64,000 nt of DNA, from positions 806,001 to 870,000 of the forward strand of contig NZ_CP008896.1 in NCBI RefSeq assembly GCF_000730425.1. The letters are read 5' to 3'. The first letter of the stretch is position 1; each line of letters begins with the position of its first letter. Below are positions 1 to 64,000 of the stretch, in pieces. The translations under genes were made by a program, and so were the position numbers. The notes beneath the pieces are model-generated. The model made no database searches. It had not been told where the DNA came from and was given only the letters and a program-made list of their open reading frames with translations. The stretch comes from Pseudomonas fluorescens (lineage in GTDB: Bacteria; Pseudomonadota; Gammaproteobacteria; Pseudomonadales; Pseudomonadaceae).

Positions 1-43
1 CCGCCGCAGATGGCTAGAGATCTTGATTACTGATAACCACAAG

Positions 44-81
44 ATATAACTAAACTAAAGAAGTATTTAGTTTAGTTATAT
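44..81. repeat. Perfect 16-bp AT-rich inverted repeat
   Basis: The arm at 44-59 (atataactaaactaaa) is the exact reverse complement of 66-81, with a six-base loop. It is too AT-rich for a classical terminator and has no T tract of its own. It may be the terminator of a gene lying left of the window, an operator or a mobile-element scar. Confidence 0.6.
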
Positions 82-356
82 ATGAGCCGAAACCCAATCG
101 ATAACATGCTCTGATTCTCACAGTGAAAAGCAGGCTGAACGCCGGAGAAACCGGTCTCAAATTTAGCCGCTAAATCAATAAGGTGTCATAACAGCGCCCC
201 ACTCCACCGCTTCGCTGCGAAAACCGAATCGAGCCGTCGCCTAAGACCGCTCAAAAATCACCTCGGTCGGGCACATCCCTGTGCGGCCCCGCTGAAGGCT
301 GCCTTCGGCAGAAGCCTCGTCAATGGCGGAATTTTTAGTAGCGAATCGAAATCACA

Positions 357-387
357 TTGACAAAAAAACCGTTATGCTAAATATAAT
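357..387 (+). promoter_or_regulatory. Candidate sigma70 promoter of the FNT channel gene
   Basis: TTGACA at 357-362 and TATAAT at 382-387 both match consensus, but the spacer is 19 nt, longer than the preferred 17. The position, about 80 nt before the start codon, is sensible. No FNR/Anr dyad (TTGAT-N4-ATCAA) was seen. Confidence 0.4.
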
Positions 388-466
388 ATCGAATCGAAAC
401 CAATAGCCATTCGTCACGGCGCTGGATCCCTATCGCTATCGGCTAACGTCAAGAGTGACCGTTAAC

Positions 467-1327
467 ATGAAAACAGACAGTCCCTTCGCCCTGCTTCTAC
501 CTCCTGCAATGGCACAGTTCGCTGAAGATGCGGGCGTGTACAAAGCCACCAAGCAACCGTTGAAAACCTTTTACCTGGCCATCATCGCGGGTGTGTTCAT
601 TTCCATCGGGTTTGTGTTCTACATCACCGCCACCACCGGCATGGCCGGCAGTTCTTGGGGCCTTGTAAAGCTGGTCGGTGGTATCTGTTTTTCCATGGGG
701 CTGATGCTCGTCGTTGTTTGTGGTGCGGACCTGTTCACGTCCAATATTCTGAACGTGATAGCAAAAGCCAGTGGGCGCATCACCTGGGCTCAACTGGCTA
801 AGAACTGGCTGAATGTCTATGTCGGAAACTTGATTGGGGCCCTGTTTTTCGTTGCATTGATTTGGTTCTCCGGGCAATACATGGCCGCCAATGGCTTGTG
901 GGGGCTGAATGTGCTGCAAGTCACCGAACACAAGTTACACCACTCTTTTATTGAAGCTGTCTGTCTTGGCATCCTGGCGAATTTAATGGTCTGCATGGCT
1001 GTCTGGATGAGTTATTCCGGGCGCAGCCTGACCGATAAAATGCTCGCAATTATTTTACCGGTGGCTATGTTTGTCGCCAGCGGCTTCGAACACTGCATTG
1101 CCAATATGTTCATGATCCCCATGGGGATTGTTATCAAGCACTTCGCCACGGCTGAATTCTGGAGCATCGTCGGCGCAACACCCGAACAATTTGCAAACTT
1201 GACTGTCAGTAACTTTGTTTTCGACAACCTGATCCCCGTCACCCTGGGCAATATTATCGGAGGAGGATTGTTGGTCGGCTTAACATATTGGGTAATTTAC
1301 CTGCGAGCGCCTGAAGGGCAGCGTTAA
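467..1327 (+). CDS. Formate/nitrite transporter family channel
   Basis: The product is an inner-membrane pentameric channel of the FocA/NirC family, passing formate, nitrite or a similar small anion. The 286-residue protein shows about six hydrophobic segments and the family signature GADLFTSN around residues 80-87. ATG at 467 was chosen; an in-frame GTG at 455 would add four residues. It lies 99 nt upstream of the catalase gene on the same strand. Which anion is carried cannot be told from sequence. It could also be annotated as a YfdC-like member. Confidence 0.88.
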   Translation: MKTDSPFALLLPPAMAQFAEDAGVYKATKQPLKTFYLAIIAGVFISIGFVFYITATTGMAGSSWGLVKLVGGICFSMGLMLVVVCGADLFTSNILNVIAKASGRITWAQLAKNWLNVYVGNLIGALFFVALIWFSGQYMAANGLWGLNVLQVTEHKLHHSFIEAVCLGILANLMVCMAVWMSYSGRSLTDKMLAIILPVAMFVASGFEHCIANMFMIPMGIVIKHFATAEFWSIVGATPEQFANLTVSNFVFDNLIPVTLGNIIGGGLLVGLTYWVIYLRAPEGQR

Positions 1328-1426
1328 TTACCACAGTACGATGGGCAACGGTTTTCACTGAGTACTGCCCCATCCACTTTAATTTCTGTTCTGTCCACGC
1401 TATACCCAAACCGATGAGGAATAGAT

Positions 1427-2866
1427 ATGAAAAAACTAACCACGGCTTTTGGCGCTCCAGTCGTCGATAATCAAAATATTCAAACCGCCGGTCCTCGTGG
1501 CCCCGCGTTATTGCAAGACATATGGCTGCTGGAGAAGCTGGCCCACTTTGACCGAGAAGTCATTCCCGAGCGCCGCATGCATGCCAAAGGCTCAGGAGCA
1601 TTCGGCACCTTTACCGTGACCCACGACATCACACAGTACACACGGGCAAAGATCTTTTCCGAGATCGGCAAACAAACCGAAATGTTCACCCGCTTTTCCA
1701 CCGTGGCCGGTGAGCGCGGCGCCGCCGATGCGGAGCGCGACATCCGTGGCTTTGCCATGAAGTTCTATACCGAAGAAGGTAATTGGGACCTGGTGGGCAA
1801 CAACACACCGGTGTTCTTCCTGCGTGACCCGCTCAAATTTCCCGACCTGAACCATGCGGTCAAACGTGACCCGCGGACCGGTATGCGCAGCGCCGAGAAC
1901 CAATGGGATTTCTGGACCCAACTGCCCGAAACCCTGCATCAGGTCACGATCATCATGAGTGACCGTGGCCTGCCCCGGACCTGGCGGCATATGCATGGTT
2001 TTGGCAGCCACGCGTTCAGTTTCATCAATGCCAAAAATGAACGCTACTGGGTCAAATTCCACCTGCGCACCCAGCAAGGCATCGAAAACCTGACGGACGC
2101 CCAGGCCCAGGAGTTGGTGGGTCGGGACCGGGAATCTCACCAACGTGACCTGTACGAGTCCATCGAAAACGGCGACTTTCCACGCTGGAAACTGTTCGTG
2201 CAGATCATGCCGGAACAGCAAGCCGGCACCTATCACATCAACCCATTTGACCTGACCAAGGTGTGGCCAAAAGCCGACTACCCGTTGATTGAAGTGGGCA
2301 TCATGGAGCTGAACCGCAACCCAGAGAACCACTTTGCCGATGTCGAGCAGGCCGCCTTCTCCCCCGCCAACGTCGTACCAGGCATCAGTTTTTCACCGGA
2401 TAAAATGCTGCAAGGGCGTCTGTTTTCCTATGGGGACACCCAGCGTTATCGCCTGAGCGTCAACTTCCAGCAAATCCCGGTGAACGCTCCACGGGGGGCG
2501 GGCCAGGTAAACAGCTTTCACCGTGACGGCATGATGCGCGTGGACGCCAACGCTGGGGGAAGAACGTCCTATGAGCCGAATACCCGCGGCGAGTGGCAGG
2601 AACAACCGGACTTCCAGGAACCGCCCCTGACGCTGGAAGGGGCTGCCGGGCACTGGAATCATCGCGTGGACCCCGACTATTTTTCCCAGCCTGGAGCGCT
2701 GTTCAGAAAGATGTCACCGGCTCAGAAACAAGCACTGTTCGATAACACGGCGCGGTCCCTTGCCGGTGTATCAGCCCCCATCGTGCGGCTGCATATCGAG
2801 CACTGCACGAAAGCCGACCCCGATTACGGGCACGGCATTATCAAGGCGTTGGAAAGCTGCAAATAA
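1427..2866 (+). CDS. katA: Catalase, small-subunit type
   Basis: This heme catalase converts hydrogen peroxide to water and oxygen in the cytoplasm. At 479 residues it has the length of clade 3 small-subunit catalases. Visible landmarks are the catalytic His52 in [13 protein letters not shown], the distal Asn in [10 protein letters not shown], and the proximal heme-ligand Tyr in [12 protein letters not shown]. It ends without the flavodoxin-like extension of large catalases. It starts with ATG 99 nt after the FNT gene and could be cotranscribed or have its own promoter. A hairpin follows the stop codon. The symbol katA is by family resemblance; katB-type naming is possible. Confidence 0.92.
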
Positions 2867-2905
2867 CCTTGAATGAAATGCCTGTACATCAACAAATGTT
2901 GCACT

Positions 2906-2930
2906 GGGACCCTGGTTTTACCGGGGTTCC
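2906..2930 (+). terminator. Hairpin after the catalase gene
   Basis: GGGACCCTGG (2906-2915) pairs with CCGGGGTTCC (2921-2930) over a five-base TTTTA loop, with two G-T pairs. It lies 39 nt after the stop codon. There is no good T tract, so termination may be weak or factor-assisted. Confidence 0.5.
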
Positions 2931-3242
2931 ATGTTCATATCGTCAGCGCGCCGCTTAAGAAAACGGATAATAACGCACGTTAATCCCGGCCACCGCGGTG
3001 CTGCTGTTCGGCTACTTGAGTTGACATATAGCAATATGCCTTCACGTTTGCGCAAATCAGTCCATCTACTGCACTTATGCTGACCCCATTATGTGAACAA
3101 TCTGAATAAACAATGCAAACAAGACCCTTGGGGAGTCCCATTTATGACAACTTTGTAATAAAAATCTGAATCGCGGATTTTTTATGAGGGCAATCATGAA
3201 TATTGCGAGTCAGCGACTAAAAATGTTTACTTATAGGAGAGA
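2931..3242. other. Intergenic region before the siderophore operon
   Basis: No gene seen. The right end holds the probable promoter and Fur-type operator of the siderophore operon. There is also a short dyad, GCAAT (3190-3194) with ATTGC (3202-3206). Confidence 0.5.
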
Positions 3243-3257
3243 ATGATTACTATTAGC
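3226..3257 (+). promoter_or_regulatory. Candidate promoter with overlapping Fur box
   Basis: TTTACT (3226-3231) and TACTAT (3248-3253), 16 nt apart, could be -35 and -10. The 19-mer at 3239-3257 (GAGAATGATTACTATTAGC) agrees with the Fur consensus GATAATGATAATCATTATC at 14 of 19 positions and covers the -10. This is the usual layout of an iron-repressed siderophore promoter. It overlaps the ATG at 3243, which bears on the start of the next gene. Confidence 0.5.
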
Positions 3258-4049
3258 GCATACCCACCTGAAGGATATGCGTCTGTGATAAGAACCTCTC
3301 CGGTGTTTCCCCGATTACAAGCAGGCAACAATGTTTACGGCCTACTCAACTCTCTTCCTTCTGCGATGCTGTGCGAAATGCTCGCGTTTGCGGGCTACGA
3401 TTTTGTAATTCTTGATCTTGAGCACTTACTTCGCTCCGAAGAAGAAATCATGCATTGTGTCCGCGCCTGTGAGGCTGCTGGCATATCGCCTTGGTTGCGT
3501 ATACCTGAAGTAGACGAAAAACTGATTGGTCGAGCACTGGATGCTGGTATTGAAGCCATTGTTGTTTCACGTATCGAAAGTGCTGCACAAGTTCAGCGTG
3601 CCGTCGATGCCGCCTTCTTTCCCCCGCTGGGAAAACGTGGAATAACCGGTGGACGTATCACCGGCTTCGGTCGGCTGCCATTACCTGAATATATTGATCT
3701 GGCCAATCGTCAGACCCCCATTGTTCCGATGATCGAAAGCCGCGCCGGGGTCGACGCTCTTGGCGAGATTCTGCAATTGCCGGGGGTCGGCATGATCATG
3801 GAAGGCGCACTGGATCTGTCACTCGATCTCGGCCTGGGCCCCGACCCTCTCAATCCCCAAGTCTGGCAAGTGCTGCAAGGCATGGCCGATGCCTGTCTTG
3901 GCGCGGGAGTACCGTTCTGCGCCAATCCCCGAACCCCCGAACAGAACGCGCTGTGGCGCGCTCGCGGTGTCCGCAGTTTTCTCGCCGGTGAAGACCGAGG
4001 CTTGTTGCATAACGCATTGAAAGCCCGCCTGCATTCTCTCCAGCAGTAA
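3243..4049 (+). CDS. HpcH/HpaI-family aldolase (SbnG-like)
   Basis: The protein is a class II aldolase of the HpcH/HpaI family, 268 residues. It shows ILDLEH near residue 60, PMIESRAGVDAL, and the metal-site segment EGALDLSLDLG. Relatives in siderophore loci, such as SbnG of staphyloferrin B, make citrate from oxaloacetate and acetyl-CoA, and citrate is the core of vibrioferrin, so supplying citrate is a reasonable inference. Two starts are possible: ATG 3243 (AGGAG only 3 nt away, overlapping the Fur-like box) or GTG 3285 (AAGGA at 3271, 9 nt spacing, 254 aa). The second fits the promoter layout better. The receptor gene follows after 19 nt. Confidence 0.85.
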   Translation: MITISAYPPEGYASVIRTSPVFPRLQAGNNVYGLLNSLPSAMLCEMLAFAGYDFVILDLEHLLRSEEEIMHCVRACEAAGISPWLRIPEVDEKLIGRALDAGIEAIVVSRIESAAQVQRAVDAAFFPPLGKRGITGGRITGFGRLPLPEYIDLANRQTPIVPMIESRAGVDALGEILQLPGVGMIMEGALDLSLDLGLGPDPLNPQVWQVLQGMADACLGAGVPFCANPRTPEQNALWRARGVRSFLAGEDRGLLHNALKARLHSLQQ

Positions 4050-4068
4050 AAATGAGCCAAGTAGTCCT

Positions 4069-6174
4069 ATGAAAACAACAACCTCACTACACTTCTCACT
4101 CAGCCTTATCACGTTGAGTATTTGTCACAGCGCCATGGCTGCCGATCAGCCGGCGGACGTGTCCACCGCCCCCACCGGCAGCGTGGTCCTGGCACCGATG
4201 ACGATTCAGGGGGACGTTCTCGGCACCGCCAGCGATCAGGAAGTGCGCACTTATGCCGGCAGCCGCAGCGTTATCGACTCCAGCGCCCTGGAAAAGGCCA
4301 GCGCCCGCGGCCTGGACGATGCGCTGCAACGGGTGCCGGGCGTCAAGATCTTTGACGAAACCGGCACCGGCGCCCTGCCCCAGATCTCGGTGCGCGGGCT
4401 GTACGAGAGTCGTAGCGGCAGGATTCAAGCCTTGTCGGATGGCATTCCATTGGCACTGGCCCCTTACGGCCAGACCGGTTTGTCACTGTTCCCCATGACC
4501 ATGGCCACGGTCGACCGCATTGATATCGTGCGCGGGGGCGCTGCCGTGCAATACGGTCCGAACAACGTTGGCGGCGTGATCAACTTCATCAGCAAGCCGA
4601 TTCCCCGCGAGTGGGAAACCACGCTGCAGGAGAAATTGACCCTCAACCCCGGCGGGCGCCAGTTGTGGGATAGCTACATGGGCACCGGCGGCTACCTGAC
4701 CGACAACTTTGGCCTGCAACTGGACATCAACACCCTGGGGGGCGAGTACGGCCGTGAGCACTCCGACACCGATGTACAGAACTACCGCCTGCGCGGCCAA
4801 TGGAACATCGATGACGATCGCGACCTGAGCTTCGGTATCCAGCGCTATAAAGCCGATATGGACCTGGCCGGTGCTCTCAGCGTGAAGGATTACAAGCGTG
4901 ATCCTCGGCAATCGACGCGCCCGCTGGACCGCTTCGAGGGCGACACCAATCGCGTCTGGGGGACTTACACCCAGCGTCTGGGCGCCATGGGCCCCTTCGA
5001 CACGGTAGAGTTCAGCTGGACCAACTTCGCCCACGACAGCTACCGCAACTTCGTGGTAGGCCTGCCGTTCACCCCAAACGGTACGGCAGTCACTAAACAG
5101 GACGGCCCACGCAACTTCAAGGTCTGGGGCACGGAGCCACGCATCAGCGCCACCATCGATGGCGACACCGTTGGGCAAACCTGGTTGCTGGGCGCCCGTT
5201 ATGTCAGCGAAGACATCGATTACAAAGTTAACCGCCAGAACGTCGCCAGCAGCGTGACAACGCCGTTCCGGGACTGGAAGTTCAATGACGACGCCCGTGC
5301 GTTCTACCTCAGCAACGCCATCAGCCTGCTCGATCGCCGCCTGACCATCACCCCCGGTGTGCGCTACGAAAATGCGCGTATGGATTACGGTGATGGCATC
5401 ACCGGGTTCTCACGGGAAAACAAATCCGAAGAATGGCTGCCGGGCTTGACGGTCGGTTATCAGGCGACCGACGCCTGGTACATCTATGCCAATGCCCAGA
5501 AGTCCCTGCGCCCGCCGCAAGTCACCCAGATCGTCAAGGAAGGCGATGTCGCCGCCGAGCTGGCGTGGAACTACGAGACCGGTGTGCGCTATACCCCGTG
5601 GGACGGCATGCGCGTCGACTTCAATCTGTATCGCATCGATTTCGATGACCAGATCGCCTACAACGCCACGACCGACCGTTTCGACAACCTTGGAAGTACA
5701 CGTCACCAGGGGTTCGAAACCGAGATTTTCTGGACGCCGCAAGCCCTGCCCAATCTGGACCTGCATGCCAGCTATGCCTACCTCGATGCCAAGCAGCGCA
5801 ACGGCACCTACAAGGACAACGAAGTCCCGTACTCCTCGCGCAATCAGTTCACGGTTGACGGCCGCTACCGTTTTGCCGAGCACTGGACGTACAACCTTGA
5901 CGGCCTGTACGTCAGCAGCGCTTACACCGATGCCGCCAACTCGCGCAATGAAGATGCCACTGCCAGCGTCGGCAAACTGCCGGCTTACTGGGTCTGGAAC
6001 ACCGCCATTGCCCGCGAGTTCAAGCTGGACAACAAGAGCGTCCTGACCGCGTCTGCCGGCGTCAGCAACCTGTTCAACCGCGAGTACTACTTCCGCGGTA
6101 TCGATACCAGCCCATGGGGGCGTCAGCCCGCGCCGGAGCGCTCGCTCACGCTAGGCGTCAACTACCGCTTCTAA
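4069..6174 (+). CDS. psuA: TonB-dependent siderophore receptor (PsuA-like)
   Basis: This is an outer-membrane beta-barrel receptor for a ferric siderophore, 701 residues. It begins with a signal peptide ending near ICHSAMA-AD. A plug domain follows (about 50-170) with DDALQRVPGVKI and VRGGAAVQYGPNNVGGVINF. A barrel then ends in the C-terminal aromatic LGVNYRF expected for Bam-dependent insertion. It sits between the aldolase and the ATP-grasp gene, the position of psuA next to pvsA in vibrioferrin loci, so ferric vibrioferrin is the probable ligand. No N-terminal signalling extension of the FecA kind is evident, arguing against surface signalling. Confidence 0.88.
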   Translation: MKTTTSLHFSLSLITLSICHSAMAADQPADVSTAPTGSVVLAPMTIQGDVLGTASDQEVRTYAGSRSVIDSSALEKASARGLDDALQRVPGVKIFDETGTGALPQISVRGLYESRSGRIQALSDGIPLALAPYGQTGLSLFPMTMATVDRIDIVRGGAAVQYGPNNVGGVINFISKPIPREWETTLQEKLTLNPGGRQLWDSYMGTGGYLTDNFGLQLDINTLGGEYGREHSDTDVQNYRLRGQWNIDDDRDLSFGIQRYKADMDLAGALSVKDYKRDPRQSTRPLDRFEGDTNRVWGTYTQRLGAMGPFDTVEFSWTNFAHDSYRNFVVGLPFTPNGTAVTKQDGPRNFKVWGTEPRISATIDGDTVGQTWLLGARYVSEDIDYKVNRQNVASSVTTPFRDWKFNDDARAFYLSNAISLLDRRLTITPGVRYENARMDYGDGITGFSRENKSEEWLPGLTVGYQATDAWYIYANAQKSLRPPQVTQIVKEGDVAAELAWNYETGVRYTPWDGMRVDFNLYRIDFDDQIAYNATTDRFDNLGSTRHQGFETEIFWTPQALPNLDLHASYAYLDAKQRNGTYKDNEVPYSSRNQFTVDGRYRFAEHWTYNLDGLYVSSAYTDAANSRNEDATASVGKLPAYWVWNTAIAREFKLDNKSVLTASAGVSNLFNREYYFRGIDTSPWGRQPAPERSLTLGVNYRF

Positions 6175-6213
6175 AATGCGCCCTTGCGCACCGTCGCCCC
6201 TAGGAAAACTGTT

Positions 6214-7413
6214 ATGCAACGTTCATTTGTCATGCTTGCCCATGTCGCCCACCCTGCCATTCTCGAGGGTTTCCTGCCTGCCGCAGACAAACGCGGGTTG
6301 CCGATCGTGATCATTACCGATCACGCTCAGGAACACCGGCGCCTGCTCGCCACGTCACCTACCGCATCGCAAGCAGTGCACGTTATCGAATGCGATGTGT
6401 TCAATCCGCTGGCGGTCATCGAGACCCTCAACAGCCAGGGCTTGCAACCGGTTGCCGTGTTCTCCAACAGCGATCACCTGCAGACCGCGACAGCGATAGT
6501 GGCCGAGGCATTTGAATGCCCTGGCAAGGACTGGCGCATATGCTACGCGGCCAAGAACAAAGCGGCCATGCGCGAGCGCATGCAGCGTCTGGGCTTGCCC
6601 GGCCCGTGGTTTCAGGTGCTCACGCCCCACGCCGGACTGCCGAGCGATGCGCCTTGGCCGGTGGTTGCCAAACCGCGCGAAGGTGTGGCCAGCCTGGATG
6701 TCCGGTTGTGCCACAACGCCGCCGAACTGAGCCTTTACTGCGAGCAGTTCTGGCAACAGCAACCGGGCCGGGCACTGTTGCTGGAGGCGTACATGGAAGG
6801 CCCGCTGTTCACCCTCGAAACCCTGGGTGACGGGCACAGCCTGCACGTGATCGGCGGCTTTGACGTCACCCTGTCGTCCCCACCGCATTTCGTAGAGCTT
6901 GCCGCTCGCTGGGATGGCCCGCTGAGCCGCGCCCATCGCACTGCCGCGCTGGCTCAGGTCGCCGCGTTCGGGGTCGGTTTCGGTGTGTGTCACAGCGAGT
7001 TCATTTTGACCGCCCAAGGTCCGGTGCTGGTTGAAATCAACTATCGCAGCATCGGCGATGGTCGCGAGTTCCTGCTGGATCGGCTGCTGCCACAGGGGTG
7101 GTTCGAGCGCATTGTCGCTCTGCACCTGGGAGGCGAGCTGGCCGCCCCACAGCCGGCACACGCTGCGGCAACGGTTCACTACCTGGTAGCCGATCGTTCG
7201 GGACGCCTGGATCAGGCCAGCGCCAGCTTCAACATCGAGCGCGAGGAACACTGGTGCGATTACCGTGCGCTGCACACTGCCGGCGACACCATCACCCTCA
7301 GCCACTCCAACAAGGACTACATTGGCGTGCTGAGATTGATCGCACCCGATGACGTGAGTCTTGAAGCGCAGCTGGATGCAACCCTGCACGACCTCAAGTG
7401 GGTGGTGGTATGA
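6214..7413 (+). CDS. pvsA: ATP-grasp ligase of siderophore synthesis (PvsA-like)
   Basis: The product is a 399-residue ATP-grasp carboxylate-amine ligase. Visible landmarks are a Rossmann-like N-terminus, the nucleotide-binding segment PWPVVAKPREGVAS near residues 147-160, and the metal-binding end VLVEINYRSIGDG. In vibrioferrin loci PvsA is the ATP-grasp enzyme, thought to build the alanine/2-ketoglutarate part; this is family knowledge rather than anything shown here. ATG 6214 is preferred over an upstream TTG (6184) because AGGAAA lies just before it. It runs into pvsB with an ATGA overlap, pointing to translational coupling. Confidence 0.85.
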   Translation: MQRSFVMLAHVAHPAILEGFLPAADKRGLPIVIITDHAQEHRRLLATSPTASQAVHVIECDVFNPLAVIETLNSQGLQPVAVFSNSDHLQTATAIVAEAFECPGKDWRICYAAKNKAAMRERMQRLGLPGPWFQVLTPHAGLPSDAPWPVVAKPREGVASLDVRLCHNAAELSLYCEQFWQQQPGRALLLEAYMEGPLFTLETLGDGHSLHVIGGFDVTLSSPPHFVELAARWDGPLSRAHRTAALAQVAAFGVGFGVCHSEFILTAQGPVLVEINYRSIGDGREFLLDRLLPQGWFERIVALHLGGELAAPQPAHAAATVHYLVADRSGRLDQASASFNIEREEHWCDYRALHTAGDTITLSHSNKDYIGVLRLIAPDDVSLEAQLDATLHDLKWVVV

Positions 7414-9179
7414 GCCCGCAGGATCAGGCGTTCATGACTCGACGCATCATCGATTGCTGCCTGCGCGAAGATATCCGCGGGATCGTCAGCCAAGGGCAGA
7501 TTTGCCCGCTGGCGCCAGACCTGAGGCCGCACGTGCCGGATCAACCCGACACCCACTGGTTGCGAATCGCTCATTTGGGCGGCGACGAACTCTGGTTGCC
7601 GGTGACCAAGGCGTATCCGCTACAGGACTGGATCGGTACGGGCGAGGCCTGGATCAAGGTGTCGCCGCAGCGTCACATCGAAATGCAACTCGGCTACCGG
7701 CTCTGGCTGGGCCACCTGAGCCACGGCCTGGATGAAGATAGCCTGAACCTGTTCGCGGCGTATCTGAAAGAAGCCGATTGCGCGGCTGAACACCGGGCCC
7801 TGTGCAACCAAGCGTATCACCGTCATGCGCCCATGCTGAGCGAGGCGCTTGATGTGCAGGACTGGTCGCAGAGGCTGCTGAAAATCGACCAATTGGCCAG
7901 CTACCTGGATCACCCGTTTTATCCAACGGCACGGGCCAAAAGCGGCTTTGATGCCACTGCGCTCAAAGGCTACGCGCCAGAGTTCGCACCGCGCTTTGAA
8001 CTCAACTGGCTGGCGGTTCCCAACCAGGCACTGACCCTGACCTGCCCACAGCCGCCGCACTGGCCGGACTTCGAGGCGGTCGGCTTGCCACTGAGCTTGC
8101 AAAACAGCCATGTATTGCTGCCAGTACACCCGCTGACCTGGGACGAACTGGAGCACTTTGGCCTGCCTGAGGGCACATTCAAGGCGCCACGCACTGCCAT
8201 GCAGGTCGAGCCTACGCTGTCCGTGCGCACAGTGGTCTGCGTGCAGCAACCTCAGTGGCACATCAAATTGCCGTTGTTGGTCAGCACGCTCGGCGCACGC
8301 AATCTGCGCCTGATAAAACCCAGCACCCTCTACGACGGTCACTGGTTCCAGACCACTCTGATGACGTTGGCCGAGCGCGACCCCACCCTGGCCTCACGTT
8401 ATGTGCATGTCGATGAACAACACGGTGGCCATGCCGCCGAAAGTCGCCATCTGGCCTATATCGTACGCCGCTACCCGACAGGGCTTGAGAACACCACCCT
8501 GGTGCCTGTCGCGGCACTGGCCGCCCCGCTTGCCGATGGGCGCCTGTTTCTCGAACAACTGGTCGAGCGCTTCCACGGCGGTTCGCTGCAACAATGGCTG
8601 GAGGAGTATCTCGATCTGTTGCTTCAGGTCCACCTGCGACTGTGGCTGCAGTATGGCATCGCGCTGGAGGCCAACCAGCAGAACGCCGTCTTGATATTCG
8701 AGCAGGGTCAGCCATTGCGCCTGCTGATGAAGGACAACGACGCCGCGCGCCTGTGGCCGCAGCGCTTTGCAACGGCTTGCCCGGATCTTGCTGATCTGCC
8801 GGCAGCCTTGCAGGACGAGCGCATTCGCGTCGACGGCAGCCAGGCCCTGGCCGAGATGTTCTGCACCATTACCTTGCAGTTGAACATCGTTGCGATCCTG
8901 GAAGCGATAGCCACCGCAGGCCTGGCGTCCCGATCCAGCCTGTACGGCACGCTGCGTCAGCGTCTCATGGGGGGCCTGGAACAACTCCAGGCGCAAGGCA
9001 TCGACTGTCACGATGCGCACTTCTGGCTGCTCGATCGCCCGAAACTGCCGGTCAAATACTTGCTCAGCGCCGGCAGCCTGTTCAGCAAGGCGCATTCCGG
9101 GGCCAGCGACATCAATAAGTTCTATGGCTACAGCGCAGCCAACTTCCTGCTGGCGGAGGCTGCATGCAAAGGCGTCTGA
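7410..9179 (+). CDS. pvsB: NIS siderophore synthetase (IucA/IucC family, PvsB-like)
   Basis: This is an NRPS-independent siderophore synthetase that adenylates a citrate-type carboxylate and couples it to an amine or alcohol. The 589-residue length is typical of the IucA/IucC family. It carries the HPLTWDE region, KLPLLVSTLGARNLR, and the C-terminal FhuF-like part with EANQQNAVLIF. Its ATG overlaps the pvsA stop (ATGA), and the exporter gene starts 16 nt before it ends. Which of the two synthetases performs which condensation is assigned only by gene order. Confidence 0.88.
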   Translation: MSPQDQAFMTRRIIDCCLREDIRGIVSQGQICPLAPDLRPHVPDQPDTHWLRIAHLGGDELWLPVTKAYPLQDWIGTGEAWIKVSPQRHIEMQLGYRLWLGHLSHGLDEDSLNLFAAYLKEADCAAEHRALCNQAYHRHAPMLSEALDVQDWSQRLLKIDQLASYLDHPFYPTARAKSGFDATALKGYAPEFAPRFELNWLAVPNQALTLTCPQPPHWPDFEAVGLPLSLQNSHVLLPVHPLTWDELEHFGLPEGTFKAPRTAMQVEPTLSVRTVVCVQQPQWHIKLPLLVSTLGARNLRLIKPSTLYDGHWFQTTLMTLAERDPTLASRYVHVDEQHGGHAAESRHLAYIVRRYPTGLENTTLVPVAALAAPLADGRLFLEQLVERFHGGSLQQWLEEYLDLLLQVHLRLWLQYGIALEANQQNAVLIFEQGQPLRLLMKDNDAARLWPQRFATACPDLADLPAALQDERIRVDGSQALAEMFCTITLQLNIVAILEAIATAGLASRSSLYGTLRQRLMGGLEQLQAQGIDCHDAHFWLLDRPKLPVKYLLSAGSLFSKAHSGASDINKFYGYSAANFLLAEAACKGV

Positions 9180-10306
9180 TCACCAGCGTCTTGCTGGGGC
9201 ATTACCTGTCTGCCTTCACGGCGCTGGGCATTCCGTTGTACCTGCCGCGCATCCTCAACGACCTGGCACCGGACACTCCCGGCTGGGCCATCGGCGTGCT
9301 GTTCGTACTGCCGACCCTCTGCACCGCGCTGGCGGCGCCGATCTGGGGGCGCTGGGCCGATCGCAACGGTTGTCGCCTGTCTTTGCTGCGTGCGCATGCC
9401 GGGCTGTTTGCGGGCTTTCTGCTGGCCGGCTTCAGCCCCAATCTAACGGTGTTTGTCCTGGCATTGATCATTCAGGGCACCTTTGGCGGTGCAATGGCGG
9501 CATCCAACGCCTACCTGTCGACCCAGTTCAAGGGGGGCGATTTGTCTCGCGCCCTGAACTGGACACAGTATTCAGCACGCCTGGCGATGATCAGCGGCCC
9601 GATCCTGTTGGGGCTGTTGACTGCGCAGGGCTTGGGGCTAGAGCTGTATCGCTACCTGGCCTGGTTACCCCTGCTGGCTTTCGTGCTTATCCTGCCGCTG
9701 CCCAAGGACGCCCCCAGGCATGCCTTGGCCAATAAGAAAACAGAACCCCTGGGCGAACTGCCGGTAGACATGGCGCGATTACTGGCGGTGCAATTTCTGT
9801 TCAGTTTCGCGATGGTCGTCACCTTCCCTTACTTCGTGCCCTTCGGCGAGCAACTGAACATTGGCAACGATGCCCTGATCGGCGTGCTCTACAGCCTGCC
9901 GCACCTGGTTTACCTGCTGGCCTTGCCCTGGGTTCAGAAGCATCAGGGCAACCTGCTGTTGCCGGGGCTGGCGTTGCTGGCGATCAGTAACGCCCTGCAA
10001 TTCTGGAGCGTGCAGGCTGAGCTGCTGTTCGCGCTGCGCCTGCTCAACGGTGCCGGCATGCTGCTCAGTTTTGTCGGGCTGCACCGATGCCTGAGCCAGC
10101 GCAGCCAAAAAGGCAGCGCCGGTCGCCTGTTTGGCTGGTTCGACTCCAGCGGCAAATGGGCCGGCACCGCTGCCGGGGTCACCGCCGCGCTGGTCAGTCA
10201 GGCCTGTGGCATCGCTTCGCCCTTTCTCGTTGCGTGTCTGGCGGCCATAACCGCCATGGTACTTGCCCGTCCGCTATTGATCGCTTCCCGGGAGATTCCG
10301 GCATGA
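9164..10306 (+). CDS. pvsC: MFS siderophore exporter (PvsC-like)
   Basis: The 380-residue protein has about twelve hydrophobic segments and the loop-2 MFS signature GRWADRNGCR near residue 67. In vibrioferrin loci PvsC exports the finished siderophore across the inner membrane. It begins inside the end of pvsB and ends in an ATGA overlap with pvsD, so it sits between the two synthetase genes exactly as in pvsABCDE. Confidence 0.88.
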   Translation: MQRRLITSVLLGHYLSAFTALGIPLYLPRILNDLAPDTPGWAIGVLFVLPTLCTALAAPIWGRWADRNGCRLSLLRAHAGLFAGFLLAGFSPNLTVFVLALIIQGTFGGAMAASNAYLSTQFKGGDLSRALNWTQYSARLAMISGPILLGLLTAQGLGLELYRYLAWLPLLAFVLILPLPKDAPRHALANKKTEPLGELPVDMARLLAVQFLFSFAMVVTFPYFVPFGEQLNIGNDALIGVLYSLPHLVYLLALPWVQKHQGNLLLPGLALLAISNALQFWSVQAELLFALRLLNGAGMLLSFVGLHRCLSQRSQKGSAGRLFGWFDSSGKWAGTAAGVTAALVSQACGIASPFLVACLAAITAMVLARPLLIASREIPA

Positions 10307-12075
10307 CGCTTGCTCTGAATACCACATCACAAAACACTGTCTCCCTCCATGACCATGCACTCGATGGTGAGGCCGAACGGCATGCCATCGAATGCCTGCT
10401 CAACTGCTATTTGCGTGAATACGCCTTGCCGCGCAACGAAGCGAATCTGAACTATCAGGCACAGGATCTGCCGATGAGCCTGCGCCAGGCCAACGCTCGC
10501 TGCATCGGCATTCGCCTGCCCAGTGGCCGGCTGATTGTGCGCATCGACCGCTGTAGCCTGCTGGGCCGTTGCCACTACTTAAGCGGCCCTTATTTCAAAG
10601 GCCACAACCAGAGCTGGCGCCCCTTGAGTGCCGCCGAGCTCGCCCGCCTGCTCTGCACCCCGCTGAGTGGCGTCGAGCGCGTCAGCGAGATGCTGCAACA
10701 AGTCGCTAACAGCTTGCAGATCACCCGCACCTTTTTGCGTCACTCACGCCCAACCGAAGCCACCGACAGCCTGCTGGCCTCCGAACAGCACCAGCTGTGG
10801 GGCCACGCGCTGCATCCGACGCCGAAAAGTCGCGAAGGCATTTCCCATGAGGATTTGCTGGCCTGCTCGCCGGAAGTCGGCGCCCGCTTTCAATTGCACT
10901 GGTTCAAGGTCGATCCGACGCTGATTCGTCATCAGGGCGAGGACCCGCGCAGCACGCTGCAGCACCTGTCGGGGCGCGACGATGCCTACCCGTGCCACCC
11001 CTGGGAAGTCGCCCGCGTGCTGGCCGACCCGCTGGTACAGCGCGCGCAACAAGAAGGGTTGATCCAATACCTCGGTCCACTGGGGCAGGCCATGTACCCG
11101 ACGTCATCGGTGCGCACGCTCTACCATCCGCAAATGGCCTATTTCATGAAGTTCTCGATGCACGTGCGCCTGACCAACTGCGTGCGCAAGAACGCCTGGT
11201 ATGAACTGGACAGTGCCGTCGCCCTCACCCGTCTGCTCGGCCCGGTCATGGACGCCCTGGCGACACAGCAACCCGGCTTCAGGCTGATGCCCGAGCCCAG
11301 CGCCACCAGCCTGGACCTCAGTGCTCTGGGGACGCTGGAGCAGGCCCGCGAAGTCACCGAGTGTTTCGGTATCGTCTACCGGGAGAATCTTCCCCTCGCT
11401 GACCGCAAGCAACATCAACCGCAAGTGGCAATGGCGCTGTTTACCTGGGATCGGCAAGGTCGCAGTGTGTGCCGTCTGCACGTGCAGCGTTATGCCGACA
11501 GCACCGGCTTGAGCATTGAGCAAGCCACGCTGAACTGGCTGCAGGCCTATGCCAGCCAGATGCTCGGCGGCGTGCTGTATTGCCTGTTCCGCCAGGGCGT
11601 GGCATTGGAGCCGCACTTGCAGAACACCGTCATCGGTTTCGCTGAAAACGGGCTGCCCAGCCGGGTCTGGATTCGCGATCTGGAGGGCACCAAGCTGGTG
11701 CCTGAAATCTGGCCCGCCGAACGACTGAGCGCACTGGATGAACGTACCCGCAGTTCGGTGTACTACAGCGCGCAAAAGGCCTGGCAACGAGTGGGTTACT
11801 GCGCATTGGTGAACAATCTCGGCGAAGCGATCTTCCATCTGGCCAACGGCAGCGGCTCGCTGGAGCAGCAGTTGTGGGCACAGGTCGGCGACCTGCTGCA
11901 CGTGCAATCCGCGCGCCTGGACCATCCGACAGAACTGCGTGAGCTGTGCGCTGGCGCCCCTTTCCCCAGCAAGGAAAACTTCATGACTCGCCTGATGATG
12001 CGTGCCGACCGCGAGGCAGGCTACACCTGGTTGCCCAGTCCGCTGGCGGTGGTTGATAAGAGGAAGCGCGCATGA
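10303..12075 (+). CDS. pvsD: NIS siderophore synthetase (IucA/IucC family, PvsD-like)
   Basis: The second NRPS-independent siderophore synthetase of the operon is 590 residues long. It has the family blocks YPCHPWEVARV, PTSSVRTLYHP, FMKFSMHVRLTNCVRKN, and the FhuF-like end with ALEPHLQNTVIGF and WIRDLEGTKL. ATG 10303 overlaps the exporter stop (ATGA); the reading frame is open further upstream but only as a shadow inside the exporter gene. Two different synthetases allow two separate condensations on the citrate core, as needed for vibrioferrin. Confidence 0.88.
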   Translation: MTLALNTTSQNTVSLHDHALDGEAERHAIECLLNCYLREYALPRNEANLNYQAQDLPMSLRQANARCIGIRLPSGRLIVRIDRCSLLGRCHYLSGPYFKGHNQSWRPLSAAELARLLCTPLSGVERVSEMLQQVANSLQITRTFLRHSRPTEATDSLLASEQHQLWGHALHPTPKSREGISHEDLLACSPEVGARFQLHWFKVDPTLIRHQGEDPRSTLQHLSGRDDAYPCHPWEVARVLADPLVQRAQQEGLIQYLGPLGQAMYPTSSVRTLYHPQMAYFMKFSMHVRLTNCVRKNAWYELDSAVALTRLLGPVMDALATQQPGFRLMPEPSATSLDLSALGTLEQAREVTECFGIVYRENLPLADRKQHQPQVAMALFTWDRQGRSVCRLHVQRYADSTGLSIEQATLNWLQAYASQMLGGVLYCLFRQGVALEPHLQNTVIGFAENGLPSRVWIRDLEGTKLVPEIWPAERLSALDERTRSSVYYSAQKAWQRVGYCALVNNLGEAIFHLANGSGSLEQQLWAQVGDLLHVQSARLDHPTELRELCAGAPFPSKENFMTRLMMRADREAGYTWLPSPLAVVDKRKRA

Positions 12076-13256
12076 GCCTTCCCGTTGCCGTGACCCAGCG
12101 CATCCTGCAGCTCAAGGCTGAGCACGACGCGCCCTTATGCGCCTACGTCTACGACCTGCCCGCCCTTGAACGCCACATAAAGGCGATGCGCCAGGTTCTG
12201 CCGGAAAACTGCGAACTGTTCTACGCGGCCAAGGCCAATCCGGAAGCCCAGGTGCTGAAAACCCTGGCGCCGTGGGTCGACGGTTTCGAGGCGGCCTCTG
12301 GCGGCGAACTGACGTGGCTGCATGAACAGTGCCCCGACCAGCCGCTGATCTTTGGCGGCCCTGGCAAGCTTGATCGCGAACTGGACATTGCCCTGCAATA
12401 CCGGACGTCGGCGTTTCATGTCGAAAGCCTGACCGAACTGCGCAGCCTGGCACGTATCGCCCGCGAACGGGGAACCCAGGCTCCAGTCATGCTGCGGCTG
12501 AACCTGAAGCTGGCCCAGGCCCCGCAAAGCCGCTTGGTCATGGGCGGCAAACCCACACCGTTCGGCCTGGATGAAGAGGGGCTGGCAAGTGCCCTGCAGT
12601 TGCTGCGCGAAGAACCGTCTCTGGCGCTCAAGGGCCTGCACTTTCATCTGTTGTCGCACCAGTTGGATGTCGACGCGCACCTTGAATTGATCCGCAGCTA
12701 CTTCTTAACCTTCCGCCAACTGTGTTCAGGCTACAACCTGCAACTGCCGCTATTGAATGTCGGCGGTGGAATGGGCATCAATTATCAGGATGCGGCGCAG
12801 TCTTTCGACTGGGCACGCTTCTGCCAGGGCCTGCAGGCGCTGATCAATCAGTACGACATGGGCGCAACCCGCGTACGTTTCGAGATCGGCCGCTTCATCA
12901 GCGCGGCGTGTGGCTACTACGTCATGCAGGTGCTAGACATCAAAAGTAGCCATGGCGAGTTTTTTGCCATCGGCCACGGCGGCACTCACCACTTTCGCAC
13001 ACCCTCGGCTCAAGGCCACGACCATCCTTTCACGGTATTGCGAGGCTCTCAGCCGCCTCAGATCAGTAATCAAACCGTCACACTGGTAGGCCAACTTTGT
13101 ACACCCAAGGACGTTCTTGCCAGGCAGCAGCCGGTGGCACAGCTGGCGATTGGTGACCTGCTGGTGTTCACGCTCGCGGGCGCCTATGCCTGGAACATCT
13201 CACACCAGAACTTCCTGATGCACGAGCCGCCCTTGAAGGTTTTTATCGAGAGCTGA
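12072..13256 (+). CDS. pvsE: PLP-dependent decarboxylase (PvsE-like)
   Basis: This is a fold type III (alanine racemase-like) PLP decarboxylase of 394 residues, related to diaminopimelate and ornithine decarboxylases. The PLP lysine is Lys54 in FYAAKANPEAQ. The glycine-rich phosphate-binding loop is NVGGGMGINY, and the C-terminal active-site region includes GQLCTPKDVLA. In vibrioferrin synthesis PvsE supplies the ethanolamine moiety by decarboxylating a serine-derived unit. It overlaps pvsD (ATGA) and is the last gene of the operon. No clear terminator follows; 227 nt separate it from the protease gene. Confidence 0.87.
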   Translation: MSLPVAVTQRILQLKAEHDAPLCAYVYDLPALERHIKAMRQVLPENCELFYAAKANPEAQVLKTLAPWVDGFEAASGGELTWLHEQCPDQPLIFGGPGKLDRELDIALQYRTSAFHVESLTELRSLARIARERGTQAPVMLRLNLKLAQAPQSRLVMGGKPTPFGLDEEGLASALQLLREEPSLALKGLHFHLLSHQLDVDAHLELIRSYFLTFRQLCSGYNLQLPLLNVGGGMGINYQDAAQSFDWARFCQGLQALINQYDMGATRVRFEIGRFISAACGYYVMQVLDIKSSHGEFFAIGHGGTHHFRTPSAQGHDHPFTVLRGSQPPQISNQTVTLVGQLCTPKDVLARQQPVAQLAIGDLLVFTLAGAYAWNISHQNFLMHEPPLKVFIES

Positions 13257-13483
13257 TTGCACATGAACACACCAGCCGGCGCCCTCCTCCTGCCACGCCT
13301 CATTGCCGACGGTTTAATGAACTTTGCTTTCGAGAACAGTATCAATCACTGGGACCCCGCCCAGGGGGTTTCTGGATGACCCTGCACCTGGGGTGGTTGA
13401 TGTATCTGAATGGAGGCAGTGGGTCTGCATGAGTGCTGCCTTTGTTTCTTCCTTTCGATATTCAGTCATTAAAGGACACGCAC

Positions 13484-14980
13484 ATGGCCATGGTTTATCA
13501 ATCTGTAGGCGAACGGCTTCAGGCTCAAGGAAACAGCGAGGCCTACGGGCAGTTCAATGAATTCTCCCGTCTGTACGAACGCGGCGGTGACCGGGAGCTG
13601 AACGGCAAGCCGTCGTTCACCGTCGACCAGGCTGCGGCGAAGATCGCCGGCAACAATGCCTGGCGACCGGCTGAGGGCGCGGATGAGATCAGCCTCACCT
13701 ATGCCTTTCGTACCAGCGCCGACGCGAATACCCTCCAACAGGCGGGGATCGACGGGTTTAGTGAGTTCAGCGACACGCAGAAAATCCAGGCGCGCGCATC
13801 GATACAGTCCTGGACGGATGTGGCGAATATAACCTTGACCGAGGTGGCGGCAGATGCGTCGCCGAGTATCACGTTCGGCAATTATTCCCAAGGCGGCTGG
13901 GGAGATGCATTCAACCTTTCAAGCACCCGAGGGGCACCTGGGGACGTACAACGCGAGGTCGTTTCCGCTCAGGTCTGGATGGGGCCCACCACCCAGGACC
14001 CGGCCCTCGGAAATGCCGGGCGCCTGAGCCTGACCCATGAGTTCGGCCATGCGCTGGGCCTGGAGCACCCGGGCGCATACAACGGTGCCTCGGCGAGTTA
14101 CGAGAACAACGCCGGGTATGCCGAAGACACCCAAGGCTACTCGCTCATGAGCTACTGGAGCGAGAGCAATACCCGCCAGGACTTCTCGCAGAGGACCACG
14201 ACGATCGAGGAGATTGACGGCAACCTGTACCAGGTTACCCGAACCACCCAAGGCTACAGCGCCGCGCCGCTGCTCGACGACATTGCGGCCATCCAGCAGG
14301 TTTATGGCGCCAATACCCAAACGCGCAGCGGTGATACGGTGTATGGCTTCAACTCCAATACCGACCGCGATTTCCTCACGCTTACTGCCGACAGTGCCAA
14401 GCCGATCTTCGCCGTATGGGACGCCGGCGGAAACGATACCCTGGACTTCTCCGGTTTTACCCAGGACCAGAAGATCAACCTCAACGAAGGCGCGTTCTCC
14501 AACGTCGGCGGCTTGGTCGGAAACGTCGCGATCGCCCAGGGCGTAACGCTGGAGAATGCCATCGGTGGCAGTGGCAACGATCTGCTGATCGGTAACGCCG
14601 CGGCCAACGAGCTTACGGGTGGCGCGGGCAATGACGTGCTGTTCGGCGGCTTGGGTGCGGATAAATTGTGGGGGGGCAGCGGCGCGGATACCTTTTTGTT
14701 CAGCGATGCGGCGCAGTCCACGCTGTCCAGCAAAGACCAGATCCTCGACTTCACTTCGGGCCAGGACAAGATCGACCTGTCAGCCTTCAGTGCCTTTATC
14801 ACTGGCAACCTGGCGTTGAATTTCGTCAGCACCTTCAGCAGCCAGGCCGGACAGGCGTTGCTGAGCTTTGACGATATCGCCGGGACCAGCGAACTGCAGC
14901 TCGACCTGACGGGCGATAGCCAGGCCGATTTCGCCGTTCAACTGGTTGGCCAGGTTATTGCGGCGGATATCGTCGTCTGA
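13484..14980 (+). CDS. aprA: Serralysin-type extracellular metalloprotease
   Basis: The product is a secreted zinc metalloprotease of family M10B (AprA/AprX type), 498 residues from the ATG at 13484. The zinc motif HEFGHALGLEH begins at His185, followed by the Met-turn SLMSYWSE. C-terminal RTX repeats (GGSGNDLLIG, GGAGNDVLFG, GGLGADKLWG, GGSGADTFLF) bind calcium and mark it for type I secretion; the protein ends in a hydrophobic DIVV-like tail typical of the uncleaved secretion signal. AAAGGA lies about 9 nt before the start. The inhibitor gene follows after a hairpin. The ABC exporter genes aprDEF, usually just downstream, are not in this window. Confidence 0.92.
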   Translation: MAMVYQSVGERLQAQGNSEAYGQFNEFSRLYERGGDRELNGKPSFTVDQAAAKIAGNNAWRPAEGADEISLTYAFRTSADANTLQQAGIDGFSEFSDTQKIQARASIQSWTDVANITLTEVAADASPSITFGNYSQGGWGDAFNLSSTRGAPGDVQREVVSAQVWMGPTTQDPALGNAGRLSLTHEFGHALGLEHPGAYNGASASYENNAGYAEDTQGYSLMSYWSESNTRQDFSQRTTTIEEIDGNLYQVTRTTQGYSAAPLLDDIAAIQQVYGANTQTRSGDTVYGFNSNTDRDFLTLTADSAKPIFAVWDAGGNDTLDFSGFTQDQKINLNEGAFSNVGGLVGNVAIAQGVTLENAIGGSGNDLLIGNAAANELTGGAGNDVLFGGLGADKLWGGSGADTFLFSDAAQSTLSSKDQILDFTSGQDKIDLSAFSAFITGNLALNFVSTFSSQAGQALLSFDDIAGTSELQLDLTGDSQADFAVQLVGQVIAADIVV

Positions 14981-15002
14981 ATCGTCTCCACAGGTGCTCA
15001 GC

Positions 15003-15031
15003 GGGGGCGGCACGCGGTCTGTGCCGCTCCC
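15003..15031 (+). terminator. Strong hairpin between protease and inhibitor genes
   Basis: GCGGCAC (15007-15013) pairs with GTGCCGC (15021-15027), and the stem extends outward by about four more pairs including one G-T. It lies between aprA and inh. Without a T tract it may attenuate or protect the 3' end of the aprA message, setting protease above inhibitor; this is inference. Confidence 0.5.
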
Positions 15032-15054
15032 TTCTCTGAGCAGAGGGTTGTTCT

Positions 15055-15462
15055 ATGCAAGCGAAACGGGCCTGGGCGCTCCTCGCAGCCCTGGCACTGA
15101 TTGATTTACCGGGAGAGTCCGCGATGGCCAGTACGCTGAGAATGCCACGTTTCGAGGAGCTTGAAGGGCAATGGCGGGTCTACCTGCAGCAGGAGCAGGA
15201 CCAGACCTGCACGCTGGCGTTGCACGCCCGGTCGCGTGCCGTAGAGGGCGAACTGGCATGCGCCGCTCATTGGCTTGGCGGCATGCCGGCAGCCTGGGAA
15301 CCGACGCCGGATGGCATCAATGTGTATTCCGGCGATGGCCGCCGGCTTATGCACTTCGGCAGACAGCCCGAGAACATTTATCTGGGACGCCTGCCGGCCG
15401 GCGGTTTTCTGGTGCTGGAGCGCATTGTTCCAACACGTTCGACTCTAGCGCCTTCAAGCTGA
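15055..15462 (+). CDS. inh: Alkaline protease inhibitor (Inh/AprI family)
   Basis: A small periplasmic inhibitor of 135 residues protects the cell from its own serralysin by inserting its mature N-terminus into the active site. The N-terminus is a signal peptide ending at about ESAMA-S. The core shows ELEGQWRVYLQQEQDQTC and a second Cys in GELACAAHW for the conserved disulfide. The C-terminus (after FLVLERI) is a little longer than in relatives. It starts 74 nt after aprA, and the pairing itself supports the assignment. Confidence 0.85.
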   Translation: MQAKRAWALLAALALIDLPGESAMASTLRMPRFEELEGQWRVYLQQEQDQTCTLALHARSRAVEGELACAAHWLGGMPAAWEPTPDGINVYSGDGRRLMHFGRQPENIYLGRLPAGGFLVLERIVPTRSTLAPSS

Positions 15463-15523
15463 TACCGGGGCGGTGGCGAGTCGTGAACAAGAGCGTTACC
15501 TTCGGCGGCAACCAGAAAGCCCC

Positions 15524-15937
15524 CTAGCCCTCCTGTTTATCGTCTTTCTGTTCGGCCTCCATGGCGGCCTGGAGGCAGGCATCGTATTGCGCACGATTGC
15601 TGTGAATGACTTTGATATGGCGTTGTGCCCAATTACCTAATTGCAATATCGGCACAGACAATGACTGCCCTAACTCTGTCAACGCATATTCAACTTGGGG
15701 CGGCATGGTTCTATGCACCGTGCGCGTGACTAATCCGTCACGTTCCAAGGCTTTGAGAGTTCGTGTCAACATTTGTTGTGAGATGCCGCCCACCTGGCGT
15801 TTTATTTCATTGAATCGCCTGGGTTGCCCGTGAAGAACCATCACCACGAATACAGTCCATTTTTCACCGATACGACTAAGAATTTCACTTACGGGGGCAC
15901 AACTGGCGTGTTCACTAAGAGGTGCGGTCACATTCAT
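15524..15937 (-). CDS. HxlR-family transcriptional regulator
   Basis: This is a winged-helix DNA-binding protein of 137 residues. The family layout is clear: an N-terminal Cys (ASCAPV), then ILSRIGEKWTVFVVMVLHG, RRFNEIKRQVGGISQQMLTRT as recognition helix, and the wing VTRTVHRTMPPQVEYALTELG. The N-terminal Cys is the residue that senses electrophiles or oxidants in several HxlR members. It is divergent from the GST gene, which is probably its target; the 103-nt gap holds both promoters. Confidence 0.88.
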   Translation of the reverse strand: MNVTAPLSEHASCAPVSEILSRIGEKWTVFVVMVLHGQPRRFNEIKRQVGGISQQMLTRTLKALERDGLVTRTVHRTMPPQVEYALTELGQSLSVPILQLGNWAQRHIKVIHSNRAQYDACLQAAMEAEQKDDKQEG

Positions 15938-16040
15938 ATGACTAAGTCCTGAAAAAATGCGTTCTTGGCAAAGGGGTGATGATCCAATATTTTGGCGTGG
16001 TTATCGGCACACAATTATTTTCTGAATAAGGAGGAACTTT

Positions 16041-16628
16041 ATGAAGCTTTATTACTCACCAGGCGCCTGTAGCCTGGCCACACATATTGCACTTATCGAG
16101 GCCGGTATTCCATATCAATTAATCAGTGTCGGTCGCGATAAATTCACAGGCGATGGACGGAACTTTATCAAGATCAACCCTAAAGGATATGTGCCTGCGC
16201 TTGAGTTAGATGACGGAAATGTAATGACTGAGAATTTGGCGATTTTAATGTTCATCGCACATTCCTCAGGCATGCTTTTGGCGTCGCAGGGCATGGCCCG
16301 CTGGCGTGTGCTTGAAGCCACGGTTTTCATGACAACTGAGATCCATGGAAACTTCAAGCCTTTTTTCCATGCTGGCGCTACCGAGGCAGAGCAGGATAAA
16401 GCGAAGTCACTACTGATCAAGAATTTCGGGCTGCTTTCAGAGCAGCTGGGCGAGAAGGAGTATCTAGTCGGCGAAGAACCCACTATTGCTGATATCTATT
16501 TGTTTGTGATGCTGAGTTGGCTCGACCATTTGAAACTTGAGGGGGCAGAACCGTTCCAAGGGTATTTGCAACGCATGAAAAGCTTGCCTTCGGTACAGCT
16601 GGCCTTAAAGGAAGAGGGACTTATTTGA
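16041..16628 (+). CDS. Glutathione S-transferase family protein
   Basis: The protein is a cytosolic GST of 195 residues. An N-terminal thioredoxin-like domain starts MKLYYSPGACSLATHIAL, with Ser6 or Cys10 as candidate glutathione-activating residue, and includes NPKGYVPALELDDG and the glutathione-binding MTENLAILMFIA. An all-helical C-terminal domain follows, with VGEEPTIADIYLFVMLSW. The substrate is unknown. GGAGGAA lies 7 nt before the ATG. Being divergent from an HxlR regulator suggests induction by an electrophile. Confidence 0.85.
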   Translation: MKLYYSPGACSLATHIALIEAGIPYQLISVGRDKFTGDGRNFIKINPKGYVPALELDDGNVMTENLAILMFIAHSSGMLLASQGMARWRVLEATVFMTTEIHGNFKPFFHAGATEAEQDKAKSLLIKNFGLLSEQLGEKEYLVGEEPTIADIYLFVMLSWLDHLKLEGAEPFQGYLQRMKSLPSVQLALKEEGLI

Positions 16629-16672
16629 GGAATCAGATGTTGCCTCGAAACACATGATAACGCGTAAATATA

Positions 16673-16714
16673 AATACGCCGTTATCAGCGCCACGAGGCT
16701 GGCAACGGCGTATT
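16673..16714. terminator. Bidirectional terminator between convergent genes
   Basis: AATACGCCGTT (16673-16683) is the exact reverse complement of 16704-16714, an 11-bp perfect stem with a 20-nt loop. It lies between the GST gene and the end of the autotransporter gene, which converge here. Confidence 0.75.
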
Positions 16715-16732
16715 AAAGTCTATGTAGGCACT

Positions 16733-19700
16733 CTAAAATCTGAAAGCAACTCCTGCGTTGATACCGTGACTGTTCTCGGCATCGGAAACTATCCCGCTAT
16801 AGTTGAGCGATATCGAAGTGTCTTTGGACAGCACAGTTTCGACGCCTAACTTCAACAATGCACCGTCGCGGGACACCGGCACGCTGTTGACTGTAAAGGC
16901 TGTATTGCTACCGGCGAACTTCAGCGACGTGTCACGTGCCAGATTGCCGAACTGATGCAGCCAACCCAGTTCGCCACGCAAGGTCACAGCCCGGCCTGAC
17001 TCATTCGGCAAACGCATTTGCCCGCGGACCCCTAGCGTGGAAAATGTCGCATTCTGGGTTTGTGCGCTGGAGTGCAAAGACGTTTGCCCTCCCCGCTCTT
17101 TGAAGCGGTCACTCTTGAAATTGACTTGGTTCAAATTGACAAAGGGCTCCACATTTTCCCATCGGTTATAACTGGCTTCAGCGAATACCTGATCGGTGCG
17201 GGATGTATAGTGCGCCTTCTGGCGCTCGGAGACGGGGTCGTACACAACACTGCGGGAGGTCTCCTGGACATGCCAGGTAGACGCAGCCCCCATACGCAAT
17301 GACAAGTGGTCGAAGCGCTTCCCGCCATACAACGACAGGTGATAGTCGTCACTCTCCCCAGAGGCAGAAGATGCACCATTCAATGTTGTGCGGGTGTAGC
17401 CGGTAGCGCCCCCTAAACGCCAGCCATCCGTTATTTCAGTATCCATCCCGAGCAGTACACCGCGGGTGGAGGCGCTATAGCCTCTGGCTGCGTTGCTTGC
17501 CTCTATCTGGCTTCGGCCTCCGAGTATCTGGACCCACCCTCCCTCACCCACCTGTGCGATTTGTGCATCAGTGGCCTGTTGCTGGGTTTGTTGCAAGCGC
17601 CCGTTCAACGCTTCGCGAAGGTAGCGACTGCCCGCGATCTGCGCCGCAGCAAGGTCAGAGTGAACCTGCCCGGTCAGTTGATTGAAGGTTTGCCGAGCCT
17701 GTGCACTTGAACGGGAGAGCAAAATGCTTTCGTAGACCTGATTGCCTGCTTTTAGCGTCTCGGCCGCTGCCGCCACCGCGCGTTCATTTGGGGTTTGTGC
17801 CACCTGCGCAAAACCCGTGGCGTTTCGATCAATACTCAGTATCACCTGTCGGGGCTGGTAGCTCAGATCGGCTCCCAGAAAGAGATAAGCAGGGCTCACC
17901 GAGTCAAACTTGCCGGTGACACCCGCGTTTGCGCTCAGGATGTTGAACCGTTGCCCAAGCAGACTGTGGGCCTCGCCCGAACTCAACGGGGCCGCCGCAT
18001 TCTCCAGGGATACCACGACATCGCCACCCGCGATCACGGCGTTACCTGTCGCCTGGATGCGGTCACTGCGCCCGTCAGGCGCCACTTCTACGGCATACAG
18101 TGAGCCGGGATTGAAAGAGACGTCACCGGCGTTCAACACCCCAATAGAATGACCGGGGGCGATCTGGCCGCCACTGTTAAGCACCAGTTGCTGGACAACG
18201 CCTCTACCTGACAGGCGAGCTGCTTTTCCTTGCGCCGCGCTGCCCAGCACGACCTGGCCAACCTGCCCGCCATCGTTGACTTGCAGCAAGCCGCCACTCT
18301 TGACCGTTACACCGTCAACCCGACCGTTGACCGCCAGCACCGCGTTGCGATCAACGATGGCTTGAGAGGCGATAGACCCATTGATGGTCAACCGTCCCTC
18401 ATCGATGAAGGTGTTGCCTGAGTACGTGTTTTCAGCGTTGAGTGTTAACTGGCCAGCACCCAGCTTGATCAGATCCCCTGTACCGCTGATCACGCCATCG
18501 ACCTTGACGTTGTTGCTTGCGTCATCGATCTGTAGCGCACCGCCTGCACCGTCCAGTTGCACGGTTCCCGTCAGGCTGCCCATCTGGCTCGCGACAATCC
18601 TCAAGGTGCCATCGTTCAGCACCAGCCTCTTGGACTTGGCGCCCAAGGCTTCATCTTCCTCGACGATCAGGGTTTTACCGTCCTGGATCACAGACTCGCT
18701 GAACCGGGCGTGATCATCCAGGCAATAGCGACTGATCGCCTTGCTCAAGCCTGCGTCTGTGCTGGAGCAGTCAAGCCGTGATTTCTTCTGCGCAAGTGTC
18801 AGGCCCTGCAAGGTGGGGATGCCGTTCTCATCAGCGACCTGCCCAAGGTACACGTCGTTACGCTGGTTGTTGCGTGTGAGGAAATACGCCCCGGAGTTGC
18901 CCGCATAGGCCGCAGCGTCCGCGCCCCAAATCAAGCGTAGCTTTTGCGTTTCCTTGCCCATTTCCAGTGCGCTATACGTCTGCAGTTGTGGCCCGGCCCA
19001 ACGCACAGTGACCGCTACGGGCTCATGGTCTGAGAGTGATTGAAGCTTGCCACCCGACTGAAACTGGGATTGCTGTGTCAGCACGCCAGTGTTTTTGGCC
19101 GTTTCATCCACCACCATCCATTTGGCAAAAGGACGTGAAGCAAAAACATGGTCAATTTTAACTTTCCCCCAACTTGGCCAGACACTTTGACTTGCCACCT
19201 CATTCAGGCTGGGCCATGTGGTTCTACCGTCACCCGCCTCAAGGGGCTCGAACAACTCTTTGCTATTGGCATTTTCCAGCATCTGATTCTCTTGTTTCAG
19301 CACATTCAACGAAACAGGCAAGTTGTTTTTTACCGGGTACGTTTCGTTGGCGAACCAGTTTGCAGGTATTTCTTTACTTCCATCTCCCGCTTGAATGTAA
19401 CGCTGAACGGCTTCGGCCGCTTCGGGACTGACGGGGTATTCCTTGAGCAAGTTCATATACAGCTGCGACCGATTGTTCGGGCTTGCCTTTGTGGTTTTCA
19501 GGAGCAAATAGGCTTGTTCTTCAACCGTCAGCAGTCCGCGCTCAGAAACATCCCCGGCATTAAAGTCGCCCATGCTGATCATGGGCAATAACGTCTGTTT
19601 CACACGTTGATTATATTGTTGATTGTCGGCCAGCCGACGCGTGGACTCATCGTAATAGTTGGAGTGTTCATTGTGAACAATGACCGTTGGAAAGCCATTG

Positions 19701-20167
19701 CCTGGCCTGAGCAAGGCATCGCCGTTGGGCAAGACTTCCCTTGCATTGGCTTGAACAGTGGTGGCAACGCCTTCAGTGTTGGCGGTACCCAAAAAAGCCG
19801 GGGCAAAATAGCTCGTGTTGTTTTTGTTGCTGAGCGCCAACTGGGTTTTCATGCTCTCGATAAAAAGTGCTTTTTGTGCACGGTTATTATCGAGTTCAGG
19901 AAAAACCGCCACATCGGGTTTGACGGTGTCGAGCAGATTGTTCATCGCCTCAGAAAAGCCAGCCGGTCGTCCCTGCGCATCTTTGCTCCAGATGCTCGAA
20001 TTGGCTTGCTTGTTCCAGATATTGAACACCATAAACTTCAAGGCATTGTCTTGTTTTTCGAGGTTTTGCTCACCGGCAGTTGCCGTATTTGAAAAAACGG
20101 ATGCGACAGCCAGAGTTCTAAACAGTTTTTTCCTGGCGTGTGCTCGATGTTCAGAGAAAAGGTTCAA
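16733..20167 (-). CDS. Autotransporter with EEP nuclease/phosphatase-like passenger
   Basis: This type Va autotransporter is 1144 residues from a TTG start. A signal peptide (KKLFRTLAVASVFSNTATA) is followed by an endonuclease/exonuclease/phosphatase domain with FMVFNIWNKQ, FPELDNN, GDFNAGD, DHVFASRPF and a closing SDHEPVAV, so the metal and catalytic residues of the DNase I fold appear present. A beta-strand repeat (GAGQLTLNAENTYSGNTFI) follows, then a roughly 270-residue beta-barrel ending in VAFRF. The substrate (DNA, phospholipid or phosphoester) cannot be told. The frame is open up to 20302 but has no ATG with a ribosome site there; TTG 20167 has GAGG 8 nt upstream. Confidence 0.85.
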   Translation of the reverse strand: MNLFSEHRAHARKKLFRTLAVASVFSNTATAGEQNLEKQDNALKFMVFNIWNKQANSSIWSKDAQGRPAGFSEAMNNLLDTVKPDVAVFPELDNNRAQKALFIESMKTQLALSNKNNTSYFAPAFLGTANTEGVATTVQANAREVLPNGDALLRPGNGFPTVIVHNEHSNYYDESTRRLADNQQYNQRVKQTLLPMISMGDFNAGDVSERGLLTVEEQAYLLLKTTKASPNNRSQLYMNLLKEYPVSPEAAEAVQRYIQAGDGSKEIPANWFANETYPVKNNLPVSLNVLKQENQMLENANSKELFEPLEAGDGRTTWPSLNEVASQSVWPSWGKVKIDHVFASRPFAKWMVVDETAKNTGVLTQQSQFQSGGKLQSLSDHEPVAVTVRWAGPQLQTYSALEMGKETQKLRLIWGADAAAYAGNSGAYFLTRNNQRNDVYLGQVADENGIPTLQGLTLAQKKSRLDCSSTDAGLSKAISRYCLDDHARFSESVIQDGKTLIVEEDEALGAKSKRLVLNDGTLRIVASQMGSLTGTVQLDGAGGALQIDDASNNVKVDGVISGTGDLIKLGAGQLTLNAENTYSGNTFIDEGRLTINGSIASQAIVDRNAVLAVNGRVDGVTVKSGGLLQVNDGGQVGQVVLGSAAQGKAARLSGRGVVQQLVLNSGGQIAPGHSIGVLNAGDVSFNPGSLYAVEVAPDGRSDRIQATGNAVIAGGDVVVSLENAAAPLSSGEAHSLLGQRFNILSANAGVTGKFDSVSPAYLFLGADLSYQPRQVILSIDRNATGFAQVAQTPNERAVAAAAETLKAGNQVYESILLSRSSAQARQTFNQLTGQVHSDLAAAQIAGSRYLREALNGRLQQTQQQATDAQIAQVGEGGWVQILGGRSQIEASNAARGYSASTRGVLLGMDTEITDGWRLGGATGYTRTTLNGASSASGESDDYHLSLYGGKRFDHLSLRMGAASTWHVQETSRSVVYDPVSERQKAHYTSRTDQVFAEASYNRWENVEPFVNLNQVNFKSDRFKERGGQTSLHSSAQTQNATFSTLGVRGQMRLPNESGRAVTLRGELGWLHQFGNLARDTSLKFAGSNTAFTVNSVPVSRDGALLKLGVETVLSKDTSISLNYSGIVSDAENSHGINAGVAFRF

Positions 20168-20208
20168 GTGTTTGCCCTCGTGTGTGCATCCAGACTTCTT
20201 TTGCGCAT
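20164..20208 (-). CDS. Possible 14-residue leader peptide before the autotransporter
   Basis: An ATG at 20208 preceded by GGGAG opens a short frame (MRKRSLDAHTRANT). Its TGA stop (20166-20164) overlaps the TTG start of the autotransporter. This looks like a translationally coupled leader, or a single-base frameshift separating the real ATG from the gene. Sequence alone does not decide between these. Confidence 0.35.
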   Translation of the reverse strand: MRKRSLDAHTRANT

Positions 20209-20410
20209 GACGACTCCCTACAAGACATTGATAGCTCCACACCGCAGAACATAGACGGAGTCTACTCGTTTCTTGATTAAAAACTCCGCTGCAAAGGTAC
20301 ATCCTGAAAACGACAGTTATATGTCAACGAATAGCGTCTTATAAGCAGCACTCACTCCTAAGTCGCCTTTGGGTACTCACTTGGGGAATTGAAGCGCGTG
20401 CCCCGGCATT

Positions 20411-20424
20411 TAAGAATCGCCTGA
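20411..20424 (+). promoter_or_regulatory. RcsB-like box before the upstream fimbrial genes
   Basis: TAAGAATCGCCTGA fits the RcsB/RcsAB box pattern (KMRGAWTMWYCTGS) and is nearly the same as the sites at 22259 and 30339. It ends 50 nt before the first start codon of the chaperone gene. Confidence 0.6.
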
Positions 20425-20474
20425 GAGAAATTCTTCAAGCTCCCTCCTACCATGAGCGTCCTAAGCCACTTCAA

Positions 20475-21236
20475 ATGGATCCGGGGATGCTGTCCGCCCT
20501 TATGTCACCGCTCAAACATTGGCCAACCTTACGGACCTGCCGGTCCCTGCTCTTGATCGGTGCGCTGGTTGCCGCCTTGCTGGCCTTAACCCCTTGCGCG
20601 CAGGCGACGCTCAAGGTTGAAGGCACTCGCCTGATCTACTTTGGCCAATACAAAGAAGCCAGTATCAATATCGTCAATCAGTCCTCCGGCGAACGGGTGG
20701 TGCAAAGCTGGGTCACTCGCGAGGACGATGATGCAACCCTGCCGGTGCCGTTCGCCGTGGTTCAGCCACTGGTTCGCCTGGACGCTCAACAGCATCATCT
20801 GCTGCGCATTCTGTACGCCGGCGAAGGCTTGCCCAGCGACGCCGAATCGATGTTCTTGCTCAACGTCATGGAAATCCCGCTCAAACCGCACGCCACCGAC
20901 AGCGTACAATTTGCCGTGCGTCAGCGCCTCAAGCTGTTCTATCGCCCACCTGGGCTTGCAGGCAGTTCATCAGAGGCGGTGCCACAGCTGGTGTGGCGTC
21001 GCGCCAAGGGGCCATTGGTAACCGTCACCAACCCGAGCGCGTTTCACTTGTCCCTGGTAGATGTGCAAGTCGATTCCGGCGGCCAGGTTCAAGCGTTGGA
21101 AGACTACGTACTGCTCAAGCCAGGGGAGCGCAAAGTCTTCAGCACCCACGCCCCCATCATCGACGGGAGCCAAATCAACTTTACCGAAATCACCGATATC
21201 GGCTTGCAGGCCCGCCATCGTGCGGCGCTCAAGTGA
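20475..21236 (+). CDS. Periplasmic pilus chaperone (PapD-like)
   Basis: A 253-residue fimbrial chaperone of the chaperone-usher class holds and donates pilus subunits in the periplasm. A signal peptide (LLALTPCAQA) precedes the first Ig-like domain (LKVEGTRLIYFGQYKEASINIVN). The G1-strand/linker region with the family RQRLKLFYRP carries the conserved Arg/Lys subunit-anchoring site. It is a paralogue of the chaperone at 31111. The start is uncertain: ATGs at 20475, 20487 and 20502 are in frame and none has an obvious ribosome site. With the next gene it looks like the cupD5/cupD4 pair, displaced upstream of the signalling genes. Confidence 0.82.
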   Translation: MDPGMLSALMSPLKHWPTLRTCRSLLLIGALVAALLALTPCAQATLKVEGTRLIYFGQYKEASINIVNQSSGERVVQSWVTREDDDATLPVPFAVVQPLVRLDAQQHHLLRILYAGEGLPSDAESMFLLNVMEIPLKPHATDSVQFAVRQRLKLFYRPPGLAGSSSEAVPQLVWRRAKGPLVTVTNPSAFHLSLVDVQVDSGGQVQALEDYVLLKPGERKVFSTHAPIIDGSQINFTEITDIGLQARHRAALK

Positions 21237-21259
21237 TGGGCCGCGGGGAGCACCAACCT

Positions 21260-22243
21260 ATGTCACATTTTAAAGATCTGTTACTGGCCACCCTGCTTGT
21301 CTGCGCAGCCCTCCCCGCTACCAGTTATGCGCTGGCCTGTCGGGTGGACGGCAGTGGCTCGGTCTCCGACACCGCTCCCCTGGGCACTGCGCTGGCAGTG
21401 GCCGCCGATGCGCCGGATGGCACGATAATCTGGGAGTCGGGCCCACGCTCGGTCAACGTGATCTGCAAGGATGACTTCAACCATGGGCGCGAGGAAGTGT
21501 ACTTTTACCTGAACCCGGCGAGCGTCAGCATCGGTCAAGGCATTCGTGCCGGGATCCGCTACAACTCAGTGCCTATCACCCAAAGCAGCGGCAAGTACGG
21601 CACTGGCTTCTACTCTGACCGCGGCTGCCTGGCCAATTGTGTCGGCTGGGACAAGGCCCGGTTCACCCTCAACTTCAGCGTGTTTATCGAGAAGTTTGGC
21701 ACCACGCCGCAAAACGGCCAGGCCAGTACCCTGTCGCAGTACCGGGTGTTTCAACTGGACGGTATTACAGGTCTCAACAACCGTCCCTACAGTAACCTCA
21801 ACTACATCGTCACCGGCATAAAAGACATCCGCTTCGTGCCCTGCACACCCGACCTGACGATTACCCCCAGTGTGGTGAGTTTCCCCACGCCCTCGCGCAA
21901 GGCACAGATCGGTGAAGTGGCCAGCACCGCCACCTTTAACTTGAGCCTGCGCAAAGCCTGCGATACCCCCTACACCGTGAGCGCCCGCTTTGCGACCACA
22001 CCGGGCGGCGGGAGCGTGGTCAATGGCTTGTTGGTGCCGGCCAACAACAGCTCGGTGGGCATCGCCTTGTCTTGGGACCACACCCTTCAACACCTGCCCT
22101 TTAACGAGTGGTTCCCCCTGGCCCAGATGGCGGGTGCCAACCAGACCACCCGCCAGGACTTCAGGGCTGACGTGAAGTGGCGCACCCTGCCGGTTCCCGG
22201 CGCGTTCGATGCGGCAGTGGTGGTCGATATGTTCTACAAATAG
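21260..22243 (+). CDS. Fimbrial tip adhesin/minor subunit
   Basis: The 327-residue secreted protein has a signal peptide ending at ATSYALA. The N-terminal part (about 25-200) has several cysteines (ACRVDG, VICKDDF, GCLANC), as in adhesin lectin domains. The C-terminal part (about 205-327) looks like a pilin domain with CTPDLTITP, LRKACDTPYTV and an aromatic end VVVDMFYK for chaperone binding. GGGGAG precedes the ATG by about 10 nt. It is 23 nt after the chaperone gene. A two-domain tip adhesin is the best reading; the ligand is unknown. Confidence 0.75.
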   Translation: MSHFKDLLLATLLVCAALPATSYALACRVDGSGSVSDTAPLGTALAVAADAPDGTIIWESGPRSVNVICKDDFNHGREEVYFYLNPASVSIGQGIRAGIRYNSVPITQSSGKYGTGFYSDRGCLANCVGWDKARFTLNFSVFIEKFGTTPQNGQASTLSQYRVFQLDGITGLNNRPYSNLNYIVTGIKDIRFVPCTPDLTITPSVVSFPTPSRKAQIGEVASTATFNLSLRKACDTPYTVSARFATTPGGGSVVNGLLVPANNSSVGIALSWDHTLQHLPFNEWFPLAQMAGANQTTRQDFRADVKWRTLPVPGAFDAAVVVDMFYK

Positions 22244-22258
22244 GCGCCGCCCGGCTTT

Positions 22259-22272
22259 TAAGGATCGTCTTA
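22259..22272 (+). promoter_or_regulatory. RcsB-like box before the first hybrid kinase
   Basis: TAAGGATCGTCTTA is palindromic and differs from the site at 30339 by one base. It lies 35 nt before the kinase start codon, so a bound regulator would sit at or near the promoter. Confidence 0.6.
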
Positions 22273-22307
22273 TGCCCAGGACGCCGGCGGCCTATTAAGA
22301 TCCGCTG

Positions 22308-25118
22308 ATGCGATTTAAAAGTTATCTGCTCCAGATCAATCCCGTCCTGTCCCGTCCTGAAGCAGCCAGAAGGCTGCTTCGTCTTTTCGCCGCCGTGTTG
22401 CTGATCGGCATCTTGAGCGGTGTCTATACGTTTCTGCTCTCGACCTTCAACAATGACATCTCCCAGCGGCGCGGCTATATGAGCAGCGCCATTGCCGAGG
22501 CCCACACATTTTTCACCACCCGTGAAGCGCTGCTCGAAAGCCTGAGCCTGTCGGCAGTGCGCAAATCCGCACAGGCCAAGGCCCAGGTCTACCCGGCCTC
22601 AAACGAGGAGCAACGTCTGCTGTTGGGCAATATGCCAAGCCACCAGTGGAGCATCTGGCTGACCTCGCGCATGCGCAGTTACCTGAAGGCCAAGCAGGTC
22701 AACCTGCTCTACGTGACCGCCGGCGCCAATCCACAACTGACCCGGCTCTACGACTCCACGCCACAGGTCTTGCCGTTTTCCAAGTGCATGCTCAATCGCC
22801 TCAGGTCGCTGAAGCGCCAGAATGCCTTGGACCCCGGCGAACTCTGGCTCAGCGACCAGACCGAAGGGCACTCCCACCTCTACCTGTTCATTCTGCTGGA
22901 TGAACGCGACACAGGCTCCGGCTGGCTGGGTCTGGAGATGGAAAGCCACGAAGTGTCCACGACCCTCAATGACCAGAGTGCGGGCGAGTTCATGATGCTC
23001 AACTCCCAGGGCATGCTGGTGTTCACCAACAGCCATGATCCACGGTTGGACCAGTCGCTGCTCAAGCCCAAGGGCGAGAATTTTTTCGGGTTTGTCGGCA
23101 CGGGCCTGGTGCCGGATCACCTGGTGATTCGCAAGCGCCTGAAATCATCGGACTGGCAACTGATGTACTCGATCAACCTGCGCGATGTGGTGCGCGGATT
23201 GTGGCGCGAGCTGCTCGGATCGCTGGTGTTTTGCCTGTTTAGCGTGACGCTGATCTGGCTGCTGATGCGCCGGGTCAATCAACGCTACATCCTCCCGTCG
23301 ATCAATGGCATCCAGGCACTGATTGAAAGCGAAGCCTTCGGCCGCGACGTGATCCAGACCGCACCGGTAGCCCTGTGCGTGCTGCGGCGCACCGACGGCC
23401 AGGTGGTACTGGAAAACACCCTGGCCCAGCAATGGCTGGGTACGGCCCTGGAGCGTGAAGCCCTATGCGCCGGCTGGATCCGCCAGGCATTCGATGGCGC
23501 ACCTTCCGGGCACTGTGACTACTTCGAGACCCTCGACGGGCGCCACCTTTACCTCAGCAGCGCACCCACGCGCTATAGAGGCGAGGACGTGCTGTTTTGT
23601 GCATTCAGCGACATCAGTGCGCGCAAGCAGGTGGAAGCGGCCCTGGAAGAGGCCCGGCAATCGGCCGATGCGGCGAATGCTGCGAAAACCCTGTTCCTGG
23701 CGACCATGAGTCACGAAATCCGCACGCCGCTGTACGGTGTGCTGGGCACCCTGGAACTGCTGGCCCGCACGCAACTTGACGCTCAGCAAAAAGACTATCT
23801 GCATGCCATAGAGGGCTCTTCGGCCACCTTGCTGCAGCTGATCTGCGATGTGCTGGATGTGTCAAAAATCGAGGCCGGGCAGCTGGCGCTGGAATTGAGT
23901 GAGTTCTCGCCCCTGGACCTGGTCAACGAAATCATCCAGGGCTATGCCGCCGCCGCCATGGGCAAGGGCCTGCAGCTCTACGCCTGCTTTGACCCCAAGT
24001 TGCCCGAGCGGCTGATGGGCGATGTCACCCGTCTACGGCAGATCCTCAACAATCTGTTGAGCAATGCGGTGAAATTCACCGACTACGGGCGCGTGGTGCT
24101 GCGGGTCAAGTTGCTCGACCGCGATGACGAGCGCTCCAGCGTATTGTGGCAAGTGTCCGATACCGGCAAAGGCATTGCCCAGGAAGACCAGGCGATGATT
24201 TTCGAGCCTTTCTATCAAAGCGAAGGCAACACCAACGTCGTGGCGGGCACCGGGCTCGGATTGCCGATTTGCCAACGCCTGACGCAGTTGATGAATGGGC
24301 ATATCCGCATGGTCAGCGAACTGGGCCTGGGCAGCAGCTTCAGCCTGACCCTGCCGCTCGAAGAGGCACCCTGCACCCCCATGAGCAGCTTGCTGGCGGA
24401 GACGGTGTATGTGGTCTCGCCCATTCCCGAACTCGCTCAATCCATCAGCGGTTGGCTGCGCCGCTGGGGGGCCCGCGCCCAGATCGGCCAGCCGACCCAT
24501 CCCGACGGCCAGTTGCTGCTGGAACTGCATCCCGGCGCCATCGAACAACCCCTGATGCCCGATTGGCCGGGGCCGGTGATCCTGGTCAGCGGCAACAGCT
24601 GCAATGGCCAGCGGGCCGAGACGGGGACCTGGCATGCCAACCTCAACCAATTGAGCGCGATTCACCAGGCGGTCAGCCAGGCGCAGGGGTTATGGGTGGC
24701 CAGGGTCGACGAGCAGGCGCACCCACGTGAACTGCGCAAGCTCAACCTGCATGTGCTGGTGGCCGAGGACAACGTTATCAATCAATTGATCTTGCGCGAC
24801 CAGCTTGAGGAGCTTGGCTGCACCGTGGAGTTGGCCTGCGATGGTCAAGAAGCGCTGCAACTGTGCAAGGCCTCCAACTTCGATGTGGTACTGACGGATG
24901 TGAATATGCCCAGAGTCAACGGCTATGAGTTAGCCCGGGAGCTGCGCAGCCAGGGTTGCGCGCTGCCCATCATTGGCGCAACCGCCAACGCCATGCGCGG
25001 TGAGGCCGACCTGTGCCTGGCCGCCGGAATGAACCATTGCCTGGTCAAACCGTTTGCGTTGCGGGTCCTCTTCAACTACCTGGAGCCTTACGCACGGATC
25101 CCCCATGAAGCCCTATAG
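22308..25118 (+). CDS. pvrS: Hybrid sensor histidine kinase (PvrS-like)
   Basis: The inner-membrane sensor kinase has 936 residues. In order: TM helix (about 26-46), periplasmic sensor region to about 300, second TM helix (LLGSLVFCLFSVTLIWLLM), a PAS-like segment, HisKA with His469 in [13 protein letters not shown], HATPase_c with LNNLLSNAVKF and GTGLGLPI, a degenerate receiver-like insert, and a receiver domain with Asp864 in LTDVNMP. There is no HPt domain, unlike the second kinase. It overlaps the REC-EAL gene by 14 nt. By gene order it matches PvrS of the PA14 cupD island and is related to RocS1. Confidence 0.85.
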   Translation: MRFKSYLLQINPVLSRPEAARRLLRLFAAVLLIGILSGVYTFLLSTFNNDISQRRGYMSSAIAEAHTFFTTREALLESLSLSAVRKSAQAKAQVYPASNEEQRLLLGNMPSHQWSIWLTSRMRSYLKAKQVNLLYVTAGANPQLTRLYDSTPQVLPFSKCMLNRLRSLKRQNALDPGELWLSDQTEGHSHLYLFILLDERDTGSGWLGLEMESHEVSTTLNDQSAGEFMMLNSQGMLVFTNSHDPRLDQSLLKPKGENFFGFVGTGLVPDHLVIRKRLKSSDWQLMYSINLRDVVRGLWRELLGSLVFCLFSVTLIWLLMRRVNQRYILPSINGIQALIESEAFGRDVIQTAPVALCVLRRTDGQVVLENTLAQQWLGTALEREALCAGWIRQAFDGAPSGHCDYFETLDGRHLYLSSAPTRYRGEDVLFCAFSDISARKQVEAALEEARQSADAANAAKTLFLATMSHEIRTPLYGVLGTLELLARTQLDAQQKDYLHAIEGSSATLLQLICDVLDVSKIEAGQLALELSEFSPLDLVNEIIQGYAAAAMGKGLQLYACFDPKLPERLMGDVTRLRQILNNLLSNAVKFTDYGRVVLRVKLLDRDDERSSVLWQVSDTGKGIAQEDQAMIFEPFYQSEGNTNVVAGTGLGLPICQRLTQLMNGHIRMVSELGLGSSFSLTLPLEEAPCTPMSSLLAETVYVVSPIPELAQSISGWLRRWGARAQIGQPTHPDGQLLLELHPGAIEQPLMPDWPGPVILVSGNSCNGQRAETGTWHANLNQLSAIHQAVSQAQGLWVARVDEQAHPRELRKLNLHVLVAEDNVINQLILRDQLEELGCTVELACDGQEALQLCKASNFDVVLTDVNMPRVNGYELARELRSQGCALPIIGATANAMRGEADLCLAAGMNHCLVKPFALRVLFNYLEPYARIPHEAL

Positions 25119-26298
25119 TATTTTGATCGTCGAGGACCATCCCCTGCAGCACCTGTACCTGCAGAACCTGCTCCATGAACTGGGCGACTTCATGCTGGAA
25201 GCCGCCCAGGATGGGAACGAGGCACTGGAACGGCTGCGCCAGCGTGATTTCGACCTGGTGCTGACCGACCTGCTGATGCCAGGCATGGACGGTGTGCAGT
25301 TTATCCAGAGCCTGGCGACCCTGCGCTGCAAGCCTGCGCTGGCAATCATGAGCGCCGCGTCGCGACGCATGTTGATGGCCGCCAGCCTGGTGGCGAAAAA
25401 CCTCGATGTGAAAGTCATCGGGCTGATTTCCAAACCGGTGGCAGCCGATGCCCTGCGCAGCCTGGTGAGCCAACTCAATCACAAGGACCGTAGCCCTTCG
25501 CCGCCACCGCCCACGGCACCGAAAATTGACCGGCATACGCTTATCCAGGCAATGGGCAGCGGGCAAATCCAGGCTTGGTTCCAGCCGAAAAAATCCCTGG
25601 CCAACGGCCGGATCGTTGCCGCTGAAGCACTGGTACGCTGGATGCACCCCGAGCAAGGGGTCATGTTGCCTGCCGCTTTCCTGCCCGCGATCAAGACCTT
25701 CGAGATGGAGGAGCGCCTGTTGTGGGTGGTGCTCAAGCAGGCCATTCATGCCCAGGAGCGCTGGCGCCAGCGCGGCTATGAAGTCCCTGTGTCGATCAAC
25801 TTGCCGACCCACCTGCTCAACAGCCATGACCTGGCAGACCGGCTGCTGGCGTTTGTCCTGGAGCACCAGGGCATCCCGGGGATGATTTGCTTCGAGCTGA
25901 TGGAATGCTCCGTCCCCCAGGACATCAGCAACTTCTACGCTGGCGCCTGCCGCTTGCGCATCAAGGGGTTTGGCCTGTCCCAGGACGATTTCGGCAAAGG
26001 CTACAGCTCCTACCTGAACCTGGTCTCGACCCCGTTCACCGAGCTGAAGATCGACCAGGCGCTGGTACAGGGCTGCCATGACAACGAAGGCATGGCTTCG
26101 GCCCTGGCCAGCATCATCGCGCTGGGCCGCAAACTGGGGCTGACAGTCGTCGCCGAAGGTGTCGAAACGCCCCAGCAACTGGCGCTGCTGCGCAAAATCG
26201 ACTGCACCCAGGTGCAGGGTTTCCTGATCTCTCACGCGGTCTCGTCAGAACAGTTTCAACAGTTGTTGAACAATGATGGCCCTGCGACACCTCATTAG
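25105..26298 (+). CDS. pvrR: REC-EAL response regulator, c-di-GMP phosphodiesterase (PvrR/RocR-like)
   Basis: This cytoplasmic response regulator of 397 residues degrades cyclic di-GMP. The receiver domain (1-125) has phospho-acceptor Asp55 in LVLTDLLMPG. The EAL domain (about 150-390) has AEALVRW with Glu174, Asn in SINLPTH, Glu in FELMECS, QDDFGKGYSS with Asp294/Asp295, Lys in ELKIDQ and VVAEGVET, so the known catalytic and metal residues all appear present and activity is expected. It overlaps the upstream kinase gene, the natural partner. In PA14, PvrR lowers c-di-GMP and opposes fimbrial biofilm formation. Confidence 0.88.
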   Translation: MKPYSILIVEDHPLQHLYLQNLLHELGDFMLEAAQDGNEALERLRQRDFDLVLTDLLMPGMDGVQFIQSLATLRCKPALAIMSAASRRMLMAASLVAKNLDVKVIGLISKPVAADALRSLVSQLNHKDRSPSPPPPTAPKIDRHTLIQAMGSGQIQAWFQPKKSLANGRIVAAEALVRWMHPEQGVMLPAAFLPAIKTFEMEERLLWVVLKQAIHAQERWRQRGYEVPVSINLPTHLLNSHDLADRLLAFVLEHQGIPGMICFELMECSVPQDISNFYAGACRLRIKGFGLSQDDFGKGYSSYLNLVSTPFTELKIDQALVQGCHDNEGMASALASIIALGRKLGLTVVAEGVETPQQLALLRKIDCTQVQGFLISHAVSSEQFQQLLNNDGPATPH

Positions 26299-26328
26299 CC
26301 CACGGCTGCACTTTTCTAGCCTATATAA

Positions 26329-26340
26329 GGAGTAAACTCC
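26329..26340 (+). promoter_or_regulatory. Short dyad before the second kinase gene
   Basis: GGAGT and ACTCC are separated by two bases (AA), 39 nt before the start codon of the second hybrid kinase. The length and symmetry suit a small operator, but it does not match the RcsB-like boxes elsewhere in this locus. Confidence 0.3.
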
Positions 26341-26379
26341 ATCCAGCGCCGATTTTTCATCCGCCTGCGAAAACCATCA

Positions 26380-29300
26380 ATGAAGCATAACAACGCGATC
26401 CTGGAAGCCTTCACCCGCAGCTCACTGCGCTTGAACAAAGGGCTGATGGTGGTGCTTGGCGTCGCGTTGCTGCTGGCCGGCACCAGTTACTGGGCGCTGG
26501 CGCGGATCATCGATGAACAGCGTGCAGCCGTGGCGTTTCATTTTGCCCGGCTGATGGAAAACATCCAGGAGCAGGAAGCCTTCCTCAGGAACCTGACGCA
26601 GCCGCTTATTCAGCGCGAGCTGGTCAGCGACAAGAACGTCCAGGCCAGCCTCAAAGGCCAGTGGCTGGACGCGCACAACACCCGCTATGAAGGTCGCGAG
26701 TTTGCCTTTTCGGTGCCCTTCAGTGCCCAGTTCGATGCGCAACGGCTCACGGCCGGCGAGCAGCAGAAGCTGTTTGCCCTTGGGGCGCATCTGGCGAGCT
26801 ACTACAGCGCCTTCTGGTCATCGTCGCCCTACGCTTCGCCCCACACGTTTATCTTCAATCGCCTGGTCAACTACCACATGGCGGTGCCGGCGGTCGGCTA
26901 CCAGCGTGGCGGCAAAACTCCGTTCAACGGCCCCTCGGCCGAACAGGCCTACGCCGTGCAACAAAGGCTTGGCCAGTTGCCCCGGGTGGACGACCGGCTT
27001 TACTGGGAAGCCTACGCCCCCTCCGGCAATGCCTCGGCGGCCCCTCAGCTCTTGGCGTACATCGGCGTGACCCTCAGCCCCCAGGTCTTGCGCGCCGAGC
27101 AAGGCCGCAACCAGGTGATGGTTGCCACCCTGTTGGATATGGCGCATGTCAACGATGTGGAACGCACCATGGCGTCGTCCATCTATGACCGGTTCACCCT
27201 GATCGCCCCCGCCGGGCAGACGTTGACGGGACCCCAGGTTCAAGCATCCTCTTTGGGGGATGGGCTGAACTTTCGCGCCGACGGCCTGGAGTTCAAAATC
27301 ACCCACAACGCCGAGTCACAGTGGACGGCGATCTACGGGATCAGCTACAAGCACTTTTTTCGCTATGCCCTGTGGCCACTGACGAGCCTCGCGTTATTTC
27401 TCTGTACGGTCCTGGCGATCGTCTGGGCGGGCAACCGTTGGTACCGCAGGCAAGTGGTTTACCCGGCGCGCCAGGCCCACGAACGTATCGCCGAAAGCGT
27501 GGCCTTCAGCCGGGTGATCATCGACACGGCGCCCACCGGCCTGTGTGTGGTGGGCCGCGCGGATGGCCAGGTGTTGATCGAAAATCAGCGCGCCCAGCAA
27601 TGGCCCGGCACCGCCAGGCTGGTGGCGGCCCTCAGCCGCTCCCACGACAACGCCGACAGTGGCGAAACCCACCTGGAAATCGAAGGCCGACACCTGCAGG
27701 TCGGCTTTGTCTCGACCCGTTATCAGGGTCAGGATGTGCGGCTGTATGCGTTCAGCGACGTCACCCGGCATATCGAGGACGCTGCGGCCCTGGAAGAGGC
27801 CCGACGTGCTGCCGACGCAGCCAATGAGGCCAAGACGCTGTTCCTGGCAACCATGAGCCATGAAATACGCACGCCACTGTATGGCGTGCTCGGCACCCTG
27901 GAATTGCTCGGCTTGACGCCCCTGGACCCACGCCAGAAAACCTACCTGCACACCATCCAGCGCTCATCTGCCACGTTGTTCCAATTGATCAGCGATGTGC
28001 TCGATGTGTCGAAGATCGAATCCGGGCAGATGGCAATCGAATCCATCGAGTTTTGCCCGCTGGACATGCTCGAAGACACCCTGCACACCTACGCCGCCTT
28101 CGCCCAGCGCAAGGGCTTGCAACTGTATGGCTGCATCGACGCGCAATTGCCGGACTGCGTGGTGGGCGACCCGATGCGCATCCGTCAGATCCTCAACAAC
28201 CTGGTGAGCAATGCGCTGAAGTTTACTGACATAGGACGTGTGGTGATTCGCGCCAGGGCGATTCGCCGTAGCCCCGAGAGCGTCGACCTGGAATGGCAAG
28301 TGACCGACTCCGGCGTGGGTATCAGCCAGGCACAACAAGCCAAACTGTTCGACGTGTTCTACCAGGCCCCGGACACCGCTGGCCAAGGCGGCGCAGGACT
28401 GGGCCTGCCAATCTGTCGCTGGCTCGCCGAAATGATGGACGGCCAGATCAAGGTCGTCAGCGAACCCGGCCTGGGCAGCAGTTTCACCCTGAAAATGAAC
28501 TTGCCGGCAGGTCATGGCGAACTGCCGGGGCTTGTGCCCATTGAACCGAGTACTACACCGGTGTATGTGCAGGCGCCGGTGCGCGAATTGGCAGAGTCGC
28601 TGTGCGCCTGGCTCGGCCGCCTGGGTATCCAGGCCTCAGTGGCCGCGCTGCCCCTGGCCCAACAGAGTACGCAGGCGGTGCTGGTCGATGTGTTGCCCGC
28701 CACCCCGCTGTTGCCCTGGGCGGGGCCGCGGGTGCTGTGTGTGCCGGGGGCGCACAGCCCACCGCTGCACAGCGCCAGCGGCTGGGAAGTGGATATGCAT
28801 GATGTGCGTGCCATTGCATCGGTGGTGGCGCTGACGCAGCAAGGTAAGCAGGAGGCGGTGCTGCACACCGAACAACAGAGCGCCGGGCAGTTGGACTTGC
28901 GCATCCTGGTCGCCGAGGACAACCCGGTGAACCAGGCCATCATCCAGGAACAACTGCAAGCGCTGGGCTGTACGGTGACGCTGGCAGACAATGGCGAGCA
29001 GGCCATGCACCTGTGGCAACCCCAGGCCTTCGACCTGGTCCTGACGGACGTCAATATGCCGTTGATGAATGGCTACGAACTGGCTCGCACCCTCAGGGAA
29101 CACGATCCGCACTTGCCGATCATTGGCGTCACCGCCAATGCCATGCGCGAAGAAGGCATGCGTTGCCTGGCGGTCGGGATGAATGCCTGGCTGGTCAAAC
29201 CCTTGAGCCTGCAAACCCTGCGCGCGCAATTGATCAAACTGTGCAAACCGACGGCACGCGCCGCGCCGCCGGTGATTGACACGGTTCAGATGTCAGACAA

Positions 29301-29562
29301 AATGCGTCCGTTGTTTATCAGCAGCGTGCAGCATGATCTACAGCGCATTAGCGCCGCGCTTGAACAACGTGATGGCCGGCGCCTGGCCGAAATCTTGCAC
29401 TCGACGGCAGGCGCACTGGGTGCCGTACAGGCGCTTGGCTTGGCCCAGGCGTGTATCGAGCTGGAAAGCCAGTTGGCAGCCGGCCGGCTGAATAACACGC
29501 TGGAACAGCAGATAAAACACGTCATGACGCGGTTATCAGCCTTGCTCGGGGCGCCGCCATGA
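26380..29562 (+). CDS. rcsC: Hybrid sensor histidine kinase with HPt domain (RcsC-like)
   Basis: This membrane sensor kinase of 1060 residues is paralogous to the PvrS-like protein. In order: TM1 (about 20-40), a periplasmic sensor region, TM2 ([20 protein letters not shown]), a PAS-like segment, HisKA with His494 in [13 protein letters not shown], HATPase_c ([19 protein letters not shown]), a receiver with Asp890 in LTDVNMP, and an HPt domain with His1007 in [11 protein letters not shown]. It thus holds a full phosphorelay, whose likely output is the LuxR-type regulator encoded 73 nt downstream. It corresponds to RcsC of the PA14 cupD island. Confidence 0.85.
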
Positions 29563-29635
29563 GCCCATCGCCTCCCCTGGCGCGCACGCGCATGGCCCCC
29601 TCCCACTCATCGAACCAGCACGACGGCCAGCCCTT

Positions 29636-30283
29636 ATGAAAACCTTTACTGTGGTTATTGCAGACGATCACCCCATCGTGCTTCTAGGGGTGCGAGAACT
29701 CGTGGAGCGCGACGAGCACTTCCAAGTGGTTGGCGAAGCCATCTGTTCAGCGGGTCTCATTGCGTTACTGGAGCAGCAGCCTATCGACATAGTGATCACC
29801 GATTACAACATGCCGGGCGACTCGCCTTATGGCGACGGCCTGAAGTTGGTGGAATACCTCAAGCGCCATTTCCCCGAGGTGCAGGTGCTGATCCTGACGA
29901 TGATCTCCAATCATCTGATTCTCACGCGCCTGCAAGAGTTGGGAGTGGTGGGGGTCATCCAGAAAAGCCAGTTGCATACGGAAATCCAGGTCGCCCTCAA
30001 GTCTATTGCCCAACAGGCGCACTATCGGAGCCTGGAACCGGCCAAGACCTCGGTGATCGATTCGATGACGGCAATTGATGAACGTTTTTCAACCCTGTCG
30101 CCAAAGGAGTTCGAGATATTGCGTTTATTCATCTCGGGCAAAAGTGTCAGTGATATTGCACGCAGCCAGAATAGAAGTTCAAAAACCATCAGCGCACAAA
30201 AAATATCCGCCATGCGCAAGCTTGAAGTAAGCAGTGACCAGGACTTATTGACTTACTGCCTGGCCCAAAACATTTTCAACTAG
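29636..30283 (+). CDS. rcsB: LuxR-type response regulator (RcsB-like)
   Basis: This NarL/RcsB-family transcription factor has 215 residues. The receiver domain has phospho-acceptor Asp56 in VITDYNMPGDSPYGDG, the insertion after the MPG being typical of RcsB. A C-terminal helix-turn-helix follows (LSPKEFEILRLFISGKSVSDI and SSKTISAQKISAMRKL). It follows the HPt-containing kinase and precedes the pilin gene, whose promoter has a perfect RcsB-like palindrome. It is expected to activate the fimbrial units and perhaps its own locus. Confidence 0.87.
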   Translation: MKTFTVVIADDHPIVLLGVRELVERDEHFQVVGEAICSAGLIALLEQQPIDIVITDYNMPGDSPYGDGLKLVEYLKRHFPEVQVLILTMISNHLILTRLQELGVVGVIQKSQLHTEIQVALKSIAQQAHYRSLEPAKTSVIDSMTAIDERFSTLSPKEFEILRLFISGKSVSDIARSQNRSSKTISAQKISAMRKLEVSSDQDLLTYCLAQNIFN

Positions 30284-30338
30284 ACTTTATTTAATTAAGC
30301 GCAATTTCTCCAAATCAATTCCCCTCGGCAACGCGTTA

Positions 30339-30352
30339 TAAGAATCGTCTTA
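30339..30352 (+). promoter_or_regulatory. RcsB-like box before the major pilin gene
   Basis: TAAGAATCGTCTTA is a palindrome very close to the enterobacterial RcsAB box TAAGAATATTCTTA. It lies 79 nt before the pilin start codon. It is the best-conserved of three such sites in this locus. Confidence 0.65.
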
Positions 30353-30431
30353 TTCTCTATAAGGCCCAGATTTACTATTGTTCGTTGGCAGTTTCAACCC
30401 GCCTCTACAATCAACACTAACGGACATCATC

Positions 30432-31037
30432 ATGAAGAAGTTTTCCCTGGCCCTTATCGCTGTGTCAGTTATTGCCGCCAGCAGCAGTGCATTTGCCGAA
30501 GATCCTGTTGTTCCGACCCCGACCTCGGGCGGCAACGGCAAAATCACTTTCACCGGCGTGATCAACAACGACGCCTGCTCGGTCGACGGCGCCAACTCCG
30601 ATCGCGTGATCTCGGTGGACATGGGCTCGGTCTCGATCAAAGACATGGGCACCGCCGAAAACCCGGCCTCGGGTCGCGTGACCGCCAAAGACTTCAACCT
30701 CAACGTGAACTGCAACCTGGGCACCAAAGTGGCGATGATCTTTGACGCCAACAGCGGCGGATCGGGCCTGGTCACCGACAAGAAAGTCCTCGCACTGACC
30801 CCGGGCAACGGCAGCGCCAGCAACGTCGGCATCGCCCTGCTCGACAGCCAAGGTGCGCTGATCGACCTCAGCTCCCCGACGAGCGCCCGTATTCAAAGCG
30901 CCATGCACGGCCAAAGTGCCGAAGGCGGCGACGCGACCTTGAGCTTTGCCGCAGCCTACGTCACGACCGGTGCCCCCGGCGCCTCTACCGCTGGTCGCGG
31001 TGACGCGACCCTGCCGTTCATCCTGCAATACGAATAA
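30432..31037 (+). CDS. Major fimbrial subunit (CupD1-like)
   Basis: This secreted pilin of 201 residues is the structural rod subunit of a chaperone-usher fimbria. A signal peptide ends at SSAFA-ED. The mature protein has the typical two Cys residues (NNDACSVDG and NVNCNLG), a Gly-rich Ig-like fold, and a C-terminal strand ending in PFILQY with the penultimate Tyr used for chaperone capture. It lies 148 nt after the RcsB-like gene, behind an RcsB-like box, and is followed by chaperone and usher genes. Confidence 0.87.
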   Translation: MKKFSLALIAVSVIAASSSAFAEDPVVPTPTSGGNGKITFTGVINNDACSVDGANSDRVISVDMGSVSIKDMGTAENPASGRVTAKDFNLNVNCNLGTKVAMIFDANSGGSGLVTDKKVLALTPGNGSASNVGIALLDSQGALIDLSSPTSARIQSAMHGQSAEGGDATLSFAAAYVTTGAPGASTAGRGDATLPFILQYE

Positions 31038-31110
31038 CCCCCACGCTGTAATTGCCATGCGCGAGGCTTTCGGGCCTCGCCATTTATCCGACCCACAAAC
31101 GGTAGACATC

Positions 31111-31857
31111 ATGTTGCCTCGTTCCATTGCCGCAGGCCTGGGGCTGTTGGCCCTGCTTATGGCGACCCAGGCCGCCGCCAGCATTTCACTGAGCGCCACC
31201 CGCATCGTGTTTGATGGCGAGCACAAGGAAGCCAATATCACCGTGCGTAACGGTAACCAGGATGTCTTGATTCAATCCTGGGTCGACACCAACGACACTC
31301 ACGCCAACGCGGCATCGTTCGCCGTGACGCCCCCCCTGGCCCGGATCTTTGCCAAGGAACAGCAGTTGCTGCGGGTTCTCTACCAGGGCACGGGCATGCC
31401 GGTGGATCGTGAATCAGTGATCTGGCTCAATGTGCAGGAGATCCCCCAGGCCGCTGCTTCGGATAACACCTTGCAACTGGCAGTGCGCCAGCGCATCAAG
31501 ATATTTTTCCGCCCGCCCGGTTTGCCAGGCAATGCCTTGTCGGCACCGGCGCACCTGGAGTGGCAACTGCAAAAGCGCGGCGCGAAGTCGCAGCTGACGG
31601 TAAAGAATCCGACGCTGTATCACGTGTCCATGGCCGATATAAAACTGCAGGCCGGGCAACAGACTGAACTGGCTGCCGACTCGACAATGATTGCGCCGGG
31701 GGCCGAAAAACAGTTCAGCGTCAAACAACTCAACGGCCAAGATGCCGTGCAGTTATCTTTCTCCAGCATTAACGACTATGGCGCACAAGATAAATACACC
31801 GCACAACTTTCCACGGGCCTGACGGCCAAGGCCACTGAGGCTCGCGCCAGGCAATAA
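31111..31857 (+). CDS. Periplasmic pilus chaperone (CupD2-like)
   Basis: This PapD-family chaperone has 248 residues. A signal peptide ends at TQAAA-SISL. The first Ig domain has SATRIVFDGEHKEANITV, and the FRPPGLPG motif follows the RQRIKIFFRP strand that carries the anchoring Arg/Lys. It is clearly related to the chaperone at 20475, with a similar layout. It lies between pilin and usher, 73 nt after the pilin gene. Confidence 0.87.
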   Translation: MLPRSIAAGLGLLALLMATQAAASISLSATRIVFDGEHKEANITVRNGNQDVLIQSWVDTNDTHANAASFAVTPPLARIFAKEQQLLRVLYQGTGMPVDRESVIWLNVQEIPQAAASDNTLQLAVRQRIKIFFRPPGLPGNALSAPAHLEWQLQKRGAKSQLTVKNPTLYHVSMADIKLQAGQQTELAADSTMIAPGAEKQFSVKQLNGQDAVQLSFSSINDYGAQDKYTAQLSTGLTAKATEARARQ

Positions 31858-31945
31858 GTATTCCCCTTAAACTTGCGGGTTCGACTCGAGTGCGTACTCG
31901 CGTGCCTCGCCTGTCCGATAAACAGGGATGATATAGGTTCTTTGC

Positions 31946-34516
31946 ATGTTCTTTCTTTTAGGCAACAGGCCCAATCATTACATATCAAGCGAGCGCACTT
32001 CATGCGCGCCGGCAACGTGTACATCACTCAAGTTAAGTGCGCTGTTCCTGGCGATTCTTGTCGGCTCGCCTGCTTGGGCCGTTGCCGATGAGCCGTCCCT
32101 GGAAGTGTTCAACACCACCTTTTTGCAAGGTGCACAATCGTCGGTAGACCTGCAACAACTGCTGTCGGCCAACAGCGTGCTGCCCGGTAACTACCGGGTC
32201 GACCTGTACAGTAACGAGGTGCTGGTGGGCCGGCGCGACATCGACTTCAAGCGCAACCCGCAGACCGGTCGGGTCGACGCCTGCCTGACCCAGGACTTGC
32301 TCAAGCAACTGGGGATCGACATGCCTCTTTTGCAAGCCCAGGGCAAGCTCGACCCCAGCCAACCCCAGGACTGCTACGACCTGCCGACGCTGATCGACCA
32401 GGCCACCCTGCGCTATGACACCAGCCGTCTGCGCCTGGCGGCGAGTATTCCGCAGGTCGCGATGCAACGCGGCATGCGCGGCTATGTCGACCCCCAGCTC
32501 TGGGACGATGGCGTGCCGGCGGCATTTATCAACTATCAACTCAACAGCAGCCGCACCGCGGGCGACTATGAGACGCGTATCAATAACAACCTGGGGCTGC
32601 GCAACGGCATCAACCTGGGCGCATGGCGCCTGCGCAACGAATCGAACCTGAGCAGCGGCACCGGGCGTGCGAGCAACTTCACCAGCAACCGCAGCTACGT
32701 GCAGCATGACGTGACGGCGCTCAAGGGGCAGTTCAGTGCCGGCGAGATTTTTTCCGATACCGACCTGTTCGACAGCGTGCGCTACCGTGGCTTGAAGCTG
32801 GCCTCCGATGAAGGCATGCGTGCCGACAGCGAGCGCGGTTATGCCCCGGTGATCCGTGGCGTGGCGCAGACCAATGCCACGGTAGAAATCCGCCAGAACG
32901 ACTACATCCTCTACACCGCCAACGTTGCGCCAGGGCCTTTCGAGATCAACGATATCTACCCCAGTGGCTCGAACGGCGACCTGGAAATCACCATCATCGA
33001 AGCCGACGGCCGTCGTCACATCACCACACAGGCGTTCTCCAGCCTGCCGATCATGGTGCGTGAAGGCCAGGTCAAATACAGCGTTTCTGCCGGTAAATTC
33101 AGCAGCAACGCCAATGGCTTGGCGAGCCCGCAATTTGTCAGCAGCACCCTCGCCTACGGCCTTACCAGCAACCTCAGCGCGATTGTCGGCCTGCAAGTCA
33201 GCGAAGACTACAAGGCGCTCTCCCTGGGGGCGGGCAGGAACACATCGCTGGGCGCCGTGTCGATGGATGTCACGCACTCGTCGAGCGCTGCCCAGGGGCA
33301 AACGACCCAGGGCAACAGTGTGCGCGCGTTGTATGCCAAGACCTTTGCCGGCACTGACACTAACTTCACCCTGGCCGCGTATCGTTACTCGACCGAGGGG
33401 TACCGCACCCTGACCGATCACGTCGAAGACACCAGCGAAGGTGCCGTCAAGCGCACCGGCAATTCGAAAACCCGCACTGACCTGACGATCAACCAAAGTA
33501 TCGGGCGCAACCGCGAGTTCGGCAGCCTCTACGTGAACGCCAGCGACCAGCGCTATTGGAACCGCGGCGGCGCCCAGAGCTTTTCCGCCGGCTACAACAG
33601 CAACTGGGGCGACCTGAGCTACAACCTGGGCGTGACACGTACCAAACAGATTGCCCGTTGGGGCGCACCTGACTCCGATACGCAGCTCAACCTGTCTTTT
33701 TCATTCCCCTTGGGCAGCCAGCCCCGGGCACCACGGGCTTTTGTCACCACCAGCACCCAGCAAGGCGACACCAGCACCCAGGCCGGTATCAACGGCTATG
33801 TGGCCGATACCAGCGACGTGTTCTATTCGGTCCAGGCCGGCCATAGCCGTACCGGCGGTCAATCGGGATCGGCCAACCTCAATAGCCGCACCGCCATGGC
33901 CGATCTCAGCCTGGGGTACAGCCAGGGTCGCGGTTATGACGCGCAAAACCTCAACGTTGCCGGTTCGGTGGTGGCGCACGCCGGCGGTATCAACCTGGGG
34001 CAGACCGTCAGCGAAACCTTTGCCCTGGCCCAGGTGCCAGGCATCAGCGGGGCAAAGATCAGCAGCTACAGTGGGGTTGAAACCGGGCGCAACGGCTACG
34101 CCATCGTGCCTTCGGCACAGCCTTATCGGGTGAACTGGATCAGCCTCGACACCCGCGACCTGGGCGGTGATGTTGAAATCACCCAGGCTACGCAGCAACT
34201 GGTACCCCGTCGCGGGGCGGTGGTATTGGCCCGCTACAGCGGGAAAAGCGGGCGGCGCGTGCTGTTTGAGCTATTTGATGCACAGCACCAGCGCATGGCG
34301 TTCGGCGCCTCACTGGAAGACGCCACGGGCAAACAATTGGCCATCGCCGACCCCAGCGGCAATGCCTTGGTGCTGCTTGAAGAGGACCAGGGCAGCCTGA
34401 CGATCAAGTGGGGCGACCAGCACTGTACCGCGCCGTATGCACTGGCGGCGCAAAACAGGGCGCTGAACTACGAGCGCCAGACACTGGTGTGCAGGAGCGA
34501 GTCCGCTGGCGAATGA
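31946..34516 (+). CDS. Outer-membrane fimbrial usher (CupD3-like)
   Basis: This FimD/PapC-family usher has 856 residues and assembles and secretes the pilus through the outer membrane. The N-terminal chaperone-binding domain begins after the signal peptide (LFLAILVGSPAWA) with EVFNTTFLQG. A 24-strand pore with plug follows, and the C-terminal domain ends in CTAPYALAAQN and a final Cys. ATG 31946 has a weak TAGG site; the N-terminus before the signal core is unusually long (about 28 residues). An ATG at 32002 in the neighbouring frame would give a more normal signal peptide if one base were changed. The gene ends exactly where a convergent recombinase gene ends. Confidence 0.87.
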   Translation: MFFLLGNRPNHYISSERTSCAPATCTSLKLSALFLAILVGSPAWAVADEPSLEVFNTTFLQGAQSSVDLQQLLSANSVLPGNYRVDLYSNEVLVGRRDIDFKRNPQTGRVDACLTQDLLKQLGIDMPLLQAQGKLDPSQPQDCYDLPTLIDQATLRYDTSRLRLAASIPQVAMQRGMRGYVDPQLWDDGVPAAFINYQLNSSRTAGDYETRINNNLGLRNGINLGAWRLRNESNLSSGTGRASNFTSNRSYVQHDVTALKGQFSAGEIFSDTDLFDSVRYRGLKLASDEGMRADSERGYAPVIRGVAQTNATVEIRQNDYILYTANVAPGPFEINDIYPSGSNGDLEITIIEADGRRHITTQAFSSLPIMVREGQVKYSVSAGKFSSNANGLASPQFVSSTLAYGLTSNLSAIVGLQVSEDYKALSLGAGRNTSLGAVSMDVTHSSSAAQGQTTQGNSVRALYAKTFAGTDTNFTLAAYRYSTEGYRTLTDHVEDTSEGAVKRTGNSKTRTDLTINQSIGRNREFGSLYVNASDQRYWNRGGAQSFSAGYNSNWGDLSYNLGVTRTKQIARWGAPDSDTQLNLSFSFPLGSQPRAPRAFVTTSTQQGDTSTQAGINGYVADTSDVFYSVQAGHSRTGGQSGSANLNSRTAMADLSLGYSQGRGYDAQNLNVAGSVVAHAGGINLGQTVSETFALAQVPGISGAKISSYSGVETGRNGYAIVPSAQPYRVNWISLDTRDLGGDVEITQATQQLVPRRGAVVLARYSGKSGRRVLFELFDAQHQRMAFGASLEDATGKQLAIADPSGNALVLLEEDQGSLTIKWGDQHCTAPYALAAQNRALNYERQTLVCRSESAGE

Positions 34517-35431
34517 TCAAAGATCAAACCGATCAATCGCTCGCCGCCGCTCGTTGTCATCGCGTACATCGTAGCTGGCGGTGGTCTGGATATTGGTGTG
34601 ATGCGCCAGTTTCTGCGCGATGGACAGGTCATGCTCCTCGATGACCCGGGTGATGAACGAACGGCGGAAATCATGGGGCATGATCTTCACCCCCACCTGT
34701 TCGCCGCGCTGGCGGGCTATGTAGTAAATCGCATGCTTGGTGATGCGTTCGCGGGTGATATGGCTGCCGCGGCGGATGCGATTGAACAGGAAGCTATCGT
34801 CCTGCTCCCCTTCCTTTAAGTGCTCGCGGCGAAATTCCAGCCAGGCCTGCAACTTGGCAAACGCCCAGGCCGGTGCGTACTTGAGCAACTCCTTGTTGCC
34901 CTTGCCCATCACCCGCAGGCTGCGTTCTGCAAAATTCACCTGGGCCAGGTCGAGGTTGACCGACTCTGACTTGCGCATCCCCGAGCCGTAGAGGATCCCG
35001 ATCACCGCCGCATCCCGCAGGCCTTGTGGCCTTGGATCGGCAGCGCAGACGTCCATCAATTCGCGGATCAGGGTGCGGCGCAGGTTGCGCCCCTGGCTCA
35101 AGCGCGTGCCGGCGGTGGCCTTGACCGAGCGCATCTTGAGCAGGTGTTCCTGGCTGATCAGGCTGATGCGCCAGGCTTCGTTCATCACCCCGCGCACGGC
35201 GTTGACATACAGCGACGAGGTATTGGGCGCGTACCCGTCTTCACGCAACACGGCGACCAGTGCCATCACGTGCTCGGGCTGCAACAGATGCCAGTCGATA
35301 TCTTCCAGATTGATCTCTTCAAACCCCAGGCGGTCGGCAGCATCTTGCAGCACGTAGCGCATGGTCAATTGGCTGGAGGGCGCCAGGCGGGAGAGGTACA
35401 GGGTCAGGGGATTGCGGGAAATCTCGGTCAA
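34517..35431 (-). CDS. Tyrosine recombinase/site-specific integrase
   Basis: The XerD/integrase-type recombinase has 304 residues. An N-terminal SAM-like core-binding domain (about 10-110) is followed by the catalytic domain with Arg in LYGSGMRKSES, a Lys in RVMGKGNKE, the HDFRRS box, and His plus nucleophilic Tyr in HTNIQTTASYD. It is convergent with the usher gene, the stop codons abutting without spacing. Its location next to fimbrial genes recalls FimB/FimE inverters, but no invertible promoter was found. It may equally be a conserved chromosomal integrase or the relic of an island. Confidence 0.85.
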   Translation of the reverse strand: MTEISRNPLTLYLSRLAPSSQLTMRYVLQDAADRLGFEEINLEDIDWHLLQPEHVMALVAVLREDGYAPNTSSLYVNAVRGVMNEAWRISLISQEHLLKMRSVKATAGTRLSQGRNLRRTLIRELMDVCAADPRPQGLRDAAVIGILYGSGMRKSESVNLDLAQVNFAERSLRVMGKGNKELLKYAPAWAFAKLQAWLEFRREHLKEGEQDDSFLFNRIRRGSHITRERITKHAIYYIARQRGEQVGVKIMPHDFRRSFITRVIEEHDLSIAQKLAHHTNIQTTASYDVRDDNERRRAIDRFDL

Positions 35432-35539
35432 AATAGATCAGCCTTTAGATTAAATACAGATACTAAGCTTATGTTTAATATCGGTATTTATTGGTTTGGC
35501 GAGCGCCGAGTCTAACGCAGGTCGGCGCCGCCTACCAAA

Positions 35540-36340
35540 CTAGGGCTCATCCTCGACCGGTGCCGGGCTCTGCTGCTGGCTCCAGTCGGCGTTCTGTTTT
35601 TGCATCAGCGCAAACCACTGCTGACGCATGAACGCCAACAGCCCGGCGGGCGCCTTGGCGAAGTCCTGCTCGTCGTTGTAGCAGCCTGGCAATGGCAGGT
35701 CGGTGCCCTGCTCCTTGTATTGACTGACCAACGCCTGCTGTCCGGCAACGCTGCAATCTGCCGGCAGCGGCATACCGCGCAGTGCACCCGCCTCCTCGTC
35801 CCACCAACTGGCACCGTAGCGGTCGACACCGCGCAGCCCGTACTTGTGCGACTTACCGATGTGCATGATCAACTTGAACTCGCGGGGGCTGACATCACTG
35901 GTGCAGGTGCGCGAATAGCCCACTGTCACTTGGCTCAGGCCGTCGCCGAGCAGGTCAGTGACGCGGGTCGCGGCGTTATCGAAGTGTAGGCCGGCGTCGA
36001 ATTCGCAGCGCTGCACATCGTCATGCAACATCCACAGGCGCTTGGGGCGATCCCCCTCCAACAGGTACTGAGCCGCATAGATCGACGCCGACTGTGTACC
36101 GTCGTCATCACGCTCCCCCGCTTCCTGCTCGGCCAAGACCAACAGATTGTGACCCTGACGGTCATCCCAGCCGTACGCTGCCACTTGCCTGCCCCGGACC
36201 TCGACCCCGGACGGAACCTGAGCCAACGGCGTGAGCCTTACCTCCTCGGCGGCTCCAGCGGCATGGGCTGCCCCCAGCGTCATCCACACCACCATCAAGA
36301 CCGGCCTTGATTGACCCCGTAAAAACTGCACGTTATTCAT
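35540..36340 (-). CDS. Secreted/periplasmic protein of unknown function
   Basis: The 266-residue protein has a signal peptide (LMVVWMTLGAAHAAG). The mature part contains VAAYGWDDRQGHNLLVLAEQ, a beta-rich core with YSRTCTSDVSPREFKLIMHIG, and a C-terminal Cys pair. The TCTSDVSPREFKL block recalls M949_RS01915-type proteins annotated as surface-polysaccharide related, but that naming does not establish a function. The gene runs leftward, 108 nt from the recombinase gene and divergent from the arn operon. Confidence 0.6.
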   Translation of the reverse strand: MNNVQFLRGQSRPVLMVVWMTLGAAHAAGAAEEVRLTPLAQVPSGVEVRGRQVAAYGWDDRQGHNLLVLAEQEAGERDDDGTQSASIYAAQYLLEGDRPKRLWMLHDDVQRCEFDAGLHFDNAATRVTDLLGDGLSQVTVGYSRTCTSDVSPREFKLIMHIGKSHKYGLRGVDRYGASWWDEEAGALRGMPLPADCSVAGQQALVSQYKEQGTDLPLPGCYNDEQDFAKAPAGLLAFMRQQWFALMQKQNADWSQQQSPAPVEDEP

Positions 36341-36793
36341 CCGACTACCCTGGCAAGAGACCGCCTACTTTACCGGCACTGGCAGGGTGATGCAGAGAAG
36401 ATTCTTCAGGCCGCATGGATTGCCAACCCGGCTTATCCCGCGTAAACACGCACTAAAACACTTACGGAAAAGGACTACTTCGTAAATAGTTATCGTTTGT
36501 CACGCACGCCTTATTGTCTAGCTGAACACTAGCTGTCTGCCTACCAAATAAACGAGTTTTTCATCTGCCTTTCATATTCGTTAGACAGATTTGCGCTTAA
36601 TCTTGGCCGCACTACTTGGGGCAAGCCGTATTTTTCTGACTAACCCCTTGATAACGCTTTACCTTTGGCCGTTATGGGCTTTACTCAGGATGGCATTGCA
36701 AACGGCTCTTTTTTATCGATCTGCCTGCACTTCTATCCGCTGTTTGTTGTCATCTCTACGCTCAAAGTTGCTCTAACCCGAGGTCAAAAATCT
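36341..36793. other. Intergenic region before arnC; arnB absent
   Basis: No aminotransferase gene arnB is found here, although arn operons of Pseudomonas normally begin with it. The 453-nt stretch holds a pair of direct repeats (36560-36575) and a gapped dyad around TTACG and CGTAA near 36460-36495. Short open frames upstream of arnC in the same frame show no resemblance to known proteins. Confidence 0.6.
36560..36575 (+). promoter_or_regulatory. Direct repeat with 11-bp period, candidate response-regulator box
   Basis: TTCAT (36560-36564) and TTCAT (36571-36575) are separated by CTGCCT, an 11-bp period that suits OmpR/PmrA-family binding. An almost identical element is at 46191-46206, and both are preceded by an AAAC-CGTTTT-like run. 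Control by a polymyxin- or cation-responsive two-component system is inferred from the arn context. Confidence 0.5.
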
Positions 36794-37828
36794 TTGAAAC
36801 CCTACCCTATTCATTGCGTGTCGGTTGTTATCCCGGTCTACAACGAAGAACAAAGCCTGCCCGAATTGCTGCGCCGTACCCGTGCTGCGTGCAAGCAGTT
36901 GGCCTATGAATACGAAATCATTCTGGTGGACGACGGCAGCCGCGACAGTTCCGCCCAATTGCTGGAAGACGCGGCAGCCGAGCCCGGCAGCCATGTGGTG
37001 GCCGTGATCCTCAACCGCAACTACGGCCAGCACGCGGCAATCATGGCCGGGTTTGAACAATGTCGGGGCCAGGTGGTGATTACCCTCGATGCCGACCTGC
37101 AAAACCCGCCGGAGGAGATCCCGCGCCTGGTGGAGCAAGCGGCCCTGGGCTACGACGTGGTCGCCACCGTGCGCAGCAACCGCCAGGACTCGGCCTTTCG
37201 CCGCTGGCCGTCGCGCCTGATCAACCTGGCTGTGCAGCGCTCTACCGGCGTGGCCATGAGCGACTACGGCTGCATGCTGCGGGCCTACCGGCGGACCATC
37301 GTCGACGCCATGCTCGCCTGCCGTGAGCGCAGCACTTTTATCCCGATCCTGGCCAACGGCTTTGCCCGTCATACCACGGAAATCCCGGTACACCACGCCG
37401 AGCGCGAACACGGTGAATCCAAGTACAGCGCCATGCGCCTGATCAGCCTGATGTTCGACCTGCTGACCTGCATGACCACCACGCCCCTGCGCCTGCTGTC
37501 CATCGTCGGCTTCAGCCTCGCGGCCCTGGGCATGCTGTTTGCGTTTGCCCTGATCGTCATGCGCCTGGCCTTCGGTGCCGATTGGGCCGGCGATGGCCTG
37601 TTCGTGCTGTTCGCCGTGTTGTTTGTGTTTACCGGCGGCCAGTTCATCGGCATGGGCCTGCTGGGTGAATACCTGGGGCGCATGTACAGCGATGTGCGTG
37701 CCCGTCCACGGTTCTTTATTGAAAAGGTGCTGCGCAACCAGCCGACCGCACCGGCACCGGTGGTCATCGTCGATGGCCTGCCCTCCTCCCAGTCTTCCAC
37801 TTCCTCTTCCAGTCAGGTTTCGTCATGA
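36794..37828 (+). CDS. arnC: Undecaprenyl-phosphate 4-deoxy-4-formamido-L-arabinose transferase
   Basis: ArnC transfers formylated aminoarabinose from UDP to undecaprenyl phosphate at the inner membrane. The GT2 domain has [38 protein letters not shown] and the C-terminal ERSTFIP region. Two TM helices (about 235-310) follow. The start is TTG 36794 (reading MKPYPI) with GAGG 10 nt upstream; this matches the usual ArnC N-terminus, giving 344 residues, while the longer open frame to 36665 has no family counterpart. It overlaps arnA (ATGA). Confidence 0.9.
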
Positions 37829-39826
37829 GTTCAAAAGCTGTTGTCTTCGCGTACCACGACATTGGCTGTGCAGGCATCGAAGCCCTGCTCGCCGCGGGCT
37901 ACCAGATTGCTGCCGTGTTCACCCATGCCGATGATCCCAAGGAAAACACCTTCTACGGCTCGGTCGCCCAACTGTGTGCACGCCACGGCATCCCGGTCCA
38001 CGCGCCGGAGGATGCCAACCACCCGCTGTGGGTCGAGCGTGTGGCCAAGCTGAACCCGGACTTCATCTTCTCGTTCTACTACCGCAACCTGCTGGGCGAA
38101 GCGCTGTTGGCCACTGCGCGCCAGGGCGCGTTCAACTTGCACGGTTCGCTGCTGCCTAAATACCGTGGCCGCGCGCCGGCCAACTGGGTGCTGGTCAAGG
38201 GTGAAACCGAAACCGGCGTAACCCTGCACCGTATGGTCAAGCGTGCCGACGCCGGCGCGATTCTCGCCCAACAAAAAGTCATGATCGAGCGCAGCGACAC
38301 CGGCCTGACGCTCCACGCCAAGTTGCGCGAGGCGGCCACCCAGTTGTTGCGCGATGCGCTGCCACAGCTGGCCCAAGGCAAATTGAGCGAGACCGCCCAG
38401 GACGAAAGCCAGGCCACCTGCTTTGGCCGCCGCACCGCAGCGGACGGCAAGCTCGTCTGGAGCAGGCCCGCAGAAGAGCTGTTCAACCTGGTACGTGCCG
38501 TGACCCAGCCGTACCCCGGCGCCTTCTGCGCGGTGGGCGAGCACAAGCTGATCGTGTGGCAAGCCGAAGTGGCCAAGGGCAACGAAGGCCAGGCGCCGGG
38601 CCGGGTGATCAGTGTCAACCCGCTGCGCATTGCCTGCGGTGAAGACTCCCTGGTCGTCAACTTTGGCCAGCGCAATGACAATGGCCTGTACCTGACCGGC
38701 CCGGCCCTGGCCGACGAGCTGGGCCTGGTGGACGGTTCCATCCTGCGCGGCGCCGAGTCGGGCGGCAAACCACGGCGCACCCGCGTGCTGATCCTGGGGG
38801 TCAACGGTTTTATCGGCAACCACCTGTCCGAGCGCCTGTTGCGTGATGATCGCTACGAGGTCTATGGCCTGGACATTGGCTGCGATGCTATCGAGCGCCT
38901 GCGCAGCCACCCCAACTTCCACTATGTGGAAGGCGATATCAGCATTCACTCCGAGTGGATCGAGTACCACATCAAGAAATGCGATGTCGTCCTGCCGCTG
39001 GTGGCCATCGCCACGCCGATCGAATACACCCGCAACCCCTTGCGCGTGTTCGAGCTGGACTTCGAGGAAAACCTCAAGCTGGTGCGCTACTGCGTCAAGT
39101 ACAACAAACGCGTGATTTTCCCGTCGACCTCCGAAGTCTATGGCATGTGCCAGGACCAGAACTTCGACGAAGACACCTCCAACCTGGTGGTCGGGCCGAT
39201 CAACAAGCAGCGCTGGATCTACTCCGTTTCCAAACAACTGCTGGACCGGGTGATCTGGGCCTATGGCGCCAAAGGCCTGAATTTCACGCTGTTCCGCCCG
39301 TTCAACTGGATGGGGCCGCGCCTGGACCGCCTGGACTCGGCACGTATCGGCAGCTCCCGCTATCACCCAATTGATTCTCAACCTGGTGGAAGGCACGCCA
39401 ATCCGCCTGTTTGACGGTGGCGAACAGAAACGCTGCTTCACCGACATTGCCGATGGCATCGAGGCCCTGGCGCGGATCATCGACAACGATAACGACGCGT
39501 GCAATGGCCAGATCATCAACATCGGCAACCCGGACAACGAAGCCAGCATCCGCCAGTTGGGCGAAGAGCTGCTGCGTCAGTTCGAGGCCCACCCGCTGCG
39601 TGGCAACTTCCCACCGTTCGCGGGTTTTCGCGAGGTGGAAAGCAAGGCGTTCTACGGCGCGGGCTATCAGGACGTGGCGCATCGCAAGCCCAGCATTGCC
39701 AACGCCAAGCGCCTGCTGAACTGGGAGCCGAGCGTGGAAATGAGCGAAACCATCGGCAACACCCTGGACTTCTTCCTGCGTGAAGCGATGCTGGAAATCG
39801 CCCAGTCCAGCGAAGCAGGCAAATAA
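37825..39826 (+). pseudogene. arnA: Bifunctional ArnA, frameshifted in the decarboxylase domain
   Basis: ArnA has an N-terminal UDP-Ara4N formyltransferase (1-305) and a C-terminal UDP-glucuronate decarboxylase (about 316-660). The formyltransferase is intact with [19 protein letters not shown]. The decarboxylase has the NAD-binding [23 protein letters not shown] and YSVSKQ, but the frame breaks at about 39360. The expected RAITQLILN reads on as RYHP to a stop at 39414, while the rest of the protein ([14 protein letters not shown] to the end) continues in another frame to 39826. Loss of GC from CCCGCGCTATC explains it. The conserved C-terminal Arg region ([11 protein letters not shown]) is cut off. 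A sequencing error cannot be excluded. Confidence 0.85.
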
Positions 39827-40710
39827 TGAAGGCAGGTCTGCGCATCGACGTCGACACCTACCGTGGCACCCGTGATGGGGTGCCACGGTTGCTGGAGTTG
39901 CTGGATGAGGCAGGGATCAAGGCGACGTTTTTTTTCAGTGTCGGCCCGGACAATATGGGCCGGCATTTGTGGCGCCTGATCCGCCCGCAGTTTCTGTGGA
40001 AGATGCTGCGTTCCAACGCAGCCGGGCTGTACGGCTGGGACATCCTGCTGGCCGGCACTGCCTGGCCGGGCAAGCCCATTGGCCGCGACTTGGGGCATTT
40101 GATGCGCCAAGCCAAGGCCGCCGGGCATGAAGTGGGCCTGCATGCCTGGGATCACCATGGCTGGCAGGCCAACGCCGGGCGCTGGAGCGATGCGCAATTG
40201 GTGGAGCAGGTACGCCGTGGGCTCGACACCCTGGGCGATATCCTCGGCGCACCGGTGCAATGCTCTGCCGCCGCCGGCTGGCGTGCCGATGAGCGTGTGG
40301 TGCAGGCCAAGCAAGGGTTTGGCCTGCGCTACAACAGCGATTGTCGCGGCACCGCCGTGTTCCGTCCGATCCTCGCCGATGGCAGCGCCGGCACGCCGCA
40401 GATCCCGGTGGACCTGCCGACCTTCGACGAAGTGGTCGGGCCACAGGTGGCGGCCAAGGACTTCAATGGCTTCATTCTTGATCGGTTCACCGAATCGACA
40501 CTCAACGTCTATACGATCCACGCAGAAGTAGAAGGGATTCTGATGGCTAATGAATTTCGCCAGTTGCTCGCCCAGGCAGGGCAGCGCGGCATCCAATTCC
40601 AGCCCTTGGGCAATCTGTTGCCGGCCGACCCGGCAAGCTTGCCCCAGGCGCATCTGACACGCGGCGTACTCAGTGGCCGCGAAGGCTGGCTGGGAGTACA
40701 ACAGGCATGA
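39826..40710 (+). CDS. arnD: 4-deoxy-4-formamido-arabinose-phosphoundecaprenol deformylase
   Basis: ArnD removes the formyl group from undecaprenyl-phosphate formylaminoarabinose on the cytoplasmic face. The 294-residue protein has the polysaccharide-deacetylase (NodB-like) fold: catalytic Asp in [10 protein letters not shown], the metal His pair in [13 protein letters not shown], and [12 protein letters not shown]. Its ATG overlaps the arnA stop (TAATG), so a frameshifted arnA could also lower its translation. Confidence 0.9.
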
Positions 40711-42362
40711 TCCGACGTTGGGCCCTGCCCCTGCTCCTATTGGCCTTCGGCCTGTGTTACCTGCTGCCGATGGTGACCCATGGCCTGTGGATCCCGGACG
40801 AAACCCGCTACGCACAGATCAGCCAGGAAATGCTGCTGACCGGCAAATGGGCGTCGCCACACTTCATGGGCATCCGTTATTTTGAAAAACCGGCGGCCGG
40901 CTACTGGATGATCGCCCTGGGCCAGGCCGTGTTCGGCCAGAACCTGTTTGGCGTGCGCGCGGCGTCGGCGCTGGCCACGGGTTTGAGCATCCTGCTGGTG
41001 TACTTCATGGCCCGGCGCCTGTGGAATGATCCGCGCAAGAGCCTGGCCAGCACCGTGCTGTACATGAGTTTTGTCAGCGTGGCGATGTCCGGTGGCTACG
41101 CCAACCTCGACCCGCAGTTCAGCTTCTGGGTCAACCTCAGCGGCGTAGCCCTGTGGCTGTGTATCGACAGCCACAGCCGGCGCGCCCGGCTGGGGGCCTG
41201 GGCGCTGCTGGGGTTTGCCTGCGCCATGGGTTTCATGACCAAGGGGTTCCTGGCATGGCTGCTGCCGGTATTGGTCGCCCTGCCCTACATGGTCTGGCAA
41301 AAGCGCTTTCGTGAGCTGCTGGCCTACGGGCTGGTCGCGGTGGCGGTGGCGATTGTGGTCAGCCTGCCCTGGGCGCTGATGGTGCATGCCCAGGAGCCTG
41401 ACTACTGGGACTTCTTTTTCTGGCACGAACACATCCAGCGTTTTGCCGGTGAAGATGCCCAGCACACAGAGGCCTGGTGGTACTACCTGCCGTTGCTGGC
41501 TGCGTTCAGCCTGCCGTGGCTGGCCTTGTTGCCCTCCACCTTGAAACAGGCGTGGCAGGAAAAACGCACCTACAAGACCGGTTTCCTGCTGCTCTGGCTG
41601 CTGATGCCCCTGGCGTTTTTCAGCCTGAGCAAGGGCAAGTTGCCGGCCTATATCCTGCCGTGTCTATTGCCCCTGGCGTTGCTGATGGGCAATACCCTGG
41701 CGGACAAACTGGCCCAGGCCCGTGGCCGGGTGTTGCGCATCAATGGCGGGCTCAACCTGATCCTCGGGGTGCTGGGCCTGCTGGCAATCGTGTATTTCCA
41801 GTTGAAGAAGCCGATCTATGCCCCCCAGCAGGAGCTGTCGAGCCTGGTGTTGGTGTTCATCGTGCTGCTGGGCTGGATCATCGTTAACCTGTTGCAGGCA
41901 GCGCGCCCGCTGCGCCTGTGGGCAGCGCCGGCACTGGGCAGTTGGTTGCTGGTGGCCCTGGTGCCGGCAGCGTTGCCGCACTCGGTGGTTTATAACAAGA
42001 CCCCGGACCAGTTCATTATCGACCACGTCGAAGAACTGGCCGGCACCGACCGCTTGCTGAGTAACGACCTGGGCGCGGCATCGGCCCTGGCATGGCGGCT
42101 CAAGCGCCCGGACGTGACGTTGTACGACGCCCTGGGTGAGGTCAAATACGGCCTGGCCTACCCCGACAGCGCTGCGCGCCGGGTCGACACCACCCAAGTC
42201 CAGCAATGGATGACCGAGGCTCGGCAACAGGGTTCGGTGGGCGTGGTGATGCGCGTCAAGGGCGAGAGTGAAGTGCGCGAAGTCGAGTTGCTGCCCAAAG
42301 ACGGCAAGCGCTACGAGCAAGGCAACATGGTGATCCTGGTGTTTCCACAGGTGGCGCCTTGA
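40707..42362 (+). CDS. arnT: Lipid A aminoarabinose transferase
   Basis: ArnT is a GT-C (GT83/PMT family) enzyme that moves L-Ara4N from undecaprenyl phosphate to lipid A on the periplasmic side, reducing binding of polymyxin and cationic peptides. The 551-residue protein has about 12-13 TM helices and the acidic first periplasmic loop [18 protein letters not shown] containing the catalytic Asp/Glu pair. It overlaps arnD (ATGA) and arnE (TTGA). Confidence 0.9.
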
Positions 42363-42706
42363 TCACTTTGCTGCTGCTCCTTGCTGCGAGCCTGCTGACC
42401 TGCATGGGCCAGATCGCGCAAAAGTATGCCGTCGAAGGCTGGCGTGACCAGCCTGCGGGCTGGGGCTTGAAACTGCGCTCGCCCTGGCTGTGGCTGGCCC
42501 TGTTGTGCCTGGGCCTGGGCCTGCTGGTATGGCTGCTGGTGCTGCAACGCCTGGAAGTCGGGGTTGCCTACCCGATGCTCAGCCTGAATTTTGTCTTGAT
42601 CACCCTGGTGGCGCGCTTCGTGTTCCGTGAGCCGGTGGACCGCCGCCACTGGACTGGCGTGGCCCTGGTGATGGCCGGCGTGTTGCTGCTGGGCGGCCAG
42701 GTATGA
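42359..42706 (+). CDS. arnE: Aminoarabinose flippase subunit ArnE
   Basis: This EMR-like small membrane protein of 115 residues has four TM helices. It is one half of the ArnE/ArnF flippase that moves undecaprenyl-phosphate Ara4N across the inner membrane. Motifs include [14 protein letters not shown] and [15 protein letters not shown]. The start is TTG at 42359, overlapping the arnT stop as TTGA. Confidence 0.85.
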
Positions 42707-43116
42707 GCCGGTTGCGCGGTTTTACCTTGGCGTTATCCAGCGTGGCGCTGGTCAGCGCGGCCCAGTTGGGCATGCGCTGGAGCATGACGCGCCTGCCCTT
42801 GCCCGCCGAGTGGCTCACTGCATTGGGCAGCGCCACGGTGGACCCGCTGGCATTGGGCGTGGTCGCCCTGGCGATTCTCGCCTACGCCCTGTCAATGCTC
42901 TGCTGGCTCGGTGCGCTGCAGCATCTGCCCTTGGGCCGCGCCTATTCGTTGCTGAGTATCAGCTACGTCCTGGTGTACCTGCTGGCAGCCAGCCTGCCGG
43001 GCTTCAACGAACCCTTTTCCCTGTCACGCACGCTGGGGGTGGCACTGGTCATTCTCGGCGTCCTGACAATCAACTCCCGTCGTATCGGCAACACAAGCCC
43101 CAGGAATGCCCCATGA
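42703..43116 (+). CDS. arnF: Aminoarabinose flippase subunit ArnF
   Basis: The partner of ArnE has 137 residues and four TM helices, with [15 protein letters not shown] and [18 protein letters not shown]. Its ATG overlaps the arnE stop and its own stop overlaps the ATG of ugd. Confidence 0.85.
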
Positions 43117-44486
43117 AAATCAGCGTATTTGGTAGTGGTTACGTTGGCCTGGTACAGGCCACTGTACTGGCCGAGGTCGGTCACGATGTCATCTGCATGG
43201 ACGTTGATGAAAACAAGGTGCGCCTGTTGCAACAGGGCCATGTGAGTATTTTCGAACCGGGGCTGGCGAGCCTGGTCCGGGAAAACCTGGAAAACGGCCG
43301 GCTGACGTTTACCAGCCAGGAAAAACTCGCGGTCGAACATGGCGAAGTGCTGTTTATCGCAGTCGGTACGCCCTCGGACGAGGATGGTTCGGCGGACTTG
43401 AAATATGTGTTGTCGGTGGGCGATGCGGTGGCCCGTCATCGTGTCGAGCCGGTGATCCTCGTCGAGAAGTCCACGGTCCCGGTGGGCACCGGCGACACCC
43501 TGCGCGCGCATATCGACAAGGCCCTGGCCGGGCGCAGCCTGGTGTTTGATATCGTCTCCAACCCGGAATTTCTCAAGGAAGGCTCGGCCGTGGCCGACTG
43601 CCGGCGCCCCGACCGCATCATCATCGGCTGCGAACGCGAAGAAGTGCGCGATGTGATGCGTGACCTGTACGCGCCGTTCAACCGCAATCACGACCGCATC
43701 ATCTTTATGGATGTGCGCAGCGCCGAGCTGACCAAGTACGCCGCCAACTGCATGCTGGCCACCAAGATCAGCTTTATCAACCAGATCGCCGAGCTGGCCG
43801 AACACCTGGGAGCCGATATCGAGTCAGTGCGCCTGGGTATCGGTGCCGACTCGCGGATCGGCTACCACTTCATCTACCCGGGCTGCGGCTATGGCGGCTC
43901 GTGTTTCCCCAAGGACATGCGCGCCCTGATCCACAGTGCCCGCCAAGCCAATTGCTCCAGTGACTTGCTCGAAGCGGTAGAGGCCATCAACCAGCGGCAG
44001 AAAAGCAAGCTGTTCGAGCGGATCCGGGCGTTCTACAAAGGTGAACTGCGCGGCAAGACCTTCGCCTTGTGGGGCCTGGCGTTCAAGCCCAACACCGACG
44101 ACATGCGCGATGCCCCCAGCCGGGTGCTGATGGAGTCGCTATGGGCTGCCGGGGCCAATGTGCGCGCCTTCGACCCCGAGGCCATGCAGGAAACCCAGAA
44201 GCTCTATGGCGATGATCCTCGCCTGATGCTGATGGGTACCCCGGAATCGACCCTGGGCGGCGCCGATGCCTTGATCGTCTGCACCGAGTGGCAGCAATTC
44301 AAGGCCCCGGACTTCGACCTGCTGCACGCACGTCTCAAGGCCCCGGTGATCTTTGACGGGCGCAACCTGTATGACGCCGAACGCCTGGCGCGCAAGGGCT
44401 TCGACTACTTCCCCATTGGCCGTGGGCAGTCCTGTGACTTGCCGATACCCCAGCAACAATGGCTGCCACGGTTGCTGGAGGCCTGA
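43113..44486 (+). CDS. ugd: UDP-glucose 6-dehydrogenase
   Basis: This enzyme oxidises UDP-glucose to UDP-glucuronate, the precursor of Ara4N, with two NAD. The 457-residue protein has the NAD motif [12 protein letters not shown] at the very N-terminus, [13 protein letters not shown] [11 protein letters not shown], and the catalytic Cys in [14 protein letters not shown] 43113 is chosen because it overlaps the arnF stop and begins the NAD motif directly. It remains useful even if Ara4N synthesis fails, since UDP-glucuronate also feeds polysaccharides. Confidence 0.92.
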
Positions 44487-44489
44487 GGC

Positions 44490-46097
44490 GTGGACAAGAG
44501 GCTCGACCCGGCCCTGCGCCGCCAGTCCTGGGGGATCGGGCTACTGGCACTGCTGCTGTTCATCGCGGGCAACTGGGACCAGGCGATTATCGGTTTCGAT
44601 TCGCGCTTTGTGCTGTTCGCCCAAGAAATGCTGCGCCATGGGCCAGGTTTTTTCCCCACCACCTATGGCCAGCCGTATGCCGATTACCTGTCGACCTCGA
44701 CCCTGCTGACCTGGCTGGTGTCGCTGCCCCTGGGGCGCGTCACCAGTCTCAGCGCCTGGTTGCCGACGGCCATCGCTTCGGCGCTCATTGTCACACTGAT
44801 CTACCGCCTGACTGCGCCCTACTCCCAGCGTTGGGCATTGCTGAGCATCGCGTTGCTGCTGCTCAGCAGCACGTTTATCAGTGAAACCCGCTCGGTATCC
44901 CTGGACCAGATGCTGGCGGCGGTGACAATGGCCGTCTTTTACCTGGGCTATGCCCACGATCATTTCGCCAGCCCGCGGCGCTTGCCCTGGCTGTTGCTCC
45001 TGGTATTGCTTGGCTTTGCGATTCGCGGGCCCATCGGCCTGGTGATCCCCACCGGAGTGTTGTGCAGCTATTACCTGCTCAATCGCCAGTGGCGCTCGTT
45101 GTTCAGCTTCGGCCTGCTGGCCCTGGCGCTGCTGTTGGCGTGCGTGGGCCTGCTGCTGTTACTGGCCAAACTCAGTGGCGGCGAGACCTTTATGCAGGAC
45201 GTGATCCGCATGCAGTTCCTCGGGCGCATGGATGGACGCGAAGGGTCCAGCAGTGTGCTGTATTACTTCACCAGCTCCCTGGGCAACTACGCCCTGGCAT
45301 ACCCGCTGGCCCTGTTGGCCCTGCTGGCGGTGCTGCTCAGTGGTCGGCGCAGTGCCGACAGCGGCTGGCAGCTGTTGCTCGGTTGTATCGCCGCCAGCTT
45401 GATCGTGATGCTCGGCCTGTCGATCCCCGAGGCGAAGAAAGCGCGCTATGTGTTGCCGATGATGCCCATGGTAGCGATCATCGCCGCGTACCCGTTCCAT
45501 AGGGCTGATGGGCGCCTGTTCAAGGCGCTGCGAGGCTTGATGCTGGGATTCTGGGCGCTGGCCCCGGGGTTGCTGATCGGCGTGCTGCTGGTGGCGCGGC
45601 ATCGCTTTGGTGCGCAGTTGGAGCATTTCCAGGGGGCGATGGGCCTGTTGATCGGCTTGCAGGTTCTTGTCGCCGGGCTGCTTCTCAAGTGGCGCTGGCG
45701 CCCTGTCGGGCCGGCGTTTTGCGCGGTGCTGGCGGTGTGGAGTACCTATATCCTGGTGGTCGAACCCCTGGAACGCCAGCTGTATGACACCCGTACCTTT
45801 GCACGCGAGGTCCATGGGCTGATCCAGCAACACCCGGCGCCGCTGGTATTGCATGGCCTGGGCAAGGACGCCAAGGCCATCAAGTTCATGGTCAATGTGG
45901 AATGTGACCGGGTGCCGCTGTTCACCCAGACACCTGCCGACCTGGCGGCGCTGCCGACGCCGGCATGGCTGGTGATGGACAAGGCCGACTACCTGCGCCT
46001 CGAGGAGCCCCGCTGGCGCGCATTGACGCCGACACTCACTGGGCAGTTCGACAAAAACACCTATGTGCTGCTGTATCTGAACCGGATTGCTCCCTGA
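44490..46097 (+). CDS. ArnT-like membrane glycosyltransferase (GT39/GT83 family)
   Basis: This polytopic inner-membrane GT-C protein has 535 residues and about 12 hydrophobic segments. It is a paralogue of ArnT with the catalytic loop changed to GFDSRFVLFAQEMLRHG. The C-terminal periplasmic domain has LVLHGLGKDAKAIKFMVNV. It starts with GTG three nt after the ugd stop and is the last gene of the arn transcription unit. It probably transfers a sugar from a polyprenyl phosphate to lipid A, core or another acceptor; donor and acceptor are unknown. Confidence 0.78.
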   Translation: MDKRLDPALRRQSWGIGLLALLLFIAGNWDQAIIGFDSRFVLFAQEMLRHGPGFFPTTYGQPYADYLSTSTLLTWLVSLPLGRVTSLSAWLPTAIASALIVTLIYRLTAPYSQRWALLSIALLLLSSTFISETRSVSLDQMLAAVTMAVFYLGYAHDHFASPRRLPWLLLLVLLGFAIRGPIGLVIPTGVLCSYYLLNRQWRSLFSFGLLALALLLACVGLLLLLAKLSGGETFMQDVIRMQFLGRMDGREGSSSVLYYFTSSLGNYALAYPLALLALLAVLLSGRRSADSGWQLLLGCIAASLIVMLGLSIPEAKKARYVLPMMPMVAIIAAYPFHRADGRLFKALRGLMLGFWALAPGLLIGVLLVARHRFGAQLEHFQGAMGLLIGLQVLVAGLLLKWRWRPVGPAFCAVLAVWSTYILVVEPLERQLYDTRTFAREVHGLIQQHPAPLVLHGLGKDAKAIKFMVNVECDRVPLFTQTPADLAALPTPAWLVMDKADYLRLEEPRWRALTPTLTGQFDKNTYVLLYLNRIAP

Positions 46098-46190
46098 ATG
46101 CGAAGCATCGAGAAAGCTCCTACGTTTGTATCCGTAAATGCCGGTAGCGGCGCCTCTACCGACCCTATGACCCCAACGGTAAACTCGTTT

Positions 46191-46206
46191 TACATCTGCG
46201 TTACAT
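46191..46206 (+). promoter_or_regulatory. Second copy of the 11-bp-period direct repeat
   Basis: TACAT-CTGCGT-TACAT aligns without gaps to the element before arnC (TTCAT-CTGCCT-TTCAT), including flanking AAAC and CGTTTT runs. It lies 43 nt before the small gene at 46250. Confidence 0.5.
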
Positions 46207-46249
46207 AGTTACCGCTCAGCGTTCAAAAACGCCTCAGAGGACCACTGCC

Positions 46250-46477
46250 GTGCCTGACGAGTCATTGCCTATTGCTGCCATCGAGCCGGTACACGTCGGC
46301 TATATCCCGGTACTTCCCCTCGATCGGCTGATGGAGTTACGCGACGCCCTTGTCGCGCTCAAAGGCCCCTTGGCCAGCGACCCGCGGCTACGGGAAAGCG
46401 TGCAGAAGTCGCTGATCAATGCCGAGAACCACGACCGTGTCCTGGGTAAGGTCAGCCCAAGGGGTGAACCGTATTGA
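46250..46477 (+). CDS. Small protein of unknown function, 75 residues
   Basis: The short acidic protein has no TM segment. It has a Pro-rich start (IAAIEPVHVGYIPVLPLDRL) and a helical rest with LMELRDALVALKG and SVQKSLINAENHDRVLG. It starts with GTG, with GAGG 9 nt upstream, and is followed by a good terminator at 46577, so it is a free-standing single-gene unit. The shared promoter element suggests coexpression with the arn operon. No family was recognised. Confidence 0.6.
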   Translation: MPDESLPIAAIEPVHVGYIPVLPLDRLMELRDALVALKGPLASDPRLRESVQKSLINAENHDRVLGKVSPRGEPY

Positions 46478-46576
46478 TGCAAAATTACTGCACTTAACCT
46501 GCATTAATATGCATTGGCGGCGGTTTTGTCAGATCGGCACACTGCGCGGGTTCCTCCCCCAAATACTGGAACTTTT

Positions 46577-46613
46577 GAAGGGCTTTTCGGGAAACCGCAA
46601 AGCCCTTCTTTTT
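46577..46613 (+). terminator. Rho-independent terminator
   Basis: GAAGGGCTTT (46577-46586) pairs perfectly with AAAGCCCTTC (46599-46608) and is followed by TTTTT. It ends the small-gene unit and insulates the HPP gene. Confidence 0.85.
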
Positions 46614-46704
46614 GCCTGATGCCCATCGGCGACCCACAAATCCAATAATGTAGGCGCTGATCGGTATTGTTTCAGATCGCCTTTCAAGATTGGACTGCCC
46701 CGCA

Positions 46705-47409
46705 ATGCTCGCTCGCTGGTTACCCGTTGCCATCAATACCCGCCCCGCCGAATGGAGTCGTGCCGCCATCGGCATCGCCCTGGGCACCCTGTTTACCGTA
46801 TGGCTTTGCGCCCAGGTGTATGGCCCGCAGGTGGCCATGCACCTGCTGGGCCCGCTGGGCGCCTCGGCCGTGCTGTTGTTTGCGGTGTCATCCGGGGCGC
46901 TCGCCCAGCCGTGGTCGATCATCGGCAGCTACCTGTGCGCCAGTGTGGTGGCCTTGCTGGTCGCCAGGGTATTGGGGCGGACCCTGGGCAGCGCCTGCCT
47001 CGCGGCGGGCATGGCGTTGATCCTGATGTGCTGGCTGCGTTGCCTGCATCCGCCTTCGGGAGGCCTGGCCATGACTCTGGTCCTCGCAGACCCGGCCACC
47101 ATCGCCCTGGGCTGGCAGGAAGTCGGGCCAGTGATGCTGGGCGCCGGCACCTTATTGCTCTCGGCCCTGGCCTACAACAACCTGACCCGTACCCGTTACC
47201 CCAAGGGTCCCGCCGAAATACCGGTCGCGGTGCCGGTCCTGTCGCCAGAGGTGGATGCAAAAATCACGGCCAAAGACTTGGAACAAGCATTGGCACACAT
47301 GGAGCAGTTTTTCGACGTCACCCCCAGCGAACTGGAAGAACTGATCCATATCGCTGAAGACCATGCCCGCCGCCGCAGCATTGGCCAGGTGCTGGCCAGC
47401 CGCGTCTAG
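46705..47409 (+). CDS. HPP family membrane protein
   Basis: The integral membrane protein has 234 residues. Four to five TM helices in the first 160 residues contain LGPLGASAVLLFAV and the namesake CLHPPSGGLAMTLV. The cytoplasmic tail carries ITAKDLEQALAHMEQFFDVT. HPP proteins are tentatively tied to nitrite transport in cyanobacteria and plants, with no assigned role in Pseudomonas. ATG 46705 is preferred over TTG 46690; neither has a strong ribosome site. Confidence 0.82.
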   Translation: MLARWLPVAINTRPAEWSRAAIGIALGTLFTVWLCAQVYGPQVAMHLLGPLGASAVLLFAVSSGALAQPWSIIGSYLCASVVALLVARVLGRTLGSACLAAGMALILMCWLRCLHPPSGGLAMTLVLADPATIALGWQEVGPVMLGAGTLLLSALAYNNLTRTRYPKGPAEIPVAVPVLSPEVDAKITAKDLEQALAHMEQFFDVTPSELEELIHIAEDHARRRSIGQVLASRV

Positions 47410-47567
47410 ACACGCCTGCCCTGGTTTCTTATCGAATACTCCCTGCATAAATGCAAAGATGACCTGCAGGATTCCGGCTTGTACTGGGCAAATTTGCACT
47501 GGTACGATCCGGAGATGGTTCGTCCGCGAACACTTTGATAAAGAACAATAAAAGCAGGGAGTTACAG

Positions 47568-48674
47568 ATGACTGCTCAGGCTCAGTCCCAGGCGACATGC
47601 AGCACCGAGTCCTCCCAGGACAGCGTCCTGGCCGAAGTACGCAACCATATCGGCCACCTGACCCTCAACCGCCCCGCCGGCCTCAACGCCATCACCCTGG
47701 ACATGGTCCGCAGCCTCTCGGCGCATCTGCATGCCTGGGCAGATGATGCCCAGGTGCACGCCGTGGTATTGCGTGGCGCCGGCGAAAAGGCCTTCTGCGC
47801 CGGTGGCGATATCCGCTCGCTGTACGACAGCTTCAAGCGCGGCGACACACTGCATGAAGACTTCTTTGTCGAAGAATACGCCCTCGACCTGGCCGTTCAT
47901 CACTATCGCAAGCCGGTCCTTGCCCTGATGGATGGTTTTGTCCTGGGCGGAGGCATGGGCCTGGTACAGGGTGCCGACCTGCGGGTGGTGACCGAGCGCA
48001 GCCGCCTGGCCATGCCGGAAGTGGCCATCGGTTATTTCCCGGACGTGGGCGGCAGCTATTTCCTGCCGCGCATTCCCGGCGAGCTGGGGATTTACCTGGG
48101 CGTGACCGGCGTGCAGATCCGCGCCGCCGACGCCTTGTATTGCGGGCTCGCCGACTGGTACCTGGACAGCGCCAGGCTGACGGAACTGGACCAGAAGCTC
48201 GACCACCTGCAATGGCACGACTCACCGCTCAAGGATTTGCAAGGCCTGCTGGCCAAGCTTGCGGTACAACAATTGCCGGATGCGCCCTTGGCGGCCCTGC
48301 GCCCGGCCATCGACCACTTCTTTGCCCAGCCCGACGTGCCGAGCATTGTCGAACAACTGCAGCAAGTGACCGTCGCCGACAGCCATGAATGGGCCGTGAC
48401 CACCGCCCAGTTGATGCAGACACGTTCCCCATTGGCCATGGCCGTCACTCTGCAGATGCTGCGACGTGGGCGGCACCTGGTGTTGGAAGACTGCTTTGCC
48501 CTGGAACTGCACCTGGACCGCCAGTGGTTTGCCCGTGGCGACCTGATCGAAGGCGTGCGTGCGTTGCTGATCGACAAGGACAAATCCCCGCGTTGGAACC
48601 CACCAACGTTAGCGGCATTGGACCAGAGCCACGTCGACAGCTTCTTCCACGACTTCGCGAAGAACGGAAACTAA
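47568..48674 (+). CDS. Enoyl-CoA hydratase/isomerase family, probable 3-hydroxyisobutyryl-CoA hydrolase
   Basis: This crotonase-fold enzyme of 368 residues has the length and C-terminal extension of 3-hydroxyisobutyryl-CoA hydrolases in valine breakdown. Landmarks are LNRPAGLNAITLDM, the oxyanion-hole segments KAFCAGGDIRSLY and GFVLGGGMGLVQGADLRV, and the catalytic region AMPEVAIGYFPDVGGSYFL. GCAGGGAG lies 7 nt before the ATG. The acyl-CoA dehydrogenase follows 3 nt after the stop, an arrangement that fits branched-chain catabolism. Confidence 0.85.
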   Translation: MTAQAQSQATCSTESSQDSVLAEVRNHIGHLTLNRPAGLNAITLDMVRSLSAHLHAWADDAQVHAVVLRGAGEKAFCAGGDIRSLYDSFKRGDTLHEDFFVEEYALDLAVHHYRKPVLALMDGFVLGGGMGLVQGADLRVVTERSRLAMPEVAIGYFPDVGGSYFLPRIPGELGIYLGVTGVQIRAADALYCGLADWYLDSARLTELDQKLDHLQWHDSPLKDLQGLLAKLAVQQLPDAPLAALRPAIDHFFAQPDVPSIVEQLQQVTVADSHEWAVTTAQLMQTRSPLAMAVTLQMLRRGRHLVLEDCFALELHLDRQWFARGDLIEGVRALLIDKDKSPRWNPPTLAALDQSHVDSFFHDFAKNGN

Positions 48675-48677
48675 CTT

Positions 48678-49829
48678 ATGCAAGACATTGAATTTACTGA
48701 AGAACAAATAATGATCCGCGACATGGCGCGCGACTTTGCCCGTGGCGAAATCGCCCCCCATGCCCAGGCCTGGGAAAAAGCCGGCTGGATCGACGACGGC
48801 CTGGTGGCCAAGATGGGCGAACTGGGCCTGCTGGGCATGGTGGTGCCGGAAGAATGGGGCGGCACCTATGTGGACTATGTGGCCTACGCCCTGGCTGTCG
48901 AGGAAATCTCTGCGGGCGACGGTGCGGTGGGCGCACTGATGAGTATCCATAATTCAGTGGGTTGCGGCCCAATCCTCAACTACGGCACACCTGCGCAGAA
49001 AGAGACCTGGCTGGCCGAACTTGCCAGCGGCCAGGCCATTGGCTGCTTCTGCCTGACCGAACCCCAGGCCGGCTCCGAAGCCCACAACCTGCGGACCCGC
49101 GCCGAACTGCACGATGGCCAATGGGTGATCAACGGCGCCAAACAGTTTGTCAGCAACGGCAAGCGCGCCAAGTTGGCGATCGTGTTTGCCGTGACCGACC
49201 CGGAACTGGGCAAAAAAGGTATTTCGGCGTTCCTGGTGCCCACCGATACCCCTGGCTTTACCGTGGACCGCACGGAACACAAGATGGGTATCCGTGCCTC
49301 GGACACCTGCGCCGTGACCCTCAGCCAGTGCAGTGTTCCCGAAGCCAACCTGCTGGGCGAGCGCGGCAAGGGCCTGGCCATTGCCCTCTCCAACCTGGAA
49401 GGCGGTCGCATCGGGATCGCCGCCCAGGCCCTGGGCATTGCCCGCGCGGCCTTTGAAGCGGCACTGGCCTATGCCCGTGACCGGGTGCAGTTCGACAAGG
49501 CCATCATCGAACACCAGAGCGTGGCCAACCTGCTGGCCGACATGCAGACCCGGCTCAATGCCGCGCGCCTGCTGATCCTGCATGCCGCGCGTTTGCGCAG
49601 TGCCGGCAAGCCATGCCTGTCCGAAGCCTCCCAGGCCAAGCTGTTCGCGTCGGAAATGGCCGAGAAGGTCTGCTCTTCGGCCATGCAGATCCATGGCGGC
49701 TATGGCTACCTGGAAGACTATCCGGTGGAGCGCTACTACCGGGATGCACGGATCACTCAGATCTATGAGGGGACCAGTGAGATCCAGCGGTTGGTGATTG
49801 CGCGGGAATTGAAGAACTATCAGCTATAG
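48678..49829 (+). CDS. Acyl-CoA dehydrogenase, probably branched-chain (isobutyryl-CoA type)
   Basis: The FAD-dependent acyl-CoA dehydrogenase has 383 residues. It shows [16 protein letters not shown] and [16 protein letters not shown] for FAD/substrate binding, [16 protein letters not shown], and the C-terminal [33 protein letters not shown]. The catalytic Glu is expected in IYEGTSE. The partner hydrolase gene suggests isobutyryl-CoA in the valine pathway; short-chain substrates are the alternative. Confidence 0.88.
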
Positions 49830-49926
49830 CGTGACTGCAAAACCATCGAAAAAAGCCTGGAGACTCCCGTGCGTTGTGCGGGAGTGCGACTATTCTGACA
49901 GTTCCTAGCCACACAGGAGGTGTGTC

Positions 49927-50376
49927 ATGAATGCCGTTGAGCACCCGCTCCGTGCCAAGCGAATCAGCCAGGAACGCTACATCCAAGCCCCCATCGACAC
50001 CGTCTACGACTACGTGACCCAACCCGACCGCTGGCACGAATGGCACCCCACCTCCCTGAGCGCGGACACTGGCACCAGTGGCTCGCTGCCAGTGGGCCAG
50101 CGTTTTACCGAGATGATCGACCTCTTGGGGGTACGTGTGCCCATGAGCTACCGGGTGCAGATTGCCGTGCCACCGCGGGAGTTCAAGACGGTTTTCACTT
50201 CACTCGCCGTGGATGGCAGCATTCACTACTTTCTAAAGCCGCAGGGCAGCGGCACCTTGTTCACCCGCGTGCTCAGCTATGAAACCGAGTTGCAGCTCAG
50301 CACCCTGCAAGCGCGCATGGTAGAGCTGTCGGATCAAGCGATGGACCAGCTCAAACAGCGTTTGGAATCGTCTTGA
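49927..50376 (+). CDS. SRPBCC (START-like) family protein
   Basis: The 149-residue protein belongs to the polyketide-cyclase/START-like superfamily. It has an N-terminal YIQAPIDTVYDYVTQPDRWHEWH, a beta-sheet core with VGQRFTEMIDLLG, and a long C-terminal helix. It probably binds a hydrophobic ligand; no catalytic function can be assigned. It has a strong AGGAGGT ribosome site 6 nt before the ATG and is probably a separate unit. Confidence 0.78.
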   Translation: MNAVEHPLRAKRISQERYIQAPIDTVYDYVTQPDRWHEWHPTSLSADTGTSGSLPVGQRFTEMIDLLGVRVPMSYRVQIAVPPREFKTVFTSLAVDGSIHYFLKPQGSGTLFTRVLSYETELQLSTLQARMVELSDQAMDQLKQRLESS

Positions 50377-50542
50377 CCTGACATTTTTGTCATTTTTCTA
50401 TCAGCTTGCTAACAGCTACGGACACTAAGCTCCATGGCTGTCGCATGCCTGTATAATTTCGAAACATAACCACCTCACCTGCTTCGCAAAAGCGCGGACA
50501 ATGCGCCCTCTTTGCGCACTCCGTAACCGATGGGACCTGTCT

Positions 50543-50989
50543 ATGAAAACCACCCTGCGCCTGACCCTGCTGTCTGCCCTGTTCATGAGCACCCTGGCCC
50601 AGGCGGCCGAGTTGATCCCGATTGACGTGCACCGGGATGCCAATTGCGGCTGCTGCAAAAAATGGATCAGCCACCTCGAACAAAACGGGTTCAAGGTCAA
50701 CGATCATGTGGAAGCGGACATGAGTGCAGTCAAGCAACGCCTGGGCGTGGCGCCGCGCCTGGCGTCCTGCCATACCGCCGTGATCGACGGCAAATTCGTT
50801 GAAGGCCACGTGCCGGCCGATCAGGTGTTGGCCCTGCGCAAGCGTGACGACCTGCTGGGCATCGCCGCACCGGGCATGCCCATGGGTTCGCCAGGCATGG
50901 AAATGGATGGCATGAGCGACGCCTATCAAGTCATCGGCCTGACCCGCGAAGGCAAAGATGTGGTGGTAGCCCAATACCCGGCCCACTGA
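50543..50989 (+). CDS. DUF411 periplasmic metal-binding protein
   Basis: The secreted protein of 148 residues has a signal peptide (LLSALFMSTLAQA) and a thioredoxin-like DUF411 domain with the HRDANCGCCKKWISHL motif, ASCHTAVIDG and GHVPADQV. A Met-rich stretch (PGMPMGSPGMEMDGM) follows, typical of copper binding. DUF411 proteins often accompany copper-resistance genes; none is adjacent here. The DedA-like gene begins 3 nt after its stop. Confidence 0.85.
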   Translation: MKTTLRLTLLSALFMSTLAQAAELIPIDVHRDANCGCCKKWISHLEQNGFKVNDHVEADMSAVKQRLGVAPRLASCHTAVIDGKFVEGHVPADQVLALRKRDDLLGIAAPGMPMGSPGMEMDGMSDAYQVIGLTREGKDVVVAQYPAH

Positions 50990-50992
50990 TCA

Positions 50993-51424
50993 ATGCTCGC
51001 GGGGTATGCCGGGCTGTTTTTCAGCGCCTTTGGCGCGGCCACACTGTTGCCATTGCAATCGGAAGCGGTGCTGGTCGCGTTATTGCTCAATGGCAGCTAC
51101 TCACTGTGGTTACTGCTGGGGATAGCGACCCTGGGCAATGTCCTGGGCTCGCTGGTCAACTGGCTGCTGGGCCGCTCGGTCGAACTGTTCAAGGATCGCC
51201 GCTGGTTTCCAGTGAGCGCCGTGCAGTTGGAAAAGTCCCGCAGCCATTATCGACGTTGGGGCCATTGGTCACTGCTGCTCAGTTGGCTGCCGGTCATCGG
51301 CGACCCATTGACCCTGGTGGCCGGGGTCATGAGAGAGCCGTTGTGGCGTTTTGTGTTGATCGTAAGCATCGCCAAGGCGGCCCGTTATGCCCTGGTGGCA
51401 ATGCTCACGCTGCATTGGATGTAA
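50993..51424 (+). CDS. DedA/YqaA-family membrane protein
   Basis: This small inner-membrane protein of 143 residues has about four hydrophobic segments. It carries the DedA-type pattern GNVLGSLVNWLLGR, the RRWG region and WLPVIGDPLTLVAGVMR. The family is thought to translocate lipids or affect membrane homeostasis. It is cotranscribed with the DUF411 gene. Confidence 0.82.
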   Translation: MLAGYAGLFFSAFGAATLLPLQSEAVLVALLLNGSYSLWLLLGIATLGNVLGSLVNWLLGRSVELFKDRRWFPVSAVQLEKSRSHYRRWGHWSLLLSWLPVIGDPLTLVAGVMREPLWRFVLIVSIAKAARYALVAMLTLHWM

Positions 51425-51490
51425 TTTAAGTTAATCCCCGCTTAATCCCCCCACCACAGCATCCGCGAGCATCGTCCCTGGAGCTTTCCC

Positions 51491-52264
51491 ATGCCGCTGA
51501 CACGCTCGTTTCTCCTTACCGGTCTGCTGGCCACCTGTACCCTTCCTGCCTTCGCAACCCCCCAAAGCCCAAGCTACGGTCCGCAGTTGCAAGGCTTCCA
51601 GTACCCCTATCCGGTCGAACATTTCGACTTCCAGTCCCAGGGCCAAGCCATGCAGATGGGGTATATGGACGTGCCCGCCAAAGGCACCGCCAATGGCCGC
51701 AGTGTGGTGCTGATGCATGGCAAGAATTTCTGCGGCGCCACCTGGGAGGCCTCAATCAAGGCCCTGAGCGAGGCCGGCTACCGGGTGATCGCCCCGGACC
51801 AGATCGGCTTCTGCACCTCCACCAAGCCTGCGCACTATCAGTACAGCTTCCAACAGTTGGCAATCAACACCCATCAGCTCCTGCAAAAGCTCGGTGTCCA
51901 GAAGGCGACTCTTGTCGGCCACTCCACCGGTGGCATGCTGGCAACCCGCTACGCCCTGCTCTATCCGACCCAAACCGAACAACTGGCGCTGGTCAATCCT
52001 ATTGGCCTGGAAGACTGGAAAGCCCTGGGTGTGCCCTATCGCAGCGTCGATCAATGGTATGAGCGCGAGTTGCAACTAAGCGCCGACGGCGTGCGCAATT
52101 ATGAGCGCAAGACCTATTACGACGGGCGCTGGAAGCCTGAATACGAACGCTGGGTGGACATGCTCGTCGGCCTGAACCAGGGGCCTGGCCATAAATTGGT
52201 GGCATGGAACTCGGCATTGATTTACGACATGATCTTCACCCAGCATTCTGCATTACAGGGATGA
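51491..52264 (+). pseudogene. Alpha/beta hydrolase, 5' part, interrupted by the integrative element
   Basis: This is the N-terminal two thirds of an exported alpha/beta hydrolase. It has a signal peptide (LLATCTLPAFA), the HGKNFCGATWE oxyanion loop, and nucleophile Ser145 in VGHSTGGML. The native sequence ends at IYDMIFTQ; the last six residues (HSALQG) come from the element. The catalytic Asp and His lie in the separated 3' part at 60212-60481, so this product (257 residues) should be inactive. The substrate class is unknown. Confidence 0.88.
52234..52244 (+). repeat. Left attachment core
   Basis: CTTCACCCAGC is identical to 60211-60221. The copy lies in the hydrolase coding sequence, at the point where homology to the host protein stops. 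Confidence 0.85.
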
Positions 52265-52332
52265 TTCTAGAGAGCCTGTAAACGCCTGTCGACCATCGGT
52301 AAACTATGGGAAATCCATGTTGAGCTAATCAG

Positions 52333-52497
52333 ATGTCGCACGATCCATACCGCAATCCGCACCTCCCGCCCAAGACAATGAAAGACAAACTCTCTGGATA
52401 CTTCTACATCGCATTGGTTGTGGGGTTGAATCTCTTCGGTTTGTACCTGCTGTTTTCCGGGAAGGTCCATGACATGGGCGACTTCTTCCGTAAATAG
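52333..52497 (+). CDS. Small single-pass membrane protein, 54 residues
   Basis: The reading frame starts at ATG (MSHDPYRNPHLPPKTMK) and has one clear TM helix (YIALVVGLNLFGLYLLF) and a short polar tail ending FFRK. It is one of the few rightward genes in the element. No family was recognised. The membrane helix and Pro-rich N-terminus favour a real gene, but no strong ribosome site was seen. Confidence 0.45.
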   Translation: MSHDPYRNPHLPPKTMKDKLSGYFYIALVVGLNLFGLYLLFSGKVHDMGDFFRK

Positions 52498-52545
52498 CCC
52501 GCATCGACTGCCAGTACGGCGACACAACTACAAGAAACGAAAAAA

Positions 52546-52561
52546 CCCGCTCATTGGCGGG
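52546..52561 (-). terminator. Terminator for leftward transcription
   Basis: CCCGC (52546-52550) and GCGGG (52557-52561) form a stem, and on the minus strand it is followed by a run of six T residues. It would end transcripts from the leftward genes of the element. Confidence 0.7.
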
Positions 52562-52711
52562 CTCTTGGGACACTGGATGTTCGAAGTGATGTTCGAAGCT
52601 ATCTAGCTAGCACACTAGGTGTGCACAACGAAGGGCAAGATCAAAATCAACAGCAGAAGCGATGATCTGCGTTGATATTGTTTGTTATGTGCGCTCGACC
52701 TTCGCTCTTGG

Positions 52712-52736
52712 GGTGATGCTGCTGACGCAGGAAGAG
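52712..52736. repeat. Imperfect direct repeat, copy 1
   Basis: The 3' part GCTGACGCAGGAAGAG (52721-52736) matches GCTGGCGCAGGAAGAG at 53654-53669 with one mismatch, and both are preceded by GTGATG. The copies flank the OB-fold gene. The meaning is unknown. Confidence 0.45.
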
Positions 52737-52902
52737 CATTATATGGACTGCCAGAATCTTGTCAAGATAAATCGCTTGTATTTCTCTTAAAAAGGCGTAT
52801 AAGCGGCTCCCGTTGCGCACATCGAAAACCGTCTCAGCACCCATCAACACCATGTAATACAAGGCTTTCAGCCGGTTGCGTTCGTGTGGTTCACGTCTTT
52901 AC

Positions 52903-53415
52903 CTACCAGACGAATGTACACTCGTTGGACATAGGCGTCTTGGCAACATCACCTCGGCCAGTACACGCAAGTGTGATTTCCTCGCCCGGCTTCAAGGCTG
53001 CGGCGAACTTCTGATTGCTCTCCGCCAGTGCAAATTGAGGCTCCATAAACTGGTTAACGCCACCTTTCATGGTGATGTATGGCTTGCCTCGGAAATCGGT
53101 GTTGATGCTGGCTACGGTGCCGGTCACTTTGAACGGCTTCCCCTTGAAAGTCTGGTCTGCTGCGTATGTATTAAGTTTGTAAGCTTCTGCAATGTCTGAT
53201 GCCGTGAAGGACTCCAGTGTGGCAACCCGCTCTGCTTCTTTCTGTCGCTGCGCCATTTCATCAACATAGACGCCGTTGGATGCGGATGCTTTTGGCTGCG
53301 ATGTGTCGTTGGCTACGCCCTTGATAACGATGTACGCAAGGCCAACCGCAAGCACGATACCGAGAGTCCTTTTTGCTGACACAGCCACATTCCTTGAAAG
53401 TGATGAAGAGGCCAT
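52903..53415 (-). CDS. Membrane-anchored OB-fold protein (tRNA_anti-like)
   Basis: The protein of about 170 residues has an N-terminal membrane anchor or signal (RTLGIVLAVGLAYIVIKGV), a coiled region (EMAQRQKEAERVA) and an OB-fold domain with FKVTGTVASINTDFRGKPYI and LKPGEEITLACTGRGDV, as in the tRNA_anti-like family. Two Cys near the C-terminus could pair. The start is uncertain: ATG 53415 is given, the frame is open to 53460, and a GTG a few codons further in has AAGGA upstream. Such proteins are common on phages and islands; function unknown. Confidence 0.65.
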   Translation of the reverse strand: MASSSLSRNVAVSAKRTLGIVLAVGLAYIVIKGVANDTSQPKASASNGVYVDEMAQRQKEAERVATLESFTASDIAEAYKLNTYAADQTFKGKPFKVTGTVASINTDFRGKPYITMKGGVNQFMEPQFALAESNQKFAAALKPGEEITLACTGRGDVAKTPMSNECTFVW

Positions 53416-53460
53416 ATGGTGGCAGGATGGCATGTGAGCGTCCAGTACGTGACATGACAA

Positions 53461-53912
53461 AACTTCGGGTGCAAAAGAACGCCAAGAAGAACATTCACAC
53501 GCACAACGACATCGCCACCAACGTGCAATCCACCAACATCAGCGATGTGTCGCCAGATGTCCCTTCTCTCAGGAAAATAGCCCCGTTCGAATTTTTTTTC
53601 GATGCACATTCGATGTCGCTTGAAACTGTCAGCCAGAAAATAAGTGGTGATGTGCTGGCGCAGGAAGAGACTCATTCTGGAAAATATCCAGTCCCCGCAA
53701 TTTTTTTCAATGCACTTCGATAGTCGTTTGGTTTTTCAGCCGGAAATTCAAACTGGCTATCCGTCCCACCTGCTTAGCCTGACACGGGTGGCCCATTTAA
53801 AAGCTGTCTTGATTATGAAATAACACTGACGTTCTCAAACACAGAGACGACAAAGCCCCGCGTTGGCGAGGCTCTAGGGCGTTGTGTAAACCTTTATGGG
53901 GAGTCGTGGAAG
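53461..53912. other. Intergenic region of the element with repeats
   Basis: No confident gene. Two similar segments of about 33 nt, each with a poly-T run followed by CGATGCAC or CAATGCAC and a CGAT-GTCG/CGATAGTCG end, lie at 53589-53621 and 53697-53729. A weak leftward open frame (53313-53675) crosses one of them but shows no family resemblance. Confidence 0.4.
53589..53729. repeat. Pair of imperfect direct repeats with poly-T cores
   Basis: Copies at 53589-53621 and 53697-53729 share the layout AATTTTTTT, C[GA]ATGCAC, TTCGAT and GTCG. They are about 108 nt apart. They may be iterated binding sites or the product of a local duplication. Confidence 0.45.
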
Positions 53913-54482
53913 TTATGCAGCCTTCCAGTAGCGCTTGACTGTAGTGAGGCCGATGGAGAGGTGACGGACTGTCTGAGCTTGTGTCAGGCCGTTGGCCTTG
54001 CAGGCTTTCACACCTTCGATGGTGGCCGTTGCCTTGGGACGACCCAGCTTCTTACCTTCGGACTGGGCACGGGCCAAACCTGCTTGTGTACGTTCGATCA
54101 GCAAGTCACGTTCGAACTCAGCGACAGCGCCAAGGATTTGCATTGTCATCTTTCCCGCTGCACTGGTCAGGTCCACACCGCCAAGGGCGAGACAGTGAAC
54201 ACGGATACCAATCGATTCCAGACGTTCGACAGTGGCGCGTACATCCATGGCGTTGCGGCCTAGACGATCCAGCTTAGTCACGATCAGCACGTCTCCCGCT
54301 TCCATCTTGTGCAGGAGGGATTGAAACCCTTTGCGTTCGCTGGCGCTTACCGAACCCGATACCGTCTCAACCACTACCCGATCCTCCCGCACGTCGAAAC
54401 CAGCGCGCTGCACTTCTATGACTTGGTTGTCGGTAGTCTGATCGCTGGTCGATACACGGGCATAAATGAAAGTGCGGGCCAT
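53913..54482 (-). CDS. Small serine recombinase (resolvase/invertase family)
   Basis: This Tn3-resolvase/DNA-invertase type recombinase has 189 residues. The catalytic domain has Ser11 in [11 protein letters not shown], the conserved [16 protein letters not shown], and the E-helix [21 protein letters not shown]-terminal helix-turn-helix follows ([24 protein letters not shown]). It may resolve multimers, invert a segment or aid stability of the element; its target was not found. It is distinct from the large recombinase at the right end. Confidence 0.9.
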
Positions 54483-54613
54483 TGTGCTGCTCCTGTCGGA
54501 CCGAGTGGGTCGCTTTAACGTGGGTCCATAATATCCAAGGGTCGGTTTAGAGTAAACCCTATTTTATGGCCCATTCATCCAGTTATTCCCGGCAGGTCCA
54601 CTTGACGTTCGTT

Positions 54614-54835
54614 TTACCGACCCATCCTGACCTTGAAAATCCCAGCGGCGATGGCAGATGCGTTTGCATCGAGAGTGTCCAATGCGGTGACGGCGTTCTC
54701 GTGGGTTTCGCTTGAGCCACTGGCTTTGGCCCACAACGCCACTTCTTCAATCGCTGCTGCAAGCGCGTGCTGGTTGTGCAGCAGGAGGGTTAGCACGTCC
54801 GCTATCGCGATGTTTGCATCTGTGTTGTCTGGCAT
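54614..54835 (-). CDS. Small hypothetical protein, 73 residues
   Basis: The small, mostly helical, Ala-rich protein (VLTLLLHNQHALAAAIEEVA, then ETHENAVTALDTLDANA) has AAGGA 8 nt before its ATG. It has no TM helix or recognisable domain. It is oriented like the neighbouring element genes. Confidence 0.5.
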   Translation of the reverse strand: MPDNTDANIAIADVLTLLLHNQHALAAAIEEVALWAKASGSSETHENAVTALDTLDANASAIAAGIFKVRMGR

Positions 54836-55360
54836 GGCGGTCGTCCTTGATGGGGTGGCTAAGATCGTAGCTCAGCCACTTGATGAACGGGTTGGCGTTC
54901 AAATGCAAAATCCACATGGCCCAGGTCGAATGTGTGATGGAAACGCTGGTGACGCACTTCTGTGTGAAACGGAGCGACCTTAACCCGTCGAAACTGTCCA
55001 GATTTTGCGTGCAGGCGGAGAAAACCGGCTTTTGCTTGGTGTTCTGGAAGGCAGAGGGCTCTAGAATCAGTGTTTCCGGGAATTGCACTATACGAACGCC
55101 CTTGGATAACTGCATTCAATGGCCCAATTCCGACCGTTAAAACAGGGTTTATCGAGGGTTTTTCCATACTTCTTTTTGTATGTATTGAGGTCAGCTCACT
55201 GGTGTTCTCCTTCCGCTCGTTGGTGACATGGCGAACGTAAGATGACCACCCACCGCACACGTCCCATGCACACTTAAAATGGCTGTAAGCCCCGGTTTAT
55301 ATGGCCTACAAGCGAATCGCACCGTGTGCGTTACACTTCTACGGAGTGAATCCGTTTGTT
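54836..55360. other. Stretch without a confident gene
   Basis: Open frames exist on both strands (for example rightward 54880-55140) but none has a convincing ribosome site or recognisable domain. The right end carries a perfect hairpin (55351-55370) that overlaps the stop codon of the HNH-like gene. Confidence 0.4.
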
Positions 55361-55370
55361 CTAAAACGGA
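55351..55370 (-). terminator. Hairpin at the end of the HNH-like gene
   Basis: TCCGTTT (55351-55357) pairs with AAACGGA (55364-55370) over a six-base loop that holds the stop codon of the leftward gene. A related dyad (AAACGG-N8-CCGTTT) is at 58156-58175. There is no clear T tract. Confidence 0.4.
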
Positions 55371-56554
55371 GCTGGTATAAGTTCGCGAACAATTGATACG
55401 GAGCCGACGTACAAGGCGTCTGGAGCAATGTAAGGTGTGCAATCATCCAAACCTTCAAGGAACGATTCCGTCACGCTCAGGGAGGCGCGTAGAGGCTGCT
55501 CGACAACTGACACAAGGGCTTCGGTTGGCTGGTATATGGCCCGGCTCGCCAGTGCCTTGGCGTACATTGCGTCGATGATCGAAGTGACTGTATGGGCGGG
55601 CTGTCCATGCAACATGTCGAAAACCAATCGAAGGTCGATAGCATCGAAGGCGAAGTTGTAGTTGAAACGAAAGTTTGTGTTGGCGAACAGGAGCTGGATA
55701 CGTTCGAGGGCTGGCAACAACTCAGGGCGATACGCCTTGCCGATACGTTCCCACTCGCTCAGTAAAACACTGGTGTCATTGTCGTAGCCAAGTCGTACAC
55801 GGAAATCACCTACAGGGGTTTTGCCTTCAAGCTGGCGTTTAATGCCATTCAGAATACGAGCTGACGCCGTTTCGATTGTTTTCAAGTGTTCGGTGTGGTC
55901 TGGATTGGCCGGGTCAAGATGATCGACTAACCACGAGTACAAGGCTTGTCGCTTACTTGGTTTGATCTTGCGTGACTGGACTACAGCCTGCACCACGTCT
56001 TCACCGATCAGCTTTATAATGCGCTGCACTACTTCCGCGACGTTGGCGTCCACGGATACTGCGAAACGGGGCAAGAGGTCTTTACGGGGGATGGAGGCGC
56101 CGCCGCTGTAATGCCTGGCACCGTGCGAACGATTGAGCGCCATTGGCGCAATGACTAGATTGTCGGCTCTGAATAGGCCGATGGAAGCTTTACCACGTAC
56201 AGGGGCGATATGGGACAATTCGAATGGGGCTTCGCCATGTTCTTTCCTCAACCCCCAACCATTCATCCGCTGACAACTTGCATACACATCGTACAGCGCT
56301 TCAAGTTGTTGCTGGTCGAAGTGACGATAAATCTGGAGTGTGCCTGCTCTGATAGCCTGACGGGCGAGTTCGTAGAAGAACGGGGAAGTGGTGGCATTGC
56401 TGATTTGTCTAACGTGGCGTGCTTTGTTGTTGAAGCTCGTGCGACATGATGTGTTGCAGAATTTCGCTGTTTTGCTGCTAGTGCGAAAACGCTTTTTGCA
56501 CAGTTGGCAAGTTGGTTGGCGTTTAACGGCTGCTTTGGTTGTAGCTGGTTTCAT
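55361..56554 (-). CDS. HNH-like protein with N-terminal zinc finger
   Basis: The 397-residue protein has an N-terminal finger C-x2-C-x13-C-x3-C (CQLCKKRFRTSSKTAKFCN). A helical segment leads to an HNH/His-Me-finger-like block: ELSHIAPVRGK, FRADNLVIAPMALNRSHGA. The rest is helical with no recognised domain. A nuclease or other DNA-acting role is inferred from this pattern. ATG 56554 is chosen because GGAG lies 9 nt upstream; a GTG at 56614 would add 20 residues. It overlaps the end of the small finger gene by 32 nt. Confidence 0.65.
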   Translation of the reverse strand: MKPATTKAAVKRQPTCQLCKKRFRTSSKTAKFCNTSCRTSFNNKARHVRQISNATTSPFFYELARQAIRAGTLQIYRHFDQQQLEALYDVYASCQRMNGWGLRKEHGEAPFELSHIAPVRGKASIGLFRADNLVIAPMALNRSHGARHYSGGASIPRKDLLPRFAVSVDANVAEVVQRIIKLIGEDVVQAVVQSRKIKPSKRQALYSWLVDHLDPANPDHTEHLKTIETASARILNGIKRQLEGKTPVGDFRVRLGYDNDTSVLLSEWERIGKAYRPELLPALERIQLLFANTNFRFNYNFAFDAIDLRLVFDMLHGQPAHTVTSIIDAMYAKALASRAIYQPTEALVSVVEQPLRASLSVTESFLEGLDDCTPYIAPDALYVGSVSIVRELIPAPF

Positions 56555-56696
56555 TTGTGTTTGCTCCGACAAGGATAGCTGGGGATGGGGTTCGATTTGA
56601 TTCTTGGTTGTCACGACGGCAAATGCCCGAGCAGAAAGGTTTAACTTTCGTTACTGCGAATACATGGCCGCACTGTTTGCACGTACAAAGTTTCAT
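56523..56696 (-). CDS. Small zinc-finger protein, 57 residues
   Basis: Almost all of the protein is one finger, C-x2-C-x12-C-x3-C (CKQCGHVFAVTKVKPFCSG), followed by a polar Ser/Asn-rich tail. GGAG precedes the ATG by 8 nt. The same spacing scheme recurs in the overlapping HNH-like gene and in the 60-residue protein at 57830. It is probably DNA- or protein-binding; the function is unknown. Confidence 0.6.
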   Translation of the reverse strand: MKLCTCKQCGHVFAVTKVKPFCSGICRRDNQESNRTPSPAILVGANTNETSYNQSSR

Positions 56697-56716
56697 GGGG
56701 ATAACTCCTGATTTGA

Positions 56717-56935
56717 TTAGTAGGCGTAGTGCGGGAGTGCCCACGCGGGGCGATCTTCCTTCACTTCTGTTTTTCGCCAAGCCCTTCGGCCAGTTGGCAT
56801 GGGCTCTGGTGGTTGGCGTGTTCCCATTGCTTCGATTAGCTCTTCGACCAATTGAATGCGTAGGGCGATAGGATATTCAGCGGCATACTCTTGCAGCACG
56901 CTCAAAATTCCTTGCAGCAAGGCGGGTTGGTTCAT
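56717..56935 (-). CDS. Small hypothetical protein, 72 residues
   Basis: The reading frame starts MNQPALLQGILSVLQEYAAE with AGGA 9 nt upstream, then has a helical region (YPIALRIQLVEELIEAMG) and a basic, Pro-rich end. No domain is recognised. It is part of the compact leftward gene series of the element. Confidence 0.5.
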   Translation of the reverse strand: MNQPALLQGILSVLQEYAAEYPIALRIQLVEELIEAMGTRQPPEPMPTGRRAWRKTEVKEDRPAWALPHYAY

Positions 56936-56945
56936 TCGGGCTTTC

Positions 56946-57194
56946 CTAGTGGGAGTTAATATTTGAGTTATGGGATGTAGCTCGCATAACTTCAATGGAC
57001 ACTATTTTCCGTGTCTGCTCTTCGTATATAGCTCTGTCTTGCGAGCGCTCTAACTGGAGCCGATTGTATGTTTGCCGATTCAGGTCAATTGCGTGCTGAC
57101 GGACGGACTCAGTTTCTGCCCCTTGGCTAAAGTGCAGTATCACAATCAGTGCCCACGTCATACAGAAGGCGAGCGGTATCTTGCCGATGTACAT
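56946..57194 (-). CDS. Small membrane protein, 82 residues
   Basis: It has an N-terminal TM helix or uncleaved signal (IPLAFCMTWALIVILHFS) followed by a charged helical tail (QHAIDLNRQTYNRLQLERSQ). GGAAAG lies 5 nt before the ATG. Short anchor plus coiled tail is common for lysis-spanin-like or inhibitor proteins on mobile elements, but nothing here decides a role. Confidence 0.5.
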   Translation of the reverse strand: MYIGKIPLAFCMTWALIVILHFSQGAETESVRQHAIDLNRQTYNRLQLERSQDRAIYEEQTRKIVSIEVMRATSHNSNINSH

Positions 57195-57263
57195 GGCACT
57201 TTCCTTTATATGGGTATATGGGGAGTGGCCCGGGGGCCATCCGGGTTTAGCCTCTACGGTCTA

Positions 57264-57770
57264 TCACTTCGAAAGCTCTGCACGAATACGGGTTTCGATT
57301 GCATCGCGTTGAGCCTGACGCTCCGCTGCCAGCTCTTTTTCAACCTGCCGATTAATGTTCGCTTCTTCAAGTGCTACCTGCCGAGCAACAACTGCATTGT
57401 TATGCTCTTCGATCTCTTTCTTGTACTTCGCTTCCACTTCCAAGAGCAGAGCTTTGATTTCAGTTCGCTGCTGCATTTCCGGTTTATAGAAGTAGACATA
57501 GTGTGAAGCTCCAACGTGCTGCATTGTCCCGAACTCATGCAGCGTGCAACCTTCTGCGATCTTCTCCAGATACTTTGGAATGATTTCAGACGGAGTTACA
57601 GCTAGCTCCGCGATGTAGGCGCCAATCACCGTCTTTCCAATTGCACGACCTGTCTTCGGATCAGTATCGGCGTAGGCATCATAACCATGCTGACGGTCCT
57701 TATACGCGGTTGTGGCTGCATCTTTCAGAGCTTGTAGTTCTTGCTTCACTTCTTTTCGTAGAATCGGCAT
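57264..57770 (-). CDS. Hypothetical coiled-coil protein, 168 residues
   Basis: The N-terminal half has a compact region (KTVIGAYIAELAVTPSEII, then HEFGTMQHVGASHYVYFYK). The C-terminal third is a long charged helix (VEAKYKKEIEEHNNAVVARQ, EKELAAERQAQRDAIETR), probably a coiled coil. AAGGAAA precedes the ATG. No family was recognised. Confidence 0.6.
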   Translation of the reverse strand: MPILRKEVKQELQALKDAATTAYKDRQHGYDAYADTDPKTGRAIGKTVIGAYIAELAVTPSEIIPKYLEKIAEGCTLHEFGTMQHVGASHYVYFYKPEMQQRTEIKALLLEVEAKYKKEIEEHNNAVVARQVALEEANINRQVEKELAAERQAQRDAIETRIRAELSK

Positions 57771-57829
57771 TAGTTTGTTTTCCTTGTAGTTGAGTAATGT
57801 GGGTTGGCCGTTCGAATTGGCCTATTTCT

Positions 57830-58012
57830 TCATTGCGGTTCATCTTGCTCATCGATGAAGTTGTTCTCATTGACCGATAGATCAACCAGATTTTTCTTGT
57901 TCGCTCTATGTGCTGCCACTCGACAGCGGATGCTGCAATAGCTGCGGATACGAATACGCTCTGGAGCGTGTGTACAGCCGCAATACGCGCAGCGGGTAAC
58001 CTTGTTTGCCAC
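57830..58012 (-). CDS. Small zinc-finger protein, 60 residues
   Basis: The protein is one finger, C-x2-C-x14-C-x3-C (CAYCGCTHAPERIRIRSYCS), with basic residues around it and an acidic tail. The start is GTG 58012 with AGGAG upstream. It is the third protein of the element with this cysteine scheme, after 55361-56554 and 56523-56696. Confidence 0.6.
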   Translation of the reverse strand: MANKVTRCAYCGCTHAPERIRIRSYCSIRCRVAAHRANKKNLVDLSVNENNFIDEQDEPQ

Positions 58013-58590
58013 TAGGGGGCTCCTGTTCTATGGGTGTATGGGTTGTAACGATTGTGGACGGGATAACAAAAATGGCCGCTAGGGCCATTCTCGATTTCAA
58101 CGCCGATTGAATTAGTGCTGTCTCCATCACCCTACAGCGAAGGGTCTATCGAACCAAACGGTGCTGACTCCGTTTATTCTGATGTACCAGTTTTGCCAAA
58201 TGCCACTGGGTGGACACGAGGTAGCGGGAAACCAATACCGCTATTGGCATTCTCAAGCTCACACAAGGGATATTTGAGGGTATAGAGGAACCACGCTGAA
58301 AGTGGTTCGCCCACCGTCACTGGAAGGAGTAAACAATGACGATGAGATAGGAAATAGATGGCAGTAACGGGACGCTACCACCAGACAACAACAGCAAACC
58401 CATTCAGACTATGATTGATTAAAAATCTGTTGTTGGAAGGAGCGATAAACTTTATCTGTATCCTTAAGCTATTCTCGCACGAGAATGCTGTTCTGTCAAT
58501 AATCGTTACCATTTTACTTTAAATAAAGTGTATGTAACCCGTATCCAAACATCGAATCTCGCAAAGCCTCCAATTTGTTATCTAGACAAC
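58013..58590. other. Noncoding region left of the large recombinase gene
   Basis: No gene seen. It holds a leftward terminator hairpin (58071-58089), a dyad AAACGG-N8-CCGTTT (58156-58175), and an inverted pair CAACAACAG (58386-58394)/CTGTTGTTG (58427-58435). Promoters of the leftward small genes are probably here. Confidence 0.45.
58071..58089 (-). terminator. Terminator for leftward transcription
   Basis: AATGGCC (58071-58077) pairs with GGCCATT (58083-58089); on the minus strand the stem runs into TTTTTG. It would stop transcripts coming from the recombinase gene. Confidence 0.65.
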
Positions 58591-60138
58591 TCAGTCAACC
58601 TCCAGACTAGTAGCAACATCACTTGCACGCAACGCTTTCAACCTATCTACAACCGTTGTTGAAACAGGACGCTCCTTACCTACACGATGAATAGGCAACG
58701 GGAACAACGTCCCATCAGGCCAACGCACTTTATGTACATCCTTGGCCCTGCCCCACCCTTCGTATCTGAATGTTCCTTCTTCTGTGGCAATGGAGCCATC
58801 TGGATAGCACACCATCTTATAGCCAACACTCTGCAACAAGGCGTTTGCTTTTATTGGGTCTTGGTTGAAATTACCGATGTCCGCCAATCTGTCTTTCAAT
58901 GTGACACTATCGTCGATAAGCCCATCCTTCTCTGACTGCAACACCTTGGCTTCTGCCTTGAGCCTCTTAAACTCTTGCAACATTTCGTCGCCATCATCAT
59001 CAAGTTCTGTTAAGAGGGCCACCGCCCTCTTTATTTTCTTGTTTAACTCTCCCAACTGCCCATCAATCTCTATTGCGCGCTTCTGCGAAACCGATAACAC
59101 TTGCCCCTGCAAGGCTCTGATTGCGTATGCAGGGCTTGACATGGCGTATGCAAGGGCAATCACAGGCTCTGGTATGGAGCGTGCGTTGGAACAGCCTACA
59201 GAACCTCTGCGAGCACGACTAGAACATTCCATTACTGCTTGTTTGCTGGTGGTAAACACTTTCGTGTTGAAGTTCTTCCCGCACTCGCCACATACAACAA
59301 GTCCTGTGTAACGGTGCTTTGTAGGGGCACCACGGAGACGGAACTTATCTTCCATACGTTTCTGTACACGGTAGAACAATTCAGGAGCGATCACGGCAGG
59401 GTATACATCAGCTATCCCGTTCCACTCGCCTATAGCAGTTCGGTTATTCATCCAACGCTTCACAGTGCTAGGCGCCATACGTGACAACAGAGGATGATCG
59501 CTACGCTCTAGGATGCGTTCAAAGATTCGACGTTCACCCAAGCCGCTGGCGTAGTCTTCAAATGCTTGTTTCACGAGAGGTGCAATGTCTTCGATCAACG
59601 CGCCTTCGGATGTCAGCCACACAGGCGTGTTTCGCTTTGGTGTGACGCCCTCGACAGCAGCTTTCCTCCTGCTGGCGTAGCTCGCCTTCATACGGCGACT
59701 GAGAGCGTCGCTGTACTGGTGAGCCTGTTGTATCTGCGCCACCAGCATAAAAAGGTTAGTGCTGTTCGCTGACTCTCTGCTGTATCTGGCTCCGCCGTCT
59801 AGAGTCACGATGTCAACACCAGCTTTCACAATTCGAGATACGATCGGCAGCATATCCATTGGCTCAAGTCGCCCGATACGATCAATAGCCTCGATCAAAA
59901 TCACATCGCCCGATTGAATACTCCCGTTCTCAATTGCAGCAAGGAGCAATCCGAATCCGCTTTCAAGGTGCTTCCCGCTGAAACCAGAAATCCCCAAATC
60001 CTTAAAGCTTTCCGTCCACAGTGGGTATCCGGGGTTATCGTCCAACCACCTTGAAAGCATGGCGGTCTGTCTTTCGTGGCTGCTACCCTTGGCCTGCTTG
60101 CCTGTCGAGAATCGAATGTAGGAAATCGCCTTTGGCAC
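58591..60138 (-). CDS. Large serine recombinase (integrase of the element)
   Basis: This large serine integrase has 515 residues. The catalytic N-terminal domain has Ser11 in ISYIRFSTGKQ, IEAIDRIGRLEPMDML and the SRRMKASYASRRKAAVEG region. A recombinase domain and a zinc ribbon follow (VVCGECGKNF to GSVGCSNA), then a coiled coil (about 385-450). Such enzymes integrate elements between short cores like the 11-bp one here. GTG 60138 (AGAGGT upstream) is preferred; the frame is open to 60216, inside the attachment core. The gene reads away from the right end, which lies 73 nt upstream of its start. Confidence 0.88.
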   Translation of the reverse strand: MPKAISYIRFSTGKQAKGSSHERQTAMLSRWLDDNPGYPLWTESFKDLGISGFSGKHLESGFGLLLAAIENGSIQSGDVILIEAIDRIGRLEPMDMLPIVSRIVKAGVDIVTLDGGARYSRESANSTNLFMLVAQIQQAHQYSDALSRRMKASYASRRKAAVEGVTPKRNTPVWLTSEGALIEDIAPLVKQAFEDYASGLGERRIFERILERSDHPLLSRMAPSTVKRWMNNRTAIGEWNGIADVYPAVIAPELFYRVQKRMEDKFRLRGAPTKHRYTGLVVCGECGKNFNTKVFTTSKQAVMECSSRARRGSVGCSNARSIPEPVIALAYAMSSPAYAIRALQGQVLSVSQKRAIEIDGQLGELNKKIKRAVALLTELDDDGDEMLQEFKRLKAEAKVLQSEKDGLIDDSVTLKDRLADIGNFNQDPIKANALLQSVGYKMVCYPDGSIATEEGTFRYEGWGRAKDVHKVRWPDGTLFPLPIHRVGKERPVSTTVVDRLKALRASDVATSLEVD

Positions 60139-60210
60139 GGGGAACACCTCTAAAAGCCTTGGAAACTCGGGATGGGCGAAGGATATCATTCTTCTACATA
60201 TTGCAGAATC

Positions 60211-60221
60211 CTTCACCCAGC
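60211..60221 (+). repeat. Right attachment core
   Basis: This is the second copy of CTTCACCCAGC, identical to 52234-52244. The host hydrolase frame resumes directly after it. Confidence 0.85.
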
Positions 60222-60481
60222 CGGTGTACTACGAGTTCAAGGACCTGCAGGTGCCGACCCTGCTACTGATCGGTACGTCTGATATCACCGCCATCGGCAG
60301 CGATAACGCACCGCCTGAGGTCAAGGCCAGGATCGGCCGTTACAACGAACTGGGCAAGCAGGTGGCCAAGCTCATTCCCCACTCGACCCTGGTGGAGTTC
60401 CCTGGCCTGGGCCATGCACCGCAAATGGAAGAACCTGCGCGCTTTCACCAGGCGCTGTTACAAGGGCTGAAGGCACTCTAA
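60212..60481 (+). pseudogene. Alpha/beta hydrolase, 3' part, separated by the element
   Basis: These 89 codons continue the hydrolase cut at 52244: FTQPVYYEFKDLQVPTLLL, then the catalytic-Asp region GTSDITAIG and the catalytic-His region PGLGHAPQMEE, to the natural stop at 60481. No start codon or ribosome site serves it, so it is probably silent unless the element excises. The dehydrogenase gene follows 26 nt later. Confidence 0.88.
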
Positions 60482-60507
60482 CCCCACTTAACGCGAGGCA
60501 CTTGTGT

Positions 60508-61461
60508 ATGTCAGTACAGATCGCCGTCATTGATGATTGGCAAGATGTGGCGCGCACCGTGGTGGACTGGTCCGCCCTGGAGGCGATTGGCCAGGTGCAT
60601 TTCCTTCACGACTATCCTGCCGATACCGCCACATTGACCGCGCGCTTGCAGGGGTTTGCCGTCATTTGCGTGATGCGCGAGCGCACAGTGTTTGACCAGG
60701 CGCTGCTGCAAGGGCTGCCGGCGCTCAAGCTACTGGTCACCGGCGGGATGCGCAATGCCGCCATTGACCTTGGCGCGGCCAAAACCCTGGGCATCCAGGT
60801 GTGCGGCACCGACAGCTACAAACACGCGGCACCGGAGCTGACCTGGGCCCTGATCATGGCGTCTACCCGCAATCTGCTGGCTGAAGCGTCTTCCTTGCGT
60901 GCCGGCCAGTGGCAGCAAGGGTTGGGCGGCGACCTACAGGGCAAGACGCTTGGCATCCTCGGGCTGGGCAGTATTGGCCAGCGTGTGGCGCAGTTTGGCC
61001 AGGTGTTTGGCATGCGCGTTATCGCCTGGAGTGAAAACCTGACCCCTGAGCGCGCCAGCGCCGTGGGGGTGGCCTGGGTCAGCAAGCGCGAGCTGTTTGA
61101 ACAGGCAGACGTGCTGTCGATCCACCTGGTACTCAGCGAGCGCAGCCGTGGCTTGGTGGATGCCCAGGCCCTGGGCTGGATGAAGGCCACGGCACGCCTG
61201 GTCAACACCGCACGCGGGCCGATCGTCGATGAGGCGGCGTTGATCGATGCACTCAGCCATGGGCGCCTGGCGGGCGCAGCGCTGGACGTGTTCGAGCAGG
61301 AGCCGTTGCCGGTGGACCATCCGTTTCGCCATCTGGCCAACGTGCTGGCCACGCCCCATGTGGGCTATGTCAGCGAACAGAATTACCGACAGTTCTATGG
61401 GCAGATGATCGAAGATATCCAGGCGTGGGCTGGCGGGCAGGTTTTACGCAGCCTGATATGA
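60508..61461 (+). CDS. D-2-hydroxyacid dehydrogenase family protein
   Basis: The NAD(P)-dependent dehydrogenase has 317 residues. The dinucleotide-binding domain shows LGILGLGSIGQRVAQFG. The catalytic Arg is expected in VNTARGPIVDE, the Glu in DVFEQEPLP and the His in ATPHVGYVSE. The substrate, a 2-oxo acid or phosphoglycerate-like acid, is not assigned. ATG 60508 is chosen for GAGG 9 nt upstream. It may once have been cotranscribed with the hydrolase; the insertion would remove it from that promoter. Confidence 0.85.
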   Translation: MSVQIAVIDDWQDVARTVVDWSALEAIGQVHFLHDYPADTATLTARLQGFAVICVMRERTVFDQALLQGLPALKLLVTGGMRNAAIDLGAAKTLGIQVCGTDSYKHAAPELTWALIMASTRNLLAEASSLRAGQWQQGLGGDLQGKTLGILGLGSIGQRVAQFGQVFGMRVIAWSENLTPERASAVGVAWVSKRELFEQADVLSIHLVLSERSRGLVDAQALGWMKATARLVNTARGPIVDEAALIDALSHGRLAGAALDVFEQEPLPVDHPFRHLANVLATPHVGYVSEQNYRQFYGQMIEDIQAWAGGQVLRSLI

Positions 61462-62017
61462 GGAAACACCTCATAAAACAATCTCAATCTATTGATATAT
61501 AAAGATATTTAATCTTAATAAATCACTTTAAGTAGAGTGCCGCACCACTATCGAGCAGTCACCCCTCAGCGCCCCATCAAGAGGCACCTCCCTATAGGAC
61601 CCGGCTTGCCGGCGATGAGGCACTCGCCAACGGCACACGCCTCAAAGCTGCCATCGCCGGCAAGCCAATGCCTACGACATGAACATCTGGCCGCAAAAAA
61701 TTATTGTCCTACAAAAATTTCCTACATCCCTTGCAGGCTCTGGGCTCTGTCCTAGACTGATGACCGATGGGTCACGATCAGAACAAAAGCCCCCGCAATA
61801 AATCGAAACTTTCCAACTCTGCCGCAGGTCAGGTTTAAGGTAGGACGCACGCTACCGGCTCGCGCCGGACGTCCGCCCATCCACTCTATTTATCAGTTCG
61901 GTGCAATTGGCATAAGCCTTGCCAGTCTGTGCAGTGCTAGTGCGCGTAACCGCAGGACGCGGTTGACTTTCGCTGAGGGCGCGAGGCTCTCGGCTGACCA
62001 ACACATGGGAGAGAGTT
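61462..62017. other. Intergenic region before glgA
   Basis: No gene seen. It holds an AT-rich stretch just after the dehydrogenase gene, a REP-type inverted pair (61601-61668), and a long probable leader for glgA with GAGAG before its ATG. Confidence 0.5.
61601..61668. repeat. REP-type inverted pair
   Basis: GGCTTGCCGGCGATG (61603-61617) and its exact reverse complement CATCGCCGGCAAGCC (61652-61666) flank a 34-nt spacer. The sequence matches the style of REP/REPIN elements of fluorescent pseudomonads, which are mobilised in trans by a RAYT transposase; none is encoded here. Confidence 0.75.
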
Positions 62018-63577
62018 ATGATCAGTGCCGCCTCAGGAGTTCAGGGACAGCGTTTCAATCAGTCGGTCGATGGGCCAACCGCCTTGGTTGACCTTGCCGG
62101 CACAATGCGGCCGGTCTCGTCTCAAAATCCCAATCGCAAGAAGGTCCTGTTTGTCACATCGGAATTGGCCGACCTGGTGAAAACCGGCGGCCTGGGGGAT
62201 GTGTCCGCGGCCCTACCCCGTGCCATGGCGCACCTGCACGACGTACGAGTGCTGATTCCTGGCTACCGTCAGGTGCTGGACAGCGATAACCCGATTCATA
62301 TCATCGGCGAACTGGGCGGCCACGCCGCGCTGCCGCCGTGCAAGATCGGGCGCATGGACCTCAAGGATGGCCTGGTCATCTATGTCCTGATCTGCCCCGA
62401 GCTGTACGAGCGCGAAGGCACGCCCTATGGCGCCAACAACGGCCGCGACTGGCCCGACAACCATATCCGCTTCGCCCGCCTGGGCCTGGCCGCCGCCGAT
62501 ATTGCCGCCAACCTCGCGCAAATCCATTGGTGCCCGGACCTGGTGCACGCCCATGACTGGCCAGCGGGCCTGGCACCGGCCTATATGCACTGGCGTGGGT
62601 CACGCACGCCTACTCTGTTTACCATCCATAACCTGGCCTACCAGGGCGTGGTGAGCCTGGCGTCATGCCCGGAGCTGGGGATTCCGGAGCATGCCTTGCA
62701 ACAGGAAGGCATGGAATTCTACGGCAAGATGTCGTTCCTCAAGGCCGGCATGGCCTATTCCAGCCATATCACCACGGTCAGCGCCACCTACGCCCGGGAG
62801 ATCACCACCCCCGAGTTCGGTTGCGGCCTGGATGGTTTCCTCGCCAGCAAGACCCAGCAAGGCCTGCTCAGTGGCATTCCCAACGGCATCGATGAGAGCT
62901 GGGAGTCGTCCACTGACCCGCACCTGAATCACCCATTCAGTATCGGTGACTGGCAAGGCAAGGCAATCAACGCCAGCCACGTGCGCAAGCTATTCGGCCT
63001 GGACGAGTCCACCGGCCCATTGTTTGCCGTAGTGTCACGCCTGGTGTATCAGAAAGGCCTGGACCTGACCGAAGCCGTCGCCGGCTTCATCGTGGAAAAT
63101 GGCGGGCAAATTGCCATTATCGGCCGTGGCGAACCGGAAGAAGAACAGGCCATGCGCGCCCTGGCCCTGCGTTTCCCCGGGCGCATCGGGGTACGCATCG
63201 GCTTTAACGAAACCGACGCCCGCCGCATGTTTGCCGGCAGCGACTTCTTGTTGATGCCATCGCGCTACGAGCCATGCGGCCTGAGCCAGATGTACGCCCA
63301 GCGCTTTGGCTCACTGCCGGTGGCCCGCAATACCGGCGGCCTGGCAGATACCATCGAAGATGGCGTGACAGGCTTTCTGTTCGACGAGTCCACCGTGCAC
63401 AGCTACGAAGCCGCCCTCGCCCGGGCCTTCAAGGTCTTCGCCTACCCCGGCCTGCTCAACGCCATGCGGTGCCGGGCCATGGCCGCACCGTTCAACTGGT
63501 GCCAGGCGGTGGAACCCTATGCCGAACTTTACGAACAACTGGTAGCGAAAGCGCTGGGAAAATCAGGGAAAGCCTAA
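62018..63577 (+). CDS. glgA: Glycogen synthase
   Basis: This GT5-family ADP-glucose starch/glycogen synthase has 519 residues. It has an extra N-terminal segment of about 40 residues, then the family start KKVLFVTSELADLVKTGGLGD with Lys55 in the ADP-glucose-binding KTGGLGDV. Further motifs are VHAHDWPAGLAP, VSRLVYQKGLDL and the C-terminal catalytic MPSRYEPCGLSQMYAQRFGS. A treZ-like gene begins 14 nt downstream, fitting the Pseudomonas clusters that combine glycogen and trehalose synthesis. Confidence 0.92.
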   Translation: MISAASGVQGQRFNQSVDGPTALVDLAGTMRPVSSQNPNRKKVLFVTSELADLVKTGGLGDVSAALPRAMAHLHDVRVLIPGYRQVLDSDNPIHIIGELGGHAALPPCKIGRMDLKDGLVIYVLICPELYEREGTPYGANNGRDWPDNHIRFARLGLAAADIAANLAQIHWCPDLVHAHDWPAGLAPAYMHWRGSRTPTLFTIHNLAYQGVVSLASCPELGIPEHALQQEGMEFYGKMSFLKAGMAYSSHITTVSATYAREITTPEFGCGLDGFLASKTQQGLLSGIPNGIDESWESSTDPHLNHPFSIGDWQGKAINASHVRKLFGLDESTGPLFAVVSRLVYQKGLDLTEAVAGFIVENGGQIAIIGRGEPEEEQAMRALALRFPGRIGVRIGFNETDARRMFAGSDFLLMPSRYEPCGLSQMYAQRFGSLPVARNTGGLADTIEDGVTGFLFDESTVHSYEAALARAFKVFAYPGLLNAMRCRAMAAPFNWCQAVEPYAELYEQLVAKALGKSGKA

Positions 63578-63591
63578 AGAGGTCGGGATAG

Positions 63592-64000
63592 ATGCCGTTA
63601 CGGACTCTGGAGACCTGGCCCCACGGCGCGATCCTGCAGGAGGCGCAACACACCCGTTTCGCCCTGTGGGCGCCTGATGCGTTTTATGTCAGCGTCGAAC
63701 TGCACACGGGCCAGTCAGTGCCCATGCTGCCTCAGGCAGAGGGCTGGTTTGTTGCGCATGTGCGCTGTGGGGCCGGCACCCGCTACCACTACAACATCGA
63801 TGGCGAGCTGGACGTGCCGGACCCGGCCTCACGCCTGCAGCACTCAGATGTGCATGGCGACAGCGTAGTGGTCGACCCCCTCGCCTACCCCTGGCGCCAT
63901 GGCACCTGGCAAGGCCGGCCCTGGCATGAAGCGGTGATCTACGAGCTGCATGTGGGAATACTCGGTGGCTACGCCGCCGTGGAGCAACACCTCGCGCGCC
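63592..64000 (+). CDS. treZ: Malto-oligosyltrehalose trehalohydrolase, 5' part
   Basis: The reading frame runs off the window; 136 codons are present. It starts MPLRTLETWPHGAILQE, then the CBM48-like domain with TRFALWAPDAFYVSVELHTG and TRYHYNIDGELDVPDPASRL, and reaches the start of the GH13 barrel at WHEAVIYELHVG. The PDPASRLQ segment is typical of TreZ, which releases trehalose from maltooligosyltrehalose. An AGAGG site precedes the ATG. Without the rest, a GlgB/GlgX-type relative remains possible. Confidence 0.78.
   Translation, partial: MPLRTLETWPHGAILQEAQHTRFALWAPDAFYVSVELHTGQSVPMLPQAEGWFVAHVRCGAGTRYHYNIDGELDVPDPASRLQHSDVHGDSVVVDPLAYPWRHGTWQGRPWHEAVIYELHVGILGGYAAVEQHLAR

Follow-up and report, generated by a model that had tools for sequence, protein, structure and literature searches.

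The closest described systems are the PLEs of Vibrio cholerae, which use a large serine recombinase (LSR) as integrase, with the phage protein PexA as the directionality factor (PMC6002521, PMC12987554). PLE11 encodes a tape measure and a baseplate hub (PMC6002521, PMC12987554). The PLEs have been called the first satellite family known to build chimeric tails, only putative tmp genes having been shown for other satellites (Nature 2026, PMC12987554). The PICMI are minimal satellites of virulent Vibrio phages, described as carrying int, alpA and a primase, integrating next to fis and lacking genes that act on helper virion parts, so that such genes are not universal in satellites (PMC10803314). 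In Pseudomonas, the P4-like satellite AH14b has an XerC-type integrase, AlpA, a primase and a prophage helper, and P4-like and PICI satellites are generally taken to combine a tyrosine integrase with AlpA and a primase (in part from PMC4936722). Furthermore, among the tmRNA islands I23, I44 and I55 of Pseudomonas, I55 undergoes precise excision and is moved by a jumbo phage; the terms "tape measure" and "baseplate" are absent from the main text on these islands (PMC12595487).

The locus considered here is an 8-kb element (a 7,977-bp insert) that splits an alpha/beta hydrolase gene in a window of 64 kb, the window being the whole stretch of DNA analysed. With a probability of roughly 0.6, it is a mobile element that has integrated site-specifically and belongs to a family of Pseudomonas elements which are probably phage satellites. 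The family may be compared to the Vibrio PLEs, and dependence on a helper is inferred. The likeness lies in the LSR integrase and its att sites (no directionality factor was recognised in the element), in the tape measure and baseplate hub of tail-bearing Pseudomonas relatives, as in PLE11, and in a lytic myophage as the expected helper. The differences, on which the family is set apart from the PLEs, concern the genus, the target and the presumed helper: the host genus is that of a Pseudomonas cyclaminis record, not V. cholerae with ICP1 as helper. Moreover, the Pseudomonas tail set includes Dit-like, spike and neck1 genes, the VCM tail chaperone has no relative in it, and the window member has no such tail gene. 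With regard to PICMI, the window member is likewise small, with few genes and without capsid remodelling genes, but it has an LSR, no recognised AlpA or primase, and splits a coding gene. The tmRNA islands are also Pseudomonas islands without transfer genes that are flanked by short repeats; they differ in their tyrosine integrase, tmRNA site and defence cargo. AH14b is also a Pseudomonas satellite of a larger phage and encodes one phage tail-assembly protein, but this is of the lambda tail assembly I type, and its integrase, AlpA, primase and prophage helper set it apart. No P4-like or PICI combination was matched by Pfam or PHROGs in the scanned window ORFs, where the integrase is an LSR.

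The core CTTCACCCAGC is present exactly twice in the window, as attL at 52234..52244 and attR at 60211..60221 (both + strand), against a chance expectation of 0.07 copies, and none of 100 shuffles contained two. The repeat is flanked by 8-bp inverted arms centred on AC/GT, which were read from the sequence: the attP left arm ATTCTGCA (52245..52252, + strand), inverted to 60202-60209, and the right arm TGCAGAAT (60202..60209, + strand). Since each arm lies 5 nt from AC (52238-52239 in attL, 60215-60216 in attR), this dinucleotide is the likely crossover point. The composite repeat-plus-arm score was 20.7, whereas shuffling the attR side 60 times gave at most 18.0.

The hydrolase gene is divided into a 5' part (51491..52244, + strand; Pfam Abhydrolase_1, E 1.8e-22), whose frame reads six codons into the insert to a stop at 52264, and a 3' part (60222..60481, + strand; Pfam scan). 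Deleting 52245-60221 in silico gives an open 338-aa frame that reads IYDMIFTQ and then PVYYEF, and all 29 hydrolase homologues compared are uninterrupted at the insertion point and match this predicted junction. The nucleophile motif GHSTG precedes the junction (Ser145 by counting the restored translation), and the Asp and His regions presumably follow it. An inverted-arm attP around a short core, with an attB that is uninterrupted in relatives, is what an LSR is expected to leave, and the insertion fits integration by the element's own enzyme. By sequence, the attB of this LSR lineage is a conserved motif in the hydrolase gene, with the core CTTCACCCAG and AC as the likely crossover. An earlier note on this DNA had given both repeat copies and the in-frame rejoining of the half genes, and had named the uninterrupted gene in other genomes as a check; all three hold. 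Its limits for the element stand as well, although not to the base, as an 11-bp repeat does not by itself fix the crossover point inside it.

The LSR itself (515 aa; 58591..60138, - strand) has Resolvase, Recombinase and Zn_ribbon_recom domains, all above the Pfam cut-off, and matches the phage integrase family phrog_95 (6.2e-54). It begins about 70 bp inside the attR repeat; its length is counted from the GTG that aligns with relatives, and the open frame extends to 60216. The second serine recombinase that the earlier note had reported, of different size, is also present, as a 189-aa protein of the resolvase/invertase type (53913..54482, - strand; Pfam Resolvase, 4.8e-36). Between the two, all on the - strand, lie a 60-aa zinc-ribbon protein downstream of the LSR (Zn60; 57830..58012, PHROG scan), the 168-aa backbone protein ORF168 (57264..57770), found in 19 of 31 chromosomal LSR loci, an 82-aa backbone ORF (56946..57194) common to L065 and L071, a 92-aa backbone ORF (56717..56995) common to G419-G421 and L065, an 85-aa zinc-ribbon protein (Zn85; 56523..56780, PHROG scan and panel profiles), the backbone gene Zn417 (55361..56614) and a 73-aa protein (54614..54835). 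The profiles of Zn60 and Zn85 match each other's proteins, and neither was counted. Zn417 is a 417-aa zinc-ribbon protein with an HNH-like motif by eye and a weak PHROG HNH match (0.0012); its relatives begin about 20 codons further downstream. It had no Pfam match, and its model (pLDDT 80) had no PDB match; the ORF168 model (pLDDT 89) gave no confident fold match, the fold searches with both returning nothing at E <= 0.001. The 73-aa protein belongs to phrog_12397 and occurs in 10 panel loci including the window, though it had no match in phage records. Beyond the resolvase lie a 185-aa tRNA_anti-like protein (52903..53460, - strand; Pfam 2.4e-15), which matches the superinfection exclusion Sie-like family phrog_8545 (7.7e-21) and within the panel is common only to the window and L065, and a 54-aa ORF adjoining attL (52333..52497, + strand). 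The latter, judged by eye, probably contains a single membrane helix; it scores above the cut-off of no Pfam family and has an 89% identical counterpart beside the G421 attP.

As expected of a satellite, genes for an own head, portal or terminase appear to be lacking: the 10 main window ORFs contain no head or packaging PHROG, and the scanned ORFs no recognised replication gene, packaging gene or recombination directionality factor. Nor does any protein of the element match one of the 27 VCM structural-region proteins, so that genes acting on or replacing helper virion parts, a trait of some satellites, were not found by this comparison. PADLOC detected no defence gene in 10 window ORFs, Rfam no RNA, and a repeat search no iteron array.

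The same core is present in all four relatives with readable sites (L062, G419, G420 and G421, whose LSRs are 54-70% identical), which agrees with the earlier note's test on recombinase relatives; in G420 one base is changed and the left end is irregular, without the expected left arm. G420 sits in the hydrolase gene, and in the P. cyclaminis record G285 a 12,216-bp element with a 55% identical LSR and other cargo occupies the same site. The metagenomic G419 and G421, of about 25 kb, contain a re-joined attP with this core, and G419 closes as a circle of about 24.9 kb through a 97-bp end overlap; free forms of relatives therefore exist, the window element being known only as integrated. The LSRs of the five hydrolase-site elements (window, G285, G419, G420 and G421) form one clade with a support of 100/100. 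The association with the hydrolase holds for this clade and not for the element family, as 30 of the 31 chromosomal LSR loci have no hydrolase sequence in the DNA read, so that the family is not tied to this gene. This panel leaves out matches weaker than E 4.2e-69 (own-genome paralogue, places from G373 down); a search of the genome contigs with the single LSR protein gave no match, and an alignment-based one gave one locus, in P. cyclaminis. An automatic search for the limits of all 31 relatives, based on repeats, arms and joined frames, gave ambiguous results because the DNA is GC-rich: the true site of L062 ranked second and third in two such searches and was settled by the hydrolase halves, and limits are trusted only for the window and L062. 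Those of L065 (16-bp repeat, 12,346 bp), L064 (13-bp) and L081 (22-bp) are likely. Flank reading gave FKBP and AtoE-like genes as candidate targets of other members, which were set aside. Backbone genes are common across elements with different LSRs, and the window element is a tail-less mosaic that joins the LSR and att sites of the hydrolase-site clade to the backbone of tail-less elements with other LSRs.

The larger relatives point to the satellite reading. By profile, a tape measure was found in six of the 31 chromosomal LSR loci, at six places of the LSR tree, in all three IMG/VR elements and in one P. aeruginosa record, where it passes the Pfam cut-off, and in none of 59 background loci. 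In L062 it was assigned by a profile chain, linked to that of VCM only via L066 (E 0.0021) and L068, and has neither a PHROG match nor a Pfam tape measure. In the three 25-kb elements the tape measure is accompanied by hub, spike, Dit-like and neck genes that are similar to genes of Pseudomonas myophages of about 93-102 kb; the hub and the Dit-like protein are 50% and 48% identical to proteins of 96-102 kb phages, and 226 of 227 Dit-like matches are to Pseudomonas phages. When the 27 VCM structural-region proteins were compared with the panel, relatives were found for TMP, Dit, vsp97, hub, spike and neck1, and in L139 only there are three vsp101-103 paralogues; no relative was found for the MCP, sheath, wedge, fibres or tail chaperone. 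Matches of 52-107 residues to Zn417 (L065, L079, L084, L089, L092) were not counted, nor were two tape-measure fragments in L073 or, as a tail module, a 76-aa spike fragment in L081. The earlier note had recognised the serine-recombinase element with its limits and the gene that its removal restores; it had missed that the element has larger family members with phage tail genes. Its statement that phage genes are absent stands for head, tail and packaging genes in the scanned window ORFs, but not in view of the Sie-like protein and of the tail genes in relatives.

The leading alternative, itself unlikely, is that the LSR belongs to an ordinary genomic island or a cryptic integrative element, able to integrate and to excise but transferred only by chance, through generalised transduction or transformation, with the tail genes of relatives as accidental cargo. 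The window element offers only the LSR, the resolvase, the Sie-like protein and ORFs without assigned function, and the tail module was not found in most members: the 10-20 kb read at 25 of the 31 chromosomal loci contain no full-length tape measure, and a search for the hub in 398 genomes of the genus gave a single weak match (26%), which argues against the full tail module being common in chromosomes. Tail genes could therefore be cargo of some members. Against chance carriage stand the recurrence of the tape measure across the LSR tree with no VCM-type head protein beside it, a tail-tip gene set in the 25-kb members that resembles one phage group, and the free circular forms. That the element is what decay or deletion has left of a prophage, from a temperate tailed phage that uses this LSR, is improbable. 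The phrog_95 assignment and the tail genes of relatives speak for it, but the circular G419 likewise has no recognised capsid, portal or terminase in 28 of its 34 listed ORFs (portal and terminase by PHROGs only; outside the scan lay five of the listed ORFs and another, of 130 aa or more, that crosses the contig end), its sole head-and-packaging PHROG being a 115-aa homologue of VCM vsp97, a tail-cluster gene. Moreover, parts of the tail-less backbone accompany four LSRs that differ from one another (window, L065, L070 and L085), which indicates a persistent type rather than one deletion, and Zn417 is absent from 50,697 phage records.

The Bacillus elements SPbeta and skin are LSR elements that split host genes at an intragenic attB, the gene being restored on excision, and excision of skin and of the comK prophage exemplifies developmental or regulatory switches. 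The window element shares the LSR, the intragenic attB and, as predicted, exact restoration, but differs in that no host developmental programme or host benefit is in evidence. That it reversibly inactivates the hydrolase, as the earlier note had suggested, and does so to the host's benefit is very improbable. Reversibility is plausible given the free circular relatives, and excision would give back the exact gene, as expected of any site-specific integration; however, no gene of the element points to hydrolase control, the cargo has no recognised link to the hydrolase, and the family is not tied to this gene. Furthermore, the hydrolase is apparently frameshifted or fragmented by other lesions in some species, at least in G107, G175, G358 and G051 (of 309 genomes with a match, 19 were re-examined for splits, 16 because they had several matches and 3 weak ones), and it therefore looks like a dispensable landing site. 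Least credible of all is a mobilisable element transferred by conjugation with a helper plasmid via an unrecognised relaxase or oriT: several ORFs have no assigned function and tail-less members need no phage gene, but no relaxase domain was found by Pfam in 11 proteins of the window element, both plasmid records matched by Zn417 are classed as non-mobilizable, and relatives carry tail genes.

As a phage satellite, the element would integrate as a circle into the hydrolase attB by its LSR alone. Excision would require a directionality factor, perhaps from a co-infecting phage as in the Vibrio PLEs, and the excised circle would be packaged into particles of the helper. Relatives with tail genes would contribute some tail components (tape measure, Dit-like, hub and spike) to particles produced jointly with a Pseudomonas myophage of about 95 kb; for the window member the helper would supply the whole particle, and the split hydrolase would be a side effect, undone on excision. 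A broader proposal is tentative and falls somewhat short of even odds: Pseudomonas may host a large and hitherto undescribed family of LSR-borne elements that live as satellites of lytic Vandenendeviridae-type myophages and independently resemble the ICP1-PLE pair. The chimeric tails of its tail-bearing members would combine helper parts with a tape measure, Dit-like protein, hub and spike encoded by the element. The tail-less type, such as the window element, would trade LSR and att modules with them and take complete helper particles, and conserved coding motifs such as that of the hydrolase would serve as landing sites.

The work also yields LSR-att pairs whose site is well defined, and tail-less and tail-bearing elements that occur naturally at one integration site can be compared directly. 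If the satellite reading is true, the presence of such gene sets in a second host genus would help to decide how general tail hijacking is, and the predicted helper group, the 93-102 kb Pseudomonas myophages, includes phages proposed for therapy. The larger relatives, with tail parts and no head genes found, suggest a little-known family of bacterial-virus parasites.

The 7,977-bp insert (52245-60221) lies inside an alpha/beta hydrolase gene, and the 11-bp repeat that the earlier note had placed at 52234-52244 and 60211-60221 is exact, occurs nowhere else in the 64 kb and is unexpected by chance. The in-frame rejoining proposed in that note also held, as the flanks minus the insert form an open 338-aa alpha/beta hydrolase. 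With regard to the uninterrupted gene, for which the note had suggested a search, 31 of 57 genomes searched (36 from the genus, counting the own) gave hydrolase matches. One match is the own gene and one a 44-base fragment (G012); the other 29 are longer homologues, and every one of them spans the predicted junction without an insert. With an intact homologue as query, 309 of 398 genus genomes have a hydrolase homologue at E ≤ 1e-40. Among the matches listed, 19 of these genomes, with several matches or one weak match, were re-examined: an element splits the gene here in the own genome and in G285 (a P. cyclaminis record), copies in G107, G175, G358 and G051 appear frameshifted, partial or interrupted elsewhere, and several of the 19 have a second, complete paralogue. 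The hydrolase of G084 is divided between contigs G084:C21 and G084:C64, the second starting at residue 254, directly behind the att site, possibly through another insertion.

The GC content of the element is 50.6%, against 59.7% for the remaining window, where 89 flank windows as long as the element span 55.5-62.9%. Its large serine recombinase (LSR; 515 aa, 58591-60138, minus strand) would integrate it at the hydrolase site. LSR matches at E ≤ 0.001 were found in 86 of the 398 genus genomes, own included; a second LSR-like gene of the own genome (G000:C1:3653490-3654902) is 32% identical to the window LSR. In a panel of 31 loci outside the own genome (29 genomes, E ≤ 4.2e-69, 10-20 kb of each read), the best LSR, 55% identical, comes from locus L062 in G285, where a 12,216-bp insert with the repeat CTGGGTGAAG occupies the same hydrolase site; hydrolase sequence is absent from the remaining 30 loci within the DNA read. 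Three IMG/VR contigs, G419, G420 and G421, encode LSRs 66-70% identical to that of the window. G420 starts inside the hydrolase 5' part and finishes beyond the 3' part. G419 and G421 are free forms with a re-joined attP, and a search of 19-20 kb gave no match to the hydrolase; G419 closes as a circle, its contig ends overlapping by 97 bp, and those of G421 have no overlap. The five hydrolase-site LSRs form one clade (support 100/100, maximum-likelihood tree of 36 LSRs), and the 90%-identity protein cluster containing the window LSR covers 14 contigs, the longest of 6.36 Mb. Elsewhere in the panel, L074 and L075, from two different species, have near-identical LSRs and LSR-side flanks, which would fit recent transfer or a conserved site.

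LSR sites typically have inverted arms around a central dinucleotide. The circularised ends of the window element would give TGCAGAAT-CCTTCACCCAGC-ATTCTGCA, whose attP arms are a perfect 8-bp inverted repeat with 5 nt between each arm and an AC dinucleotide, which reads GT on the strand of the LSR. The aligned att sites of L062, G419 and G421 have the GT position in common, together with flanking CTGG/TTGG and GAAG, and their arms are related in form to that of the window element (GCNGCA in the three relatives and TGCAGAA in the window element). In G420 the right half is identical except for one core base (GCAG for GAAG), and the left end is irregular: near L135 143-175 the hydrolase reaches ATCTTCAC, followed by an arm like the right attP arm and unlike the left, which may have arisen through unusual recombination. 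A 54-aa membrane-type ORF (52333-52497, plus strand) adjoins attL, and its G421 counterpart, 89% identical, adjoins attP. No candidate recombination directionality factor was identified in the element, and apart from this conservation nothing points to such a role for the 54-aa ORF.

Some of the relatives encode phage tail proteins. G419 has a tape measure protein (752 aa), a baseplate hub (307 aa), Dit-like and neck1-type proteins, a virion protein of 115 aa and a spike protein whose GpV apex motif falls marginally below the Pfam cut-off. Terminase, portal and capsid families were absent from the 28 ORFs scanned out of 34 (33 listed ORFs of at least 70 aa and one across the contig end). The latter, which spans the circle junction and has a length of 130 aa or more (L134:12084-12474, plus strand), lies outside those 28. 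The Zn417 homologue, a backbone protein, has 409 aa in G419, where among listed ORFs only the LSR and the tape measure exceed it. The hub matched 477 phage records, of which 227 come from Pseudomonas phages, with a top identity of 49.8% (Psxphi15 and VCM). The Dit-like protein matched 227 records, 226 from Pseudomonas phages, and the 12 matches listed for either protein have genome sizes of 93-102 kb. The myophage VCM is classified in Otagovirus, which, with Pakpunavirus, we take to belong to Vandenendeviridae. Excerpts of PMC12846349 support this placement and call Pakpunavirus phages obligate lytic. The TMP, Dit, vsp97, hub and spike genes of VCM are contiguous, and out of 27 VCM proteins of the tail-cluster region compared with panel ORFs, these five and neck1 have relatives, with relatives of vsp101-103 in L139 alone and a 76-aa spike fragment in L081. 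Portal and terminase were judged by PHROGs only, the VCM portal being incomplete and its terminase outside the compared stretch. The annotation of the P. aeruginosa record pHPA0698-2 is similar, listing a recombinase alongside proteins of the tape measure, baseplate and spike, and its TMP, hub and Dit lie above Pfam cut-offs. This record (L139, NZ_CP137508.1) is a 96-kb circular 'plasmid' with chromosomal-type genes, including minCDE, and a tail-bearing family member.

Profiles built from window, G419 and VCM proteins were searched against the panel ORFs, each giving 0 matches in a background control of 59 loci (222 kb). Six of the 31 chromosomal loci (L062, L066, L068, L069, L071, L079) have tape measures of 725-759 aa, and tape measures also occur in G419, G420 (666 aa within the stretch that was read), G421 and L139. 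All ten are interconnected by pairwise searches, which link them to no other long ORF (116 control ORFs, one of which proved to be G421's own tape measure). Those of L062, L066, L069 and L079 join the rest weakly, via L068 (best 1.3e-7, 2.4e-7), and the L062 candidate on its own has no PHROG or Pfam tape measure match. In G285 the element further encodes a tyrosine-recombinase-like protein of 188 aa (L062:3913-4479, minus strand; phrog_216, E 1.9e-40). The backbone protein ORF168 is present in 19 of the 31 chromosomal loci and full-length Zn417 in 10; among the homologues listed for the two, none has a Pfam family and every named organism is a Pseudomonas.

The window element is a mosaic. Against G419-G421, LSR identity of 66-70% goes with just 34-38% in Zn417; L070 and L085 are closer in Zn417 (74-75%) and in the small resolvase (87-88%) than in the LSR (46% and 38%, respectively), and L065, at 47% in the LSR, has five further proteins that are 80-89% identical. 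These discordant identities show that LSR/att modules and backbones recombine. L070 and L085, with different LSRs, reside in one genome, G255. The tape measure is present in four of the five hydrolase-site members, the exception being the window element, and is absent from L065, L070 and L085 within the DNA read. A tail-less type thus exists under differing LSRs, which speaks against one copy having decayed.

We place the window element among phage satellites with a probability of about 60%, held there because no tail gene was recognised in the element and the hub is almost missing from the 398 genus genomes searched. Both points would suit a plain genomic island, a rather unlikely reading given the tail genes of its relatives. 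Among the titles and abstract openings listed by full-text searches of PMC, up to 20 per search, no paper was seen that describes Pseudomonas elements with an LSR and such tail genes, and the Pseudomonas satellites and islands of PMC4936722 and PMC12595487 (in excerpt) use tyrosine integrases. In the Vibrio satellite PLE, an LSR takes its directionality factor, PexA, from the phage (PMC6002521, in excerpt), and PLE also has a tape measure that gives chimeric tails, and a predicted chaperone and hub (PMC12987554, in excerpt). For the window element PLE serves as the model: the LSR would integrate it, excision would depend on a helper, and the element would be packaged.
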